NCBI RefSeq assembly: GCF_019753045.1 | Contig: NZ_JAIELN010000009.1 | Location: 1-64,000, forward strand | DNA length: 64,000 bases | Direction of reading: 5' to 3' | Source of the DNA: Hyphomicrobium sp. | GTDB taxonomy: Bacteria > Pseudomonadota > Alphaproteobacteria > Rhizobiales > Hyphomicrobiaceae | Part shown: positions 1 to 64,000 of the stretch, one piece after another | How the letters are laid out: each line of letters opens with the position of its first letter | How positions within the stretch are numbered: the stretch's first letter is position 1 | Position numbers and translations under genes: made by a program | Notes under the pieces: model-generated | The model's database searches: none | The model's input: only the letters and a program-made list of their open reading frames with translations | What the model was told of the DNA's origin: nothing

Positions 1-1
1 G

Positions 2-1969
2 CCGACCGGCGTAATCGACCGGCGCAGCCAGCCCCAACTCGCAGCCGCCGTGCCCGGAACCATCGTCACGCTCGAACTGAGAGTGCTGAAGCACAAGCCC
101 TCGCCGCGGGGCAACACCAAGGCCCCGTACAAGGTCACCTGCGAAGACGACACGGGCCGCATCGACCTCGTCTTCTTCCACGCCGAGCATAAATTCATTG
201 AGCGTCAGCTGCCCGAAGGCGAAATCCGCTACGTCTCAGGCCGCATCGAACTCTACGGCGATAAACTTCAGATGTCGCATCCCGATTACATCGTCTCGCC
301 CGAAGCCCGTCACGAAATGCCGTTGCTAGAGCCAGTCTATCCGTTGACTGCAGGCCTCTCCGGAAAGATCGCGCTCAAAGCTGCACGCCAGGCCGTCGAA
401 CGCGTTCCGGAACTTCCCGAATGGCAGGAGCAGAGCTGGCTCGAAGCGCGCTACTGGCCGAAATTCAACGAAGCGGTCGTGCGCGTCCATCGGCCGGGCG
501 ATGCGCAAGACGTCTCGAACGGCGCCATGTTCTGGCAACGCCTCGCCTATGACGAACTCCTCGCCGGTCAGCTGGCGTTCGCACTCGTACGGCGAAACCT
601 GAAGACGGAACGCGGACGGCGCCTCTCCGGCAACGGGAAAATCCGCGAGAAGATCGCGGCCGCCCTCCCGTTTTCGCTCACCGGATCGCAAACAAACGCG
701 CTCGCCGAAATTGCCGAAGACCTTGCCGCGCCCCACCGGATGCTGCGTCTGCTCCAGGGCGACGTCGGCTCCGGCAAAACCGTGGTCGCGTTGATGACGA
801 TGGCCGTCGCCGTTGAGGCCGGAGCACAAGCCGCGTTGATGGCTCCGACGGAAGTGCTCGCCCGCCAGCATATCGAGACGATCGCGCCGCTTGCCGACGC
901 GGCAGGCCTCCGGATCGCCCTGCTCACGGGGCGCGAAAAAGGCAAAGCCCGCGACGCCGTGATATCGCGTCTCGCGACAGGCGAGATCGATATCCTGGTC
1001 GGAACGCACGCGCTCTTTCAATCCGATGTGCAGTTCAAGGACCTCGCCGTCGCCGTGATCGACGAGCAGCACCGCTTCGGCGTTCACCAGCGCATGGCGC
1101 TGCAAGCGAAAGGATCGAATGGCGACACCAACGTCCTTGTGATGACCGCGACACCCATTCCGCGCACGCTTCTGATGACGCACTACGGCGATCTCGACGT
1201 CTCGAAGCTCACCGAAAAACCGGCCGGACGCAAACCCGTGGTCACCAAAGCCGTGCCGCTGGAATTGCTGGAACGCCTGATCGATCGCGTCCGCGTTCAG
1301 CTCGAAGAAGGTGCGCAGGTCTACTGGGTGTGCCCGCTGATCGAAACGTCGGAGATTTCCGATCTCGCCGCCGCCGAAGAACGGTTCGCATATCTCCGCC
1401 AGATCTTCGGCGAAAGCGTCGGCCTTTTGCACGGAGCACTGTCGGGCAAGGAGAAGGACGAGACGATGTCGGCATTCGCCGCCGGCCATCTGAAAATTCT
1501 CGTCGCAACCACCGTCATCGAAGTCGGCGTCAACGTTCCGAACGCCAACATCATGGTCATAGAGCACGCCGAGCGTTTCGGTTTGGCCCAGCTTCATCAG
1601 CTGCGAGGCCGCGTCGGCCGCGGCACGCGTGAATCGTTCTGCATGCTGCTCTACAAAGCGCCGCTCGGTGAAACCGCCGAAGCCCGGCTGAAGATGATGG
1701 AAGAGACTGAGGACGGATTTCGCATCGCCGAGAAAGATCTCGAACTTCGCGGCGGCGGCGAAATCCTGGGCGCCCGACAAAGCGGTGCACCGGGCTTCCG
1801 GATCGCAGAGGTCCCCGGCCGTGAAGCGCTGCTCGAAGCCGCGCATGACGACGCCGAACTCATTCTTCAGAAAGATCCGAACCTCGTGTCGGCCCGCGGT
1901 CAGGCGCTCAGAACACTGCTCTATCTCTTCGAATGCGATGAAGCAGTTCGCCTGTTTCGTGCCGCCTAG
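2..1969 (+). CDS. recG: ATP-dependent DNA helicase RecG (5' end outside window)
   Basis: RecG remodels stalled replication forks and branched recombination intermediates in the cytoplasm. The reading frame is open from base 2 with no start in the window, and it begins in the PTGVIDRR stretch typical of the RecG N-terminus, so roughly the first 40-50 residues are missing. The GTG at 50 is internal, not the real start. An OB-fold wedge domain lies in the first quarter. Walker A GDVGSGKT, the RecG-type DEQHRFG box, the TATPIPRT motif and the C-terminal helicase motif QLRGRVGRG follow in order. The stop shares a CTAG palindrome with the convergent VOC gene. Identity is secure; only the start is unknown. 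Confidence 0.97.
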   Translation, partial: PTGVIDRRSQPQLAAAVPGTIVTLELRVLKHKPSPRGNTKAPYKVTCEDDTGRIDLVFFHAEHKFIERQLPEGEIRYVSGRIELYGDKLQMSHPDYIVSPEARHEMPLLEPVYPLTAGLSGKIALKAARQAVERVPELPEWQEQSWLEARYWPKFNEAVVRVHRPGDAQDVSNGAMFWQRLAYDELLAGQLAFALVRRNLKTERGRRLSGNGKIREKIAAALPFSLTGSQTNALAEIAEDLAAPHRMLRLLQGDVGSGKTVVALMTMAVAVEAGAQAALMAPTEVLARQHIETIAPLADAAGLRIALLTGREKGKARDAVISRLATGEIDILVGTHALFQSDVQFKDLAVAVIDEQHRFGVHQRMALQAKGSNGDTNVLVMTATPIPRTLLMTHYGDLDVSKLTEKPAGRKPVVTKAVPLELLERLIDRVRVQLEEGAQVYWVCPLIETSEISDLAAAEERFAYLRQIFGESVGLLHGALSGKEKDETMSAFAAGHLKILVATTVIEVGVNVPNANIMVIEHAERFGLAQLHQLRGRVGRGTRESFCMLLYKAPLGETAEARLKMMEETEDGFRIAEKDLELRGGGEILGARQSGAPGFRIAEVPGREALLEAAHDDAELILQKDPNLVSARGQALRTLLYLFECDEAVRLFRAA

Positions 1970-2346
1970 ATCGCCTGCGCAAACATCATCCGGTGCCCTT
2001 CAGGCGTCGCGACGGCCATTTCCCGCCAGCCCCACGGCTTGTCGGCAGGACCCGAGAGAATGCGCGCGCCGCGGGCTTTGAATTCCGCGTGCAGGGCGTC
2101 CACATCGTCCGTCGAGAAGAAGCCGAAATAGTTGTGATCGCCAAGTTCGGACGGAGCGAGGGTATTCGGACAGCGGCCGAGCATCACCCTCACGCCGCCG
2201 CGCACGAGCGCCTGCCAGTTGTCGCCGTCGTTCCAGTCCTTCGCAAAGCCGAGCACATCGATGAAATAGGCTGTCGAACCCTTGAGGTCGTGTACGGCGA
2301 GCACGAACGCGTGCGGCAAAAGCTTGGGTTCAGTCATGTCAGCCAA
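1966..2346 (-). CDS. VOC (glyoxalase/bleomycin-resistance) family protein
   Basis: A 126-residue single-module vicinal-oxygen-chelate protein with the usual pattern: an N-terminal strand followed by a helix (LAVHDLKGSTAYFIDVLGF) and a C-terminal half ending in GWREMAVATPEGHRMMFAQ. Members bind a divalent metal and act on, or sequester, small molecules; the substrate here cannot be told. It converges on recG, and the two stop codons overlap in a 4-base CTAG, so no terminator separates them. The length is normal for a one-domain VOC protein. Confidence 0.8.
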   Translation of the reverse strand: MADMTEPKLLPHAFVLAVHDLKGSTAYFIDVLGFAKDWNDGDNWQALVRGGVRVMLGRCPNTLAPSELGDHNYFGFFSTDDVDALHAEFKARGARILSGPADKPWGWREMAVATPEGHRMMFAQAI

Positions 2347-2390
2347 GCCCCGTCAACAACAGACATCCAATTTATCGTTCGCTCCGGGGA

Positions 2391-3215
2391 TTACGCGGCG
2401 GGCTCGTCGCCGCCCAAACGGAAACGCGACGCCTTCTTCTCCGCCGCCGCGAGCCGTTTCATCTTCTCAGCTACGTCCGGCATGACGATGCCGCCCGAGA
2501 GAACGATCTTCGCGGCTTCCTCGACGGTCATCGATAGGAACACCACGTTCGCCCGCGGCACGAAGCAGATGAACCCGGTGGGAGGCACGATACCGGTCGG
2601 CATGAATACGGTCAGAAGATCCTCCGCACCGCCCGGCTTCGCGTCCTTGATCTCGCCCGTCGTCTCGCCCGTCACGAATACGAGGCTCCAGATTTCCTTC
2701 GACGGGAATTCGATCATCCCGACCTTTTGGAAACTCGAGTTCGGGCCCGTCGTCGAGATCACGCTCTCGAAAATCTGTTTCAGTGCCCCGTAGACGTTGC
2801 GAACGATCGGCGTACGCGACATCATGAGTTCGCCCGAGGAGACGAGCGTCCGCCCGAGCAGGTTGGCGGCGAGCGCGCCGATCAGCGTCAGCCCGACGAT
2901 GGCGATGACGAGACCAAGCCCCGGCAACGGAAACGGCAGATACGTATCGGGATTGAACGTCGTCGGCAGAAGCGGCTTGATCCAGGCGTCGATCCAATGG
3001 ATGACGCCCCACATGATCCAAAGCGTGATCGTGACTGGGCCGACGATGACGAGACCGGTCAGAAAAGCGTTTCGGATCCGCGACCCGAGCCGCCATCCCG
3101 TTTTGCCATCATCGCTGACGAGGCGCTTGAGCCCAGCTGTCAGCTGTGCATCCGTCTTCGCGTCGGCGCCCAAAGAACTGCGAGGGCCGGGGTCGTGAGC
3201 AGACGGTGGGGCCAT
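2391..3215 (-). CDS. DUF502 family membrane protein
   Basis: A 274-residue integral membrane protein of the DUF502 family, function unknown. Two hydrophobic segments are visible at about residues 50-75 and 92-120, the first within NAFLTGLVIVGPVTITLWIM. They are followed by the conserved region RTPIVRNVYGALKQIFE and a soluble domain carrying GEIKDAKPGG and PTGIVPPTGFICFV motifs typical of the family. The C-terminus is charged and basic. It is on the same strand as the SPOR-domain gene upstream (45 bp gap), so co-transcription is possible. Confidence 0.85.
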   Translation of the reverse strand: MAPPSAHDPGPRSSLGADAKTDAQLTAGLKRLVSDDGKTGWRLGSRIRNAFLTGLVIVGPVTITLWIMWGVIHWIDAWIKPLLPTTFNPDTYLPFPLPGLGLVIAIVGLTLIGALAANLLGRTLVSSGELMMSRTPIVRNVYGALKQIFESVISTTGPNSSFQKVGMIEFPSKEIWSLVFVTGETTGEIKDAKPGGAEDLLTVFMPTGIVPPTGFICFVPRANVVFLSMTVEEAAKIVLSGGIVMPDVAEKMKRLAAAEKKASRFRLGGDEPAA

Positions 3216-3259
3216 TCTCTCCTACTCGAGCTGGTAGCCCGATGGAGACCGGGCGAGCC

Positions 3260-4588
3260 TCAGTTTGTCACGACAAGACAATCAAGACCACTGCTTCGAA
3301 GTTTATTGCAGAGACCGCGAGGCTCTTCCTGCGAAGCATAGCCCCCGATCCGGACGCGATAAAACGTCCCCATGCTGCCGATGACGGCCTCATCGACGGT
3401 CGGCACGTGATCGGAAAGATCGGAGCCATGCTGGGCGATGAGGTTCTGCGCCAATGCCTCGGCGTCAGCGCGCGACCTGAGAGCCGCAATATGAATCTTA
3501 TACTTGCCGTTGGCCGCAACCGGCTTTGGTTTTGTCTCGGCGGCGAGCGCGACTTTCGTGGGCTTTGCGGTAGCACCCGGCGCAACAACGGTCGCGTTGC
3601 TCCAACTCGATGTTTCGGGAGCACCCGATGTGGAGGCTGTCGTCACCGTTTCACTACCCGCAGGCGGCGCGGCGGAGGATGACGATCCGCCCCCGAACAT
3701 GTTTGAGAAAAAGCCCGTGACGTTGCCGGGTATGGCGCTGACCGTCTGCCCGAACGACGACCCGCCCGACGGCGCCGCAACCGGGCTAGCGTCTCCGCCG
3801 TATCCGGACGGCGAAGCAATCGATTGAACGCCCGAACTCTCACCCGCTGCGGTAGCACGAGCGCGCGCCGCATCCTGAGCGGCCTCGCTGTTGGCATCCT
3901 GTCGCGTAATCGTCGCCGACGTCCCATCTCCGGAACTCGCGCCACTCTGGCTGCCGGCCGCCTCGGCAATAGCCGCCGCTGAAAGCCCGGCCGAGCCGGC
4001 ATTGGGCCCCGGCGCTGGATTTGCAACGACCTTGGCGCCTGTAGCGCCGGCTGCCGGTTTTGCGGCGGCGATGACGCGCTGATCCGGCGTACTGCCCGTG
4101 TCTTCGAGGCCCGCCATTCGATAGGCTTCCGAGCGCTCCGCAATCGCCGATTTCTGGTCGCTCGGGCTGAGCCCGTTCTTCAACCAGATCGCGCTTGTGA
4201 GGTCCGAAATAGCGAGGCCGGGTTTGTTATCTCGTTTGTAGGCAAGGCCGCGGGTATAAAGGGCTTTCGCCATTTCCGAGGCCGAAAGCACACCCGCCTT
4301 GACGGCAATCGTCAGCTGACCAATCGCATTTTGGTGACGGCCGGCGGCATATTCCTTCAGCCCGGCGTCGTAAGCCTTTTTCGCAGCCGCGATAGCAATG
4401 GCTTTCTGTTCGGCATCACCGTCGCCGCCAGCGCTTTGTCCAGCTTTCGGCCCCTGCGCCGCCTGGCTTGCGGGCTTTGCCTTGGCAGCTTCGCCCGCAG
4501 ATGGCCAGCCTGCGAGGCCGCCGGCATATACGCACGTCACGATGGCAGCGAGCGCCATGGGGCGCGCCAACACCTGGAACTGCGTCAT
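3260..4588 (-). CDS. Secreted SPOR-domain protein with TPR-like region
   Basis: A 442-residue protein. An N-terminal signal-like hydrophobic stretch (LARPMALAAIVTCVYAGGLAG) is followed by a helical TPR-like region at about residues 60-150. A long Ala/Ser/Gly/Pro-rich linker then leads to a C-terminal SPOR domain at about 360-442 (YKIHIAALRSRADAEALAQNL ... GLDCLVV). SPOR domains bind denuded septal peptidoglycan, so a cell-wall or division role is likely. The ATG at 4588 is chosen because GGGGAAGG lies 8 bases upstream; the longer frame would start at a TTG that overlaps this ribosome site. It lies downstream of glmS on the same strand. Confidence 0.8.
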   Translation of the reverse strand: MTQFQVLARPMALAAIVTCVYAGGLAGWPSAGEAAKAKPASQAAQGPKAGQSAGGDGDAEQKAIAIAAAKKAYDAGLKEYAAGRHQNAIGQLTIAVKAGVLSASEMAKALYTRGLAYKRDNKPGLAISDLTSAIWLKNGLSPSDQKSAIAERSEAYRMAGLEDTGSTPDQRVIAAAKPAAGATGAKVVANPAPGPNAGSAGLSAAAIAEAAGSQSGASSGDGTSATITRQDANSEAAQDAARARATAAGESSGVQSIASPSGYGGDASPVAAPSGGSSFGQTVSAIPGNVTGFFSNMFGGGSSSSAAPPAGSETVTTASTSGAPETSSWSNATVVAPGATAKPTKVALAAETKPKPVAANGKYKIHIAALRSRADAEALAQNLIAQHGSDLSDHVPTVDEAVIGSMGTFYRVRIGGYASQEEPRGLCNKLRSSGLDCLVVTN

Positions 4589-4683
4589 TGTACGTACCTT
4601 CCCCAATGGTCACGTTCTAGATCGCGCAACCAAGGTATTGCAACCATTTGAACGAGGCAAATTGTGGGCCCCCGCCCTCGTTT

Positions 4684-4700
4684 CCGGCTTTTTTAGCCGG
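4684..4700. repeat. Perfect inverted repeat between glmS and the SPOR gene
   Basis: CCGGCT and AGCCGG arms (6 bp) flank a 5-base T-run on the plus strand. On the minus strand, the direction of both flanking genes, no T-tract follows the stem, so it is not a classical terminator. It could be a processing or weak pause hairpin. Confidence 0.4.
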
Positions 4701-4709
4701 TTATTCCAA

Positions 4710-4743
4710 CGTGCCAGCTATTCTACCGTGCCAGCTATTCTAC
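4710..4743. repeat. 17-bp tandem duplication spanning the glmS stop codon
   Basis: CGTGCCAGCTATTCTAC occurs at 4710-4726 and again, immediately adjacent and identical, at 4727-4743. The second copy contains the glmS TAG stop (4735-4737). The unit is not a multiple of three, so the copies would be read in different frames if translation ran through. Confidence 0.9.
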
Positions 4744-6555
4744 CGTGACTGACTTCGCCAGATTTCTAGGCTGATCGACGTCCGTCCCCATCAGCACCGC
4801 CGTCTGGTAGGCGATGAGCTGAGTCGGTACAGCATAAATCATAGGCGCAACAAAAGTGTCGACGCTCGGCATTTGGATGTGGGCAGCGAGTTTACAACCA
4901 GCTTTTTCAGGCGCCGCGTCCGAAATGAGGATCACCTGGCCACCGCGGGCCGCAACTTCCTGCAAATTGGACACCGTCTTCTCGAAGAGATCATCCTCGG
5001 GAGCGACCACGACGACCGGTACGGTTTCGTCGATCAGCGCGATCGGACCGTGCTTCAGCTCGCCGGCCGCATAGCCCTCGGCATGTATATACGAGATCTC
5101 TTTGAGCTTGAGCGCGCCCTCGAGGGCAATCGGGAAACTCGAACCGCGGCCGAGATAAAGAACGTCACGGGCCTTGGCGAGCTCATGGGCAACCGCGATG
5201 AAAGGCTCGTCGTTCTTCAAAATCGATGCGATGTGCCGTGGCACCTCCATCAACGATTTGACCAGCGCCATTTCCTGTTCGACCGTGATCTTGTCACGCG
5301 CCCGGGCGATTGCGATCGCCAAGCAGGCAAGAACCGCAAGCTGGCACGTGAAAGCCTTCGTCGAAGCCACGCCTATTTCGGGCCCCGCCAGCGTTGGCAA
5401 CGCCGCGTGCGATTCACGCGCAATCGTCGAGGTGCGAACGTTGACGATGGAGGCAATACGTTGGCCGTTGTCCTTCGCATAACGAAGGGTCGCCAGCGTA
5501 TCGGCCGTTTCCCCTGACTGCGAGACGAACACCGCGAGACCGTGCTCGGGCAACGGCGTTTCGCGATAACGCATCTCCGACGCGACATCGATGTCGACCG
5601 GCAAACGCGCGTAACGCTCGATCCAGTATTTGGCGACGAGCCCGGCATAATAAGCCGTACCGCATGCCGATATCGTAACACGGCTGATTTTCGCGAGATC
5701 GACGCCCAAATCCGGAAAACGAACGCGCGCGGTCGTCATATCGAGGTAATTCGCGAGCGTGTGCGAAATGACTTCCGGCTGCTCGTGAATTTCCTTCGCC
5801 ATGAAGTGGCGATAGTTGCCCTTATCGATCAAAAGAGCGCTCGCTACTGCTTTGACGATGGGGCGCTCCACGCGCTCACCGTCCAGATTGAAGATCTCGG
5901 CGCCCGAGCGGTGCAGAACCGCCCAATCGCCCTCTTCAAGATAAGTGATAGCGTCCGTGAAAGGCGCAAGCGCAATGGCGTCGGAACCGAGGTACATCTC
6001 GCCCGAGCCGTGGCCGATGGCGAGAGGCGAACCTTTGCGGGCCGCGATCATCAAATCGTCCTGGCCCGCGAAAATAATGCCGAGCGCGAAAGCGCCCTCC
6101 AGATGATGCAGCGCATTGCGAACCGCGGCGACGGGCTCCGCTCCCTGATCCATTTCGTCCGTGATCAGGTGGACGACGGCTTCGGTGTCCGTATCGGTCT
6201 CGAATTTGTGCCCCTTGGCTTCGAGACGCGCCCTGAGTTCGCGGAAATTCTCGATGATGCCGTTGTGCACGACCGAGACCTTCGCCGTCATATGCGGATG
6301 CGCATTGCGCTCCGTCGGACGGCCGTGCGTCGCCCAGCGCGTATGGCCGATGCCGGTACGGCCCGCGAGCGGCTCCGAGATCAACCGCTTTTCCAAGTTC
6401 CGTAGCTTGCCCTCGGCACGGCGTCGATCGATCGCGCCGCCCTCGACCGTCGCTATGCCCGCCGAATCATAGCCCCGGTATTCGAGCCTCCGGAGCGCGT
6501 CGACCAGATTGGTCGAAACCGACGATTTTCCGAGAATTCCTACGATCCCGCACAT
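4735..6555 (-). CDS. glmS: Glutamine--fructose-6-phosphate aminotransferase (isomerizing)
   Basis: GlmS makes glucosamine-6-phosphate from fructose-6-phosphate and glutamine, the first committed step to UDP-GlcNAc for peptidoglycan and LPS. The 606-residue chain starts MCGIVGILG, exposing the catalytic Cys2 of the N-terminal glutamine amidotransferase domain (also RGYDSAG and GHTRWATHG). Two SIS domains follow (SACGTAYYAG, SQSGETADT, LGRGSSFPIALEGALKLKE), and the chain ends in NLAKSVTVE. The ATG at 6555 is fixed by the need for Cys2 and by GGGGGAG upstream; a longer in-frame extension to 6612 is not used. It follows glmU by 139 bp on the same strand, giving a glmU-glmS unit. Confidence 0.98.
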   Translation of the reverse strand: MCGIVGILGKSSVSTNLVDALRRLEYRGYDSAGIATVEGGAIDRRRAEGKLRNLEKRLISEPLAGRTGIGHTRWATHGRPTERNAHPHMTAKVSVVHNGIIENFRELRARLEAKGHKFETDTDTEAVVHLITDEMDQGAEPVAAVRNALHHLEGAFALGIIFAGQDDLMIAARKGSPLAIGHGSGEMYLGSDAIALAPFTDAITYLEEGDWAVLHRSGAEIFNLDGERVERPIVKAVASALLIDKGNYRHFMAKEIHEQPEVISHTLANYLDMTTARVRFPDLGVDLAKISRVTISACGTAYYAGLVAKYWIERYARLPVDIDVASEMRYRETPLPEHGLAVFVSQSGETADTLATLRYAKDNGQRIASIVNVRTSTIARESHAALPTLAGPEIGVASTKAFTCQLAVLACLAIAIARARDKITVEQEMALVKSLMEVPRHIASILKNDEPFIAVAHELAKARDVLYLGRGSSFPIALEGALKLKEISYIHAEGYAAGELKHGPIALIDETVPVVVVAPEDDLFEKTVSNLQEVAARGGQVILISDAAPEKAGCKLAAHIQMPSVDTFVAPMIYAVPTQLIAYQTAVLMGTDVDQPRNLAKSVTVE

Positions 6556-6694
6556 TGGATCGGCTCCCCCAAAGAAGGTTCCCCCAAAGCGAACGATGGA
6601 GGCGGTTAACAATCATCTCAAGTCACAGAATGTTTCAGACGAACGCTGTCTCTTTGCCCTGTCGCTTTCTGCAAAATCCGCACGTGGTTAATAA

Positions 6695-8074
6695 TCATCT
6701 TTTTTGAGCGGCTTTTCGACGAGACATCACCGCCCGGAATTTCTCGGCCCACCCCGGCCTTTCCTCTTGCGCGCTCCGTTCGATCGCCAGAGCCCCCGGA
6801 CTGACGTCCTTGGTGATGACGCTCCCCGAACCGATATACGCGCCCGCGCCGATTTTCAGGGGCGCAACGAGCGATGTATTCGAACCGATGAAGGCCCCTT
6901 CGCCGATCTCGGTTTTCTCTTTGTTGTATCCATCATAATTGCAGAAGATCGTGCCCGCGCCGATGTTTGCACCAGCCCCCACGCTCCCATCACCCAAATA
7001 GGAGAGGTGGTTGGCTTTCGCGCCCTCGCCAAGGGTCACATTCTTGACCTCGACGAAATTGCCGATGTGGACGTTCGCCCCGATCCGCGCTCCGGGCCGG
7101 AAGCGGGCGAACGGTCCGATTCGCGCGCCCTTCCCGATCGTCGCGCCTTCGATGTGACAAAAACCAAGGATCTGAACGCCCTCTTCCACCGTCACGCCCG
7201 CAGCAAAGATCACGTTGGGCTCGATCGAGACATCGGACGCGATTCGCGTGTCGAAATTCAACCAGACAGTCTCCGGCGCGACCATCGTGACGCCGTCGCG
7301 CATGAACGCCGAACGGGCGCGCGCCTGCCAAATGCCTTCAGCGACGGCAAGCTGTTCCCGCGTGTTGACGCCCAGAACATCGCTCTCGTCACACTCGACG
7401 ACTGTCGCTTTGAGCCCCTGTTGACGCGCAATCTCGATAGCGTCGGTCAGATAGTACTCGCCCTTCGCATTGGCGCTGCCGATCCGCGACAGAAGTTCGG
7501 AGAGACGCGGCACCCGGAATGCCATGACGCCCGAATTGCAGAGCCCGATGTCCCGCTCGGCATCGGTCGCATCCTGCTCCTCGCGTATCCCCGTTAGCCC
7601 ACCACGATCATCGATCAAAAGCCGTCCGTAACCCGTTGGATCTTTTGGCCTGAAACCGAGAACGGCAATGTTCGCACCCGAATCGAGGGCAGCGCGGAGC
7701 CGCTCGATGACCTCACCCCGGACGAGCGGCGTATCGGCGAAAAGAACGACGACGTCGCCCCCAGCCTGGCTATCGGCTCCCTGCTCATCGAGAGCGGGCT
7801 TCGCGGCGAGCACGGCATCCGCTGTCCCGAGCTGGGCCGATTGCTCGAACATCCGCGCCCCGGGAACCACTCGCACCGCTTCCGTCCCGACGGCATCCAT
7901 TCCCGGTCCAACGACAACAGCGATCTTGCCGCCCTCGATGCGCGATGCCGTCGTCAAGACGTGCGCGAGCATCGACTGCCCGGCAATTTTGTGAAGCACC
8001 TTCGGCAGGGACGACTTCATGCGCGTGCCCTTGCCCGCGGCTAACACGACGAAGAGACAGGGCCGGACACTCAT
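6695..8074 (-). CDS. glmU: Bifunctional UDP-N-acetylglucosamine pyrophosphorylase / glucosamine-1-phosphate N-acetyltransferase
   Basis: GlmU acetylates glucosamine-1-phosphate and uridylates the product to UDP-GlcNAc. The 459-residue length is normal. The N-terminal uridyltransferase domain has LAAGKGTRMKS, FADTPLV and GYGRLL. The C-terminal half is a left-handed beta-helix of hexapeptide repeats (VEEGVQILGFCHIEGATIGKG and onward), with NFVEVKN, NHLSYLGD and CNYDG acetyltransferase signatures. It lies directly upstream of glmS, so two steps of one pathway are paired. Confidence 0.98.
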   Translation of the reverse strand: MSVRPCLFVVLAAGKGTRMKSSLPKVLHKIAGQSMLAHVLTTASRIEGGKIAVVVGPGMDAVGTEAVRVVPGARMFEQSAQLGTADAVLAAKPALDEQGADSQAGGDVVVLFADTPLVRGEVIERLRAALDSGANIAVLGFRPKDPTGYGRLLIDDRGGLTGIREEQDATDAERDIGLCNSGVMAFRVPRLSELLSRIGSANAKGEYYLTDAIEIARQQGLKATVVECDESDVLGVNTREQLAVAEGIWQARARSAFMRDGVTMVAPETVWLNFDTRIASDVSIEPNVIFAAGVTVEEGVQILGFCHIEGATIGKGARIGPFARFRPGARIGANVHIGNFVEVKNVTLGEGAKANHLSYLGDGSVGAGANIGAGTIFCNYDGYNKEKTEIGEGAFIGSNTSLVAPLKIGAGAYIGSGSVITKDVSPGALAIERSAQEERPGWAEKFRAVMSRRKAAQKR

Positions 8075-8439
8075 GGAAAACCTTGCTTTGTCATTGCAGT
8101 GAGCCGAAGGGCGAGCGCCGACGCCGTGCGTTCCCCCGATTGCCCATCATGCCATACCGCCAGCGATCCATCGGGAGCAAGTACTGCTCGAAGTGTCGAT
8201 TTGCTCGCCCGCGACAGGGCGCCTCAAGCATCTTTGCGGATAGCCCTTTGCCCAAGAGTTCCCGAAGGATAGCTGGCTCGCGACAAGTCTGCATTCGTCC
8301 ACAGGTTCTAACGCCGAACGCACTCGCTGGCATTGCGGCAATCGCCCACCGGACCCAACCTCATCCACACGGTGGAAACGATTCGGGGCGAACGGACCGG
8401 CACGCGGACCGGCCCCTAAGGCATCAGGACGACAGACCA
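8075..8439. other. Intergenic region between divergent glmU and a SPOR-like gene
   Basis: This 365-bp gap must hold promoters for both directions. I find no convincing coding frame (the open frames have poor composition and no ribosome sites), no terminator and no RNA gene that I can name. Confidence 0.5.
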
Positions 8440-9306
8440 ATGACCAAGACTGCAAGCGAAAAGCCGATGCGCAGGAACACCGGTGCCACGCCATATGCAG
8501 CGATATGGTTCACCCTGGGGGCTGCCGGCCTCGGCTATCTCTGCATAGCGTTTCTGGCTCCCCACATCCTCCCCGACTTTTCGGGTGGCCGCGTCGCGGA
8601 GCGCATGCTGGGCGAAACGCAAATGATGAAGGTGTCGGCCGATGTCGAAGGCCTCAAATCATCGCTGGAAAGACTCCAGATCGAGGTCGACAGCGTGAAG
8701 GCGAACGCCGTCGCTCATCAGACGCAAACGGATCAGCTGAGCGCGCACCTCGCCGCGCTCGACGAGAAGGTTCGCGGCCAAGAAACGGCGAAGACGGCGT
8801 CAGCCGCTCCGCTGCCGCCGCCGACGCCCGACGTGCCGGACTTCGCCTCGGGCGCGTCACAAGCGCAAGCTGCACCCGACGGACCTCCGCCCACAAAAGT
8901 CATCAACGCCGCTCCCCAGGTCGGCCCGCAAGTTGGTCCGCCAGTCGGCGCGCCGATCGTGACGGGCAGCATCTCGAAGGGCACGCAGACGGCAAACGCG
9001 GGTGACGCGATCAGCTTCGGCCCAGCCGTCGTAAAGCCGGCGCCGAAACCGGTCGGAATTCAGATCGCCACGGATTCCTCAGTGGACGGCCTGCGGATTA
9101 CCTGGAGCGCGCTTGCCCAGGTACACGCCGAGCAGCTCGGAACTCTGAGCCCGCGCTATGCCGACCTCGGAACCGCAGCAAACCCGAGCTTCGGACTGAT
9201 TGCGGGCCCGATCAAATCGAAGGCCGATGCGAAGAAACTTTGCAAGGAGCTCGCGGCCCAATCGGTCAGCTGCAAGATCAGCGACTTCAAGGGCGCCGCG
9301 CTATAA
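8440..9306 (+). CDS. Membrane-anchored protein with C-terminal SPOR-like domain
   Basis: A 288-residue protein with a single N-terminal transmembrane segment at about residues 15-36 (AAIWFTLGAAGLGYLCIAFL). A coiled-coil stretch at about 60-110 (VEGLKSSLERLQIEVDSVK) and a Pro/Ala-rich linker follow. The C-terminal segment (FGLIAGPIKSKADAKKLCKEL ... SCKISDFKG) has the SPOR-domain pattern. The topology, one inner-membrane anchor with a periplasmic coil and a murein-binding end, suggests a cell-envelope or division role. The frame extends upstream to 7945 but only antisense to glmU; the ATG at 8440 begins the plausible protein. Confidence 0.7.
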   Translation: MTKTASEKPMRRNTGATPYAAIWFTLGAAGLGYLCIAFLAPHILPDFSGGRVAERMLGETQMMKVSADVEGLKSSLERLQIEVDSVKANAVAHQTQTDQLSAHLAALDEKVRGQETAKTASAAPLPPPTPDVPDFASGASQAQAAPDGPPPTKVINAAPQVGPQVGPPVGAPIVTGSISKGTQTANAGDAISFGPAVVKPAPKPVGIQIATDSSVDGLRITWSALAQVHAEQLGTLSPRYADLGTAANPSFGLIAGPIKSKADAKKLCKELAAQSVSCKISDFKGAAL

Positions 9307-9321
9307 GAGCCGCTCGATGAC

Positions 9322-9351
9322 GGACGGGATTGCATTGGGTCAATCCCGTCC
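9322..9351. terminator. Hairpin between convergent genes, probable bidirectional terminator
   Basis: GGACGGGATTG and CAATCCCGTCC form a perfect 11-bp stem around an 8-base loop, 15 bp after the SPOR-like stop and ahead of the convergent protease gene. The following T-tract is weak, so efficiency is uncertain. Confidence 0.55.
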
Positions 9352-9420
9352 TCCTGCTCATTTAATTCGTGCACACGCCAGTCGGATTACTCGTCTAGCG
9401 GGACCGCCGCTCGCTAGCCC

Positions 9421-10377
9421 TCACGGACTGGACGTATTGAACGTGTCGCAGGCATCCATCTTGCCGGACTCCAAACCTGCTTTGAACCAGCGAACGCGTT
9501 GTGCTGCCGATCCATGCGTAAACGCATCCGGCACCACACGGCCCGTCATCTTCTTTTGAATCATGTCGTCGCCGATCTGCGATGCCGCGTTGAGCGCGTC
9601 TTCGACATCGCCCGGTTGCAGGCGCTTCTTCATCTGATCGTTGAGATTGGCCCAGACGCCCGCGAGGCAATCTGCCTGTAGCTCGGTCCGAACCTGAATC
9701 TGGTTGGCTGTCGCTTCGTCGTCGGCCCGCTCTTTGAGCTTTTGAACCTGGTCAAGAATCCCGAGCTGCTTTTGCACGTGATGGCCGACCTCGTGCGCAA
9801 TCACGTAGGCTTGCGCAAAATCCCCGCTGACGTTGAACTTCCGCTTCAGCTCGTCATAGAACGCGAGATCGATGTAGACCTTCTGATCGAGCGGGCAATA
9901 AAACGGCCCCATTGCCGCTTGCCCTGCACCGCAGGCGGTGCGGGTAATTCCCGTATAAAGAACAAGCGGCGGATCCGGATAATCCCGCCCGAAGCCCTTG
10001 AAGACCGAATTCCACACATCCTCGGTATCGGCGAGCACGCGTTTGACGAAGACCGCTTCTGAGTCGTCGCCCGCTGCCTGCTTCTGCGGCGAGCCGGGAA
10101 GCCCCGGAATGTCGGAAGGCGAACGAGACGGCCGATCCGAATGCGGCATCTGCGGCATGCTGATCTGGCCGTTGGTGCCAAACAAAACGTCGAGCGGGTT
10201 GATGCCGAACATCAGCATCACGGCACCGATGATCAGCAGCGTCGTGAGGCTGAACCCACCCTTGCCGCCGAGAGGGATTTGAATACCGCCACCGGGAAAT
10301 TGAAAACCCCCGCCGCCGCCTTGACCGCGTCGATCCTCTACGTTGCTGCTTTCCCGGTCGTCCTGATCGTAGCGCAT
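9421..10377 (-). CDS. YpfJ-type neutral zinc metallopeptidase
   Basis: A 318-residue predicted membrane-anchored zinc protease of the YpfJ family. After a Gly-rich N-terminus there is one transmembrane segment at about residues 44-60 (LTTLLIIGAVMLMFGI). The peptidase domain follows, with the zinc-binding HEVGH at about residues 195-199 and the family motifs CPLDQKVYID and LQADCLAGVWA. The function of the family is not established. The ATG at 10377 is preferred over an upstream in-frame start at 10404 because MRYDQDDRES is a plausible family start. It converges on the SPOR-like gene. Confidence 0.85.
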   Translation of the reverse strand: MRYDQDDRESSNVEDRRGQGGGGGFQFPGGGIQIPLGGKGGFSLTTLLIIGAVMLMFGINPLDVLFGTNGQISMPQMPHSDRPSRSPSDIPGLPGSPQKQAAGDDSEAVFVKRVLADTEDVWNSVFKGFGRDYPDPPLVLYTGITRTACGAGQAAMGPFYCPLDQKVYIDLAFYDELKRKFNVSGDFAQAYVIAHEVGHHVQKQLGILDQVQKLKERADDEATANQIQVRTELQADCLAGVWANLNDQMKKRLQPGDVEDALNAASQIGDDMIQKKMTGRVVPDAFTHGSAAQRVRWFKAGLESGKMDACDTFNTSSP

Positions 10378-10519
10378 GTCAGCCTCAAAAAAATGACGAA
10401 GCATTGCGGCTCGAGGCGCACAGCCTCAACGGGTGCGCCGGCCGCAATCCCATGCCGCATACTGCACGCGCGAGAGGCCTTTACAAGGTTCGTGTAGAGC
10501 CGATCCGAAACGATATCCG

Positions 10520-11962
10520 CTACGGCTTGGTTTCCTCCGGACGGCCTTTTTTTGCCTTCCCCGCACCCGGTAACGCGAGAAGATCCGGCATCGTCGAAAG
10601 CCCCTTCGGCTTGGCCACCGGTTTCAATTGGGAACGAACGGCGCGGGATGCCGCCACGGAGCCGTCATAAGCGTACGCCTCGTGATTGCGCTCGATCTCG
10701 CCCAGATCGTACCGGTAGTTGACCATCAGACCATGCGCCTCGCGAAGCCCCTTCTCGGACGGGTCCGCCAGCCAGTTCAAACGCTCGAGCCGCGCGCCGT
10801 TGCCAAGGTGAAAGCGCGCGACCTGATCGACCGGCCGATCGTCGCTCGAGCGAACGACGAGGAAATAATGAGCCGCAAGGCCCATCAGCGCCGACTTGAG
10901 CTCTTCCGTTCCCGGCGCATCCTTCGCCGCCTCCTCGACCCAACGCGGGTCCCGCAACCGCGACAGGGCCTGTCGATCGGCGGCCGAGATCGGCACGTCG
11001 CTTCCGCTCGCGAGGGCCCGGTCAACCCAGCGCGCGAAGCTTGGAACCGGAGAAAGCGTGACGAACGTCTTGAGGCTCGCCACATCCCGCGCGAGATCCT
11101 CGACCACCTGTTTCAAGAGAAAGTTGCCGAACGAAATGCCTTTGAGGCCATCCTGGCAGTTCGAAATCGAATAGAAGACCGCGGTCGTCGGCGGCGCATC
11201 GTCCTCCGAGCGGCGTCCATCGAGCACGGTCGCAATGGCGTCCGGCATCTCGCGCATCAATGCGACCTCGACGAAGATCAACGGTTCGTCGACGAGCGCC
11301 GGATGGAAAAAGGCAAAGCAGCGCCGATCCTTTGGATCGAGACGGCGGCGCAAATCATCCCAGCCGCGGATCTCGTGCACCGCTTCGTATTCAATGATCT
11401 TCTCGAGAATAGCCGCCGGCGTCTGCCAGTCGATGCGGCGAAGAACGAGGAAGCCGCGGTTGAACCACGACGTCAAAAGCCTCTCGAGGTCGGCGTCGAC
11501 GGCCGCGAGCGCTTCGTCCGATTTGATGTGGCGAACGAGATCACTGCGCAGCGCGACGATTTCCGCGGTCGCTCCAGCCGCCAGATTCAAACGGCGGAAG
11601 AATTCGAGCCGCGGGCTATATGAAGCCTTCTGCAGCTTTGCGAGGGTCTTTTCCGACGGGGAATCGAGATAGGCTCTGGCGGCATCCGCCACCTGCACAG
11701 GATTGGGTTGTAGATCGTCGGCTAGAAACCGGAAGAACTGGAGCCGTTCTTCGCTCGTTGCTTTCTTAAGCTGATTGAGCAGCTGGCGAGCGATCGCCAC
11801 ACCGGATGCCTCTCCTCGACCCGACATCAGCGCCCGCGACAGAACCTCGATCGATTCTCCGCCGGCCTCGCCGAACAGCGCCTTGGGAAGCAGCGAACGT
11901 CCCTGCTCGGCAATCGCCGCCATCAATTCCTGAAAGAAAGAAACGTTCACGCGTTCTGCCAT
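10520..11962 (-). CDS. mcd: Malonyl-CoA decarboxylase
   Basis: A 480-residue malonyl-CoA decarboxylase, which converts malonyl-CoA to acetyl-CoA and CO2. The helical N-terminal domain runs to about residue 190. The catalytic domain follows, with the conserved blocks GWDDLRRRLDPKDRRCFAFFHP, VDEPLIFVEVAL and FYSISNCQDGLKGISFGNFLLKQV, and the HPxL and YRYDL regions. The C-terminus is a short basic tail. In bacteria it serves malonate use or removes malonyl-CoA; no malonate transporter or ligase gene lies nearby, so here it stands alone. Confidence 0.93.
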   Translation of the reverse strand: MAERVNVSFFQELMAAIAEQGRSLLPKALFGEAGGESIEVLSRALMSGRGEASGVAIARQLLNQLKKATSEERLQFFRFLADDLQPNPVQVADAARAYLDSPSEKTLAKLQKASYSPRLEFFRRLNLAAGATAEIVALRSDLVRHIKSDEALAAVDADLERLLTSWFNRGFLVLRRIDWQTPAAILEKIIEYEAVHEIRGWDDLRRRLDPKDRRCFAFFHPALVDEPLIFVEVALMREMPDAIATVLDGRRSEDDAPPTTAVFYSISNCQDGLKGISFGNFLLKQVVEDLARDVASLKTFVTLSPVPSFARWVDRALASGSDVPISAADRQALSRLRDPRWVEEAAKDAPGTEELKSALMGLAAHYFLVVRSSDDRPVDQVARFHLGNGARLERLNWLADPSEKGLREAHGLMVNYRYDLGEIERNHEAYAYDGSVAASRAVRSQLKPVAKPKGLSTMPDLLALPGAGKAKKGRPEETKP

Positions 11963-12046
11963 GAGGCCCGGGCTCCTGGATCGTTAACGTTTGCTTAACC
12001 GTATCGAACGAGCATCCCGTCGTTACTTGTATAGGGCATTTTCATT

Positions 12047-12544
12047 ATGGCTGATCGCTTTTCATCCGCCTGGCCGGCGTCGAGCCTCGATTCGGCAAAG
12101 AACGACACCGGGCGAGTCGCATTTTGCGGGCCATATGTCCTTTCCGCGATTACGGGCTTCGGCATCTCCAAGATCGAGGACGTCATTCGCGAAGGCCGCG
12201 AGTTGCCGCCACACCGCAAGCCTGTCGTCAAAGGAACCTACGCCGACGAGGTCGAAGCTGCCCTTTCCTATTTCGGGTACCGCATGGAGCTCAAAGAAAG
12301 CCACATGCATCGCGCCCGCAAGGAACGCCCGACGCTCTGGACCTGGATGCAAAAGCCGCGGAACGCCTGGGCGTATTACATTCTGGCCATCCATAAGGGC
12401 AAAGAAGGGCACTGGATCCTCGTGAAGGGCGTTAAGATGTGCGACACCTTCACCGAGGGCAAATGGACGTTCGTCGTCGACGGCCCGCATCGCGGCTGCC
12501 GCATCATGGAAATTTTCGAAGTCCGGAAAGCCCACGACGCCTAA
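12047..12544 (+). CDS. Hypothetical protein with C39/papain-like catalytic pattern
   Basis: A 165-residue cytoplasmic-looking protein without signal or membrane segment. Residues 26-37 (FCGPYVLSAITG) resemble the nucleophile helix of papain-fold peptidases, with Cys27 as candidate nucleophile. His122 in GHWILVKG, followed by Asp133 in MCDTFTEG, fits the His and Asp of the C39-like order. The middle contains a putative helix and ARKERPTLWTW. The family is not recognised and the activity is inferred from pattern only; it could equally be a non-catalytic relative. It stands alone between mcd (divergent) and a small ORF. Confidence 0.6.
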   Translation: MADRFSSAWPASSLDSAKNDTGRVAFCGPYVLSAITGFGISKIEDVIREGRELPPHRKPVVKGTYADEVEAALSYFGYRMELKESHMHRARKERPTLWTWMQKPRNAWAYYILAIHKGKEGHWILVKGVKMCDTFTEGKWTFVVDGPHRGCRIMEIFEVRKAHDA

Positions 12545-12688
12545 GTCTCGGGCGTTATCTCCACCGTCGGTCAGATCATCGCGCGACGAATGAACGTTGG
12601 CTGAACTCCTGCTTCACGGCCTATTCAATCCCTAAGTCTATTCTAGGTCCCAACACGAGTTGTGAACCGGACTAAGGGAGAGTGGGCC

Positions 12689-12775
12689 GTGGCTGAGTTT
12701 CTTCGATCGAGCGCCATCATGTTGATGGCCGTCGTTGTTCTGGCGGCCGGCGTCGCCGTCGTTTTCTACGGTTGA
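12689..12775 (+). CDS. Candidate 28-residue single-span membrane peptide
   Basis: A GTG-started frame encodes 28 residues, MAEFLRSS then a hydrophobic run AIMLMAVVVLAAGVAVVF, ending YG-stop. AAGGGAG lies at about 8-13 bases upstream of the GTG, a good ribosome site. The hydrophobic run is long enough to cross a membrane once. The peptide is not recognised; coding status rests on the ribosome site and composition. It precedes ycjX. Confidence 0.45.
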   Translation: MAEFLRSSAIMLMAVVVLAAGVAVVFYG

Positions 12776-12920
12776 GTCGCTGCAGATTGAGCGGCTTTCA
12801 CGGATTAGCCGCTCTAGGCCGCCGTGCACACCTCCGGAAGCGCCTTGTCGACGCCCGCAAGTTACGCCACTTAAAGGGGGCTTTCCGCTCCCTTTTCTTT
12901 TGGCTCATGCGCGGCACCAC

Positions 12921-14369
12921 TTGGCAGAGATCTCCTATTCCGAACTTCTGAAAGACGCCCAGGCGCGTTTCACCGATTACCTGACGCCGTCGGTGCGTCT
13001 GGGCGTGACCGGACTGTCGCGCGCCGGCAAGACGGTTTTCATCACCGCTCTCGTTCGCAATCTCGTTGCGGGAGGACGCCTGCCGTTCTTTGCGCCCGAC
13101 GCCGAGCGCCGCATCGTCCGCGCCTACCTCGAGCCGCAGCCCGACGATAGCGTTCCCCGCTTCGACTACGAAGCCCACCTCGCGGATCTGCTGTCCACTC
13201 CGCCATCATGGCCCGAGAGCACGAAGCGCATTTCGGAATTGCGCGTCACCATCGAATATCGCTCGGCTTACGCCCTGAAGCGGGCCATCGGCCTTTCGAA
13301 GCTTCACGTCGACATTGTCGATTATCCCGGCGAATGGCTGATCGACTTGCCCCTCCTCGACCAGGATTACCGGGCGTTTTCGAATGAAGCACTGGAATTC
13401 GCCAACGCGCCGTCCCGCGCCGAATTCGCCAAACCCTTTCTCGCCTTTCTCGCCGGCACCGACCCCGCCGCAGCGGAGGACGAGCAGATCGCCATGACGG
13501 GCGCCAAGCTCTTCACCTCCTACTTGCGCGCGACGCGCGACAGCGGCGCACAATCGACGCTCGCCCCCGGCCGCTTCCTGCTGCCTGGCGAACTGGAAGG
13601 CTCTCCACTGCTTACATTCTTTCCGATGCCGCTCGCGTCGGACGAGCGCCTGCCGCGCGGATCTCTCGCGGCGATGATGACGCGCCGCTTCGAAAGCTAT
13701 AAGTCGTCCGTCGTCAAACCGTTCTTCAACGATCACTTCGCGCGCCTCGACCGCCAGATCGTGCTGATCGACGTCCTGACTGCCCTTCATCGCGGCGCCG
13801 AAGCGGTGGGCGATCTCGAACACGCCATGACCGATATCCTGAAGGCCTTCCGGCCCGGCGCCAATTCGTGGCTCTCGATGTTTCTCGGGCGCAAGATCGA
13901 TCGCGTCCTCTTCGCAGCGACGAAGGCCGATCATCTTCCCGCTTCAAGCCACGACCGCCTCGAAGCCCTCCTGAAAGCGATCGTCGACGAAGCCGTCACC
14001 CGCGCGCAAACCGAAGGCGCCGGCGTTCACGCGTTGGCCCTCTCGGCGCTGCGTGCAACGCGCGAGGCGACGGCCAAACAAGGCGGGGAAATTCTGCCCT
14101 GCCTTCGCGGCACGCCGATCAAAGGCGAGCGGATCGGCAACATCACCTTCGACGGCGTCAAGGAAGCCGCAATTTTCCCCGGCGACCTTCCGGCCGATCC
14201 GGCAGCTGCCCTCAACGCGGCGCGACACGCCAAGTCTGCGTCCCTCGAACTCGTCCGCTTTGCCCCGCCGAAGCTCGTCGACACGCTTTCCGATGGCAAG
14301 CCGGCCGCATTTCCGCATATCAGATTGGACCGCGCGCTCGACTTCCTGATTTCGGATTATCTCGCATGA
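12921..14369 (+). CDS. ycjX: YcjX family nucleotide-binding protein (DUF463)
   Basis: A protein of about 482 residues with Walker A GLSRAGKT near residue 35 and the YcjX blocks VDIVDYPGEWLIDLPLL, FLLPGELEGSPLLTFFP, VLIDVLTALHRG and LFAATKADHLP. The family is linked to envelope stress responses in proteobacteria, but its biochemical role is unclear. The start is uncertain: the TTG at 12921 (AEISYSELLKDAQ) matches where homologues begin, and upstream in-frame sequence overlaps the small ORF and looks non-coding. The stop overlaps the next start by ATGA, so translation is coupled to the YcjF-like gene. Confidence 0.87.
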   Translation: MAEISYSELLKDAQARFTDYLTPSVRLGVTGLSRAGKTVFITALVRNLVAGGRLPFFAPDAERRIVRAYLEPQPDDSVPRFDYEAHLADLLSTPPSWPESTKRISELRVTIEYRSAYALKRAIGLSKLHVDIVDYPGEWLIDLPLLDQDYRAFSNEALEFANAPSRAEFAKPFLAFLAGTDPAAAEDEQIAMTGAKLFTSYLRATRDSGAQSTLAPGRFLLPGELEGSPLLTFFPMPLASDERLPRGSLAAMMTRRFESYKSSVVKPFFNDHFARLDRQIVLIDVLTALHRGAEAVGDLEHAMTDILKAFRPGANSWLSMFLGRKIDRVLFAATKADHLPASSHDRLEALLKAIVDEAVTRAQTEGAGVHALALSALRATREATAKQGGEILPCLRGTPIKGERIGNITFDGVKEAAIFPGDLPADPAAALNAARHAKSASLELVRFAPPKLVDTLSDGKPAAFPHIRLDRALDFLISDYLA

Positions 14370-15403
14370 CATTCGAGAACGATCAGCCGCCGCCGAGAAA
14401 ACCTCGCGTCTTTACGCCCGACGACATCGCCGACGAACCGGAGCTCGACGACGACATCGCGGGCGGCGGCGCGGTCACCTCGAGACGCGCCTCCGTTCCA
14501 GCAGGGCGCCTGACGGTGAGCGATATCAACCGCGGCTTCCGTTTCGGCAGCATTCTCTTTTCCGCGATGGCGGCCCTCGCGTCGTTAGCCGCAGGCGTGT
14601 GGTTCACGCGGTTCGTCTCGATCGCGCTCGAACGCCAGGACTGGGTCGGCTGGGTCGCTTTCGGTTTGATGACGATCATCGCCCTGGCGCTGCTCGGCAT
14701 AGTGTTGCGCGAACTCATCGGTTTCAGGCGACTTAGACGGCTTGCGAAACTCCGCGCGCTCGTCCGGGACACCATCGCGCAACCCAATCTCCCCGGCGAA
14801 CGGAAGGCCGTCACAGCACTTCTCGCTCACTACCGCGGCCGCCCGGATCTGGCGTGGGGCCTCGCGCGCGTGAAGGACCATACTGGCGATGTGCTCGAAC
14901 CGGGCGAGTTGCTGCGTCTGGCAGACCGCGAACTTCTCCGCCCCATCGATGCCGAAAGCCGGCGTGTCATCCTGAAATCGGCGAAACGCGTCGCGACCGT
15001 CACCGCGCTCTCCCCGATCATGTGGATCGCCATGGGCTTCGTCCTTGTAGAGAACGTGCGGATGTTTCGCGCGATCGCGGGGCTCTACGGCGGCAGGCCC
15101 GGAGTCCTCGGCGCGCTTCGCCTCGCCCGGCTCGTGGTCGGCCACATCATCGCAACCGGCGGCATCGCGATGACCGACGATCTTCTCGGCCAGTTTGTCG
15201 GCCAGGACGTCTTGCGGAGGCTATCGCGGCGGCTTGGAGAAGGCGCGTTCAACGGCGCTTTGACCTCCCGTCTCGGCGTCGTCGCCGTCGAGGTGATCCG
15301 TCCTCTTCCCTACCTCGACGCCGAACCGCTGCGGGTCCGCGAAATCTTCAATGAACTCGTGCGGTCGCTGCGCGGCTCCGACAAGTCTGAGAAACAAGTC
15401 TGA
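14366..15403 (+). CDS. ycjF: YcjF/TIGR01620-type membrane protein (DUF697)
   Basis: A 345-residue inner-membrane protein. A charged, Pro-rich N-terminus is followed by two transmembrane segments at about residues 65-85 and 95-118 (ILFSAMAALASLAAGVWF, WVGWVAFGLMTIIALALLGIV). A cytoplasmic helical part follows, then the DUF697-like region with SPIMWIAMGFVLVENVRMFRAIA and the GRPGVLGALRLARLV block. The start overlaps the ycjX stop by 4 bases; the pair is a conserved unit in proteobacteria. The C-terminus carries RPLPYLDAEPLRVREIFNELV, as in the family. Confidence 0.86.
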   Translation: MTFENDQPPPRKPRVFTPDDIADEPELDDDIAGGGAVTSRRASVPAGRLTVSDINRGFRFGSILFSAMAALASLAAGVWFTRFVSIALERQDWVGWVAFGLMTIIALALLGIVLRELIGFRRLRRLAKLRALVRDTIAQPNLPGERKAVTALLAHYRGRPDLAWGLARVKDHTGDVLEPGELLRLADRELLRPIDAESRRVILKSAKRVATVTALSPIMWIAMGFVLVENVRMFRAIAGLYGGRPGVLGALRLARLVVGHIIATGGIAMTDDLLGQFVGQDVLRRLSRRLGEGAFNGALTSRLGVVAVEVIRPLPYLDAEPLRVREIFNELVRSLRGSDKSEKQV

Positions 15404-15421
15404 AGAAGAAGACGCGCCCGG

Positions 15422-17395
15422 CTATGCCGCGGCCGCATCCGGCTGCTGCGTCAGGCCACCCGGCGTCGCGATCTTACGCGCCCAATCGCGCGACCGGTGC
15501 CCGGCGTCGACGAGAACCGCAGGCGGCTTCCGGTCTTCATTCGTCGCGAGCGCCCATCGTTCGAACGCTCCCGCCTTCAACGATGTCAGCCAGCTGACGG
15601 GACCCGCCAGTACGAGACCCAGAATCACCGGTGACATCCAGGCGAGCAATGCGGGCGATACGGTCCAGGCAATCGCGCCGACGATGCCGCCGATCGCGGT
15701 ATGCCAGCGCGCGAACCACATCGCATCGTCGAAAGTCAGCGCGCCGTCGCCACGCTTCTGCGCGTTCCAGCCCGAATCGCGACCGGCCAGAATTTCAGCT
15801 GCGCCGACCGTCTGCGTCACCATGAAGATCGGCGCGATCAGCATCGAGTAGACCGTCTCGACCAAAACGCCGATCGTCACTCGGACCGCCCCGAAGAAAG
15901 TCCCTTCTCTCCGCGCCTGCTGCCACGCGAGCAAGAGACCGAGCGCTTTCGGCAGCAGCACGACGATCATGGTTGCCAGGAAGAGACGCAAGGCGGCGCC
16001 TGGATCGATGGTCGGCCAAATCGGGAACAGAGTCTTATCGTCCCGGAAATAGCTCGGGATCATCTGCTGGCCCTGCAGCGCCAGCACGACGCCGACGACG
16101 AGCGACATCGCCCATACGCCCGAAATCAGGTAGGAGGCAGCGCCCATGCCGAGGTGCAGCCGTCCCATCGGCGTCAGACCCGGCTGCGAGACGATGGCCA
16201 GATGTTGCAGATTGCCCTGCGCCCAGCGCCGGTCCCGCACGACGACGTCGATGATGTTGGGCGGCATCCCCTCGTAGGAGCCCTCCAGCGACGGCATCAT
16301 ATGCACGCCGTAACCCGCGCGCTGAAGCAGCACGGCCTCGACGAAATCGTGGCTCATGATATGGCCGCCGAACGGCTTGCGGCCGGCAAGCTCGGGAAGC
16401 CCGGCAGCCTCGGCGAACGCGGCCGTACGAATGATGGCGTTGTGGCCCCAATAGTTGCCCTGGTCGCGATGCCAGAATGCGAGACCCGCGGCGACCGCTG
16501 GACCATAGGTATTGGAGGCGAATTGCTGAAGGCGCTGTAGCAGCGTCTCGCCGCCGACGAGGCGCGGCACCGTCTGGATGAGACCGGCCTTGGGATCAGC
16601 TTCCATGGCGGCGGCCAGCGAAACAAGCGTGCCGCCCGACATCACGCTGTCGCCGTCGAGAATGATGAACGACTCGTACGCCGCGCCGAACCGCTCGACC
16701 CAGTCTGCGATGTTGCCGGACTTCCGCCCGGTGTTTTTGATGCGCCGCCGGTAATAGACCGATGCGATATCATCGAGCTGCCCGCTGAGAGCGCGATAGA
16801 CAGCTGCTTCCTTTGCGCCGTCCTCTTCTCCGCGCGTATCGGAGAGGATGAACACATCGAAATTTTGATTCCGCCCGAGGTGCTCGAGCTCACGCACCAT
16901 CGCTTCGACGGCGCCCGCAATACGCGCCGGGTCCTCATGATAGACAGGAAAGAGCAGCGCGGTGCGCGACGTCAAAGGCGACGTCGGGAGCGGCGGCTCG
17001 ATGGTGTCGGGCCGCTCACCCGTGAAGAGCGGAAGAAAACCGAGAGCGGCACTCAAGCTGCCGATCGCAATCCAGCCGAATGCGATCGTCGATAGAATAA
17101 GAAAGAGGAACTGCACTGGCGTAATGACGACGAACGACAGGATGCTGAAGAGTTCCTGGGCGAAAGCTGCCGTCAGCACCGCGGCGCCGGCGAAGATCGC
17201 CGTACGAGGCACCCAATATCCCCGCCGCCTGATTTCGGCGACAACCTCAACCGGCTTAGCGAAATCCTGGACAGGCATGTCGAGCGGCGCCGAATGCGGC
17301 AAGTGCCGCCACGGACCGGCGTCGCGACGATGACTGGAATAGGGCGATGCGGGAAGCACCTCGCCAATGAAGTTCTCGTTTACGGCTTCGTCCAT
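15422..17395 (-). CDS. opgH: Glucans biosynthesis glucosyltransferase H
   Basis: OpgH (MdoH) polymerises UDP-glucose into the beta-glucan backbone of osmoregulated periplasmic glucans and moves it across the inner membrane. The 657-residue protein has N-terminal membrane segments and a GT2 domain with the acidic motifs ILDGDSVMSGG and HDFVEAVLL, and RRWAQGNLQH (Q/RxxRW-type). Several C-terminal membrane spans follow. The ATG at 17395 gives the usual start MDEAVNEN and overlaps the end of opgG by 16 bp, so the two are translated together. Confidence 0.93.
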   Translation of the reverse strand: MDEAVNENFIGEVLPASPYSSHRRDAGPWRHLPHSAPLDMPVQDFAKPVEVVAEIRRRGYWVPRTAIFAGAAVLTAAFAQELFSILSFVVITPVQFLFLILSTIAFGWIAIGSLSAALGFLPLFTGERPDTIEPPLPTSPLTSRTALLFPVYHEDPARIAGAVEAMVRELEHLGRNQNFDVFILSDTRGEEDGAKEAAVYRALSGQLDDIASVYYRRRIKNTGRKSGNIADWVERFGAAYESFIILDGDSVMSGGTLVSLAAAMEADPKAGLIQTVPRLVGGETLLQRLQQFASNTYGPAVAAGLAFWHRDQGNYWGHNAIIRTAAFAEAAGLPELAGRKPFGGHIMSHDFVEAVLLQRAGYGVHMMPSLEGSYEGMPPNIIDVVVRDRRWAQGNLQHLAIVSQPGLTPMGRLHLGMGAASYLISGVWAMSLVVGVVLALQGQQMIPSYFRDDKTLFPIWPTIDPGAALRLFLATMIVVLLPKALGLLLAWQQARREGTFFGAVRVTIGVLVETVYSMLIAPIFMVTQTVGAAEILAGRDSGWNAQKRGDGALTFDDAMWFARWHTAIGGIVGAIAWTVSPALLAWMSPVILGLVLAGPVSWLTSLKAGAFERWALATNEDRKPPAVLVDAGHRSRDWARKIATPGGLTQQPDAAAA

Positions 17396-18969
17396 CGATA
17401 GAGCCAAGTCTCCGAAACCGCCTGATCGCCTGCCTTCAACACACAACGCAGCTCGACGAGTTGGCTGTCGCCGGGCGCCAGTTCAAACGTCACTCGAACA
17501 CCAGAGATTTCGAGGTTCCGCTGGACAGAAACGTTGGAAACCTTACCCGCGCTCGCCGATAGGTCGACAGCGGGCAAGTCCTTCGCATCTTTGACCAAAG
17601 GTCCTGTCAAATCGATGACGAAGATGATGCTGCCTGGCTTTTTCCCGCCTCCAACCCGCGTCTTGACGACGCGGGCGCCCGACCACGACGTCGGCACATC
17701 GGGACCCCAATAGAGTTTGTAGTTGAAGACATGCGGGCCACCGGCGGCGAGACCCTTCGATGGTTTCCAGTAGACCGCGATGTTGTCGTGGATCTCATCC
17801 TCGATAGGAATCTCTATGAGTTCCACGGAACCGTCGCCCCACGGACCCTGAGGTTCCACCCAAACCGTCGGGCGCCGTTCGTAACGGCTCTCGAGGTCTT
17901 CGTAGTTGCGGAACGAACGATCGCGCTGCCAAAGCCCGAATCCTTGCGGATCTTTGTCCATGAAAGCGCTGAGTTGTAGCGTCTTAGGGTTATTGAGAGG
18001 ACGCCAAAGACGCTCGCCGCTGCCATTCACCAGCGCCAGACCCTCACTGTCGTGGACAGCGGGACGGAAGTCTTCGGTCCGCCGTTGGCTCGCTTGTCCG
18101 TGGAAAAACATGCTCGTCAAAGGAGCGATGCCGACATGACTGAGCGCCACTCGCGGATACAAAGTCGCTTCGACATCCATTACCGTCGTCTCTCCGGGTG
18201 CGATCGCAAACCGGTAAGCGCCGGTCGTAGATTGACTGTCGAGCAACGCATGGACGACGATTTCGGTTGCGAGCGGTTTCGGTCTTTCGATCCAAAAGCT
18301 CCGAAAGAATGGAAACTCCTCGCCTCCCGGTTGCGCGGTGTTGAGAGCTAACCCTCTTGCGGAGGCGCCATAATTCTCTCCCCGTCCAACGGCCCGCAGA
18401 TAGCTCGCACCTTGGAAAACCGTATATTCTTCGAAGGCGTCGGCACGGTTGATCGGCCCGTGAATCCGAAATCCTGAAAATCCGAATGGCGCTGCATCTG
18501 GCCCCGGGCCGATGAGCGGACCGAAGGAAAACAAGTTGCTGTCGGCGACGAGACGAGTCGCCTTTCCGTTCTCGACGATCCAGAGATCGACCGGAACATC
18601 ATACAGCCACCCCATCGCGAACGGCTGAACCTGAAAGCCGAGATGCTCGCCCTTCCAGATCGCTTTCTCCGAACGAAACCGGATGTCTCTATATTGATCG
18701 TACGAGAGCTTGTTGAAGGGCGCCGGTAGAGCATCCATGGTCGGCTTCGAAAACGGCTGGTCTGCCAACCTCTTCGCTTCGGCCTTCAACGTGGTCTGAC
18801 CGAACGCCATGCCTTGCGGACTTGGCTGTGCCTGTGCCGGCGCTGGCGTGGATTCTCCCTCGGCGTGAGATTCTGTGACTGCCAGGGCCAACTTAGCGAG
18901 CCCAAGAGCAAAACTTCCCGCCACTGCCCTTTCGAGCAATGTGCGGCGATCAACAAAATTACCTGTCAT
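17380..18969 (-). CDS. opgG: Periplasmic glucan biosynthesis protein OpgG/OpgD
   Basis: A 529-residue MdoG-family periplasmic protein that shapes osmoregulated glucans. The N-terminus carries a twin-arginine-like signal (DRRTLLERAVAGSFALGLAKLALA), so Tat export is likely, as in OpgD-type members. Family blocks include YDQYRDIRFR, GRGENYGASARGLALNTA, EEFPFFRSFWIERP and VYWKPSKGLAAGGPHVFNYKLYWG. The ATG at 18969 is preferred; an in-frame GTG at 19023 would lengthen the n-region. It lies upstream of and overlaps opgH. Confidence 0.92.
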   Translation of the reverse strand: MTGNFVDRRTLLERAVAGSFALGLAKLALAVTESHAEGESTPAPAQAQPSPQGMAFGQTTLKAEAKRLADQPFSKPTMDALPAPFNKLSYDQYRDIRFRSEKAIWKGEHLGFQVQPFAMGWLYDVPVDLWIVENGKATRLVADSNLFSFGPLIGPGPDAAPFGFSGFRIHGPINRADAFEEYTVFQGASYLRAVGRGENYGASARGLALNTAQPGGEEFPFFRSFWIERPKPLATEIVVHALLDSQSTTGAYRFAIAPGETTVMDVEATLYPRVALSHVGIAPLTSMFFHGQASQRRTEDFRPAVHDSEGLALVNGSGERLWRPLNNPKTLQLSAFMDKDPQGFGLWQRDRSFRNYEDLESRYERRPTVWVEPQGPWGDGSVELIEIPIEDEIHDNIAVYWKPSKGLAAGGPHVFNYKLYWGPDVPTSWSGARVVKTRVGGGKKPGSIIFVIDLTGPLVKDAKDLPAVDLSASAGKVSNVSVQRNLEISGVRVTFELAPGDSQLVELRCVLKAGDQAVSETWLYRWTKP

Positions 18970-19717
18970 TTCCGATATCAGCCAACCCCTGCGGTGCGTA
19001 CGTACCGCCCTCTCGCTGTCCACAAGCGCCCCCGGCGGCCGGTCCCGAAATGGCTAGCGGATGATTGTGGCAGATTTTCCACGGGAACCCCGGAAGCGTG
19101 TGACTTTCACGTTGAGGATAATTAGGTCGACACCACTTTTTCAACTGCCCATACACAGCCCAGAATAGTTATTTCCGAAACGGAATTTCCCTTTTATCTT
19201 TAATGCACTAACTAGACTTTTGACACCGAATTTAGCCCGAATCACCCCTGATTCGGTGATGCAATCTCCACACAGTCAAAATCTCTTTTCGGAATACTCT
19301 AGGCGTACCCAAAGTGCTCCACTAATCAATCGCCGAAGATCGGATCGTCTTTATAATAATGCTTGTGCTCGGCGCACACGTTGCAGCGATTTAAAATTGC
19401 AACCGCTTGCCCGCTCAACAAAATCAATTCGTCTGAAATTCGGTTGGGGAGTGACCATCGTGTGGCAACTTCAGCGCTCGTGGCCTTTCAGTCACAATCC
19501 CACGCCATTCCACCGCTCATACGTCTAATCCTGTTCACGGACGGAAACGGATCTGCTTATAGATACGGCCTGAGCGGTCATTCGGGGGGAAGCCCGTACA
19601 CCGCTGAAGACGGGTTTGAGGACGGTTAACAATAAGCACTACGTAAAGAAGAGTGTTGGGCTGAACAGTCTGTTCCGTCCGTCATTCCTCAAGTCGAAGC
19701 AGACGGGAGCTAAATTC
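18970..19717. promoter_or_regulatory. Long AT-rich control region between opgG and the first porin
   Basis: About 750 bp without a convincing gene, noticeably richer in A+T than the neighbours. It holds inverted repeats at 19173-19185 (TTCCG AAA CGGAA) and 19237-19256 (CCGAATCA CCCC TGATTCGG, perfect 8-bp arms). A further CACCGAAT at 19224-19231 can pair instead with ATTCGGTG at 19251-19258, so two mutually exclusive hairpins are possible. It probably carries the divergent promoters and a long porin leader. GGGAG before the ATG at 19718 is the porin ribosome site. Confidence 0.55.
19237..19256. repeat. Perfect 8-bp inverted repeat in the porin upstream region
   Basis: CCGAATCA at 19237-19244 and TGATTCGG at 19249-19256 around CCCC. 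CACCGAAT at 19224-19231 is an alternative partner for ATTCGGTG at 19251-19258. It may be an operator or an RNA switch in the leader. Confidence 0.6.
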
Positions 19718-21007
19718 ATGAACAAATATCGTCTGAGTGCGCTGGTAGCAGCAGGCCTGGTTGCAGGTGGCCTGTCCGCTGGCAGTGCATCTGCGGCTGA
19801 TCTCGGGGGGAACTGCTGCGCAGACCTCGAGGAACGGATCGCGGAATTAGAAGCTACGACGGCACGCAAAGGTAACCGCAAGGTCTCGCTCACCGTATCC
19901 GGTTGGGTCGGTCAGCAGGTCATGTGGTGGGATGACGGCGGTGAATCGAACGTCTACGTCACCGACCTCGGCTCGACGCTCGCCAGCCACGTGAAGTTCA
20001 CGGGCCAGGCAACGATCCTTCCGGGTTGGACGGCAGGTTACGTTCTGCATCTCGAAGCTGTCGGTTCGGACAGCCTCACGACCAACCAGTTCACGCCCGA
20101 CGGCCCGTCAGTTCTGACAGGCAAGTCCAACGGTGTGGGCACCCTGCAGTCGTTCTGGTTCATCAAGAGCGACCAGCTTGGTAAGGTCTCGGTCGGTAAG
20201 CAGTCTCAGGCTTCGGACAACACGGCCATCCTGGTCGACGGTTCGGGCTCGCTGGTTCCGGCTAACTGGGTCTCGTACGACGTCAACAGCTTCTTTGTCC
20301 GCCGCTCGGATACCGGATCTTTGACTGATGTGACATTGGGTGCAGCCGGCGGCTGCGTCTGGGGTGACTGCAACGGCCTGCCGACCAACAGCGTCCGTTA
20401 CGACTCGCCGACGTTCGGTGGCTTCTCAGTGTCTGCATCTTGGGGTGAAGACGACTTCTGGGACATAGCCGCTCGCTATGCTGGCGAATGGGCAGACTTC
20501 AAGGTTGCCGGCGCTGTTGCATATAGCGAAAGCTCGAAGTCCAACTTCAACTCAGTGAACATGGTGCAACCCGCAGGCAGCCAATATCTGCAGGTTGGTT
20601 TGTATGCTGAGCACGTCCCCACTGGTCTGTTCGCCTATGGCGCATACGGCCACCTGAATCAGGACAACTCGAACGCTCCTTCGAACGAAACGTTCTACGT
20701 CAAGGGTGGTATCCGTCAGCGTTGGAACCCGCTGGGTCACACCATCCTTTACGGTGAGTACGAGCGAGCAGAGAACAATTCGTTGGTCGCAGGTGTACTC
20801 GACGGCGACCACATTGACCCAACCTTCACTGGTAAGACCAATGTCAAAGTGTGGGGTCTTGGTGTGGTCCAGGAAATCGACGCTGCTGCGATGTCGATCT
20901 GGGTTAAGTACCGCCATATCAACTCAGATCTCACCGATATCGAGGCAGGCTCGATCCCGACGGACAGCTTCCAGTACGTTGGCATGGGCGCTCTGATCAA
21001 CTACTGA
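19718..21007 (+). CDS. Alphaproteobacterial outer-membrane porin, first of two tandem copies
   Basis: A 429-residue porin of the Rhizobiales type (porin_2/Omp2b-like), forming a general diffusion channel as a trimer. The signal peptide ends in GSASA/ADLGG. A short helical heptad segment (CCADLEERIAELEATTARKG), typical of these porins, is followed by beta-barrel strands with periodic aromatic residues (SGWVGQQVMWWDDG, YDSPTFGGFSVSASWGEDD). The end is FQYVGMGALINY with a C-terminal aromatic. Two adjacent cysteines follow the signal peptide. GGGAG lies about 9 bases upstream of the ATG, and a strong terminator follows. Confidence 0.93.
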   Translation: MNKYRLSALVAAGLVAGGLSAGSASAADLGGNCCADLEERIAELEATTARKGNRKVSLTVSGWVGQQVMWWDDGGESNVYVTDLGSTLASHVKFTGQATILPGWTAGYVLHLEAVGSDSLTTNQFTPDGPSVLTGKSNGVGTLQSFWFIKSDQLGKVSVGKQSQASDNTAILVDGSGSLVPANWVSYDVNSFFVRRSDTGSLTDVTLGAAGGCVWGDCNGLPTNSVRYDSPTFGGFSVSASWGEDDFWDIAARYAGEWADFKVAGAVAYSESSKSNFNSVNMVQPAGSQYLQVGLYAEHVPTGLFAYGAYGHLNQDNSNAPSNETFYVKGGIRQRWNPLGHTILYGEYERAENNSLVAGVLDGDHIDPTFTGKTNVKVWGLGVVQEIDAAAMSIWVKYRHINSDLTDIEAGSIPTDSFQYVGMGALINY

Positions 21008-21033
21008 TCTGACCGTACCTGAACCAAAATAAG

Positions 21034-21063
21034 AAGGCCGCCCAAATTGGGCGGCCTTTTTTT
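21034..21063 (+). terminator. Rho-independent terminator of the first porin
   Basis: AAGGCCGCCC and GGGCGGCCTT (10-bp perfect stem, AAATT loop) followed by a T-run to 21063, 27 bp after the stop. Confidence 0.93.
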
Positions 21064-21395
21064 GTGTTTCACAATTTCGCCGCTGTGGCGTAGACGCAAC
21101 AAACACATGTTGCGATCCGATCATTGCCGAATTCGACAACGCACTGTTTAAAATATCGGATTTTCGTCCGCGCTCGGACAATTGAATTAAATGAGGTTTT
21201 CTTGCACCTGCCAAGAATAAACCTGCAAATTGCAAACCTGAATTGTTGCGCAGTCGCGAATCGCTAATCTCCCCGTCAAGCGGCGATGTCACTTGCCGGT
21301 GTCCCGCAACGGGCTCCTCCATCAGTGGCCGACTGCGGCGAACGCCGAAGTACCGCGTCCAGGACTAGAAGTGCTGAAGACGGGAGAAGGGTGAA
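21064..21395. other. Inter-porin spacer, likely promoter of the second porin
   Basis: About 330 bp, A+T-rich in its first half, with no plausible gene. It lies between a strong terminator and the second porin, so it must hold the second porin's own promoter. I cannot fix -35/-10 boxes. Confidence 0.5.
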
Positions 21396-22721
21396 ATGAG
21401 GAAATTTCGGGTAGGCGCTCTGGTCGCTGCAGGCGTCCTCGCTGGCGGACTCGCCACGAGCGCCTCTGCTGCGGACCTTGGCGGTAACTGCTGCGCAGAT
21501 CTCGAGGAGCGAATCGCAGAACTGGAAGCAACCACGGCACGGAAGGGCAACCGCAAGGTCTCGCTCACAATTTCCGGCTGGGTTGGCCAGCAGGTCATGT
21601 GGTGGGACGACGGCCGTGAATCGAACGCCTACGTCACAGACCTCGGTTCGACGATCGCCAGCCATGTGAAGTTCACAGGCCAGGCAACGATCTTGCCGGG
21701 TTGGTACGCCGGTTACGTTCTGCATCTCGAAGCTGTCGGCTCGGATAGCTTGACGACAAGCCAGAACGTCGTCGACGGTCCAAACGCTTTGCTCAAGCCC
21801 GCCACAGTCAATGGCGTAAGCACGCTGCAGTCGTTCTGGTTCGTGAAGAGCGATCAGCTGGGCAAGGTTTCAGTCGGTAAACAGTCAGACGCGGCCGATA
21901 ACGCGGCGATCCTCGTTGACGGTTCGGGCACGCTCATCCCGGCTAACTGGGTGGCCTTCGACTACAATAGCTTTTTCATCCGTGAAAAGGGTTCGGGCAG
22001 TCTGTCACCCGCGGTCTGGGGCGGCAATTATTGCCAGAGCTGGGGTGGCGCCTTGGGCGACTGCGCAGGCGTCCCGCGTAACGTCGTTCGCTACGACTCG
22101 CCGACATTCGGCGGCTTCTCGGTATCGGCATCGTGGGGTGAGGATGACCTCTGGGCCATCACGACTCGCTATGCGGGCGAATGGAACAGCATCAAGGTTG
22201 CAGCCGTCGCGTCCTATACTGAAAGCACTGACGAGTTGTGCTGCAACACATCCAGCGGCTTCGTAGTTCTGAACAACACCCAACAGTACTTCCAGGCGGG
22301 TGCGTACGCCGAGCACGTTCCGACCGGCTTGTGGATCTACGGCGCCTACGGCCACGATGACTACGACGATCCGACCAACTTGACCGGCAGCAGAGGCCAG
22401 TCTGAGGTGTGGTATCTCAAGGGAGGTATCCGTCAACGCTGGAACCCGCTGGGCCACACCGTCCTCTACGGCGAGTATGAGCACGCACACGGTGAAGGCA
22501 TCTTCGCAGCGTCGGGTGTCGATGGCTTCACGGCTCTCGGGGACTTCAGTGCTGCGAACAAGGACACCACCAAATTATGGGGCCTCGGTGTTGTCCAAGA
22601 GATCGACGCTGCAGCAATGTCGATGTGGATCAAGTATCGCCATCTCGAATATGATGACAATAGCAACATTCGGTTCGACGACTTCCAGTACGTATCCTTC
22701 GGTGCTCTGATCAACTACTGA
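21396..22721 (+). CDS. Alphaproteobacterial outer-membrane porin, second tandem copy
   Basis: A 441-residue paralogue of the preceding porin. The first 110 residues, including the Cys-Cys heptad segment and SGWVGQQVMWWDDG, are nearly identical. The middle differs in the loop regions, for example PAVWGGNYCQSWGGALGDC and TDELCCNTSSGF, where extra cysteines appear. The end FQYVSFGALINY is again porin-like. The signal peptide MRKFRVGALVAAGVLAGGLATSASA is clear. It has its own terminator, so the copies can be regulated separately. Confidence 0.93.
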   Translation: MRKFRVGALVAAGVLAGGLATSASAADLGGNCCADLEERIAELEATTARKGNRKVSLTISGWVGQQVMWWDDGRESNAYVTDLGSTIASHVKFTGQATILPGWYAGYVLHLEAVGSDSLTTSQNVVDGPNALLKPATVNGVSTLQSFWFVKSDQLGKVSVGKQSDAADNAAILVDGSGTLIPANWVAFDYNSFFIREKGSGSLSPAVWGGNYCQSWGGALGDCAGVPRNVVRYDSPTFGGFSVSASWGEDDLWAITTRYAGEWNSIKVAAVASYTESTDELCCNTSSGFVVLNNTQQYFQAGAYAEHVPTGLWIYGAYGHDDYDDPTNLTGSRGQSEVWYLKGGIRQRWNPLGHTVLYGEYEHAHGEGIFAASGVDGFTALGDFSAANKDTTKLWGLGVVQEIDAAAMSMWIKYRHLEYDDNSNIRFDDFQYVSFGALINY

Positions 22722-22747
22722 TCTCCCGCCGTAAATGCCCCAATACG

Positions 22748-22773
22748 AGAAGCCGCCCAATTGGGCGGCTTCT
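22748..22773 (+). terminator. Palindromic terminator after the second porin
   Basis: AGAAGCCGCCCAA and its exact complement form a perfect 26-base palindrome 27 bp after the stop. The T-tract after it is short (TTCTTCG), but the stem-loop core resembles that of the first porin terminator. Confidence 0.75.
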
Positions 22774-22833
22774 TCGCGTTGTGGGCCCCCTTGGCGCATT
22801 GTCCCGGCGCGCCAAAGCGCTTATTTTTCTCAC

Positions 22834-24009
22834 ATGTTCGAGACTTTCTTCACTGAGCTCCGCTCAGCCAAACTGCCCGTAACGCTCAAGGAATACCTCA
22901 CGCTGCTCGAGGCCGTCGGCACCGGAATCGCGGGCGGCCGAGTCGAGGACTTCTACTATCTCGCCCGCGCAACCCTGGTGAAGGATGAGCGCAACCTCGA
23001 TCGCTTCGACCAGATCTTCGCGCACGTCTTCAAGGGCATCGACCTTCTGCCCGAAGCAATCGAAGCCGAAATTCCCGAAGAATGGCTCCGCCGTATCAGC
23101 ACACTGCACCTCTCCGAAGAGGACAAGAAGAAGATCGAGGAGCTCGGCGGCTGGGACAAAATCATGGAGGAGCTGAAGAAGCGCCTTGCCGAACAGAAAG
23201 AGCGTCACCAGGGCGGCAACAAGTGGATCGGCACCGGCGGAACCTCGCCCTACGGCGCATACGGATATAACCCTGCTGGCATTCGCATTGGACAGCACGA
23301 GAGCCGGCATCGGCGCGCCATCAAGGTTTGGGACAAGCGGGAATTCAAGGATCTGGCCGGCACGGCTGAAATCGGCACGCGCACCATCAAGGTCGCGCTT
23401 CGCCGCCTACGCCAATTCGCACGTTCCGGAGCTGCCTCCGAACTCGATCTCGACAGCACGATCCGCGGCACTGCCGAGAAGGGCTATCTCGACGTTCGCC
23501 TGCGCCCCGAGCGGCACAACACCGTAAAGCTTCTGATGTTCTTCGACATCGGCGGTTCGATGGACGACCACATCCGCGAAGTCGAAGATCTCTTCTCCGC
23601 AGCGCGCGCCGAGTTCAAGCATCTCGAATATTATTACTTCCACAATTGCCTCTACGAAGGTGTCTGGAAAGACAATGCTCGCCGTTACACCAACAAGATC
23701 GATACATGGCAGGTGCTCCACACCTACCACGCCGACTACAAGGTCATCTTCATCGGCGATGCCTCGATGAGCCCTTACGAAATCACCGTCCCCGGCGGCT
23801 CGGTGGAACATATGAACGAGGAGCCCGGCGCCGTCTGGCTGAAACGAGTCGCCGATATCTACAAGCACACCATTTGGTTGAATCCCGTCGACGAACGGCA
23901 TTGGGACTGGACGCCATCCATCGGCATCGTTCGTCAGCTCCTCGACGGCCGAATGTTTCCCCTGACACTCGACGGTCTCGATGCCGGAATGCGTGCATTG
24001 ATGCGTTAA
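22834..24009 (+). CDS. VWA domain-containing CoxE-like protein
   Basis: A 391-residue protein of the CoxE-like VWA group. The N-terminal helical region (MFETFFTELRSAKLPVTLKEYLTLLEAV) is typical. After a basic linker with LAGTAEIGTRTIKVALRRLRQFAR, the VWA domain begins with the metal-site motif FFDIGGSMDDH (DxGxS). Family members usually work with a MoxR-type AAA+ ATPase to insert metals or assemble complexes, but no such ATPase is in this window. The frame extends upstream to 22735 through the porin terminator; the ATG at 22834 is the real start, although no clear ribosome site precedes it. Confidence 0.85.
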   Translation: MFETFFTELRSAKLPVTLKEYLTLLEAVGTGIAGGRVEDFYYLARATLVKDERNLDRFDQIFAHVFKGIDLLPEAIEAEIPEEWLRRISTLHLSEEDKKKIEELGGWDKIMEELKKRLAEQKERHQGGNKWIGTGGTSPYGAYGYNPAGIRIGQHESRHRRAIKVWDKREFKDLAGTAEIGTRTIKVALRRLRQFARSGAASELDLDSTIRGTAEKGYLDVRLRPERHNTVKLLMFFDIGGSMDDHIREVEDLFSAARAEFKHLEYYYFHNCLYEGVWKDNARRYTNKIDTWQVLHTYHADYKVIFIGDASMSPYEITVPGGSVEHMNEEPGAVWLKRVADIYKHTIWLNPVDERHWDWTPSIGIVRQLLDGRMFPLTLDGLDAGMRALMR

Positions 24010-24173
24010 GAACGTCGTTCGGACGTACTTTGGTGGGTAAAATCCCATCAGGCCTACCGAGTTGTGCCACAAACATTTAGGCTCCGAATGTGGCTAACTC
24101 GATTCTAATGATTGACCTTCGGCTTGGCCTGGGGACAATAGCTTAGAAATCCGGGGTGGGGGGAAACATCCCA

Positions 24174-24701
24174 ATGAAACACGTCAGAATTTTTCTGGTA
24201 GCTGTCTCGACAGCAGCCCTTGGCGGCTGCGGCGCGTCGCTGCCGAGCCTCTCGACCGGTTCCCTTTTGGGCGGCGGTTCGAAAGCGGCTACAGAAAACG
24301 CCAATGCGAACGATCCGCTCGCGCGCGCGATGGACGTCGCAGCGACATCCGCACGCGCTATTAAATGCGGTTACAATTTCGATCCGGCGAAACTTAAAAA
24401 CCAGTTCTTGTCGGCCGAGACCGCCGCCAATCCTGCGGATGGCGCGAAGCTTTCGCAGGTTTATGACACGGCATTCAACGGTGTCTCCAAAGCGCTGAAA
24501 GAAAAGGGCGCTGATTATTGCTCGGAACTGAAAGTCGCGAGGATCAAGCTCGCACTGACCCGCCATCTCAATGGCGACTACACGCCCTCGCCTCCGGAAC
24601 CAACCGAAGACGGCGGCGGACTTCTCAGTGGCTGGGGCGGCGGCGGATCGAACAGTTCTGAAGAGGGCGGCGCCCGCATGAAGGAAGTCTTCCAGAATTG
24701 A
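24174..24701 (+). CDS. Predicted lipoprotein of unknown function
   Basis: A 175-residue protein with a lipoprotein signal: MKHVRIFLVAVSTA then the lipobox ALGGC. The body is helical and hydrophilic with two further cysteines (IKCGYNF, DYCSELKV). The C-terminus is Gly/Ser-rich (GGGLLSGWGGGGSNSSEEGG). A G-rich ribosome site (GGTGGGGGGA) sits about 10 bases before the ATG. No family recognised. It stands alone between the VWA gene and a small membrane protein. Confidence 0.7.
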   Translation: MKHVRIFLVAVSTAALGGCGASLPSLSTGSLLGGGSKAATENANANDPLARAMDVAATSARAIKCGYNFDPAKLKNQFLSAETAANPADGAKLSQVYDTAFNGVSKALKEKGADYCSELKVARIKLALTRHLNGDYTPSPPEPTEDGGGLLSGWGGGGSNSSEEGGARMKEVFQN

Positions 24702-24748
24702 GACGGACGGCTCTCGGGCCTCGAAAATCGAGCTAGCCGGATGTTCGC

Positions 24749-25114
24749 GTGCAGCAAATTCTCTGGGCCGAAATCATCATCAAAGGCATCGCCGGTCTCG
24801 GGCTTTTGATCGTTCCGCTCGCGGCGCTCGCAATTGCGGGACTTGCACGACCTCCGACCGGACTATGGCCTCGCCTCGTGGGCGCGCTTTCGCTCGCTAT
24901 CGCGGCCAGCATCTGGATCGGGCTTGAGTATCCGGCGAGCCGGGGATCGATTGGCCCGGCGGCGCTCGTTCCGATCAATCTTTTATCTGCAGCTGTATTG
25001 GTCGCAGCGCTCGTGATGGGAACCGCCGCCCCCACACAGCGCGGCAAAGTCCTCATCGCTGCAAGCGCTATTTTATTGACTGTCCTGGCATTTCTCGAAA
25101 TCGCACACGCGTAA
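24749..25114 (+). CDS. Small four-span membrane protein of unknown function
   Basis: A 121-residue, GTG-started protein made almost wholly of hydrophobic segments, about four spans (about residues 6-30, 38-56, 68-90 and 97-118), with short polar turns such as ARPPTGLWPR and PTQRGK. No family recognised; the size and topology resemble small inner-membrane proteins of uncertain role. It follows the lipoprotein gene by 47 bp on the same strand. Confidence 0.6.
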   Translation: MQQILWAEIIIKGIAGLGLLIVPLAALAIAGLARPPTGLWPRLVGALSLAIAASIWIGLEYPASRGSIGPAALVPINLLSAAVLVAALVMGTAAPTQRGKVLIAASAILLTVLAFLEIAHA

Positions 25115-25228
25115 GGACATTGGTCAGAATTGTGCGCCGCTAACGCTCATCTAACGTTTGCCCGCTACAGCATCAGAAGGAAATCCTGAAACAGCGGGCA
25201 TGCCCCGCCACCGAGATTGCGCTGGCCA

Positions 25229-26479
25229 ATGATGACCACTGCCGCCCGCACGCTGACGTCTTTCGAGCGGCCAGCCATAGAGAAATCCCGCGCCGTCGCG
25301 GCCGTGCATCCGACGTATTGCGAATTTGATCTCATCACTGATCGCGCAGCGTTCGATGCTCTCGAAACAGAATGGAATGATCTTTTCGCGAGAGCCGGCA
25401 AACCAACGAACGTATTTCAAACCTTCAATTTCTGCTGGCACTGGGCCAATCATTATCTGCACGAGCGCGACGGCCGGCCGAGCACACTGAAACTGCTGCT
25501 CATCACGGCGCGCCGCGATGATCGCCTCATCATGGTGTTCCCCCTCGTCGCCGAGCGCGTGCGGGGTATTACGCAAGTCTTCTGGATGGGCGGATCTGCC
25601 GGCCAATACGGCGACGCCCTCATCGAGAATGTTCCGGATAAAGATGCGATCCTGCGCGCCGCGTTCGATTTACTGCGCACGCAATCGGCTGCCGACATCC
25701 TCCGCCTGCGCCGCGTCCGCGAAGACGCGAACATCACTCGACTGATGAATGACCTCGGCGCCACGGCCGCCGAACGGCTCGTCGCGCCCTATATGGATCT
25801 GACGTCGGCTGAGAATTTCCCCGCCTTCGAACAACGCTATTCGAGCAAGACTCGAAAGAACCGCCGCCGCCTCTTACGCAGGCTCGAAGAAAAAGGCCCG
25901 ATGCAATTTCTTCGCCTCCATGGCGGCGAAGAAGCCCGTCAACTTGCGGTCGAGGCGCTCGCGCTCAAATCCGAATGGCTCAAATCTCGCGGCCTGCTGT
26001 CGAACGCAATCGCCGATCGGCGCATGACCGATCTGTTCGCCGATCTGGCCGAGGGCAAAACGAAGCCGGCTGGCTGCATCGTCTCGGCTTTGAAATCGAA
26101 CGGCGAGATCGCGGCACTCGAAGTATCCTTCGCCTGCAAAGCACGCATCGCGATGCATTTGATCGCCTTCAATCTCGAGTACGAAAAGTCGGGCGCCGGC
26201 GTTTTGCTCTTGGAGCAAAGTCTGAAGGACGGATACGCTGACCGCCTCGAAGCCTGCGATATGCTCGCCCCCGGCGACGATTACAAATTCGACTGGTGCG
26301 AGAAGGCAGATTCCGTCGTCGATTGGGTGATGCCGCTCACGCTGAAGGGCGAAATCTACGCAAGGGTCTACCTTGGATTTCTCCGCACACGCATCAAGTC
26401 CGCGCTTAAAAACCTGCCGAAACCGCTGCGGCGGCTCATGCGCGACGGCGCGAAAATCGCGGCCGCCGCCGAGAAATAG
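25229..26479 (+). CDS. GNAT-fold acetyltransferase of the CelD/Acetyltransf_6 type
   Basis: A protein of about 416 residues that resembles CelD-like GNAT acyltransferases linked to exopolysaccharide and cellulose modification. Recognisable parts are the first domain (DRAAFDALETEWNDLFARAG ... VFQTFNFCWHWANHY), the LVAPYMDLTSAENFPAFEQRYSSKTRKNRRRLLRRLEEKG block, and the second GNAT-like half ending DMLAPGDDYKFDWCEKADSVVDWVM. The C-terminus is basic. Start is uncertain: ATG codons at 25229 and 25232 follow an in-frame TTG at 25217. Substrate unknown. Confidence 0.75.
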   Translation: MMTTAARTLTSFERPAIEKSRAVAAVHPTYCEFDLITDRAAFDALETEWNDLFARAGKPTNVFQTFNFCWHWANHYLHERDGRPSTLKLLLITARRDDRLIMVFPLVAERVRGITQVFWMGGSAGQYGDALIENVPDKDAILRAAFDLLRTQSAADILRLRRVREDANITRLMNDLGATAAERLVAPYMDLTSAENFPAFEQRYSSKTRKNRRRLLRRLEEKGPMQFLRLHGGEEARQLAVEALALKSEWLKSRGLLSNAIADRRMTDLFADLAEGKTKPAGCIVSALKSNGEIAALEVSFACKARIAMHLIAFNLEYEKSGAGVLLLEQSLKDGYADRLEACDMLAPGDDYKFDWCEKADSVVDWVMPLTLKGEIYARVYLGFLRTRIKSALKNLPKPLRRLMRDGAKIAAAAEK

Positions 26480-26483
26480 CGTA

Positions 26484-27596
<1,113 letters not shown>

Positions 27597-27917
27597 TCAG
27601 AACTGCTTCGCGGGTACGCGGACGACGAGACCGTCGAGAGCGTCCGTGATCTTGATCTGGCAGCAGAGCCGGCTGCCTTCGCGGACATCGAACGCGAAAT
27701 CCAGCATGTCCTCTTCCATGTCGGCAGCTTTGCCGGTTTTGTCCCGCCAAGCTTCGTCCACGTAGACGTGACACGTTGCACACGCGCAGGCGCCGCCACA
27801 CTCGGCCTCGATCCCGGCAATGTCGTTAAGCTTAGCAGCTTCCATGACGGTCAGACCGTTTTCCGCCTCCACCGTTTGACTCTCGCCGTCGGGTTGGATG
27901 AACGTTATCTTAGTCAT
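27597..27917 (-). CDS. 2Fe-2S adrenodoxin-type ferredoxin
   Basis: A 106-residue ferredoxin with cluster ligands Cys40, Cys46, Cys49 and Cys86 in the C-x5-C-x2-C ... C arrangement ([18 protein letters not shown]). The ATG at 27917 begins [11 protein letters not shown] as in the family; the longer frame to 27956 is not needed. It forms an operon with the ferredoxin reductase downstream, implying a complete NADPH-ferredoxin chain. The terminal acceptor is not in the window. Confidence 0.95.
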
Positions 27918-28076
27918 GGTTGCGTGCGCGTCCTTGTGGCTTGAAAAGGCTGCCAATAGGCAGCTTCGAGCGAATTGGATTGATTAGCTAGCGCGCACAC
28001 TTAGATGGACAGAGCTTCTATTTCAAGCCGAACGGGCGCGCGTCCCTGCGCCGCGCAAATGCTGTTGCCCTGATGC

Positions 28077-28481
28077 TTAAGCCAATTTGCTGGATTGGTG
28101 GAAAAACGTGCGGGCCTCGGATGCCGCAGCTTCCAGTTTGATGATCGCGTCCGAGCACGCTTCGGGCTCCGCGCTGCAAACAAGTGCTTCAGCTTGTTGG
28201 GCCAATCGCGCCATCGGCCATGCCCCGACGGCCCGGCTCGATCCCTTGAGGGTATGGGCCGCAATTTTCCAGTCGCGCTCAGTGGCGGCCGACCTGAGAG
28301 CCGCGATCGTCTCGGGGAGTTGTGCGAGGAAAAGCCCGATAACCTCGTCTTCCAGCGCTTTATCCCCAAGCGTGTAACGCCGCAAATGGTCGAGATCGAC
28401 GGGCAATTCGTTTGAACAGCCTTGGTTTTCCGGGGCCTGAAGTTCGAACGAGCGAGCCGGTCGGACATCCATGATACGCAT
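28077..28481 (-). CDS. Orphan Hpt-domain phosphotransfer protein
   Basis: A 134-residue protein consisting mainly of one histidine phosphotransfer domain. His76 in IAAHTLKGSSRAVGA is the phospho-acceptor, surrounded by the usual four-helix pattern (DEVIGLFLAQLPETIAAL, MARLAQQAEALV). There is no kinase or receiver gene next to it, so its partners are encoded elsewhere. An ATG at 28472 is an alternative start. It is transcribed divergently from the long coiled-coil membrane protein. Confidence 0.85.
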   Translation of the reverse strand: MRIMDVRPARSFELQAPENQGCSNELPVDLDHLRRYTLGDKALEDEVIGLFLAQLPETIAALRSAATERDWKIAAHTLKGSSRAVGAWPMARLAQQAEALVCSAEPEACSDAIIKLEAAASEARTFFHQSSKLA

Positions 28482-28850
28482 TCCGATGCACTTAGCGCTG
28501 CTGTGGGCATAGCTTCGCCATGCCTGACCTTTGAATAATCATGGTCGCAAATGCGCGATAACTCTGGGTAAAGCGGGCCGCGGTGTTTCAGCCATCGTCG
28601 TAAACCGCTACTTAACCTACAGGCGTGAGGCCGCAGGGGTATCCCGAGCGACCCCTCGGCCGCAATCCGGCCGCAATGCGCGCCCCAAACTCGCTAAGTC
28701 TCTTAGATGCATAGACATTCCGTATGGTTACCCATGTGTTTCCATTTTGTAACCAAGTAAAAATCTTATAGGGTGCGAAATGGGAGTTCCGGTGGGCCTG
28801 AAGCGCACGGGCTTGTGTCGCGTACCGGATCGAGTGGGGGGCATTGCGCA
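28482..28850. promoter_or_regulatory. Divergent control region between the Hpt and coiled-coil genes
   Basis: 369 bp without a gene. It contains a bulged inverted repeat at 28629-28661 and an A+T-rich stretch at about 28700-28775 nearer the coiled-coil gene, which probably holds its promoter. GGGGGG at about 10 bases before 28851 is the likely ribosome site. Confidence 0.45.
28629..28661. repeat. Bulged inverted repeat
   Basis: GGCCG-C-AGGGGT (28629-28640) pairs with ACCCCT-CGGCC (28651-28661): 11 bp with one bulged base and a 10-base loop. No T-run follows on either strand, so it is more operator- or leader-like than a terminator. Confidence 0.5.
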
Positions 28851-31637
28851 ATGTCGCAGGATCAGATTGCGAAGCTCATGGCTATCGGCGGCAGAACGCA
28901 GCCGGCATCGACGGAGCCTACCTTGAGCGCTCCCGATGGTTTGCGCCAAGCAACAGGTCAAGTGACGGGCCCAACAACCGGCCAAGCGACCACCCAACCG
29001 GCCGGCCAAACATCGATCCAAAAGGGCTCGATCGACACGCCGCTCGCCCTTCCGCCGCCGCTCCTCGGCGACGCCGCGCCAACGCCGCCGCTGAAGCCCG
29101 ACAATGAAACCGCGAGCGATGACGCGCCGACCCGCCGCGTTGCACGCCGCCGCCCCGCAGGTCCCGTACGCGGAAAGATCGCCGCCAATGACGACGTCCC
29201 AAGCATCGGCGGCCTGATCTACGCCCTCGAGCAAAAGCCCTCGAGCAAAGTTTTCCGCTTCGCCGCCATTGGCAGCGCCGTTTGGGCTGTTGTCGGATTG
29301 ACCGTCGGCGCACTGACGATGGCGCCCGGTTGGCAGGCAGGCGAAACCTTCTCGTCGCTGCTGCTGCAGCCGGCGACGTTCTACACGATAACGGCCATCG
29401 TCGCGCCGATCGGAATTATCTGGCTCCTGGCACTGCTTAACTGGCACATCGCATCGCTTGCGCTCAAATCCGCAACGATGAGCGAAGTCGCGATCCGCCT
29501 CGCGGAACCCGATAGGACCGCCGAACAATCGATCGCGAGCCTCGGCCAAGCAGTCCGCCGGCAAGTCTCGTTCATGAACGACGCCGTGTCGCGAGCGCTC
29601 GGCCGCGCGGGCGAACTCGAAGCCCTCGTCCATAATCACGTCGCAGAACTCGAGCGCTCCTACGAGCACAACGAGCGCCGCATCCGCGAGCTGATCAACG
29701 AGCTCGGCGGCGAACGCCATGCGCTTCTCGACACGTCGACCAACGTCACCGAAACGCTGAAAACGCTCGGAACCGAAATCCCGACGCTCATCGAAAAGCT
29801 TTCGCAGCAGCAGTTGACGCTGCGCGGTATCATTTCGAACGCAGGCGAAAATCTTGCCAACCTTGAAGGGTCCTTGGCGACCGCGACAGGCCGCTTCGAA
29901 AACGCCGTCGGATCGCGCACGCTGCAACTGCAGTCCGTCCTCGAAGACTACACGTCCGCGTTCTCTACTGCTCTCGGCGCCCGCACCGAACAGATGCGCG
30001 TGACGTTCGACGGCTATATGCAGACGCTCGATACCACGCTCGGCAATCGCACCGAGAATTTGCAGACCGTGTTCGAGGAATACGCCCGCGCGCTCGATAC
30101 GACCCTTTCAAACCGCGCCCAGGCGCTCGACGGGCAGCTCGTCGAACGCACACGGTCTCTCGACGAAGCCTTCCAGCGGCGGCTCGAGCTGTTCGACGAT
30201 CAGATCATGCGCTCGACGACGGCGATCGATCACGCGGTCAGCGAAAAGGCATCCCTCCTCACCAATGCGCTCGAACTGCATTCCCGCACGTTCCGCGATA
30301 CGATTGCGCACCAGGCAGCCGAGCTTGACGATTCCGTGATGAACGGCATCAACGCCGTACGCCGCACCAGCGAGAACATCACGCGTCAGACGATGAAGGC
30401 CATCGACGGCCTCTCCAAACAGTCGGGTGTCCTGCAGAACGTCGCCGAAAATCTGTTCTCGCAGATTCACGGCGTCACCGATCGCTTCGAGAACCAAGGC
30501 CAGCAGATTCTCAAAGCCGCCAACGTGCTCGACACCGCAAACAGCAAGATCGAAACGACGCTGCAGTCGCGGCACGCCGAACTCTCCCACACGCTCGACC
30601 GCCTCTCCGGCAAGGCCGACGAATTCGGACGGACGATCGCCGGCTACTCGACGAACCTCGAAGGCTCGTTCTCGAATATCGAGCTCAAGGCGAGAGCGAT
30701 CGCAGAAGAGCTGCGCGACAGCGCCGAGAACCGCTCGCGCGCACTCATGGCCGAACTCGACCGCGTCAAGCACGAGACCGAAGCCCAGGGGGACCGGGCG
30801 CTTTCCGACTTGAGAAACCGCTTCCAGAACGTATCGGGCGAACTCTCTCGGGAATTCGAACACCTGACCACCCGCTTGTCGTCGGCATCCGACGAGACGC
30901 GCATGCGCGCAGCGGAAGCGGCAGCGACCCTTGCCCGCGAGCAGGCCCGCATCCGCGAGGAATCCGCACGGCTTCCCGCAAGCACGCGCGAAACCGCGGA
31001 GTCCATGCGCCGCGCGCTGCAGGATCAGTTGCGCGCGATCGAACAGCTGACGCAGATTTCCCAGCGCGCCAACGCGCCGCGCGAAATCATCCGGCCGGAT
31101 CTGGCTCGCCCCGACCCGGCTCCGGCGCGCCTCGGCGGCTCCTTGACCTCCTCCCTCGTTCAGCAGGAAAGCGCACCGAGCCGCGGCAGAGGCGCGTCGC
31201 AGCAGGAAGCACGCGAAGGATGGTCGCTGGGCGATCTATTGGCCCGCGCCTCTCACGAGGACGAGGCCCCCGCGCAGGCCCCGGAGCCGCCGCCCGCACC
31301 TGCTCCCGTTCGTCTCGACGTCGGCATGATCGCACGCGCGCTCGACCAGGCAACGGCAGGCGCCATTTGGAATCGCATCCGCGCGGGCCAGCGCAACGTC
31401 CTCGTACGCAGCATCTATGCGCCGGAAGCACGGACGCTCTTTGACGAGATCTCGACGCGCGTCAAAACCGATAACGATCTTGCCCAGTCGATTTTCCGCT
31501 ATCTGTCCGACTTTGAACGCATCATCAAGGAAGCGGAAGCGCGCGACACATCCGGCCGCACGGCGCACACACATCTCGTTTCGGAAACCGGCCGGGTATA
31601 TCTGTTCCTCGCCCACGCCGCCGGCCGCATCCGGTAG
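28851..31637 (+). CDS. Large membrane protein with long coiled-coil repeats (growth-pole-ring-like organisation)
   Basis: A 928-residue protein. Residues 1-115 are a low-complexity Thr/Pro/Gln-rich cytoplasmic-type segment. Two membrane spans lie at about 137-158 and 177-200 (AAIGSAVWAVVGLTVGALTM, ITAIVAPIGIIWLLALLNW). Residues about 210-750 are almost unbroken coiled coil with degenerate repeats of the type LGNRTENLQTVFEEYARALDTTL, as in apolipoprotein-like modules. The last 110 residues form a globular conserved end (MIARALDQATAGAIWNRIRAGQRNVLVRSIYAPEART). The organisation resembles, in shorter form, the polar-growth proteins of Rhizobiales (GPR/RgsE); that link is an inference. The ATG at 28851 has a G-rich ribosome site; the 28773 extension does not. 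Confidence 0.75.
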   Translation: MSQDQIAKLMAIGGRTQPASTEPTLSAPDGLRQATGQVTGPTTGQATTQPAGQTSIQKGSIDTPLALPPPLLGDAAPTPPLKPDNETASDDAPTRRVARRRPAGPVRGKIAANDDVPSIGGLIYALEQKPSSKVFRFAAIGSAVWAVVGLTVGALTMAPGWQAGETFSSLLLQPATFYTITAIVAPIGIIWLLALLNWHIASLALKSATMSEVAIRLAEPDRTAEQSIASLGQAVRRQVSFMNDAVSRALGRAGELEALVHNHVAELERSYEHNERRIRELINELGGERHALLDTSTNVTETLKTLGTEIPTLIEKLSQQQLTLRGIISNAGENLANLEGSLATATGRFENAVGSRTLQLQSVLEDYTSAFSTALGARTEQMRVTFDGYMQTLDTTLGNRTENLQTVFEEYARALDTTLSNRAQALDGQLVERTRSLDEAFQRRLELFDDQIMRSTTAIDHAVSEKASLLTNALELHSRTFRDTIAHQAAELDDSVMNGINAVRRTSENITRQTMKAIDGLSKQSGVLQNVAENLFSQIHGVTDRFENQGQQILKAANVLDTANSKIETTLQSRHAELSHTLDRLSGKADEFGRTIAGYSTNLEGSFSNIELKARAIAEELRDSAENRSRALMAELDRVKHETEAQGDRALSDLRNRFQNVSGELSREFEHLTTRLSSASDETRMRAAEAAATLAREQARIREESARLPASTRETAESMRRALQDQLRAIEQLTQISQRANAPREIIRPDLARPDPAPARLGGSLTSSLVQQESAPSRGRGASQQEAREGWSLGDLLARASHEDEAPAQAPEPPPAPAPVRLDVGMIARALDQATAGAIWNRIRAGQRNVLVRSIYAPEARTLFDEISTRVKTDNDLAQSIFRYLSDFERIIKEAEARDTSGRTAHTHLVSETGRVYLFLAHAAGRIR

Positions 31638-31709
31638 CGGGCTTGCCGTTCTCCTTCGGTCACCCGATGTCGGTACGATCGATGCCAATCTCGCGATGGG
31701 CGATGACCG

Positions 31710-32687
31710 ATGACCGCGCTGACCATTGAAGCCCGAGCCGAAGTCTGGCCGCTTAGAGAAGCTTTCGTCATTTCACGCGGCGCCAGAACGGCCGCCGAGG
31801 TCGTCGTCGTCGAAGTCTCCGACGGCGAACATAAGGGCCGCGGCGAAGCGGTGCCGTATACTCGGTATGGCGAAAGCGTCACCGGCGTACTCGAAGACAT
31901 TCGTGCATTGACCGGTCGCGTTTCAACACGCGCCGATCTTGCGCAGCACCTCAAACCGGGCGCGGCGCTCAACGCACTCGATTGCGCCTTCTGGGATCTT
32001 GAAAGCAAGCGCACCGGCAAGCGCGTCGTCGAGCTCGCGGGCCTCACACCGCCAACGTCGAAAGTCACCGCATATACAATCAGCCTCGACGCGCCGGAGA
32101 CGATGGCCGACAAGGCAGCGCGCGTGCCGAGCCATTCGCTTCTGAAACTCAAACTCGGAGGCGCGGGAGACGAGGCCCGCATGCGAGCGGTTCGTGCCGC
32201 CCGTCCAGATGCGCGGCTACTCGTCGACGCGAATGAAGCATGGACCATCGAGACGGTGCAGCATCTCGTATCCGTCGCCGCCGAGTGCGGGATTGAGCTG
32301 ATCGAACAGCCGCTTCCCGCCGGCAATGACGAAGCCTTGCGCCACATCGAGCGCGCCGTTCCGATCTGTGCCGATGAGAGCGTGCATACGGCCGCCGACA
32401 TTCCACGCCTCGTCGGCTCTTACGATGCGGTCAACGTGAAGCTCGATAAGGCCGGCGGCTTGACCGGCGCGATCAGCCTCGTGCGGGCAGCGCAACGGCA
32501 GAACTTCAAGATCATGATCGGCTCAATGGTCGCGACCTCGCTAGCGGTCGCCCCCGCCATGCTGCTCGCCCCGGAAGCCAATTGGATCGATCTCGACGGG
32601 CCTCTGCTTCTGGCGCACGATCGCGAATTCGGAATGCGGGTAGAAAACGGAATTATGTATCCGCCGGTGCCGGAACTTTGGGGCTGA
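31710..32687 (+). CDS. Enolase-superfamily epimerase (dipeptide epimerase / N-acetyl-Glu racemase DgcA type)
   Basis: A 325-residue muconate-lactonizing-enzyme-subgroup protein. The capping domain is N-terminal. The barrel carries the KxK motif (LLKLKLGG), metal ligands in DANEAW, IEQP and ADES, and the opposite lysine in VNVKLDKAGG, all as in Ala-Glu epimerases. In alphaproteobacteria, close relatives are named DgcA, so the substrate may be an acyl-Glu or a murein dipeptide; the sequence alone does not decide. The 3' end overlaps the convergent MFS gene by 35 bp. Confidence 0.87.
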   Translation: MTALTIEARAEVWPLREAFVISRGARTAAEVVVVEVSDGEHKGRGEAVPYTRYGESVTGVLEDIRALTGRVSTRADLAQHLKPGAALNALDCAFWDLESKRTGKRVVELAGLTPPTSKVTAYTISLDAPETMADKAARVPSHSLLKLKLGGAGDEARMRAVRAARPDARLLVDANEAWTIETVQHLVSVAAECGIELIEQPLPAGNDEALRHIERAVPICADESVHTAADIPRLVGSYDAVNVKLDKAGGLTGAISLVRAAQRQNFKIMIGSMVATSLAVAPAMLLAPEANWIDLDGPLLLAHDREFGMRVENGIMYPPVPELWG

Positions 32688-33900
32688 GTTCTCTATCTTC
32701 CGCTCTGGCCTCGCCAAACACCGCGCTCTTGCGCGACCGGACGAGCCATAGTCCCGCGCCAAGCGACACAATCGAAATGGCCACCATCGCGAGATACGAC
32801 ATCGATCCGCCACGCGCGTAAGCCCAGCCCGCGATCAGCGTCGAACATCCCATCACGACCCCGGACGACATCGTCGCGTAAAGTGCCTGCGCCGTGCCCT
32901 GCTTCTCCCGGTCGACGGTATCGTGGATGAAATGGATTGCTCCGATGTGCGTCGCACCGTACGTCAGGCCATGCAGGACCTGCAGCGGCAGCAGCACGGC
33001 GAGAGGCGGGTCGAACGCCATCACAAGCCAACGCAGGATCGCGGCGGCCGCACCGGCGGCGATCAATTGCGCTGCTCCGAACCGCTGAATGACGGAACCG
33101 GAAACCGAAAACAGCAAAACCTCTGCAAAGACGCCGATGGCCCAGAGACTTCCGCTCCACGCGGCCGAAAGCCCCTGCCGTTCCCATATCAAAATGCCGA
33201 ATGTGTAGAACGCTGCATGGGAGGCGATCGCAAGCCCCGCCGCGACGAGGAAGACCAGAAACTTCTTCTGCCTCAGCAAATCGCGAAGCGCCGCACCTTG
33301 CCAAAGCGGCACCGAGGGCTTCGCCGGTGCGTGCGGCCTCTCTTCCGCCGGCAAGAAGTGACCCGCAAGGACGGTCAACCCGCAGCCGAAAGCGACAAGC
33401 CAAACCCCGGCGCCCCCACCAAACGCATTGATGACGACGCCACCGGCAAAAGAGGCCGCGACGAACGACAACGAACCCCAGAGACGCACACGCCCATAAT
33501 GAAGCCCGCGATGGCGCATGCCGTTTACCGCAATCGTCTCGATCAACGGCATGATCGTCGAATTGCACAGCATGAGGAGCGTCGCGAAGAGTAGAATGCT
33601 GGCGAAAGATTGAGATGCCGCAAGCGCCAGGACGAAACCCAACGCAAGCCAGGCGAGAATGATCAGGTATCTTCGATGAGCCCACTCCCGATCGGCCGCC
33701 ATGGCGATCACCGGACTGACGAACAGGCGAAGGAAGAGAGGCGTCGCGACGATGATGCTAATCTCGGCGGGTGATAGCCCGCGCCAATTCAGCCAGACAG
33801 GCATGAACGGGACGTGCGTTCCGTAAACGACGAACAACGCCGCGTAGAACAACGCGACCGGCACCGCGAAGCTCCACCTCGCGTCTCTGACCGCGCCCAT
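32653..33900 (-). CDS. MFS transporter, HcaT/nucleoside-proton-symporter-like
   Basis: A 415-residue, 12-span major facilitator of the MFS_1-like (3-phenylpropionate permease type) group. The first span (FAVPVALFYAALFVVYGTHVPFMPVWL) and the signature HYGRVRLWGSLSFVAASFAGG are clear, with HGLTYGATHIGAIHF in the second half. The ATG at 33900 is preceded by AAGGGACCGAGG; an in-frame TTG at 33921 is less likely. Substrate unknown. Its end overlaps the convergent epimerase gene by 35 bp. Confidence 0.87.
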   Translation of the reverse strand: MGAVRDARWSFAVPVALFYAALFVVYGTHVPFMPVWLNWRGLSPAEISIIVATPLFLRLFVSPVIAMAADREWAHRRYLIILAWLALGFVLALAASQSFASILLFATLLMLCNSTIMPLIETIAVNGMRHRGLHYGRVRLWGSLSFVAASFAGGVVINAFGGGAGVWLVAFGCGLTVLAGHFLPAEERPHAPAKPSVPLWQGAALRDLLRQKKFLVFLVAAGLAIASHAAFYTFGILIWERQGLSAAWSGSLWAIGVFAEVLLFSVSGSVIQRFGAAQLIAAGAAAAILRWLVMAFDPPLAVLLPLQVLHGLTYGATHIGAIHFIHDTVDREKQGTAQALYATMSSGVVMGCSTLIAGWAYARGGSMSYLAMVAISIVSLGAGLWLVRSRKSAVFGEARAEDRELSPKVPAPADT

Positions 33901-34057
33901 ACCTCGGTCCCTTATGCTCAAATGCTCACGTCACCGTATAAGGCCGAACTGCTCAGAATGAACTTCAACTTCCGTTCGGTTCATCCGGAGGTTGTGTCTA
34001 CGCCGCGCGAGAATCGCGTAACCCATTAAGCTGATTTTTGCGGAGCACAATACGGCC

Positions 34058-34606
34058 ATGCAGGCTCTTCCCTCGATCATCCCAAGCGACACCGAAACCG
34101 AATACCGGGCCATCGAAACGACGCTGCTGGAAACCGCCCGCGGACGCTGGTTTTTGGCGGAGCACGGGCGTCGTGCGCGCCGGCTCGATAGCGCGCTTCT
34201 CGAGGATGCAATCAAGCGTCTGCAAAGCTCACTACGCGAGCCGCCTGCCCTCCTCGGTCAGCTCAAGGCGGAAATCGAAGCGATCAAGGCGAAAATGGCT
34301 GAAACGCGCGCCGCTCTGCTCGCGAGACCTACAGTCGACGAAAGCATACTGCCGTCGCACGCGATCCTGAAAGCTGCCGAAGATATCCACGACATTGCCT
34401 GGTCGCTTCAGGCCAACCCATTCGATCCAAAGGGTTGCGAGGAAATCGCGCGCAACGCCGGCCGGCTTTACGCGATGAGCCAATCTCAGGCAGCGCAGTC
34501 CAACCGCGTCGTCTCAGCGGCGAGTGCGCTCGAAACATCCGCGAACAAGCTCGAAGGCATTCTCGAAAGCATCATGCACGAGCTGAAAGTCGACGACGCG
34601 GCGTAA
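34058..34606 (+). CDS. Hypothetical helical cytoplasmic protein
   Basis: A 182-residue, largely alpha-helical protein. The N-terminus has a motif ETEYRAIETTLLETARGRWFL followed by an AEHGRRAR segment. A coiled-coil stretch is at about 65-95 (LLGQLKAEIEAIKAKMAETRA), and a second helical region ends SALETSANKLEGILESIMHEL. The first motif recurs in alphaproteobacterial proteins of unknown function and the general shape resembles CheZ-like helical bundles, but I cannot assign a role. A strong terminator lies 26 bp after the stop. Confidence 0.6.
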   Translation: MQALPSIIPSDTETEYRAIETTLLETARGRWFLAEHGRRARRLDSALLEDAIKRLQSSLREPPALLGQLKAEIEAIKAKMAETRAALLARPTVDESILPSHAILKAAEDIHDIAWSLQANPFDPKGCEEIARNAGRLYAMSQSQAAQSNRVVSAASALETSANKLEGILESIMHELKVDDAA

Positions 34607-34632
34607 GCCTTTCTTCGATCCGCAGACACAAA

Positions 34633-34660
34633 AAAAACCGGGCACGTTGGCCCGGTTTTT
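34633..34660. terminator. Bidirectional rho-independent terminator
   Basis: A-run, AACCGGGC stem, ACGTTG loop, GCCCGGTT stem, T-run. It serves the convergent gene ending at 34606 (plus) and the FadL-type gene ending at 34682 (minus). Confidence 0.93.
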
Positions 34661-34681
34661 TTTGCTCTTAGATAAGGTTGC

Positions 34682-35923
34682 CTACCACTTCGTACGCATG
34701 CCGACCGAGAAGAGGTCGACCGCTGCCTGGGACGTACCGGAGAACGTTGTCGGATTGGGAACGCCATCGACGCTCGGTGGAGACAGCTCTACACCGCCAT
34801 CCTGGATGAAGAGGTGCGAATATCCCACGTCGAGCGTTATCGACTCGCTCCACTTGTAGCTCGCACCGACGCTCAGCCAGATCCGGTTGTTATCCGGGAT
34901 CTGAACGAGTCTTCCCGTCGCACTATCTATAGGCGAAATCTCATAGGCGACACCGCTGCGAAGCGTGAGCAGCGGAGAATAGTCGTACTCGCCGCCAACC
35001 GAGAAGAACCAGCCGTCGTTCCAGTTCGCCTCAACCGCCAGCGTATGGCCGGGTATATCGAGCGGAAGATCTTTGAACCGGCTCCAGTTCGTCCATTGGA
35101 CGGTTCCGAGAAGTCGCGTCGTCGGCGTGATGACCTGACGTCCGCTCAACGTCACGATATCCGGCAGATTGACGGTCGCGACGCCAGGCACATTCGTGCC
35201 AGCCGTCAGAGCCACTGAATGGAAGGTGCCTTCCATATCGTGCGTCATCTGCGAGCGATAGCCGAGACCGATGGTCGTCCCCGGCGCCGGCTCGAGTGTG
35301 ATACCCGCCGTGCCGCCGAACGCCCAGTCGGTGCCGCCGAACTGAGCTATGTTGCCTGTAGGATCGCGAAACTGCAGCTTCGTCTGCGCCCATTCGATCT
35401 GCACGCCCGCGCCGATCGTGATGCCCGGTGCGATACGGTAGGCGATCGTGGGATTGGCGTTGATCGTGAGAAGCTTGGACGTCACGCCCAAGTACGACCC
35501 GATGTAAGACGTGTTGTCCGGCTTCGTCGCCAGTCCGAACGGCGAGTTGATCGCGATGCCGACCCAAAGATCTTTCGCAACCTGATACGCGCCGTAACTC
35601 GCACTCGTCGTGGCGTCGATGCCGATGTTGCCGCTGCTGCCCTGCGCCGGGCTCGAAAAGTCGATATTGGCGTACGGCAGAACAAGCATGTAGGCCGATT
35701 CTGAATTTAGCCCCGAGAACTGCGCCGTGGCCGCCGAGTTCCAGAACATCGACCCGAGGCTGCCGCCAGCCGCCGTGCCTGCCGAAGCCGAGCCCATGAA
35801 GACAGTCGACTGCTCGCGAATGTCGAACCCGCCCGCCGACGCAGCGCTCGACCAAGTCGCAAGCGCGACTGCGCCGATGGCCGCCAGCCGCATCGAATTC
35901 TCTTTTATATTTGAGTGCCGCAT
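34682..35923 (-). CDS. FadL/TodX-family outer-membrane hydrophobic-substrate channel
   Basis: A 413-residue outer-membrane protein of the FadL family. The signal peptide MRLAAIGAVALATWSSAASA is followed by GGFDIREQSTVFMGSASAGTAAGG, the FadL N-terminal hatch segment, and SMFWNSAATAQFSG. Barrel features include YRSQMTHDMEGTF, QWTNWSRFKDLPLDIPG and LDVGYSHLFIQDG, ending VDLFSVGMRTKW with a C-terminal aromatic. Substrate could be fatty acids or other hydrophobic compounds. Two starts are possible, 35923 (MRHSNIKEN, GGGGGCAAGGG upstream) and 35893 (MRLAAIG, AAGAG upstream). Confidence 0.88.
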   Translation of the reverse strand: MRHSNIKENSMRLAAIGAVALATWSSAASAGGFDIREQSTVFMGSASAGTAAGGSLGSMFWNSAATAQFSGLNSESAYMLVLPYANIDFSSPAQGSSGNIGIDATTSASYGAYQVAKDLWVGIAINSPFGLATKPDNTSYIGSYLGVTSKLLTINANPTIAYRIAPGITIGAGVQIEWAQTKLQFRDPTGNIAQFGGTDWAFGGTAGITLEPAPGTTIGLGYRSQMTHDMEGTFHSVALTAGTNVPGVATVNLPDIVTLSGRQVITPTTRLLGTVQWTNWSRFKDLPLDIPGHTLAVEANWNDGWFFSVGGEYDYSPLLTLRSGVAYEISPIDSATGRLVQIPDNNRIWLSVGASYKWSESITLDVGYSHLFIQDGGVELSPPSVDGVPNPTTFSGTSQAAVDLFSVGMRTKW

Positions 35924-36062
35924 CCCTTGCCCCCACGCCTGCGACGGCGTTTACCCTAGTTCTCACAATACGTGTATCTTTGACCTAGCTCCACGCAGGG
36001 GAACGCTCAACGGGGCCAAAACATCTATCCTGTGCCACTTGAGCAACAAGAACAGCGGCAAC

Positions 36063-36093
36063 AAAAAACCGGCCCGCCGTAAGCGGACCGGTT
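36063..36093 (-). terminator. Rho-independent terminator downstream of thiD
   Basis: On the minus strand AACCGGTCCGC and GCGGGCCGGTT form an 11-bp stem (one G-U pair) around a 5-base loop, followed by a T-run. It is 217 bp past the thiD stop and ahead of the FadL-type gene. Confidence 0.88.
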
Positions 36094-36153
36094 CTTGCCA
36101 AGCCCCGTTTCAATCCCTCGAAACTTAGCTTGGCGCTCCCCCCGGAGTCTGTG
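36063..36153 (-). ncRNA. Candidate small RNA ending in a rho-independent terminator
   Basis: A possible promoter on the minus strand (TTGGCA at 36184-36189, 18-base spacer, CATAAC at 36160-36165) would start an RNA of about 90 nt near 36153. It could fold into CTCC-GGGG-GGAG and a compound stem GCCAAGC ... GTTTC ... GAAAC ... GCTTGGC. It ends in an 11-bp terminator stem plus T-run. No open frame of interest is inside. It may instead be the 3' tail of the thiD transcript. No known RNA family recognised. Confidence 0.45.
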
Positions 36154-36309
36154 AACGGCGTTATGCCGAAGTCGCGCGCAAGCTGCCAAAGTCCTAGATG
36201 GGGCGCAAGCCTTGACGCTTCCCCTGACGTGCGAGTCGAAGAGCTTAGATGCTCTCTCGCAACAGGCCCTGCACGTACGACTAGGAAGCACGCGCCCGAA
36301 ATGGCGAAG

Positions 36310-37134
36310 CTACGCTTTCCTCAGCGCAAAATTATGGTCGACAGGTCCGTTGCCTTTGCCGATCTGCATCTGCGCACCCGCAAACAACGCGTGCCAGACG
36401 AAACCCTTTGCGTACTCCACAGCCTCGCGCATCGGCTGCCCCTGCGCGAGCCCGGCCGCAATTGCCGCCGACAACGTGCAACCCGTGCCGTGCGAATTCC
36501 GCGTTGCAACGCGCGGCCGGCGAAGAACATGATGCTCTTGTCCGTCGAAGAAAACATCGACGGCTTCTTCGCCTGCTCCATGACCGCCTTTGAGAAGCAC
36601 CGCGGCGCAACCGAATTTCATCAACGATTCGGCTTGCACGCGCATATCCGCTTCGGTCTCCGCCAGCGGGCCATCGAGTAATCGGCTGGCCTCCGGAATG
36701 TTCGGCGTAATAAGGCGAGCCCTCGGAAGCAAAGCGCCGCGCACCGCATCGATGGCGTCGGGCGCGAGAAGGACGTCCCCGCTCGTCGCGACCATCACTG
36801 GGTCGACGATCACGGGCACAGCTGGAGCTTCCGCGAGAAGGCGCGCGACCGTCTCGACGGTCGCAGCGTCGCCGAGCATCCCGGTTTTCATGGCCGAAAC
36901 GTCGAGATCGGAAACGACCGAACGAAATTGTGCGGCGATGAAGTCGAGCGATATCGGAAAAACGCCCGTCACCCCGAGCGTATTCTGCGCCGTCAACGCC
37001 GTGATGACAGTCGCACCGTAGACTCCGAAAGCGGAAAACGTTTTCAGATCCGCCTGAATGCCGGCGCCCCCCGAAGGATCGGACCCAGCGATTGTAAGAG
37101 CGATCGGAACAGTCTCGGCGGCCATTATTTTCAT
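36310..37134 (-). CDS. thiD: Bifunctional hydroxymethylpyrimidine kinase / phosphomethylpyrimidine kinase
   Basis: ThiD phosphorylates HMP twice for thiamine synthesis. The 274-residue chain has LTIAGSDPSGGAGIQADLKTF, GVYGATVITALTAQNT, a VIVDPVMVATSGD block, and the ribokinase-family anion-hole motif in RNSHGTGCTLSAAIAAGLAQG. An ATG at 37125 is an alternative start. It follows ccdA by 37 bp in the run tkt-pgk-ccdA-thiD. Confidence 0.95.
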   Translation of the reverse strand: MKIMAAETVPIALTIAGSDPSGGAGIQADLKTFSAFGVYGATVITALTAQNTLGVTGVFPISLDFIAAQFRSVVSDLDVSAMKTGMLGDAATVETVARLLAEAPAVPVIVDPVMVATSGDVLLAPDAIDAVRGALLPRARLITPNIPEASRLLDGPLAETEADMRVQAESLMKFGCAAVLLKGGHGAGEEAVDVFFDGQEHHVLRRPRVATRNSHGTGCTLSAAIAAGLAQGQPMREAVEYAKGFVWHALFAGAQMQIGKGNGPVDHNFALRKA

Positions 37135-37171
37135 TCCAATGGCTTCATTTGAATAGCTGGAGCCCCCCGCC

Positions 37172-37969
37172 TCAGGGCGTCCCCTTTCTCAGGATGTCCG
37201 AGCTGAGATCGGAGGGCGTGACGAGGGATTCAATCCTGCCCAGCGCCGGGAAGTTCTCGATCATCCATTGGCTGAACCAGTTCTGCGCACCAAACACGAA
37301 TAGCAGGCCTGTCACGACCAGCAGCAGCCCCATGATTTTCTCAAGCGTCGCGAAATGGCGCTTGAACCGCTTCATGAACCCGAGAAACGGCCGTATCGCG
37401 ATAGCGGCAAGGATGAACGGGATGCCGAGACCGAGCGAATAGACGAGGAGCAGACTGACGCCAGCTGAGAGGCTCGACTCGCTCGCGGCAAGCGTCAACA
37501 CCGTTGCAAGCACCGGCCCGATGCATGGCGTCCAGCCGAACGCGAACGCAAGCCCCATGACGTATGCGCTGAGGAAGCTCGATTCCTTTGCGGCGGTCGA
37601 ATACCGCGCTTCATTGTAGAAAAGATGGATGCGGAAAATTCCGAGGAAGTGCAGACCGAACAGAATGATGACGATGCCGGCAAGCGTTCCGAGCGAAGCG
37701 CGATAAGAGAGCAGCACCTGACCGATCGAACTCGCTCCGGCCCCGAGGCTGACGAATATCGTCGTGAACCCCAAGACGAAGAACACCGCGGAAATGACGA
37801 CGCGCAACCAGACGGCGCGGTCTACCTTTTCATCACCCGTAAGCTGATCGAGCGTCGTTCCGCCGATGTAACCGAGATACGGCGGCACGAGCGGCAGCAC
37901 GCACGGCGACAGGAAGCTCGCGAGCCCAGCAAGAGCGACGCCGAGATAGATATGAGCATCTGCGAGCAT
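37172..37969 (-). CDS. ccdA: Cytochrome c biogenesis protein CcdA (DsbD-like thiol transporter)
   Basis: CcdA moves reducing power from cytoplasmic thioredoxin to periplasmic thiols for haem attachment to c-type cytochromes. The 265-residue protein has six membrane spans. The redox cysteines sit in SFLSPCVLPLVPPYLGYIGG (span 1) and FAFGWTPCIGPVLATVL (span 4), as expected. A supply of reduced thiols suits the c-type cytochrome encoded at 45-46 kb. Gaps to pgk (43 bp) and thiD (37 bp) suggest co-transcription. Confidence 0.94.
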   Translation of the reverse strand: MLADAHIYLGVALAGLASFLSPCVLPLVPPYLGYIGGTTLDQLTGDEKVDRAVWLRVVISAVFFVLGFTTIFVSLGAGASSIGQVLLSYRASLGTLAGIVIILFGLHFLGIFRIHLFYNEARYSTAAKESSFLSAYVMGLAFAFGWTPCIGPVLATVLTLAASESSLSAGVSLLLVYSLGLGIPFILAAIAIRPFLGFMKRFKRHFATLEKIMGLLLVVTGLLFVFGAQNWFSQWMIENFPALGRIESLVTPSDLSSDILRKGTP

Positions 37970-38012
37970 TACGGCCTACTTCCTAATGCTTGGCTCGCCG
38001 GTAATGGCGTCT

Positions 38013-39212
38013 TCAGCGCGCGAGCGCCGCGACGCCTGGCAATTCACGGCCCTCGAGCCATTCCAGGAAAGCGCCGCCAGCGGTCGAGACATAGGTGAAA
38101 TCGTCCGCCACGCCGGCCGCGTTCAAAGCCGCAACCGTATCTCCGCCGCCCGCGACCGAAACAAGCTTTCCTGCTTTCGTCAATTGAGCGGCCGCACGGG
38201 CCAGCGCAAACGTACCCTCGCCGAAAGGCGCAATTTCGAACGCTCCGAGCGGGCCGTTCCAAAGCAGCGTTTTGGTACGATCGAGGAGTTCACTGGTGTG
38301 CGCAACGGATTTCGGACCGACGTCGAGGATCATCGCGTCCGCCGGCACGCTATCGATCGCAACGACCTCACTAGCGGCGCCTTCCTTGAATTCGCGCGCC
38401 ACCACCGCATCGACCGGCAGAACGATTTCGCAGCCCTTCTGCTTCGCAGCAGCCATGATGTCTCGCGCGGTAGCATGGAATTCCGGCTCAGCAAGAGATT
38501 TGCCGACGGCCACACCGAGAGCTTGGAGAAACGTGTTCGCCATGCCTCCGCCGATAATCAGGCTATCGACCTTCGCGACGAGGTTCGTCAAAACCGGAAT
38601 TTTCGTCGAAACCTTGGCTCCGCCGACGACAGCAGCGGTCGGCCGCTGAGGCTTTTCGAGCGCGGTTCTGAGGGCGTTGATCTCTTCCATCAGAAGTGGC
38701 CCGGCGTACGATGGAAGAAAATGCGTCAATCCCTCGGTCGACGCATGCGCGCGGTGCGCACACGAAAACGCATCTCCCACGAAGATGTCGCCAAGCTTGG
38801 CAAGCTCTCCCGCGAAGGCCGGATCGTTCTTCTCTTCACCCTTGTGAAAGCGCAGGTTCTCGAGAAGCGCTACATCGCCATTCTTCAGCTGGCCGACGGC
38901 ACTCGCCGCTTCGGCACCGATGCTATCGCCGCCGAATGCAACCGGGCGACCGAGCAGCCGTTGCATCATCTCGGCGACGGGCTTCAACGACAGGTCGGCT
39001 TCAGGACCATTCTTCGGCCGTCCGAAGTGCGAGATCACGATGACCTTGGCGCCGCGATTGGCCAGCGCGTTGATGCCGGGCAGCAGCCGCTCGAGACGCG
39101 TCGCGTCGGTGACTTTCCCGTCTCTCACCGGAACGTTGAGATCGGCTCGAACGATAACCCGTTTACCTTCGACGTCGATCCCATCCGTCGTCTTCAGCTT
39201 GTCGAGGTTCAT
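38013..39212 (-). CDS. pgk: Phosphoglycerate kinase
   Basis: Pgk interconverts 1,3-bisphosphoglycerate and 3-phosphoglycerate. The 399-residue length is standard. RVIVRADLNVPV, SHFGRPKNG, the LENLRFHKGEE block and GGAKVSTKIPVL are present, and the nucleotide-binding end reads VSVAGGGDTVAALNAAG. The C-terminal GGAFLEWLEGRELPG is typical. It follows tkt by 41 bp; the usual gap gene between them is absent. Confidence 0.97.
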   Translation of the reverse strand: MNLDKLKTTDGIDVEGKRVIVRADLNVPVRDGKVTDATRLERLLPGINALANRGAKVIVISHFGRPKNGPEADLSLKPVAEMMQRLLGRPVAFGGDSIGAEAASAVGQLKNGDVALLENLRFHKGEEKNDPAFAGELAKLGDIFVGDAFSCAHRAHASTEGLTHFLPSYAGPLLMEEINALRTALEKPQRPTAAVVGGAKVSTKIPVLTNLVAKVDSLIIGGGMANTFLQALGVAVGKSLAEPEFHATARDIMAAAKQKGCEIVLPVDAVVAREFKEGAASEVVAIDSVPADAMILDVGPKSVAHTSELLDRTKTLLWNGPLGAFEIAPFGEGTFALARAAAQLTKAGKLVSVAGGGDTVAALNAAGVADDFTYVSTAGGAFLEWLEGRELPGVAALAR

Positions 39213-39253
39213 TCCGCGTCCATTCCGGTATCAAATGCGTGGTTGTCAGCTCG

Positions 39254-41266
39254 TCATGCGGATTTCGAAATCGCGCCCCGCGCTGCGTCTGCTACGTGCG
39301 AAGCCGTGATGCCGAAATGCTCATAGAGCTTGCCGGCGGGCGCAGACGCGCCGAAACCGTGCATGCCGATGAAGACATCGGATTTATTGCGCAGCCATTC
39401 ATACCAGCACTGTGCCGTGGCCGCCTCGACCGCAATCCGCGGCACGTCGCCGAGGACTTCGCGTTGGTAGGCCTCGGACTGAGCGCGGAAGAGCTCGAAC
39501 GACGGCATCGAGACGACGGAGGCCTTGATGCCATCCTTCGCCAGCTGAGCGGCCGCCTCGACCGCGAGGCCGACCTCGGAACCAGTCGCGAGCAACGTCA
39601 CGTCGCGCTTGCCCTCCGGGGCCTTCAAAACATAGGCACCCTTTGCGCTGAGGTTTTCAGCGCCATCCCCGCGCAGATTGGGAACCGCTTGCCGCGACAG
39701 GGCCAGAACTGACGGTGTCTCGGTGGCCGCAATCGCAAGCTCCCAGCACTCTGCCGTTTCGACGCCGTCAGCCGGACGAAACACATTCAAGTTCGGGATC
39801 GCACGGAGCGAACTCAGTGTCTCCACGGGCTGATGCGTCGGCCCGTCTTCGCCAAGGCCGATCGAGTCGTGCGTCAGCACGTAAAGAACGCGCTGCTGCA
39901 TCAGAGCCGAGAGACGAATGGACGGACGGCAGTAGTCGGCAAAGACGAGGAACGTGCCGCCGTAGGGAATGAACGAGCCCGAGAGTGCGATGCCGTTCAT
40001 GGCCGCGGCCATACCGTGCTCGCGGACGCCATAATGAATGTAATTGCCTGAGAAGTTCTCGGGCGTCACGGAGTTGTGGTGCTTGGTCCGCGTGCCGTTC
40101 GATCCCGAGAGGTCGGCGGATCCGCCGATCAGTTCCGGCAGAACCGGCACGAGCCGCTCAATCGTCAACTGCGACCAGACCCGCGTCGCGCGCTTTGCGG
40201 TATCGCTCGTGAAAGCGGTCTTCGCTTCGGTGATTGCCTTCGCAACGATGGCTTTCGTATCGCGCCCCGCGATCAATGCGTTCGCTTCCGGGCTCGCAGC
40301 CGACAAGCGCTTTGCCCACTCGGCGCGAAGCTTCTCGTGCGCGCTGCCGACACCGCGCCAAGCAGAGAGGATGTGATCGGGAACCTCGAACGGACCATAC
40401 GGCCAACCGAGCTTCTCGCGCGTATTCTTGATCTCCTCGGCGCCAAGCGGTTCGCCGTGAGCAGAAGATTTACCGGCTTTGTTCGGCGAGCCATATCCGA
40501 TCTGCGTCTTGCAGGCGATGAGCCACGGCTTCGACGGATCGGCCTTGGCCGCTTTGATTGCCGCCGAAACGGCCGCCGCATCGTGGCCGTCTACCTTCGT
40601 CGTGTTCCAGCCCGACGCTTCGAAGCGCTTCACTTCACTGTCCGAGACCGAGAGGCTCGTCGCCCCGTCGATGGTGATCGAGTTATCGTCCCAGAGCACA
40701 ATCAGCTTGCCGAGCTTCAGATGCCCCGCGAGCGAAATGGCTTCCTGGCTGATGCCCTCCATCAGACATCCGTCACCGGCGATGACGTACGTATGATAGT
40801 CGATGAGTTCGGAGCCGACGCGCGCCGCGAGCAAACGTTCCGATAGCGCCATGCCGACGGCATTGGCGAGACCCTGCCCGAGCGGACCCGTCGTCGTCTC
40901 AATTCCGGGGGCGTGGCCATATTCGGGATGACCGGCCGTCTTCGAACCGAATTGGCGGAAGTTCTTGATCTCCTCGATCGTCATGCCGGGATAACCGGTC
41001 AGATAGAGGAGTGAATAAAGAAGCATCGACCCGTGACCGGCCGAAAGGACAAATCGATCGCGGTTCGCCCATTCAGGCGCACTCGCATCGAACTTGAGTG
41101 CTTCGGTGAACAAAACGGTCGCGACATCGGCCATGCCCATGGGCATCCCGGGATGACCGGAATTGGCCGCCTGAACGGCATCCATCGCCAGGGCGCGGAT
41201 GGCGTTGGCCATTTCCCCGCGGCTTGCTGCTGGCACCGTGTCGGCCTTGATCTGGGCTTTACTCAT
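39254..41266 (-). CDS. tkt: Transketolase
   Basis: Thiamine-diphosphate enzyme transferring two-carbon ketol units in the pentose phosphate and C1-assimilation rearrangements. [19 protein letters not shown], the ThDP/Mg motif [13 protein letters not shown] ... WDDNSI, and the catalytic region [20 protein letters not shown] are all present, and the chain ends in the usual C-terminal domain. The start is uncertain: the ATG at 41266 (MSKAQIKAD) best matches family length, with further in-frame ATGs at 41290 and 41326. ThiD, making the cofactor precursor, is in the same run. Confidence 0.95.
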
Positions 41267-41426
41267 TCTTTTCGTGGATCCGTTTTCCATGAGCGCCGCT
41301 GGCGCCACCGTAAGGTCGAGGGACATTTACCGGGGGATTACGGCCCCGTCTACCGCAGCGAGCCCCGTGGTGCACGGCAAAAACCGCCCCTCTGGACCCA
41401 TTCCCGTAGGGGACGAAGTGTCACGC

Positions 41427-43286
41427 TTAAGGGTCGATGCTGTCTGCCTTGACCTTGGCGTCACGCGAAGTCTTGCCCTCGCGCAGACCTTTCTCGGCGT
41501 GCGCGAGCTTTGCTTCTTCTGCTTCGTCCTCGCGGAACAGCTTCTCGAGCATGTCCTGCGACGTGCGCGCCCGCTCCAGAAGCTTCTCGACGTCTGACGA
41601 CAGCTTGTAGTCTTCGTTGAGGCGCCGCTCATCGTGATCCCGGAAGGTCTTGACGATGCGGCCCGCGACCCGCTCGGAGTACCCGAGACCAAGCATCAAC
41701 GATCGCGTCAGATCGAGAGAGGCCAAAAAGGTCTCGCGCCGTATCGCCGCAACGCCGAGGTCGAGCAGCCGGTAAGCGTGCATGCGGTCACGCGCACGCG
41801 CGTAGATTGGAACGTGCGGATACTGCTTTTTGACATATTCCGCCGCGCGCATCGACGCTTCGACGTCATCGATCGCGAGCACGAATGCCCGCGCCTTGTC
41901 CGTTTGCGCAGCCTCCAGCACCTCAGGCCGGCTGGCGTCACCGAAGAAGGCCTTGTTGCCGAAGCGTCTGACGAAGTCGACCTGCTCCACGCTGATGTCG
42001 AGCGCCGTGAACGGGATACCCTTCGCGCGCAGCACGCGGGCCGTGATCTGTCCGAACCGTCCGAACCCCGCAATCACGACGTGTCCGTCGTTGTCCGGCA
42101 ACTTATCGAATGGACGCGTGGGCGCCTTCGCCTTTGCCGAAAGCCTGCGGTCGAGCAGCAGAAGCACCGGCGTCATCGCCATGGACAGGGTGATGACGAC
42201 CGCAAGAATTTGCGACGGGTTACTGCCGAGGACACCGGCAGCCTGACCGACCGACAGCAGAACGAAGGCAAACTCGCCGCCCTGCGACAAAGCAAAAGCC
42301 AGCCGGCGCGCCGGTCCGGCCTCGAGCCCCTGCCAGCGCCCCAACAGAAACAGGATAGTCGCTTTCACGACGATCAGCGCCAGCGTGAGCGATATGATCA
42401 GCCCCGGCTCCGCGAGCAGAAGTCCGAGATTCAGCGACATACCGATGGCGGTAAAGAAGATCCCGAGCAGCAGTCCTTCGAAAGGCCCGATGTCCGCCTC
42501 GAGTTCGTGGCGATAGCTGCTTTCGGCAAGAAGAGCGCCTGCGATGAAGGCTCCGAGCGACGCCGACAATCCGACCGCTTCCATGATCAGCGTGACGCCG
42601 ACGACCGTCAGAAGCGCGGCCGCCGTCATTGCCTCTTTCACGCGCGAGAGCGCCACGAGACGCAGAAACGCATCGAGCACATAACGTCCGATGACGACGA
42701 CAAGAACGATTGTCCCGAGGCCCTTGGCGAAAGCGAAGTAATCGATAACCGGCGCAGACTTGGCGGCCGTCACCGCGAAATACGGTGCGAGCGCAATCAG
42801 CGGAATGGCGGCGAGGTCCTGGAACAGCAGCACTGAAAATCCGAGCCGGCCATGCCGGGTCGAAAGTTCGTTGTTCTCTTCGAGCACCTGCAAAGCGAAA
42901 GCCGTCGAAGAGAGCGCCAGAGCAGCGCCCGCAAACAGCGACGGCTGCCACTGGGTTCCGAAAAACAGAATGCCGACGAACGCGAGCGCGAGCGAGGTAA
43001 TCGCCACCTGCAGTGTGCCGATGCCGAAGATGGCCTGGCGCATGGCCCAAAGTCGCTTGGGGCGCAGCTCCAATCCGATCAAAAACAGCAGCAGAACGAC
43101 GCCGAATTCCGCAAAGTGCAAAACTTGCTGCGCATCATGCTCGGAGAAGAGACGTCCGACGCCATAGGGCCCGAGGACGACACCCGCGACCAGATAGCCA
43201 AGAACCGCTGCGATACCGAAAAATCGTGCGAGCGGCGCGGCTAGCGCCAAGGCGGCCAAAAGGATCGCAAGTTCGTTAAGTGTCAC
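41427..43286 (-). CDS. CPA2-family cation:proton antiporter with TrkA-N domain (KefC-like)
   Basis: A 619-residue protein. About 12 N-terminal membrane spans form the Na+/H+ exchanger fold (LGYLVAGVVLGPYGVGRL, FLIGLELRPKRLW, GAFIAGALLAESSYRHELEADI). At about residue 400 a RCK/TrkA-N nucleotide-binding domain begins with HVVIAGFGRFGQITARVL. The charged tail is helical. KefC-type proteins expel potassium under electrophile stress, a role that would fit formaldehyde-producing metabolism, but this is inference. No ancillary KefF/KefG gene is adjacent. Confidence 0.9.
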   Translation of the reverse strand: MTLNELAILLAALALAAPLARFFGIAAVLGYLVAGVVLGPYGVGRLFSEHDAQQVLHFAEFGVVLLLFLIGLELRPKRLWAMRQAIFGIGTLQVAITSLALAFVGILFFGTQWQPSLFAGAALALSSTAFALQVLEENNELSTRHGRLGFSVLLFQDLAAIPLIALAPYFAVTAAKSAPVIDYFAFAKGLGTIVLVVVIGRYVLDAFLRLVALSRVKEAMTAAALLTVVGVTLIMEAVGLSASLGAFIAGALLAESSYRHELEADIGPFEGLLLGIFFTAIGMSLNLGLLLAEPGLIISLTLALIVVKATILFLLGRWQGLEAGPARRLAFALSQGGEFAFVLLSVGQAAGVLGSNPSQILAVVITLSMAMTPVLLLLDRRLSAKAKAPTRPFDKLPDNDGHVVIAGFGRFGQITARVLRAKGIPFTALDISVEQVDFVRRFGNKAFFGDASRPEVLEAAQTDKARAFVLAIDDVEASMRAAEYVKKQYPHVPIYARARDRMHAYRLLDLGVAAIRRETFLASLDLTRSLMLGLGYSERVAGRIVKTFRDHDERRLNEDYKLSSDVEKLLERARTSQDMLEKLFREDEAEEAKLAHAEKGLREGKTSRDAKVKADSIDP

Positions 43287-43416
43287 TCTATCCCCGCTTC
43301 TCTGGCTGAGAGATTGCGTTCTGCGCGAAATCTACACCGCGCTGCGCAATACACCAGCCCGCCAACTTGTATAGCAACCCACAAGCGGATCGCACCCGAA
43401 GCCGTTAACACCCGAT

Positions 43417-43444
43417 CCACCTCGAAACGGTGGCGCCGAGGTGG
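43417..43444. repeat. Perfect inverted repeat downstream of the xox operon
   Basis: CCACCTCG (43417-43424) and CGAGGTGG (43437-43444), 8-bp arms around 12 bases, 85 bp past the last gene of the xox operon. No T-run follows on the minus strand. Possibly a weak terminator or operator of the KefC-like gene. Confidence 0.4.
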
Positions 43445-43528
43445 CGACGAGTGCGACACATTGCGATCAAATTGAACTTCGCGGCGCAGGCCGCCGCAGC
43501 AAGAGGACGCCTTAGCGCTGGTCGAAGT

Positions 43529-44119
43529 TCAAGGCAACGGATGAGCGTCGACGACGAGGCCGCCGGCTTCCTGCCAGCCGTCGGTGCCGTCACGGTACCA
43601 ATCGACGTTCGTATATCCGTAGCTCAAAGCGCGCTTTGCGGCGTTCCAGCTCATCCAGCAATTCTTGAGACAGAAAAAGACGAGCGGCTTCGTCTTATCG
43701 CCCTTCGTCAGCATCTCGAGGTTACGTTGAAAATAGCGAGCCGCATCTGCCGACAGAACACCGTAGCCGACATTCGGAAGCCATACGGCGTCTTCGATTG
43801 TCATGTGCGACGTCTCCCGCCAGATCGTACCAGCAGGGAGGCCCTCCGGTTTCGGCGCATGCGGATAGACGTCGATGAAAACAGCTCTCTTCGCAGTCCA
43901 GATTTTCATTGCCTCGCCATCGGACAGCACCGTCGCGCCTTTGAGCGTCAGTGGAACAGGCTTGCGATAATTATCCGTCCGGTAGGACTGAGGCTCAGGC
44001 GGCGCCTCGCCGATGGGTGCGGGACCGGAAACATCCTCTTCCGCTGACACGGCAAGGGTGCCTGCAATCGGCATCCAAAGCGCTGCAACGACAATCATCA
44101 GCGCGCGGGGCAGAAGCAT
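43529..44119 (-). CDS. PQQ-associated CXXCW-motif rhodanese-like protein
   Basis: A secreted protein of about 196 residues with a rhodanese-like fold that matches the quinoprotein-associated CXXCW family: FCLKNCWMSWNAAKRAL carries the CxxCW signature and IDVYPHAPKPEGLPAGTIWRETSHMTIEDAVWLP the first half. A signal-like N-terminus (LMIVVAALWMPIAGTLAVSA) follows the ATG at 44119; no good ribosome site is visible and a longer frame exists to 44272. The family co-occurs with PQQ alcohol dehydrogenases; its role is unproven. Last gene of the xox arm, 107 bp after xoxJ. Confidence 0.82.
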   Translation of the reverse strand: MLLPRALMIVVAALWMPIAGTLAVSAEEDVSGPAPIGEAPPEPQSYRTDNYRKPVPLTLKGATVLSDGEAMKIWTAKRAVFIDVYPHAPKPEGLPAGTIWRETSHMTIEDAVWLPNVGYGVLSADAARYFQRNLEMLTKGDKTKPLVFFCLKNCWMSWNAAKRALSYGYTNVDWYRDGTDGWQEAGGLVVDAHPLP

Positions 44120-44225
44120 CTTTGGAGGGAAACTTTCAAATTGCTCGAAGCAACAGAGTGAGAAGTAGGACAGTCGGGAAGCGGCGGGTTTACTTCGCCG
44201 CTTCCGAATTCGCGTCTCGCCTCTT

Positions 44226-45188
44226 TTAAGGCGTAGCCGGCGCAGGAGCCGGTGACGACGCCGTCGCCGCACCGCCCGCCGGAGCAGGCTCTGCAGCGGC
44301 CGACGTGCGCGGCTTTGTGATCATCTCCGTCGACGTATCATCGTCGACCAACAGCGGCACGCCGTAATCGAGCAGCACCTTGTCGATATCGCCCTGCCGT
44401 TTGCGAATGACGTCGTTGAGCTGACGCTTCCAGGCATCGTCGCCGTTGCGCACGCCCATCGTAATTCGGAATGCGATCCTGGCGGCGCCGGCGTCTTTGA
44501 CGAGAGGAACGACAACGAGCGGTTCGCCGTCACGCGACGCCCAGTACGAAGCGATCGGCCCCCACAAGATTCCGGCGTCGACTTCGCCCTTGCGAATGTC
44601 GTTGATCATGTCTGCGGCGGGATTTGCGTAGCGGCGATCAACCATCAACGGGTAGCCGTGCACATTCGCCATGAGACCGTACTTTGCAGCGAGCGTTGCG
44701 CCGGCAGAGCCCTGCTGGGCGCCGATTTTCTTACCCTTGAGGCGAGGATCCGAGAGCGAGTCGACGCCGTCGAGGCCGGTGCCTTTCTTGTAGATGAGGG
44801 CCGACGTCGAACGATAGATCGCGTTCGTGTTCAGCACCATGTCATCGCCCTGCCCCCATCCGATGACGAGATCGCATCGTTTGGCGCCAAGTGTCATGCG
44901 AACGAAGCCCGTCGCCTTGGGAAACCACGTATAGACGACCGGAAGCTTCAGCTCCTCACCGATGATGTTCGCGATCTTGTTTTCAAAGCCCTCCCCCTTC
45001 TCGTTCGAGAACGGAAGATCGGCCGGATCGGCGCAAACGCGAAGCTGTTGCCTGTTGACCAAATCTGCCTTTGGCACGTCGGCGGCGTTTGAACGAACGG
45101 GAAAAGCAATTATCGAAACGGCAGCGGTAATTCCCAGAGCCAATGCAGGCACTGACAAGAATGAAACGTTGAGCGCTTGTTTCCTCAC
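44226..45188 (-). CDS. xoxJ: XoxJ/MxaJ-type periplasmic solute-binding-like protein
   Basis: A 320-residue type-2 periplasmic binding protein of the quinoprotein-dehydrogenase-associated group. After the signal peptide come LRVCADPADLPFSNEKGEGFENKIA, a CDLVIGWGQGDDMVLNT block and DAGILWGPIASYWASR. XoxJ is thought to help mature or activate XoxF. The GTG at 45188 is chosen: AAAGG lies about 9 bases upstream, and the longer frame to 45284 adds a basic non-signal stretch. The C-terminal 30 residues form an unusual Ala/Pro-rich tail. It lies between xoxG and the CXXCW gene. Confidence 0.88.
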   Translation of the reverse strand: MRKQALNVSFLSVPALALGITAAVSIIAFPVRSNAADVPKADLVNRQQLRVCADPADLPFSNEKGEGFENKIANIIGEELKLPVVYTWFPKATGFVRMTLGAKRCDLVIGWGQGDDMVLNTNAIYRSTSALIYKKGTGLDGVDSLSDPRLKGKKIGAQQGSAGATLAAKYGLMANVHGYPLMVDRRYANPAADMINDIRKGEVDAGILWGPIASYWASRDGEPLVVVPLVKDAGAARIAFRITMGVRNGDDAWKRQLNDVIRKRQGDIDKVLLDYGVPLLVDDDTSTEMITKPRTSAAAEPAPAGGAATASSPAPAPATP

Positions 45189-45371
45189 GTTGATAACCTT
45201 TTTGTTATAGCGGCGTGAACGTCGCGGCTCCTGATATGGAGTGGGGGCACGCCGCAATTGCGACCCGCCCCCTTGAACCTTCAATGACCGAATTTACTGC
45301 CAACCCGGAGCGACGCCGACGCGCTCCGGATTAACAATCATATGATGAGGACCGGAAGAAATTCCAGATCC

Positions 45372-46256
45372 TCAGCCCGTGCAATCTTCCGCAGCCTTTT
45401 TGGCTTCCGGCGAGATATCTTCACGGCCATTCGGACGGCCGGCAGGCATACCCGTCTTGGGGTCGGTCGCGTTATGCGAACGTGCCTTAATGTACGTGTA
45501 GATATCGTCGATGTAGCACATGATGTTCTTGTCTTCGCCGAAGGCCGGCATGACGTATTCCGTACCCGCACGGTTCACAACGCGGCCGCTGGAAACCGTC
45601 GCGATGAACGTATTGTAATCCATCGTCTTCAGACTTTCAGCGAGCGCCGGAGCGAAGGTGCTGCCGAGGGCGTTCGGGCCGTGGCAAACGTGGCAAGCGT
45701 CGTGATAGCGGCGGAAGCCGTTCCACGTGCCCCAGTCAACCATGTAGTCCTTCGTAACGACGGGCACCGGGTCGCCGTCCTTGTTGCGATAACGGCCATC
45801 TTCGAACTTGATGCCCTCGCTCTTTGCGAGATCGCTGACCGGGTTCGGAAAGACAGCAGTGCCATCAGGATTGCGCGATCCGGGAGGAGCTTCCTCCGCA
45901 GCCGCGGCGGGAGCAGCAGGTGCTGCGGCGGGTTCGGCTTGCGCGACCTGCTCGGGCTGAGCCGCTGCGGCAGGTGCTTCAGCCTTCTTTTCGGGCTCTG
46001 CTGCGGGCGCCGGGGCAGGCGCAGCTGCTTCCTTCTCAGCGGGCTTTGCCGGTTCGGCGGCAGGCGCCGCGGCAGCTTCAGGCTTAGCTTCTGGCGCAGG
46101 AGCGGCTTCCGTTGCAGGAGCCGGCGCGGGTGTCGAAGCGGCGGCCTTCTCTTCGGGCTTGTTCTGCTCCTGGCATGCGGCAGCTCCGGCGGCGGCACAG
46201 GCCATCAGCGCGAAGGCCAATCTCTTACTGAACTTGTTCACGATGTTCCTCTTCAT
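45372..46256 (-). CDS. xoxG: XoxG-type cytochrome c with lipoprotein-like N-terminus and long Ala/Pro/Glu linker
   Basis: A 294-residue c-type cytochrome, the expected electron acceptor of XoxF. Haem is bound through Cys188-His-Val-Cys191-His192; the further cysteines 247 and 292 fit the four-cysteine methanol-metabolism cytochrome family, and a Met in YVMPAFG can be the axial ligand. Residues 31-125 are a low-complexity linker of Ala, Pro, Glu and Lys. The N-terminus has a KR n-region and cysteines at 20 and 28 in lipobox-like settings (FALMAC, GAAAC), so lipid anchoring is possible. Second gene of the xox arm. Confidence 0.88.
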   Translation of the reverse strand: MKRNIVNKFSKRLAFALMACAAAGAAACQEQNKPEEKAAASTPAPAPATEAAPAPEAKPEAAAAPAAEPAKPAEKEAAAPAPAPAAEPEKKAEAPAAAAQPEQVAQAEPAAAPAAPAAAAEEAPPGSRNPDGTAVFPNPVSDLAKSEGIKFEDGRYRNKDGDPVPVVTKDYMVDWGTWNGFRRYHDACHVCHGPNALGSTFAPALAESLKTMDYNTFIATVSSGRVVNRAGTEYVMPAFGEDKNIMCYIDDIYTYIKARSHNATDPKTGMPAGRPNGREDISPEAKKAAEDCTG

Positions 46257-46465
46257 CCTGTCGTTTGAATTGCGTGGGTCACCACCGCACTGACCGTTCC
46301 GAAATCCATTGTAGTGAGATCGTGGATGGTGAGCCGCCGTTCGCCGAACGCTTCCCGCTTTTTGCGCCGCGTTCCAGGGCGAATGAATATCGCCACTTGT
46401 CGCGCCGTTCTTGTGAAAAGACAGGGTTTCGTGTTGGTTGGCTGATGCGTGGGCCGAACGTCAAA

Positions 46466-46495
46466 GAGCCGGCGCAGGTTTCCCCGCACCGGCTC
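46466..46495 (-). terminator. Hairpin just after the xoxF stop, attenuator-like
   Basis: On the minus strand GAGCCGGTGC and GCGCCGGCTC form a 10-bp stem (one G-U) with a GG/CC extension and small loop, starting 22 bp past the xoxF stop. Only TTT follows, so termination is probably partial. It separates xoxF from xoxG (260-bp gap) and could lower downstream expression or stabilise the xoxF mRNA. Confidence 0.6.
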
Positions 46496-46516
46496 CCGTA
46501 TTACTAGGCGCGTGTC

Positions 46517-48337
46517 CTATGGGAGAGCGAACACGGTGAGCGAGCCACCGAGGTTCGTGTACTCCGAGAGGCCAGCGTAGCCACCGACAGCACCGAGACC
46601 ATCGGTCGGGTTCGTCAAGCCAGCAGCAAGACCGATACCGGCCCAACCACCAACGCCCGAGAAGATGCCAACGTACTGCTTACCGCCGTGGCTGTAAGTC
46701 ATAGCGTTGCCGATGATGCCCGACGGCGTCTTGAACTTGAAGAGCTCCTTGCCATCCTTCTGGTCGACGGCTTTGAAGTAGCCCTCGAGCGTGCCGTAGA
46801 AGGCAACGCCGCCAGCGGTGGTCAGAGCGCCCGACCATACCGAGAACTGCTCAGGCTTCGACCAAACGATCTTGCCCTTTGCGCCGTCCCAAGCGATGAA
46901 GTTACCCATACGCTTCGGTTCATCCGGACCCGGGAACATGGAGAGCGTGGCGCCAACGTAGGGCTGACCAGCCGTGTACGAAACCTTGAAGGGTTCGTAG
47001 TCCATGCACACGTGGTTCGTCGGAACATAGAACAAGCCGGTCAGCTTCGAGTACGAAGCAGGCTGCTGGTCCTTAGAGCCGAGAGCTGCAGGGCAGATGC
47101 CCTTCGTGTTGAAGTCTGCGCCGTTCTTGAACGTCGAGTACTTCGCAACGCGGATCGGACGGCCGTAGTCCTTAGAGGACTTGTCCATGTCGATGCCAGT
47201 TGCCCAGTTCACGACCGGATCATACTTCTCAGCGACGAGAAGCTCGCCCGTTGCGCGATCCCAGGTGTAGCCGAAGCCGTTACGGTCAAAGTGAGTTGCC
47301 GTTTTGCGCTTCGTTCCATCGAAATCGAGCTCAGCGAGGATCGGCTCGTTGATGCCGTCATAGTCCCACTCGTCGAACGGCGTCATCTGGTATGCCCACT
47401 TGGCAACACCGGTGTCGACGTCACGAGCGAACATGGTCATCGACCACTTCTGGTCGATCGGCTTGCCATCCGGTCCCGCACGCTGTGCAGGGTTCCAGGT
47501 AGATGGGTTGCCCGTTCCGTAGTAGATCAGGTTGAGTTCAGGATCGAAGGCCATGTAGCCCCAGGTCGAACCGCCACCGATCTTCCACTGATCGCCGTTC
47601 CAGGTCTTGAGCGAGGAGTCCTTGCCGACCGGCTTGCCGAGCGACGTGGTCTTCTCAGGGTCAACGAGGATGTCAGAATCCGGGCCCATCGAGTAGGCGC
47701 GCCAGACCTTCTTGCCGCTGTTGATGTCGTAGGCGGTGACGTGGCAACGAACGCCGAACTCAGCGCCCGAAATACCGATGATCACCTTGTCCTTCGTGAC
47801 GAGCGGAGCACCGGTGCCCGTTTCGCCCTTCTTAGGATCGCCGTCGATCACCTTCCACAGTTCCTTACCCGTCTTCGCGTCGAGAGCGACGAGAGCGGTG
47901 TCGGCCTGATGGAGGAAGATCTTGCCTTCGGCATACTGCACGCCACGGTTAACCGTGTCACAGCACATCACGGGGATGACCGAGGGGTCCTGCTTCGGCG
48001 TATACTTCCAGATGATCTTCTGTTCGTCGGCGAGGTTCAGAGCGAACACAATGTTCGGGAACGCCGAGTGAAGGTACATCGTGTCACCGACAACGAGCGG
48101 ACCGCCTTCGTGACCACGAAGAACGCCCGTCGAGAACGTCCATGCCACTTTCAGCTGACCAACGTTTTCAGTGTTGATCTGGTCCAGGGCGGAATACCGC
48201 GTACCGGCATAGTCGCCGGACTGCTGGGCCCAGTTATTCGGATCGCTCGACAACTTGGCAACGTCATCGTTCGCCCAGACGGGCGCCGAGAACGCGGCTG
48301 TTGCGAGCAAACCGTAGGCGAATGCACTTTTGCGCAT
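46517..48337 (-). CDS. xoxF: Lanthanide-dependent methanol dehydrogenase XoxF (PQQ)
   Basis: Periplasmic quinoprotein oxidising methanol to formaldehyde or formate. The 606-residue precursor has signal peptide [22 protein letters not shown]. It shows the vicinal Cys125-Cys126 pair ([10 protein letters not shown]), Glu193 (GAEFG), Asn277 (TGNPSTW) and the FDEWDYDG motif, where Asp325 is catalytic and Asp327 is the extra aspartate that binds the lanthanide and separates XoxF from MxaF. Beta-propeller W-motifs recur throughout. The ATG at 48337 has GGAGG 8 bases upstream. No mxaFI genes are seen here. First gene of the minus-strand run xoxF-xoxG-xoxJ-CXXCW. Confidence 0.97.
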
Positions 48338-48782
48338 CGCGCTTCCTCCGTTTTGAGAAAAGTCTTGCCACGCTTGCAAGTCGAACCCGAGGACTGTCGA
48401 TATCTCCTGGCTCCGATCTCAGGAATTGCGGGATTATCTCCCGTCTTTGCCCCGTCGGAGAAGGAGTGCTTCACGAAACCGTGTAGAAACCGGTAGTCCT
48501 CGTGAACGAGGCGCATGTAGACACTTTTTTTTTCAGCCCGCAACACGTAGTGCGACGATCATTCCGCTGCGGCAAATTAGGACAATACCTCTGACCCAAA
48601 TTATCCCTTTATTCACGGGAAGAAATTGCAACGCACAAAAAATGCTGCGCCGCACGTCTAGTTGTTTCTGAAGGGTGAATTTTAGGCGTCGTGATTAGGA
48701 ATTTGCGCACTTTCGTGAAAAGTCGCGAGCTGAACACGCTTGAAGACCATCATTATCGCACGATTTGTCAGAGCTGGATTGA
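48338..48782. promoter_or_regulatory. Divergent control region of xoxF and the relay metallohydrolase gene
   Basis: 445 bp, A+T-rich in its middle, without a plausible gene. On the xoxF side it contains a 9-base A-run (T-run on plus, about 48528-48536), a palindrome CCTCGT-GA-ACGAGG (48498-48511) and a small CGGGA ... TCCCG hairpin at about 48423-48441. If the promoter is upstream of the A-run, the xoxF leader would be about 190 nt. I cannot assign promoter boxes with confidence. Confidence 0.55.
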
Positions 48783-49751
48783 ATGGCTGAAATTTCGCCT
48801 TTGAATGCAAAAACTTCCCGGAAAGAGTTCCTACGCGGTGTGACCTTGGCGGCGCTCCTGCCGCTGCTGCCGCGCGTTTCCCAGGCCGAAGCGCAGCAGA
48901 TCGGCGTGATCGAGATCGCGCCGGGCGTTTTCGTTCACGTCGGCCAATACGAATTGGTTAACAAGGAAAACCGCGGAAATATTTCAAATGCCGTCTGCAT
49001 TGTCGGCAGTTCAGCCGTCGCCGTAATCGATACGAGCGGCTCCTACGCGGCCGGTAAGGCTCTTCATGAGGCCATCTCGAAGATCACCGAGAAGCCCATT
49101 CGCTATGTCATCAACACCCACATGCATCCTGACCATGTACTGGGGAACGCCGCCTTCAAATCGGCAGGGTGCGAGTTCGTCGGCCACCACAAGCTTCCCG
49201 CAGCTCTCTATGCGCGCAAGGACAGCTACCTGGCGAACGCACGTCAGCGCATTGGCGACGAGGCTTTTGCCGGCACCGAAATCATTCCACCGACTTTGCT
49301 CGTGACCGACACGCTCGACCTCGATCTCGGTGGCCGGACGCTGACGCTCAGAGCGCGCCCCACCGCGCACACCGACAACGACCTGACGATCTTTGATTTA
49401 GCGACCAGCACATTTTTTCTCGGCGATCTTCTTTTCTCAAACCATGTACCGACGCTCGACGGCTCGCTCGTCGGGTGGATCAATCTCATCGGAGTGCTGA
49501 CGCAGGAAAAAGCCGATCGCGCGGTTCCCGGACACGGACCGAACACGATGCCCTGGCCCGATGCGATCAAGCCCGTAGAACGCTATCTGAAAGTTCTGGC
49601 GACCGACGTTCGCAAGATGATCAAGGACCGCAAAACGATCGAGCAAGCCGTCGCGACGGCCGGGCAGTCGGAGCGGGGCAACTGGGCTCTATTCGACGAG
49701 CATCACCCGCGCAACGTCACCGCCGCTTTCACCGAACTCGAATGGGAATGA
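48783..49751 (+). CDS. Quinoprotein relay system zinc metallohydrolase (MBL fold)
   Basis: A 322-residue exported metallo-beta-lactamase-fold protein. A Tat-like signal with SRKEFLRGVTLAALLPLLP precedes the metal motif THMHPDH (residues 112-118). Further histidines lie in TAHTDND and VPGHGP. It resembles the SoxH-related PQQ-linked family named quinoprotein relay system zinc metallohydrolase, known by co-occurrence with PQQ dehydrogenases and the CXXCW protein; substrate unknown. It is divergent from xoxF, and two tandem hairpins begin 9 bp after its stop. Confidence 0.87.
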   Translation: MAEISPLNAKTSRKEFLRGVTLAALLPLLPRVSQAEAQQIGVIEIAPGVFVHVGQYELVNKENRGNISNAVCIVGSSAVAVIDTSGSYAAGKALHEAISKITEKPIRYVINTHMHPDHVLGNAAFKSAGCEFVGHHKLPAALYARKDSYLANARQRIGDEAFAGTEIIPPTLLVTDTLDLDLGGRTLTLRARPTAHTDNDLTIFDLATSTFFLGDLLFSNHVPTLDGSLVGWINLIGVLTQEKADRAVPGHGPNTMPWPDAIKPVERYLKVLATDVRKMIKDRKTIEQAVATAGQSERGNWALFDEHHPRNVTAAFTELEWE

Positions 49752-49760
49752 TCTCTTCCG

Positions 49761-49799
49761 CGCTCGGCGGCCGGCTCGCGGAACGCGAGTCGCCGAGCG
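49761..49799 (+). ncRNA. Bulged hairpin element, copy 1
   Basis: Outer 9-bp stem (49761-49769 with 49791-49799), then a 4-base bulge GCCG on the 5' side only, an inner 7-bp stem (49774-49780 with 49784-49790, closed by G-U) and a GAA loop, followed by CAAAC. The same architecture recurs at 49815-49853 with compensatory changes. The G-U closing pair would be a mismatch if the minus strand were the RNA, which favours the plus strand. No family recognised. Confidence 0.7.
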
Positions 49800-49814
49800 C
49801 AAACGTGTAAACTG

Positions 49815-49853
49815 TGCCCGGCGGCCGGCTCCCCGCAGGGGAGTCGCCGGGCG
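49815..49853 (+). ncRNA. Bulged hairpin element, copy 2
   Basis: Same layout as copy 1, 54 bases downstream: outer stem 49815-49823 with 49845-49853 (first pair U-G), identical GCCG bulge, inner 7-bp stem 49828-49834 with 49838-49844, GCA loop, then CAAAC. Relative to copy 1, one outer U-A pair becomes C-G, and two inner G-C pairs become C-G, each with the partner changed to match. Confidence 0.7.
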
Positions 49854-49859
49854 CAAACA

Positions 49860-50231
49860 TTAGAAGCAGCGCAACTCGCCTTCGACTTGCGCGCGCCGCA
49901 GATTTTTCACCTTTTCCTGGAATTCCGGCGCGTGCGTCCAGGCAACGTTTTCTCCGCCTTTCAGACCGACGGACAACAGCGTTTCCGCCTCCTCATATTC
50001 GGCGTACGGCAAGATGGCCGCGATTTCGTCGATGGAGCAAGAGCACTTGTCGAGGTTGGTGCGGTTCTGGCCGTTGACCGCCATGCACGCGTAAACGTAA
50101 TCGGCGCGCGCCGTTGTTGGATAATCGTTGGGCGGCAATTCCTGAGCCGCGACACGTGACACCGCGGCGGAAATCAACAAAGCCGCCACGAAAAGCCCGC
50201 TGAATGCAAGGCTCGAGAAGCCCTTTGTCAT
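49860..50231 (-). CDS. Small secreted Cys-containing protein of the quinoprotein cluster
   Basis: A 123-residue protein with a clear signal peptide (FSSLAFSGLFVAALLISAAVSRVAA/QE). The mature part has cysteines in YVYACMAV, DKCSCSIDEIA and ELRCF, four in all, probably forming disulphides. IDEIAAILPYAEYEEAETLL suggests helices. No family recognised. Its start overlaps the end of the preceding 229-residue gene by 4 bases, so the two are translationally coupled, and position places it in the PQQ/XoxF accessory arm. Confidence 0.7.
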   Translation of the reverse strand: MTKGFSSLAFSGLFVAALLISAAVSRVAAQELPPNDYPTTARADYVYACMAVNGQNRTNLDKCSCSIDEIAAILPYAEYEEAETLLSVGLKGGENVAWTHAPEFQEKVKNLRRAQVEGELRCF

Positions 50232-50917
50232 TTCACCTCTCCTACACCTTCAAGCGTTGTCGTCTCTTCGAGCGTTGGCGAGTTCTTGTCCGTATTGTTG
50301 TACTCCGCGGTCATCTTCGCGAGGTAACCCGGGATCTTGTCCGACAGCGCGATCGTAAACGTCGCGCCCTCGAAACCCCTCATCTTTGCGCGCGCCGGGT
50401 CGTTGGCGAATGGCGTCGCGGTTACGCGATAGCCTTCGACCGTCTGGCCCTTATAGACGATCGTTGCCGAGACAATCGTTGCGCCGTTGCCGAGATAACG
50501 GCTGAACATGCCCTTGAGATAAGCGCTGTCCCCACCGGCCAGTTCGCGGAAATGCGCAACTGCATTGTCGAGATAGATGATGAGCATCGGATTGCCGTCC
50601 ATGTCGGTGATCCGTTGCGGCTCGCGGGCTCTATCCCCGGAGTACATCTTGACCAGAACGTTCTTCTTCCCCGGCGCGCCGTCGCTTTCGACCTTCACGA
50701 TAATGTCATCGGTGTAGCCCTCGCCGAGCGCCTTCGGATTGGAAGGCTTGCGCTCGAACTTGTAGACGAGGTCAGTACCCGGAGCGACCGCAGCAATGTG
50801 CGGCCGGTCGAACAGGATTTCGGCCGGCTTCGGCGCCTCGGCAGCAACGCTTGCGGCACTCAGGCAAGTGACCGCGAACGCCGCAAGACCGGCTTTGCGG
50901 AAGAGAAATTTCGACAT
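50228..50917 (-). CDS. Secreted protein of unknown function in the quinoprotein cluster
   Basis: A 229-residue periplasmic protein with signal peptide FRKAGLAAFAVTCLSAASVAA. The mature part is predicted beta-rich, with VAPGTDLVYKFERK near the start, GKKNVLVKMYSG, LIIYLDNAVAHFRELAGG and GATIVSATIVYKGQTVEGYRVTATPF. The pattern recalls lipoprotein- or substrate-carrier-like beta folds, but I do not recognise the family and assign no function. It overlaps the 123-residue gene downstream by 4 bases and lies 221 bp after the beta-propeller gene. Confidence 0.7.
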   Translation of the reverse strand: MSKFLFRKAGLAAFAVTCLSAASVAAEAPKPAEILFDRPHIAAVAPGTDLVYKFERKPSNPKALGEGYTDDIIVKVESDGAPGKKNVLVKMYSGDRAREPQRITDMDGNPMLIIYLDNAVAHFRELAGGDSAYLKGMFSRYLGNGATIVSATIVYKGQTVEGYRVTATPFANDPARAKMRGFEGATFTIALSDKIPGYLAKMTAEYNNTDKNSPTLEETTTLEGVGEVK

Positions 50918-51138
50918 GTGGGGCGATCCTCCAGACCGTCTATTCAGAATTTTTTCCGGCTGTGTAGCGTGACCAGGAAGGCTTGACCAGATGACTTGCC
51001 AAATTCAGTCAACGGCCGTGCCAATAGTCCGGCATCCGGAATGCAAGGCTGGCATAGGATGCCGGAAGATCAGAAAGTCTCAACTTACAAGGCAGTAACA
51101 CGGGCCCCAGCGCACGCCTCAGCAACCGAAGCCCGTCT

Positions 51139-52107
51139 TCAACGTATGAATTTGCCGAAAGCCCGAGGCCCGGTGCCGACCGCGGCCTTGCCCGTTACGG
51201 CAAGACTTCGGGGATCGATGCGCAAAAGAACGTCGTCACCCCAGCACGCCACATAGACATTCGCTCCGTCCGCGTCCGCCTCTATGCCTTCGGGATGATC
51301 ACAAGCCTCGATCCGCTTGATGGGCTGAAGCGTCGACTGGTCGAACACGGTGACGGTCCCGCCGTACTGGTCCGTGACGAACCCCCTCCCTTGGGCCAAG
51401 GCGACAGCGTAAGGACGCCGCCCAGCCGCCACGCGCCCAACCACCTTCTTCGTGGCGATCTCAATCACGGTGACGTCGTCACTCTTAACGTTGGCGGTGA
51501 AGGCCCTCTCGCCGGCAGCGTCGATCGTGATGCCGAAGGGACGGTTACCGACGTCGACCGACGCCAGCCGCGTGCGCGTCCCGATATCGACAATGGAAAC
51601 GGCGTCGCTATCGCGATCGGCAGATAAGAGCAAACGCCCGTCCGGCGTCACGGCAAGTCCCGACGGAGATTGACCGACGGCAATCTCGCCCGAGACCGTG
51701 AGCGTTCCGGCATCGACGACGATCACCTTATGCGCATACCAGTCAGCCACATAGACTTCGGGCCGGGTCGGATGCGCCGCGATCCCAAGGGGCGCTCCGC
51801 CGAGAACGAGACGCCGCTTGATCGCGCGCGAAACGGCGTCGATCTCGATCAGCTCTTTTCCATCGGGTGCGGTGACGTAAGCCGTCGACTTGTCAGGGGA
51901 AAGAGCGATGCCGGCAGGTTTGCCGCTGGCATGAATGCGCCCGGTCTCTTTCATCGCCGTGAGATCGACGAACGAGACGCTATCGGAAGGCTGAGACGTT
52001 ACGATCGCCTCATGCGCGGCGGCCGACCAGCACGGCCCGGCCAGCGCGAGCAAGCCGAGTGCTGGCAGGCAAAGACCGAGCTTCCGTCGAACCAGCGAGG
52101 CGTTCAA
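51139..52107 (-). CDS. PQQ-dependent catabolism-associated YVTN beta-propeller protein
   Basis: A 322-residue secreted protein made of about seven 40-residue YVTN repeats (AYVTAPDGKELIEID, PEVYVADWYAHKVIVVD, RLLLSADRDSDAVSIVD, NVYVACWGDDVLLRID). The signal peptide is LPALGLLALAGPCWSAAA. The composition matches the beta-propeller family that co-occurs with PQQ alcohol dehydrogenases; it has no known enzyme activity and may be a scaffold or chaperone. It starts 8 bp after the SRPBCC gene, so the two are one operon. Confidence 0.85.
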   Translation of the reverse strand: MNASLVRRKLGLCLPALGLLALAGPCWSAAAHEAIVTSQPSDSVSFVDLTAMKETGRIHASGKPAGIALSPDKSTAYVTAPDGKELIEIDAVSRAIKRRLVLGGAPLGIAAHPTRPEVYVADWYAHKVIVVDAGTLTVSGEIAVGQSPSGLAVTPDGRLLLSADRDSDAVSIVDIGTRTRLASVDVGNRPFGITIDAAGERAFTANVKSDDVTVIEIATKKVVGRVAAGRRPYAVALAQGRGFVTDQYGGTVTVFDQSTLQPIKRIEACDHPEGIEADADGANVYVACWGDDVLLRIDPRSLAVTGKAAVGTGPRAFGKFIR

Positions 52108-52114
52108 TCGTCCC

Positions 52115-52657
52115 TCAGCTTCCGCCTTCGATCTTCTTCTTCAACGCGGCGAGGGTCGAGGTGTAGAGGTCTGTGATCGCCTTGTTTGCAACTTCGTCCG
52201 AGAGCTCCGGCGGCGGGTCGTTAAGCATATAGCCGCGGTAGAAGGCGCCCTTCCATTCGACCGTCGACTTATCGCCGTCCGCCGTCACCGAGATGTGGGA
52301 CGAGTAATCGTTGATCGGCAGAACCTTCACGTCGACCTTGGTAATTTCGTACCCGTAGGACATGCCCTCGGCGTCATACTTATTGAGCTGTTCTTCGATC
52401 ACGCCGCCGTTCTGGAGCGTCAGGGTACGGGTCGCGCCAACGTCATTCCCCCCCTTGCCTTCCGTCTTGGCGACGGCGGGGATCCAGCTCGCATCCTGGA
52501 AATTGCCGATCACGGCCCAGACCTTGGCTGCCGGCGCGTTGATTTCGATGGACTGAACGACTTTCTGGCGCGACGGGCCGTGCGCCCAGGCTGCGCCGGT
52601 CAGAGCCAGCGGCACGACGCCGAAGATCGTGGCGGCGATCAGCAACCGTTTGAGCAT
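52115..52657 (-). CDS. Secreted SRPBCC (MxaD-like) protein
   Basis: A 180-residue protein with signal peptide LLIAATIFGVVPLALTGAAWA. A START/SRPBCC domain follows: SIEINAPAAKVWAVIGNFQDASWIPAV at the beginning and DLYTSTLAALKKKIEGG as the long C-terminal helix. MxaD of methylotrophs has this fold and influences electron transfer from methanol dehydrogenase to its cytochrome. The ATG at 52657 has GGAGGAAAT directly upstream; the frame to 52723 is not used. First gene of the second accessory arm, divergent from fhcB. Confidence 0.85.
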   Translation of the reverse strand: MLKRLLIAATIFGVVPLALTGAAWAHGPSRQKVVQSIEINAPAAKVWAVIGNFQDASWIPAVAKTEGKGGNDVGATRTLTLQNGGVIEEQLNKYDAEGMSYGYEITKVDVKVLPINDYSSHISVTADGDKSTVEWKGAFYRGYMLNDPPPELSDEVANKAITDLYTSTLAALKKKIEGGS

Positions 52658-52790
52658 ACATTTCCTCCGGAAATTATTGGTGCGTTGGGCATGTCCTTGG
52701 CCCGGGATCGAGCGGCGGGACAATAGGCAGGTTCATCGTCAACGGAAAGACGGCAAAATGTGTCGCATTCAATCTGATCGTTCGGCACGC

Positions 52791-52819
52791 TTGACCGGCC
52801 CGGTAACGTTGTTTTACCT
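52791..52819 (+). promoter_or_regulatory. Possible promoter of the fhc operon
   Basis: TTGACC at 52791-52796, a 17-base spacer and TTACCT at 52814-52819, about 60 bp before the fhcB start. The -10 is weak, so this is tentative. Confidence 0.3.
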
Positions 52820-52881
52820 GCGGCCGCGTGCTTTGGTCGAATCCCGCCGGTCGCGAGACCAGGGACCATGAGGAGCAGGAT

Positions 52882-54165
52882 TTGGAATCCGAAAAGTCGA
52901 GTCACGGCGCAAACCACTATAAGAATGTCGCCTGTCCTTTTTGCGGCATTCTTTGCGACGATCTTGAGATCGGCCCTTCGAGTGAAGGGCTTAAAGTTCT
53001 AAAAAACGGCTGCGTGAAATCGGTAGCGGGCTTCGAACGGAAGCTCGTCGAACCGTCTCCGCAAGTCGACGGAAAAGATGTGTCGCTGGACGAGGCCATA
53101 GCCGCCGCGGCCCGTCTCATCCGTGAAAGCCGCCTGCCAATCTTTGGCGGCCTCGCGACCGACGTCGAAGGCGTGCGCGCGATCATGGCCCTTGCGGAAA
53201 AGGGCGGCGGTATCGTCGACCATGCGCTGAGCGACGCCCAGTATCGCAACTTCAAAGTGCTGCAGACCTCCGGCTGGGTGATGACGACGCTCACCGAGGC
53301 GCGCAACCGCGCCGACCTCTTCATTATCGCCGGCAGCGACGTCCACAAACTTCATCCGCGCTTCTTCGAACGCATCGTTTGCAACGAAGCCTCGATGTTC
53401 TCTGATAATCCGCCGAAGCGAACGGTCGTGTTCCTCGGCGAGGGCCTCGATCAGTCTGCCGTCAAAGGCAATCGCATCGGCGAAGTCCTGACGCTGCCGG
53501 TGAAGGCCGACCGCATCGGCGAAGTTCTCGATGCCATGCGTGCGCTGAACAAAGGCGCGACCATCACAGGCGACACCATTGGTGGTCTGCCGCGAGCAGC
53601 CGTCGAAGATCTTCTCGAGCGTTGCAAGGCCGCGAGCTACGGCGTCGTCGTATGGGCGCCCCCGAGCCTCGGCTTCGCCAACGCCGACTTGACGGTCCAG
53701 GCGGTCTCCGAGTTCGTCAAGGACATCAACCTGACATCGCGCTTCGCGGGTCTCGCCCTCGGCGGCAACGAAGGCGCCGTCTCGGCGGGTGCCGTTTGCG
53801 GCTGGCAGTCCGGTTTTCCGCTGCGCGTCTCGTTCGCGAGCGGCAAGCCCGACTACGATTCAGAGCGCTATGCGATGAGCCGCATGCTCTACGCCAAAGA
53901 AGGCGATCTGCTCCTGTGGCTCGCGTCGTTCACGCCTGATTTGTCTCCGCCGGATACGGATATTCCGATGATCCTTCTCGGCACGCCGTCGATCAAGCCG
54001 GCGCGGACCCCGAAGGTTTATATTCCCGTCGGCACACCCGGCATCGATCATGCGGGCATTATGGTGCGCGTCGACAACGTCGTATCGCTGCCATTGCGGA
54101 AGCTCCGGCAATCGACACTGCCTTGCGCCGCCGACGTACTCGAAAAAATTGAAGCTGCCCTCTAG
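52882..54165 (+). CDS. fhcB: Formyltransferase/hydrolase complex subunit B
   Basis: FhcB belongs to the complex that converts formyl-H4MPT to formate in methylotrophs and is related to formylmethanofuran dehydrogenase subunit B. The 427-residue chain begins near the Cys motif VACPFCGILCDDLEIG and continues with GGLATDVEGVRAIMALAEKGGGIVDH and VWAPPSLGFANADLTVQAV. In bacterial homologues the redox cofactor function is lost. The TTG at 52882 is chosen because AGGAGCAGG lies directly upstream and no ATG or GTG is in frame there. First gene of fhcBADC. Confidence 0.92.
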   Translation: MESEKSSHGANHYKNVACPFCGILCDDLEIGPSSEGLKVLKNGCVKSVAGFERKLVEPSPQVDGKDVSLDEAIAAAARLIRESRLPIFGGLATDVEGVRAIMALAEKGGGIVDHALSDAQYRNFKVLQTSGWVMTTLTEARNRADLFIIAGSDVHKLHPRFFERIVCNEASMFSDNPPKRTVVFLGEGLDQSAVKGNRIGEVLTLPVKADRIGEVLDAMRALNKGATITGDTIGGLPRAAVEDLLERCKAASYGVVVWAPPSLGFANADLTVQAVSEFVKDINLTSRFAGLALGGNEGAVSAGAVCGWQSGFPLRVSFASGKPDYDSERYAMSRMLYAKEGDLLLWLASFTPDLSPPDTDIPMILLGTPSIKPARTPKVYIPVGTPGIDHAGIMVRVDNVVSLPLRKLRQSTLPCAADVLEKIEAAL

Positions 54166-54184
54166 GCCCAATACGAGACCGAGA

Positions 54185-55849
54185 ATGCTGATCAAGCTCA
54201 CTGGCGGCAAAGTCTACGACCCGGCAAACGGCGTCGACGGCGAAGTTCGCGACATCTTCATTGAGAACGGCCGCATCGTCTCTCCTGAGCCGAATGCGAA
54301 GGTCGATCAGGAATACCCTCTGCACGGCCGGGTCATCATGGCTGGCGGCATCGATCCGCATTCCCACATCGGCGGCGGCAAGATGACGATCGCCCGCATG
54401 CTGCTTCCCGAGGATCACATCGGCAATGAAGTGGCACGCACGGAATTGACGCGCGCGGGCGTCGGCCATGCCGTCCCATCGACGATGACTACGGGCTATC
54501 GCTACGCCGAGATGGGATACACGGCTGCTTTCGAGCCCGCGATGTTGCCCGCGAACGCGCGGCAAGCGCACATGGAGATGGGCGATACGTCGATCATCGA
54601 CAAAGGCGCCTTCGTGATGCTGGGCTCCGACGACTACTTCCTGCGCCAGCTCGCCGGCAAAGCCGATTTCTCGGCCATCAAGGACTACATCGCCTGGACG
54701 ATGCACGCCGCGCAAGCGATCGCCGTCAAGGTCGTCAATCCGGGCGGCATCAGCGCCTTCAAGTTCAATCAGCGCAAGCTCGATCTCGATGAGAAGCACG
54801 TCTATTACGGCGTCACTCCTCGCGACATCATCGTGACGCTGGCCCGCGGTCTGCACGAACTCGGCGTCGTGCATCCCCTGCACATTCACGGCTGCAATCT
54901 CGGAATACCCGGCGGCTACGAGACGACGCTTGATACGATCAAGGGCGCAGAAGGCCTGCCGATCCATCTCACGCACATCCAGTTCCACAGCTACGGCACT
55001 GAAGGCGACCTGAAGTTTTCATCCGCCGCCGCTCCGATCGCCGAAGCCGTCAACGCCAACAAGAACGTGTCGTGCGACGTCGGCCAAGTCATGTTCGGTC
55101 AGACATGCACGGCTTCCGGCGACTCGATGCGCCAGTTCGTGAACACCCGTTCCGCCGATCCGAAGAAATGGGTCGTGATGGATATCGAATGCGACGCCGG
55201 CTGCGGCGTCGTTCCCTTCAAGTATCGCGACAAGAGCTTCGTCAACGCGCTGCAGTGGGCCATCGGCCTCGAGCTGTTCCTGCTCGTCAACGATCCGTGG
55301 CGCCTGTTCCTGACGACGGACCACCCGAACGGCGGACCGTTCACATGGTACCCGCATCTCATCCGGCTCCTGATGGACAAGGAGTTCCGCCGCGACCGGA
55401 TGCAGACGATCAATCAGGACGCGCTGAAGTATTCGACACTCGCCTCGCTCGACCGCGAATATTCGCTTTACGAAATTGCGATCATGACCCGCGCCGGTCC
55501 TGCCCGCAGCCTCGGTCTCGTCGATCGAGGTCATCTGGGCGTCGGCGCCTGGGCGGACATCACCGTCTACGACGACAATCCCGATCGCGAAGCGATGTTC
55601 ACGACACCGGAGCTTCTCTTCAAGAACGGCGAACTGATCGTGCGCAACGGCAAGATCATCAAGGTCGTCAACGGCGGAACGCACGTCGCGCGCCCATCCT
55701 ACGATCCAAGCATCGAAAAATCTTTGAAGGGCTACTTCGAAGATTACCATACGATACGCATGGACAATTTCCGCTTATCCGATGATGAAATCGTCAACGG
55801 CGGCCGCGGCTCGCTGATCATCCAACCCACCAGGGCACGCGCAGCATGA
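54185..55849 (+). CDS. fhcA: Formyltransferase/hydrolase complex subunit A
   Basis: A 554-residue amidohydrolase-fold subunit that hydrolyses formyl-methylofuran to formate. The metal-binding GGIDPHSHIGG is near residue 55. PLHIHGCNLGIPGGYETT, LTHIQFHSYG and a C-terminal TTDHPNGGPFTWYPHL block follow, as in FmdA/FhcA. The ATG at 54185 begins MLIKLTGGKVYDPANG. It is 19 bp after fhcB and its stop overlaps the fhcD start by ATGA. The HSH and later His/Asp residues argue for an active metal centre. Confidence 0.96.
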   Translation: MLIKLTGGKVYDPANGVDGEVRDIFIENGRIVSPEPNAKVDQEYPLHGRVIMAGGIDPHSHIGGGKMTIARMLLPEDHIGNEVARTELTRAGVGHAVPSTMTTGYRYAEMGYTAAFEPAMLPANARQAHMEMGDTSIIDKGAFVMLGSDDYFLRQLAGKADFSAIKDYIAWTMHAAQAIAVKVVNPGGISAFKFNQRKLDLDEKHVYYGVTPRDIIVTLARGLHELGVVHPLHIHGCNLGIPGGYETTLDTIKGAEGLPIHLTHIQFHSYGTEGDLKFSSAAAPIAEAVNANKNVSCDVGQVMFGQTCTASGDSMRQFVNTRSADPKKWVVMDIECDAGCGVVPFKYRDKSFVNALQWAIGLELFLLVNDPWRLFLTTDHPNGGPFTWYPHLIRLLMDKEFRRDRMQTINQDALKYSTLASLDREYSLYEIAIMTRAGPARSLGLVDRGHLGVGAWADITVYDDNPDREAMFTTPELLFKNGELIVRNGKIIKVVNGGTHVARPSYDPSIEKSLKGYFEDYHTIRMDNFRLSDDEIVNGGRGSLIIQPTRARAA

Positions 55850-56751
55850 GCAAGACGGTCAACGGCGTCGCCATCGACGATACCTTCGCCGAAGCCTTTG
55901 GCATGAGCGGAACCGGCATCATCATCACGGCCGATACGCTGAAATGGGCACGCATCGCAGCAACCGTCGCGACCGGCTTCGGCACGTCGGTCATCGGCTG
56001 CGGCGCTGAATGCGGTATCGACAAGGAATTGTCGCCTGACGAAACGCCTGACGGCCGCCCCGGCGTCCGCATCCTCATCTTCGGATTTTCGCCCGACGCG
56101 CTCGTTCCGCAAATCCGCAACCGCATCGGCCAGTGCGTGCTGACGAGCCCCGGCTCCGCCTGCTACGCCGGCTTCAAGGCTGACAAGACGATCGGCCTCG
56201 GCAAAGGCCCTCGTCTCTTCGGCGACGGCTTCCAGACGGCCAAGAAACTCGGCGGCACTCGCTACTGGCGCGTGCCCGTCATGGACGGCGAGTTCGTGAT
56301 CGAAGAGGAAACCGGCCTGACGACCGACGCCGTCGGCGGCGGCAACATGCTCATCCTCGGCACGGACCGCGCCGGACTTCTCGAAACGGCTGAAGCTGCG
56401 GTCGACGCGATCGCCAAGGTCGATGACGTCATTACGCCCTTTCCCGGCGGCATCGTGCGCTCGGGCTCGAAGGTCGGCGCGAAATATGCGGGCATGTTTG
56501 CGTCGACGAACGACGCTTTCTGTCCGACGCTTCGCGGCACGGTGAAGAAGACCGAACTGGCGCCCGACACGCTCGCAGTGCTTGAAATCGTCATCGACGG
56601 TCTGACGTCGAAAGCGGTTGCCGACGCCATGCGCGCAGGACTCAAAGCCGTCACCGACGTCGGGGCGAAACGCGGCGTCACGCGCATTACCGCCGGCAAC
56701 TACGGCGGCAAGCTCGGCCAGCATCACTATCATCTGAAGGATCTGATCTGA
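55846..56751 (+). CDS. fhcD: Formylmethanofuran--tetrahydromethanopterin N-formyltransferase
   Basis: FhcD (Ftr) moves the formyl group from H4MPT to the furan cofactor. The 301-residue chain matches Ftr throughout: GVAIDDTFAEAFGMSGTGIIITADT, GCGAECGIDKELSPDETPDGRPG, FGDGFQTAKKLGGTRYWRVPVMDGEF and RITAGNYGGKLGQHHYHL at the end. Both junctions overlap (fhcA by 4 bases, fhcC by 1), showing tight coupling within the operon. Confidence 0.97.
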   Translation: MSKTVNGVAIDDTFAEAFGMSGTGIIITADTLKWARIAATVATGFGTSVIGCGAECGIDKELSPDETPDGRPGVRILIFGFSPDALVPQIRNRIGQCVLTSPGSACYAGFKADKTIGLGKGPRLFGDGFQTAKKLGGTRYWRVPVMDGEFVIEEETGLTTDAVGGGNMLILGTDRAGLLETAEAAVDAIAKVDDVITPFPGGIVRSGSKVGAKYAGMFASTNDAFCPTLRGTVKKTELAPDTLAVLEIVIDGLTSKAVADAMRAGLKAVTDVGAKRGVTRITAGNYGGKLGQHHYHLKDLI

Positions 56752-57563
56752 TGAGCGGCCTCACGCTGCGCCTCAAGGCGCCCGCGAACGAGCGGTTGAC
56801 GCTCAAGGACATCACGCCCGCGAAGCTCGCCGCTCTGTCGTCGCACGAGATCGCACGGCTGAATGTGGGCATCGAAAAGGGCGGCGTCGCCCTCGGCGAC
56901 GCGTTCGATATTTCGGGAACCCCGGGCGACGTCCTCACCATCGAGGGCGCAGCGCCCACGCTCGATTTCGTCGCCTTCGGTCTCGACAGCGGCACGATCC
57001 GCGTGATCGGCGACGTCGGCCACTATGCCGGCCGCAAGATGACGGGCGGCAAGCTCGAAATCCAGGGCAGCGCAGGCTCGCATCTGGCATCCGGCGCCAC
57101 CGGCGGCATGATCCACGTCCTGGGCAACGCCGGCGATAATCTCGGCAGCATCGTCTCCGGAGACCGCTTCGGCCTGATGGGCGGCATCATCGTCGTCGAG
57201 GGCAATATCGGGGCTCGCGCCGGAGAAAAGATGCGCAGAGGCACCGTTGTCGTCCGCGGCAAGACGGGTGCCGGCACGGGCACGCGAATGATCGGCGGCA
57301 CCATCTGGGCCGAGGGCGGCCTTGGTCCGGAGCCTGGTCTGATGATGCGCCGTGGCACGCTGATCGCCCCGACGGTCGACAGCCTGCTTCCGACATTCGT
57401 CGATACCGGCAAACACGATCTCGTGATCGTGCGGGTTTTAGCGCGCTACCTGAAATCTGCCCTCGGTCAGCTCGCACCGAAGCCTATGCCATTGTTTGTA
57501 CGGAAAATTGGCGGCGACACCGCGACGATCGGGCGGGGCGAAATCCTATTGCCGGCCGCCTGA
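56751..57563 (+). CDS. fhcC: Formyltransferase/hydrolase complex subunit C
   Basis: A 270-residue right-handed beta-helix subunit related to FmdC and to the GXGXG domain of glutamate synthase. The repeats are plain: GDVGHYAGRKMTGGKLEIQG, NAGDNLGSIVSGDRFGLMGG, NIGARAGEKMRRGTVVVRG and GAGTGTRMIGGTIWAEG. It completes fhcBADC. About 10 bp after its stop, TTGCAAA and TTTGCAA form a weak stem without a T-run, so transcription may run on into the small gene downstream. Confidence 0.95.
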   Translation: MSGLTLRLKAPANERLTLKDITPAKLAALSSHEIARLNVGIEKGGVALGDAFDISGTPGDVLTIEGAAPTLDFVAFGLDSGTIRVIGDVGHYAGRKMTGGKLEIQGSAGSHLASGATGGMIHVLGNAGDNLGSIVSGDRFGLMGGIIVVEGNIGARAGEKMRRGTVVVRGKTGAGTGTRMIGGTIWAEGGLGPEPGLMMRRGTLIAPTVDSLLPTFVDTGKHDLVIVRVLARYLKSALGQLAPKPMPLFVRKIGGDTATIGRGEILLPAA

Positions 57564-57672
57564 CGCGGCGATTTGCAAACTATTTTGCAAGGAACCACGC
57601 CTGAAACAAATCCCCGGCACCTAGCGTCAGCGTATTGTTGAGTATCGCTGACGCGCAATCCGGGAATTAGCT

Positions 57673-57873
57673 ATGCTTGCAATCGTTCTATCCGCCTGCC
57701 TTACGAACGATCCGAATGTTTGCCGCGACTACAAGATACCGATCGATGCCAACATCGATGCGATGACGTGCATGGCCGAAGCACCGCCGCACTTCGCGAA
57801 ATGGAGCGAGGAGCACCCCGGCTGGCAGGTGACACGCTGGCGCTGCGCTCCCACCACTGAAAACGACATCTGA
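57673..57873 (+). CDS. Small conserved-type Cys-containing hypothetical protein
   Basis: A 66-residue protein with a short hydrophobic start (MLAIVLSACLT) and cysteines in NVCRDYKIPI, MTCMAEA and RWRCAP. The pattern CRDY ... MxCM ... PxHFAKWSEEHPGWQVTRWRC recurs, as I recall, in small alphaproteobacterial proteins of unknown function. It is converging with the DUF1194 gene (13 bp gap) and follows fhcC by 109 bp. Function unknown. Confidence 0.65.
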   Translation: MLAIVLSACLTNDPNVCRDYKIPIDANIDAMTCMAEAPPHFAKWSEEHPGWQVTRWRCAPTTENDI

Positions 57874-57886
57874 TTTTCCGGACGGC

Positions 57887-58681
57887 TTAACGGGCTACCC
57901 GGTCCAGGTTCATCATCGAATAGCTGGGTGATGCGAGACCGCTCACCTCGATGACGAATTTTTGCCGGATGGCCCGTTCGAAATCGCCATAGCCCTGGGC
58001 CGGCAGCACGAAGCTGCCGGGTCCGCCCATGACATGCTCGCGATACCACTGCTCGAGCGGAGGCGGCCCGCCTGGAACGGCTTTCGGCAACAACGCCGAA
58101 TCTTCCGGTGTATCGAGCAGGATCGGCAAACCGTTGATCGTGACACCGTTGGCCACGAGTTCGTCGCGCACGGTCTCGATGGGCTCCTCGGCGTTACAGT
58201 TGTCGGGACCGTCTCCCGACACGTCGATGATGATGCGGGCAGCCTTCGCCGGAACTTGCGGAACGATCTTGTCGTTTGCCGACCGCAGCATGCGGGTCAT
58301 GCAGGTGAACTCGCCGCCTTGCCGCTGCAGCGAACGAACCCGCTTAGCAGCCGCTAACGCATCGGCTTTATTCGCGATCCTGATCCAGGGAATGACGAAG
58401 GACGGCGTATCCGCCCACGTGACCATCGAGAACAGGATCCCGCCTGCCGATCCCCCGGTAATCGCCTCGATGACGCCAGGGTCTTCAAGCGCCTTGGCGA
58501 TACCTTCCATCTGGAGCCGGTAACGGGCGTCGTCGACGGAATTCGAGACGTCGACCGAGACGACCAGCGCCGTATCGACAGGTGGCCCCTCCTGCCCCGC
58601 CACGGCGAAACAGCCAAGCAGGAAGGCACCGGCGGCCATGAATGCGGCAATCGCCGCACGCCGCTGTTTGAGAATGCTCAA
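57887..58681 (-). CDS. DUF1194 (VWA-like) secreted protein
   Basis: A protein of about 264 residues. A signal-like segment (AAFMAAGAFLLGCFAVAGQ) precedes a DUF1194 VWA-like domain: VDTALVVSVDVSNSVDDARYRLQMEGIAKAL (DxSxS metal-site pattern), ILFSMVTWADT and RIIIDVSGDGPDNCN. The family is common in alphaproteobacteria and its role is unknown. The start is uncertain: a TTG at 58681 has GGAG upstream, and the frame runs back to 58747 with a basic, less signal-like extension. Confidence 0.82.
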   Translation of the reverse strand: MSILKQRRAAIAAFMAAGAFLLGCFAVAGQEGPPVDTALVVSVDVSNSVDDARYRLQMEGIAKALEDPGVIEAITGGSAGGILFSMVTWADTPSFVIPWIRIANKADALAAAKRVRSLQRQGGEFTCMTRMLRSANDKIVPQVPAKAARIIIDVSGDGPDNCNAEEPIETVRDELVANGVTINGLPILLDTPEDSALLPKAVPGGPPPLEQWYREHVMGGPGSFVLPAQGYGDFERAIRQKFVIEVSGLASPSYSMMNLDRVAR

Positions 58682-58808
58682 AATGGAGAGAACTCCTGGT
58701 CGACGGGCGCAGCACCAGATGCCGAACCTATAGGCAATACGTAGCAAACGGATTTTTTCCCGCCAAGCCAGCGATTACCGCGAGCCGGCGGACCGAGCGT
58801 CCACACGG

Positions 58809-60092
58809 TCAAGCCTCTAGATCATCCGACCGCCGACGCGGGTCACTCGCGGCAGGAGTTGCATCCGCCAGCCCCCAAATCAATCCGGCCATAAGGAAGA
58901 AGTGCCGCCAGTGATCGCTGTCGATCACGAAGCCTTCGAACGCCAATCCCGCAAACGACGCGAAGGCGATCACAGCCGGTCCCTGAAGACGCGTCCTTTG
59001 CAGTGCCGTTCGAAAGCCGAGATAGAGCGTCGCCACCACAGTCATGATGTAGATCAAGCCGCCAAGCCACCCGGCATTCAGGAACTGGGTGAGATAGACG
59101 TTATGCGGTTCCTCGTGATGATAGGTATCGCGGAACGTATGCGTCCCGATCCCGAAGGGATGCTCGACGATCAGCGCACGCGCCTTTTGCTGCCCCCCGA
59201 AACGCCCGTTCGGACCCTCGTCATAACTCTGATCGAGGTTGGCACGCTGACCGAGCAGGTCGCGCACCTGGTCGATCTGTGTTGCAACCGCAAGCGCGCT
59301 CATCAGGCCGACGATGCCGATGATGGTGACTTTCCCGAAGCGATTGAAATCCGAGCTGCGCCGCGACCGGAAAAGAACGATGCCGATCAAAATGAAAACG
59401 GAAAATATCGTCGACAGCCACGCGCCGCGCGAAAAACTGATGAGCAACCCGATCACGAGCGGCAATGCAACGGCCGCCGCCATGAGCGCCTGCGTCGGCC
59501 GGCCCCGCAGCATGACCCAAACGACACTGACGATCGCAGGCGCTACCGCCGCGCCATAGACGTTCGGATCTTTGAAGGTGCCGCGCGCGCGATCGTAGTT
59601 GGTGAAGAGGTCGTACGTCGAAGGGAGGAGGCGAAAGTACCCGGCGAACGCTGCCGCTGTGGCGATGAGACAAGCGGCGACGTAGCAGATGAGCACGAGC
59701 TTCGCCCGCGGCTCCGGGTCCTTCGCGACGTAGCCCGCGATCACGAACGCACCTGTCGCCAGAAACAGCGTGACGAGCTGATGAACGAAAGCGGTCTGGA
59801 AGTTCGTGGAAAGCATGGTCCCGGCAAAGCCCAGCGCGAAGAGCGCGATCCATGCCGAATAGTTGACGAACGCTGCTTTGCCGAATTTCAGCACGTGCAG
59901 AACCGGCAGAACGCCGATGACTATCACCATCAAGCCGTCTGCGATCGCAGGCTCCGAGAAGACGATCGTGCTGAGCATCGTCGCAATCGCAACGAGCATG
60001 CCCGCGAGCGTGCTGGCCCGAATGCTCGGCGATATCGGAGCAGCAGGCGCAAGGCGCGGCGCTGTCTCGGCTGCCTCGGCGCTAGTAGGCAT
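58809..60092 (-). CDS. O-antigen ligase / Wzy-like polysaccharide polymerase family protein
   Basis: A 427-residue, roughly 10- to 12-span membrane protein of the Wzy_C (O-antigen ligase/ExoQ) group. A large periplasmic loop holds GIGTHTFRDTYHHEEPHNVYLTQFLNAGW, where the conserved HN of PHN is typical. The ATG at 60092 ([10 protein letters not shown]) overlaps the stop of the glycosylphosphotransferase gene by 11 bp, so the two are co-translated. It probably ligates or polymerises the surface glycan that the neighbour initiates. Confidence 0.83.
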   Translation of the reverse strand: MPTSAEAAETAPRLAPAAPISPSIRASTLAGMLVAIATMLSTIVFSEPAIADGLMVIVIGVLPVLHVLKFGKAAFVNYSAWIALFALGFAGTMLSTNFQTAFVHQLVTLFLATGAFVIAGYVAKDPEPRAKLVLICYVAACLIATAAAFAGYFRLLPSTYDLFTNYDRARGTFKDPNVYGAAVAPAIVSVVWVMLRGRPTQALMAAAVALPLVIGLLISFSRGAWLSTIFSVFILIGIVLFRSRRSSDFNRFGKVTIIGIVGLMSALAVATQIDQVRDLLGQRANLDQSYDEGPNGRFGGQQKARALIVEHPFGIGTHTFRDTYHHEEPHNVYLTQFLNAGWLGGLIYIMTVVATLYLGFRTALQRTRLQGPAVIAFASFAGLAFEGFVIDSDHWRHFFLMAGLIWGLADATPAASDPRRRSDDLEA

Positions 60093-61614
60093 TCTTCCCC
60101 GTGAGCAGCGAGACCGGCGTCGCCGCAATGATGTAGAGATCGAATAGAACCGACCAGTTGTCGATGTAGTAGAGATCGTGCTCGACACGGCGGACAAGCT
60201 TCTCGTGCGTATCCGTCTCACCACGCCAGCCGTTGATTTGAGCCCAGCCCGTGACCCCCGGCTTCATCCGATGACGGGCGAAATAACCCTGCACGACGTT
60301 TTCATAGAGATCGCGCTCGGCCTTGGCGCCCGTCGCATGCGGACGAGGCCCAACGAGCGACATCTCGCCCTTTAGCACGTTGATGAGCTGTGGGAGTTCG
60401 TCGAGGCTCGTGCGCCGGATGAAACGGCCGACCGGCGTCACGCGCGGATCGCCCCGCGTCACTTGTTTGCTGGCTGTCGCATCCTCCATCTCGACGTACA
60501 TCGAGCGGAACTTCAACACTTCGATCAGCTCGCTGTTGAAGCCATAGCGCTTCTGACGAAAGAAGATCGGGCCCTTGCTGTCGAGCCGCACGGCAAGCGC
60601 AACGAGTGCCATGATCGGCGAAACGAGCAGCAGCAATAGCGCTCCGAGCAGACGATCCTCGACGTTCTTGAGAACCCTGTCCCAGTCGCTCAGCGGCTTG
60701 TCCATCACCGCAAGCATCGGCACCCGCCCGATGAAACTGTAGGCGCGGGAATTGAGACGGAGCTTCGAGTTCAGCGCGGAAATCCGCACATCGACCTGCA
60801 GCGTGAAAAGCTTGTATAGGATCTCCATCAGCCGTTCTTCAGCCCGCGTCGGAACGGTGACAATGAGCAAGTCGACGCCCGCGTCGCGGCAAAAATCGGT
60901 GAGGGTCTCGAATGTCCCGAGCCGCGCGATGCCGCCATAACTTCCCGCGGCGCGCCCATCCTGCCGGTCGTCAAACACGCCGAGGATGCGCATGTGATTT
61001 GTCGGATCTGCGGAAAGCTCGCGGATGAGATCTTCCGCCTCCTGCCCGCCCCCGACGATGACTGTCCGCCGGACCAGACTGCCGGCGCGCGTCAGCCTGT
61101 CTATCGTCCACGCGGCGAGCGAGCGAACGAAGCAAAGAAACACGGCCGACAATTCCATCCACGCAGCAATCTCGGGAGGCGCGACCTCATCGTGATCGAA
61201 CAGAAACGCAAAGCCTGAAATTCCGAGCGCGACGACGCCGAGCGACGTCAACACCTTCAGAGCTTGCGACGTGAACCCGCGAAGCGCCGGAATGGAATAC
61301 GACCATTGACGGCGCAGCACATAGACCGCCAGCATCGCAACCAATGTCGTCGCCGCGAAGCTCCGCCACGATGGCTCGAACGGGTTTCCAAGGAGGACAT
61401 TCGCCAGCGGCCACGCGACGACGATCGACACGAGATCGGCAATCGTTACCGCCAGAAGGAGTTTAGGCCGCGAGGCGCTGCCGAGCCTGTCGAAAAAGAG
61501 CGACTTGATCCAAGCGGTCACACGCTCCCATCGGGGATCGACGTTTTCGAGGATGATGTGGGAAGAGGAATTGGACTTCTCGGGCATCTGCGAACGGGCA
61601 CCTTGGAATTGCAT
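60082..61614 (-). CDS. Undecaprenyl-phosphate sugar phosphotransferase (WcaJ-like)
   Basis: A 510-residue polyprenyl glycosylphosphotransferase that starts surface-polysaccharide synthesis by loading a sugar-1-phosphate on undecaprenyl phosphate. Four N-terminal membrane spans, a Rossmann-like CoA-binding domain ([28 protein letters not shown]), a fifth span ([21 protein letters not shown]) and the catalytic domain ([60 protein letters not shown]) are all visible. A second ATG at 61587, with AAGG upstream, is possible. It overlaps the ligase gene. Confidence 0.92.
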
Positions 61615-61983
61615 TCAATCCCATACGGGCCCTGAGATGAGGCGATGGTAAACATCGTCCAGTCGGGCCTGATAATGAGGCGTTCAAGCTGCTGTAAGGT
61701 GAACTCGGGGTTGTGCACCGTCCCAGAATGGCGAGAGCCGCCCACCCTCTGCCTGCCCGCTGTCAGCATATTTTGCTCTGCTCGCGCTGTTCCCGGCGGA
61801 ACACGTCGCGCCATGCCTGCACGGTTAAAATAGGATTAACGGCGGCGATGTCCCGTTCTTCCGGTCCGCAAATGCGACGCGACCCCTCGTGACGTCTCAG
61901 GTCACGACCCTGATCGAGCCCGCATTCCCCGTCGATGTACGGCACTTAGGCCGGATGCCCTCGCTCACATCAAGGAGAGCATT
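61615..61983. other. Intergenic region before the His-rich secreted protein
   Basis: 369 bp between divergent genes. Short open frames here have no ribosome sites and poor composition; I see no terminator or named RNA. It should contain promoters for both sides. AAGGAGAG precedes the ATG at 61984. Confidence 0.5.
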
Positions 61984-62364
61984 ATGTCTAGAAAGCTGCT
62001 TTCTCTATTTGCCGGCGGAGCGCTTGTGCTCGCGACGGCGGCCACCGGCGCGGCAGCTGCGTCGATCAACCCGGGCGGCTTGACGTTCCATTCAACGGGC
62101 AGCCTGCAGATCCCGGTCCGCTCCGGCGGAGGCGGGATGCATGCGGGTTCTGGCGGCCACATGATGGGCGGGCCACACTTCGCGGGCCCTTTGGTCCATC
62201 GACAGCTGGGCCGGACATACATGGCCGGCCACCACCACCATCACCATAACCGCTTCTTCTTTGCCGGTTACCCCTACTATTACTACGATGACGGCTATTA
62301 CGACGATTACGATTCAAGCTGCTGGTGGAGCCGCTCGCATCGGCGCTGGATCTGCAGCGACTAA
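61984..62364 (+). CDS. Secreted His/Gly/Tyr-rich protein of unknown function
   Basis: A 126-residue protein with signal peptide LLSLFAGGALVLATAATGAAA. The mature part is low-complexity: SGGGGMHAGSGGHMMGGPHF, a natural run of six histidines at about residues 83-88, and an aromatic/acidic stretch YPYYYYDDGYYDDYD, ending in CWWSRSHRRWICSD with two cysteines. Similar short Tyr/His-rich proteins are common in Hyphomicrobiales; metal binding is plausible but unproven. A terminator follows at 62396. Confidence 0.75.
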   Translation: MSRKLLSLFAGGALVLATAATGAAAASINPGGLTFHSTGSLQIPVRSGGGGMHAGSGGHMMGGPHFAGPLVHRQLGRTYMAGHHHHHHNRFFFAGYPYYYYDDGYYDDYDSSCWWSRSHRRWICSD

Positions 62365-62395
62365 GGGCTGAAACACGTAATCAAGTCATCACGAT

Positions 62396-62430
62396 AGACC
62401 CTCAGCACCGACGTTTGTTGAGGGTCTTTG
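62396..62430 (+). terminator. Terminator-like hairpin after the His-rich gene
   Basis: AGACCCTCA (62396-62404) and TGAGGGTCT (62419-62427), a perfect 9-bp stem around 14 bases followed by TTG. It is 31 bp past the stop. Confidence 0.65.
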
Positions 62431-62598
62431 CATGTTTTTTATGCGCGAGCGCGGGCGTCCGAGCAATTCGGAGGGCTATTGAAACGAAACGTCCACGATG
62501 ACATCAATCCTGGAGCATGCGCTAATCAATGCTCAACCATCTTCAGACTAGGCTGCCCCGTCTCATTTCCGCCCGCCAGCATACCCAAGGTCTGTAAA

Positions 62599-64000
62599 AT
62601 GTACCGCCTGCTTCCCCAGCGACAGCGCCCCCTGACAGGCCTTGCCATGATGGCGCTGATTGCACTGGCAACGAGTTCGACGATCGATAGCGCCGAAGCC
62701 GCAAGCCGCCGGTCGCGCAATCTCGACGACATTTCGCAGGATACTTTGACCGGCCAGCCCATGATGGCGATCGTGTCTCTCAAGGATCAGCGGGTCAGCA
62801 TTTACGACGCGGCCGGCGGTGTCATGCGCGCGCCGGTTTCAAGTGGACGAACCGGTTACGAGACCCCAGTCGGCACCTACAGCGTTCTTCAAAAGGAAGA
62901 GGAACACTATTCGAACGTCTACGATGATGCGTCGATGCACTTCATGCAACGCATCACATGGTCCGGCGTAGCGCTCCATGCGGGCGCCCTTCCGGGCTAC
63001 CCGGCATCGCATGGATGCGTCCGGATGCCCGACGGCTTCGCCCAGCGCCTGTTTCCGCTGACCAAGATCGGCATGCGCGTGATCGTCGCCTACGACGACG
63101 TCGCGCCCGTCGAGATTTCCCACCCGATGCTGCTGAAGCCGACGCCGCCGCCTGCAGTCGAGTCTGCTGTCGCGATCCCTATGTCGTACGACGGCCAGGA
63201 CAGCGACGATAGCGCGAGTCCGTTTGAACCCAACGTGAAGCGTTGGCCGGCGCGCAAGGCCCAACTCGAAGCCCTGAAAACCATTGCGGCCGGCAAGCGG
63301 ATTGAAGCCGATTCCGCAAATTCCCAGGCCGACGAGATGAAGCAGATCGTCGACGAAAAGAAAGAGCCTCGCGACAAGGCCGCCAAGATTGTCCGCAAAG
63401 CCGAGGCCGCAAAAAAGTCCGCCGACGATCGAGTTGCAAAGGCTGAGAAAGGACTGGCGGCCGCAAAGTCCCCCAAAGCCGCCAAGAATTGGGAAGACAC
63501 GAAGGCGAAAGCGACGAAAAGCGCTGAAGAAGCCGCAGCAAAATTGGCTGTCGCGACCGCAACTCTGAAAGCGGCCGAAGATGAATTTCAGGCTGCCGTG
63601 AAACAAGCGGCGCCCTCTGAAGCCGCAAGAGCCATCGCTGTCGCCGCGGCAGACGACGCCAAGCACAAGACGCAACCGGTTTCGATATTCATCAGCCTCA
63701 AGACGCAACGGCTCTATGTGCGCCAAGGCTACGAGCCCGTATTCGAAGCCCCTGTCACAATCAGCGAGCCCGATAGACCGATCGGCACGCACATCTATAC
63801 CGCCGTCGAATACACGAACGACGGCAAGGATCTGCGCTGGCACGCCGTAACCTTGGAACACAAGGAAGCCGATTACGCCTACAACGACGACGACCGCCTC
63901 CAGAAAACGAGCGATGCCGTCAACAACACGCCCCAGACCGACCTCGCCAAAGCCACTGCTGCGCTCGACCGGATCACAATTTCGCCGGAAGTCATCGCGC
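62599..64000 (+). CDS. L,D-transpeptidase (YkuD) family protein, cut by window end
   Basis: At least 467 residues, open to the window end. A signal-like N-terminus (LTGLAMMALIALATSSTIDSAEA) leads to a YkuD domain at about 55-165 with the catalytic set His127, His138, Cys140 and Arg142 in LHAGALPGYPASHGCVRMP. A charged Ala/Lys-rich coiled region lies at about 215-345. A second region (VSIFISLKTQRLYVRQGYEPVFEAPVTI ... DRPIGTHIYTAVEY) resembles the start of another YkuD-type sheet but lacks a visible catalytic Cys so far. These enzymes make 3-3 murein cross-links or attach proteins. A long antisense frame here is rejected. Confidence 0.88.
   Translation, partial: MYRLLPQRQRPLTGLAMMALIALATSSTIDSAEAASRRSRNLDDISQDTLTGQPMMAIVSLKDQRVSIYDAAGGVMRAPVSSGRTGYETPVGTYSVLQKEEEHYSNVYDDASMHFMQRITWSGVALHAGALPGYPASHGCVRMPDGFAQRLFPLTKIGMRVIVAYDDVAPVEISHPMLLKPTPPPAVESAVAIPMSYDGQDSDDSASPFEPNVKRWPARKAQLEALKTIAAGKRIEADSANSQADEMKQIVDEKKEPRDKAAKIVRKAEAAKKSADDRVAKAEKGLAAAKSPKAAKNWEDTKAKATKSAEEAAAKLAVATATLKAAEDEFQAAVKQAAPSEAARAIAVAAADDAKHKTQPVSIFISLKTQRLYVRQGYEPVFEAPVTISEPDRPIGTHIYTAVEYTNDGKDLRWHAVTLEHKEADYAYNDDDRLQKTSDAVNNTPQTDLAKATAALDRITISPEVIA

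Follow-up and report, generated by a model that had tools for sequence, protein, structure and literature searches.

The two hairpins at the centre of this study are two members of a dispersed palindromic repeat and not a local RNA, because at least 104 copies occur in the own genome of the window (the whole 64-kb stretch of Hyphomicrobium DNA that was analysed) and further copies occur across the genus and the family. The repeat is REP-like, yet it is neither a GTAG nor a CGTC REP, and it apparently represents a family of REP-like repeats not described before from this methylotroph lineage, one that has no tag and no linked RAYT, carries a conserved bulge and is arranged mostly head-to-tail. 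A literature search, with most subscription journals outside its coverage, gave no report that by its title dealt with palindromic or intergenic repeats in Hyphomicrobium, and nothing on RAYTs together with extragenic palindromes in alphaproteobacteria. How REPs spread without a RAYT is an open question to which such a family is relevant. The features of the window are:

48783..49751, plus strand: converging gene upstream, metallo-beta-lactamase fold (PF00753), its stop codon ending 8 nt before the copy 1 hairpin
49759-49803, plus strand: copy 1, covariance model match of 71.5 bits
49760..49800, plus strand: copy 1 bulged hairpin, with 10-bp outer stem and 7-bp inner stem
49770..49773, plus strand: copy 1 one-sided bulge GCCG
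49781..49783, plus strand: copy 1 apical loop GAA
49801..49804, plus strand: start (AAAC) of the copy 1 A-rich tail, by the tail consensus over 133 copies
49813-49857, plus strand: copy 2, covariance model match of 69.2 bits
49814..49854, plus strand: copy 2 bulged hairpin, with other stem letters and the same box
49824..49827, plus strand: copy 2 one-sided bulge GCCG
49855..49858, plus strand: start (AAAC) of the copy 2 A-rich tail, by the tail consensus over 133 copies
49860..50231, minus strand: facing converging ORF of 123 aa, its stop codon 5 nt past the copy 2 hairpin

Both hairpins together fill the 108-nt gap between the convergent genes, of which the 123-aa ORF (49860..50231, minus strand) had no Pfam match. 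They are direct copies, 54 nt from start to start and 84% identical over 43 nt. Each folds into a 10-bp outer stem, the GCCG bulge, a 7-bp inner stem starting with a G-U pair and a 3-nt loop, just as the original prediction had drawn them; the minimum free energy was -71.3 kcal/mol for 131 nt (z -4.07), equalled by one of 200 shuffles. The compensatory changes claimed between the copies were also confirmed: from copy 1 to copy 2, one outer pair changed on both sides from T-A to C-G and two inner pairs from G-C to C-G, and one more outer pair changed from C-G to T-G. Beyond these two sites no further model match below E 0.05 was found on either strand of the 64-kb window. Comparison of the window with the Rfam models gave no match at cut-off, the best sub-threshold one (E 0.08) being sucA on the minus strand.

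In the own genome (4.5 Mb) there are 50 occurrences of the 12-mer core GGCGGCCGGCTC against three of the reversed pattern, an abundance far beyond chance. A covariance-model search had been proposed together with the prediction; the model, built from nine copies, found at least 104 copies at E<=0.1 in the own genome (150 of 2717 first-look candidates scored), and copies were present in all 22 Hyphomicrobium genomes, own included, one of which (G004) held a single weak match (E 0.003). Matches at E<=0.01 were found in 28 of 60 genomes. Among the other genera of the family 6 of 14 genomes contained copies (3 to 53 matches), and at the same threshold the covariance model found none in the 24 genomes outside the family. 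In an order-wide draw, 10 of 297 genomes had copies at E<=0.001; nine of these belong to the family, and the one outside it has a single copy. All copy counts are lower bounds, with at most 104 candidates scored per genome in the 60-genome set and about 21 in the 297-genome set.

The repeat unit is composed of a bulged palindrome of about 42 nt and an A-rich tail of about 10 nt; the hairpin itself has 41 nt with 17 paired positions. The box GGCGGCCGGCTC / GAGTCGCC is common to the copies, its GCCG bulge being near-invariant, and the outer stem and the tip differ among copies yet remain paired. In a fixed-register reading of 156 core-anchored copies (143 distinct, unfiltered, orthologues included), the nine variable stem pairs were paired in 102-131 of the 143 distinct copies, against means of 65-91 and maxima of 84-101 in a shuffle control that ignores the relatedness of the copies; the weakest covarying pair was the foot pair 2-42 (102 against a shuffle maximum of 100). 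Since the core had served as anchor, the bulge was re-read from the right arm. The inner stem (CTC at 17-19 plus two of the three tip pairs) was present at 117 of 168 GAGTCGCC sites, and among these 117 the GCCG bulge was found 112 times and the G.T pair 116 times, in a test that is not fully independent as most loci were retrieved via the core or the model. In the regularly spaced regions only 2 of 30 GAGTCGCC sites had the inner stem, the bulge reading GCCG at the first and GCTG at the other. The 133 aligned copies with at least 13 pairs showed an A-rich stretch 3' of the hairpin (columns 43-51), a weak A excess 5' of it and no conservation outside about -8 to +52; a U-tract was absent on the element's strand, and the other strand had a weak T excess. 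The hairpin structure of the repeat is maintained and its variable stem positions covary. Selection on structure, as originally proposed, agrees with this covariation over 143 distinct copies and with a compensatory change in orthologues of the window pair; palindrome correction, in which one arm templates the other, could in place of selection account for part of the compensatory changes.

The location relative to genes was sampled in 40 regions of 20 kb from the complete genomes G019 and G003, 39 of them picked for containing the core, and 108 model hits were found. Of the 95 copies at 33 bits or more, a simple gene caller placed 72 in intergenic gaps, namely 38 in convergent ones, 25 in co-directional ones (20 sense, 5 antisense) and 9 in divergent ones; 20 were intra-ORF and 3 at a region edge, with 11 of the 20 intra-ORF copies in one phage-like cluster where this gene caller is unreliable. 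After 40 regularly spaced regions were added, the share of gaps with a copy of at least 30 bits was 24/118 for convergent, 18/451 for co-directional and 2/163 for divergent gaps (gaps of 30-500 nt only, G019 and G003 regions). Many copies lie 2-10 nt from a stop codon. A similar gap distribution is reported for REPs in the excerpts of PMC3733652. Neighbouring copies within 150 nt were head-to-tail in 21 of 25 cases in the own genome and in 21 of 24 in the G019 and G003 regions; inverted pairs also exist, notably in the phage-like cluster.

A plus-strand RNA had been predicted from the G-U pairs, which is a weak argument. The G.T pair is indeed near-invariant on the element's strand, but in convergent gaps this strand follows the chromosome and not either gene. 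A sense-strand RNA was rejected: the 20 sense against 5 antisense copies in co-directional gaps came down by hand to about 13 against 5 loci, which is not convincing.

The window pair is inherited. Genomes G003 and G019 contain both copies at the same place, with copy 1 decayed in G019, and Hyphomicrobium facile DSM 1565, the nearest named relative at the locus (neighbouring protein 94% identical; the own genome was possibly left out of this comparison), contains copy 2 and half of copy 1 at the orthologous site. Copy 1 is therefore dispensable. One outer pair of copy 2 is C-G in the window and H. facile, G-C in G003 and G.G in G019, a compensatory change with G.G as a possible intermediate. 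In other records the same gap held a 42-bit copy on the opposite strand (L178), matches of 22-24 bits only (L174, L176 and L177) or no match (L175). Four more distant Hyphomicrobium records (L179-L182) had no match and, by eye, terminator-like hairpins which follow an A-tract, the T-rich tail being clear in three and weak in L179.

Turnover was also seen. At the terminase gap of the phage-like cluster five genomes have an extra copy that two others lack; the empty site has TTG on both sides, and insertion and deletion are not distinguishable there. No clear target-site duplication was found among the sites compared, of which only this one was clearly empty. One tandem array differs in its number of units, two in G003 against three in the own genome, and the flanks lie inside the repeated unit.

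The gap hairpins of L179-L182 gave a by-eye hint that the element might replace terminators in general. A crude terminator match was found in 8 of 24 convergent gaps with the element and 32 of 94 without it (shuffled controls 4/24 and 4/94); because terminator matches are as frequent in the element-bearing gaps, a general replacement of terminators by the element is not supported. The tail is A-rich without a U-tract on the element's strand, unlike that of an intrinsic terminator, and a known RNA family was rejected for lack of an Rfam match at cut-off. An integron attC site has an inverse-core GTT at its 5' foot paired with AAC; the consensus of the 5' foot here, by eye, lacks GTT and does not fit this class.

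REP-like repeat is the best fit of the three natures that had been suggested for the pair, with about 100 dispersed copies that are often adjacent to stop codons and enriched in convergent gaps. The general REP features are present: a high-copy, dispersed and mainly intergenic palindrome, enrichment at 3' ends and in convergent and co-directional gaps, and complementary changes. The original prediction had named scattered copies beside a RAYT transposase as the sign of a REP-type repeat; the dispersed copies were found, but not the RAYT. For PF01797 the own genome gave no match, and at E<=0.001 a single one of the 22 genus genomes had one, with 9 of 60 genomes matching overall. At the 12 PF01797 loci, inspected up to about 1.5 kb per side, there was no convincing copy (best E 0.02). 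RAYT mobilisation was rejected on the lack of a PF01797 match in the own genome, its presence in only one genus genome and the lack of a convincing copy at these 12 loci.

The excerpts of PMC2817692 and PMC3733652 describe GTAG-tagged REPs and their RAYTs with much in common with the Hyphomicrobium repeat: they are high-copy, dispersed, mainly intergenic palindromes beside stop codons, favour convergent and co-directional gaps, carry complementary changes and form local clusters. As far as these excerpts go, the Hyphomicrobium repeat differs in having no GTAG/GGAG head and no linked RAYT, and in having a conserved 4-nt one-sided bulge within a 41-nt hairpin. No GTAG or GGAG was conserved beside the hairpin foot in the 133 aligned copies, and the neighbouring copies are not mostly inverted (HH or TT) as in the GTAG REP/RAYT system. 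The CGTC-tagged alphaproteobacterial REPs, in the excerpts of PMC3733652, share the occurrence in Alphaproteobacteria, the lack of a dedicated transposase and the position near stop codons; by the same excerpts their stems have 8-9 bp, compared with 17 paired positions plus bulge here, and their HT dimers are negligible. The CGTC head is absent from the 133-copy consensus, which distinguishes the Hyphomicrobium repeat from them. Bradyrhizobium, which belongs to the same order, likewise has repeated stem-loops in 3'-UTRs, Br-REP1 and Br-REP2, the former first discovered between convergent genes (excerpts of PMC5082802). By consensus comparison with the sequences in these excerpts they are other sequences, without a GGCGGCCGGCTC box.

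The pair is probably best explained as part of a REP-like family, untagged, bulged and RAYT-less, that occurs in Hyphomicrobium and other members of its taxonomic family and would act as 3'-end hairpins, the function being put forward by analogy. Transcripts entering a gap from either side would fold the element into a stable 3'-terminal hairpin, which might block 3'-exonucleases or weaken read-through, and such protection of 3' ends or weakened read-through may be the reason that the pairing is kept. REPs are reported to stabilise mRNAs and to have 3'-end roles in the excerpts of PMC5082802 and PMC3733652; the mRNA stabiliser that had been suggested for the window pair is consistent with this reported role, and its activity here is presumed from it. 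The conserved box and bulge may be where a protein lands, in the simplest case the enzyme spreading the element, and the tandem copies may come from local duplication. An ordinary set of intrinsic terminators of the genus, alike by descent, would fit the position in convergent gaps, and by eye the gap of L179-L182 does hold hairpins that an A-tract precedes, three of them with a clear T-rich tail. This origin is improbable, as the tail lacks a U-tract on the element's strand (the other strand having only a weak T excess), termination has no need of a letter-exact box at non-homologous sites, and gaps that hold the element show terminator-like matches just as often as the others.

That the quinoprotein-relay gene has a genuine cis-regulatory or protein-binding tandem RNA, one merely resembling a dispersed repeat, is most improbable. 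Three genomes keep both copies at the locus, one of them with a compensatory change, but about 100 other copies lie beside unrelated genes, H. facile retains only one intact copy, nine further Hyphomicrobium-like records give at this gap one 42-bit copy on the other strand, 22-24-bit matches or nothing, and Rfam has no match at cut-off. The ligand-binding tandem RNA of the adjacent gene, among the original suggestions, is likewise not supported, since copies follow a range of unrelated genes and the Rfam comparison gave no family at cut-off. Purely selfish palindromes without a host role, whose pairing is needed by a mobilising enzyme or kept by palindrome correction, have a real but clearly smaller chance than 3'-end hairpins. 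Presence and absence at one site, the change of tandem copy number, the dense copies in a prophage-like gene cluster and a conserved bulge as expected for protein recognition would all suit them. The preference for convergent gaps beside stop codons speaks against them, though harm avoidance could also yield such a location, and so does the compensatory change which keeps the pairing at a fixed orthologous site.

The core is unevenly distributed between the chromosome strands. Counts on the plus and minus strands were 5/35 in G003, 9/23 in G018, 65/4 in G019, 8/26 in G007, 13/28 in G008 and 3/23 in G020, part of which is background, the reversed control pattern giving 2 to 7 hits per genome. 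The major core strand is opposite to dnaA in five genomes, all those where dnaA was placed. Arms were set by eye from the four-fold-site GC skew, the dif-like site (G003 1,795,155) and the octamer GCGCTGGG. In the 79 of 80 regions of G003 and G019 used for the arm test (dif region left out, dnaA orientation; the G019 region at 485 kb was assigned to arm A, though its octamers point to arm B), GCGCTGGG flips between arms from 38/2 to 0/30 in G003 and from 39/2 to 3/39 in G019, and GGGCAGGG from 12/1 to 1/6 and from 10/0 to 0/13. The core does not flip (2/14 and 1/10 in G003, 0/18 and 0/26 in G019). In whole-genome counts, where same-strand neighbouring copies within 2 kb were counted once, the core was opposite to dnaA in arms A and B in 18/21 and 13/15 cases in G003, 28/32 and 21/21 in G019, 8/10 and 10/17 in G018, and 10/15 and 11/19 in G008. 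In G018 and G008 the bias is weak: no arm of either reaches significance save G008 arm A (p 0.039, raw counts without the phage-like cluster), and it is therefore no genus-wide property; G003 and G019 share inherited copies and are not independent.

Replication direction was rejected as the cause for G003 and G019, where the KOPS-like GGGCAGGG and GCGCTGGG flip and the element does not. Gene direction was also rejected, as 35 of 38 copies in convergent gaps of the G019 and G003 regions are on the major strand, and inversion of a whole arm is unlikely with the KOPS-like motifs correctly oriented in both arms. The octamers of the window (0/8) and its skew (-0.046) suggest that the window elements are likewise opposite to the dnaA strand. 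An insertion bias set by the direction of replication or transcription does not predict a one-strand orientation, which makes its occurrence in two genomes an oddity that can be tested. A literature search, most subscription journals being outside its coverage, gave nothing on orientation bias and replichores with palindromic repeats. As a long shot, the one-strand orientation, kept through both arms and in convergent gaps, where gene direction plays no part, might together with the one-arm skew mark a genome-wide DNA transaction always running the same way, such as frequent unidirectional replication rounds or a budding-linked one-way DNA passage, with the element inserting or surviving in one sense only.

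GC skew was found to be strong in the dnaA arm and weak or near zero in the other in the sampled G003, G019, G018 and G008. In dnaA orientation the mean four-fold skew of the dnaA arm against the other was +0.110 against +0.003 in G003 and +0.122 against +0.039 in G019; plain GC skew was +0.031 against -0.016 in G018 and +0.049 against +0.004 in G008. In the sampled regions of G003 and G019 the octamer GCGCTGGG shows 93-100% polarisation with a flip at the arm boundaries, which makes it a candidate for a Hyphomicrobium motif that organises the chromosome or orients FtsK. Dif-like sites with three mismatches to an E. coli dif pattern were located at G003:C1:1795155-1795178, which falls at a skew step, and at G020:C1:3373776-3373799; at this three-mismatch limit G019, G018, G008 and G007 had no match.

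The genomes with the bulged element also contain, as a repeat of its own, one with CGTCATCCCGGC..GCCGGGATCCA. A repeat with the appearance of a CGTC REP (CGTCATCCCGGCGAAGGCCGGGATCCA) was noticed at L092:1353-1650, L096:5290-5900 and L098:8394-8800, and in places it adjoins the bulged element; its GTCATCCCGGC sites were on one strand in 25 of 30 cases in G019 and in only 7 of 11 in G003. L121 of the own genome (G000:C13:48000-67000) and L124 (G020:C1:599000-618500) contain dense copies around uvrA and ssb genes, and in L121 a SLATT-domain gene stands among them; this dense set is the uvrA-ssb region and not a phage-like cluster, the own genome's phage-like cluster being seen only via a match of L022/L024. 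The conserved prophage- or gene-transfer-agent-like head-tail cluster (L091:6453-19827 in G019 and the orthologous L132, L130, L122, L123 and L125) encodes terminase, portal, prohead protease, capsid, connector, tail and baseplate hub; we infer that it is a gene transfer agent, and dense copies of the repeat lie in many of its gaps on both strands.
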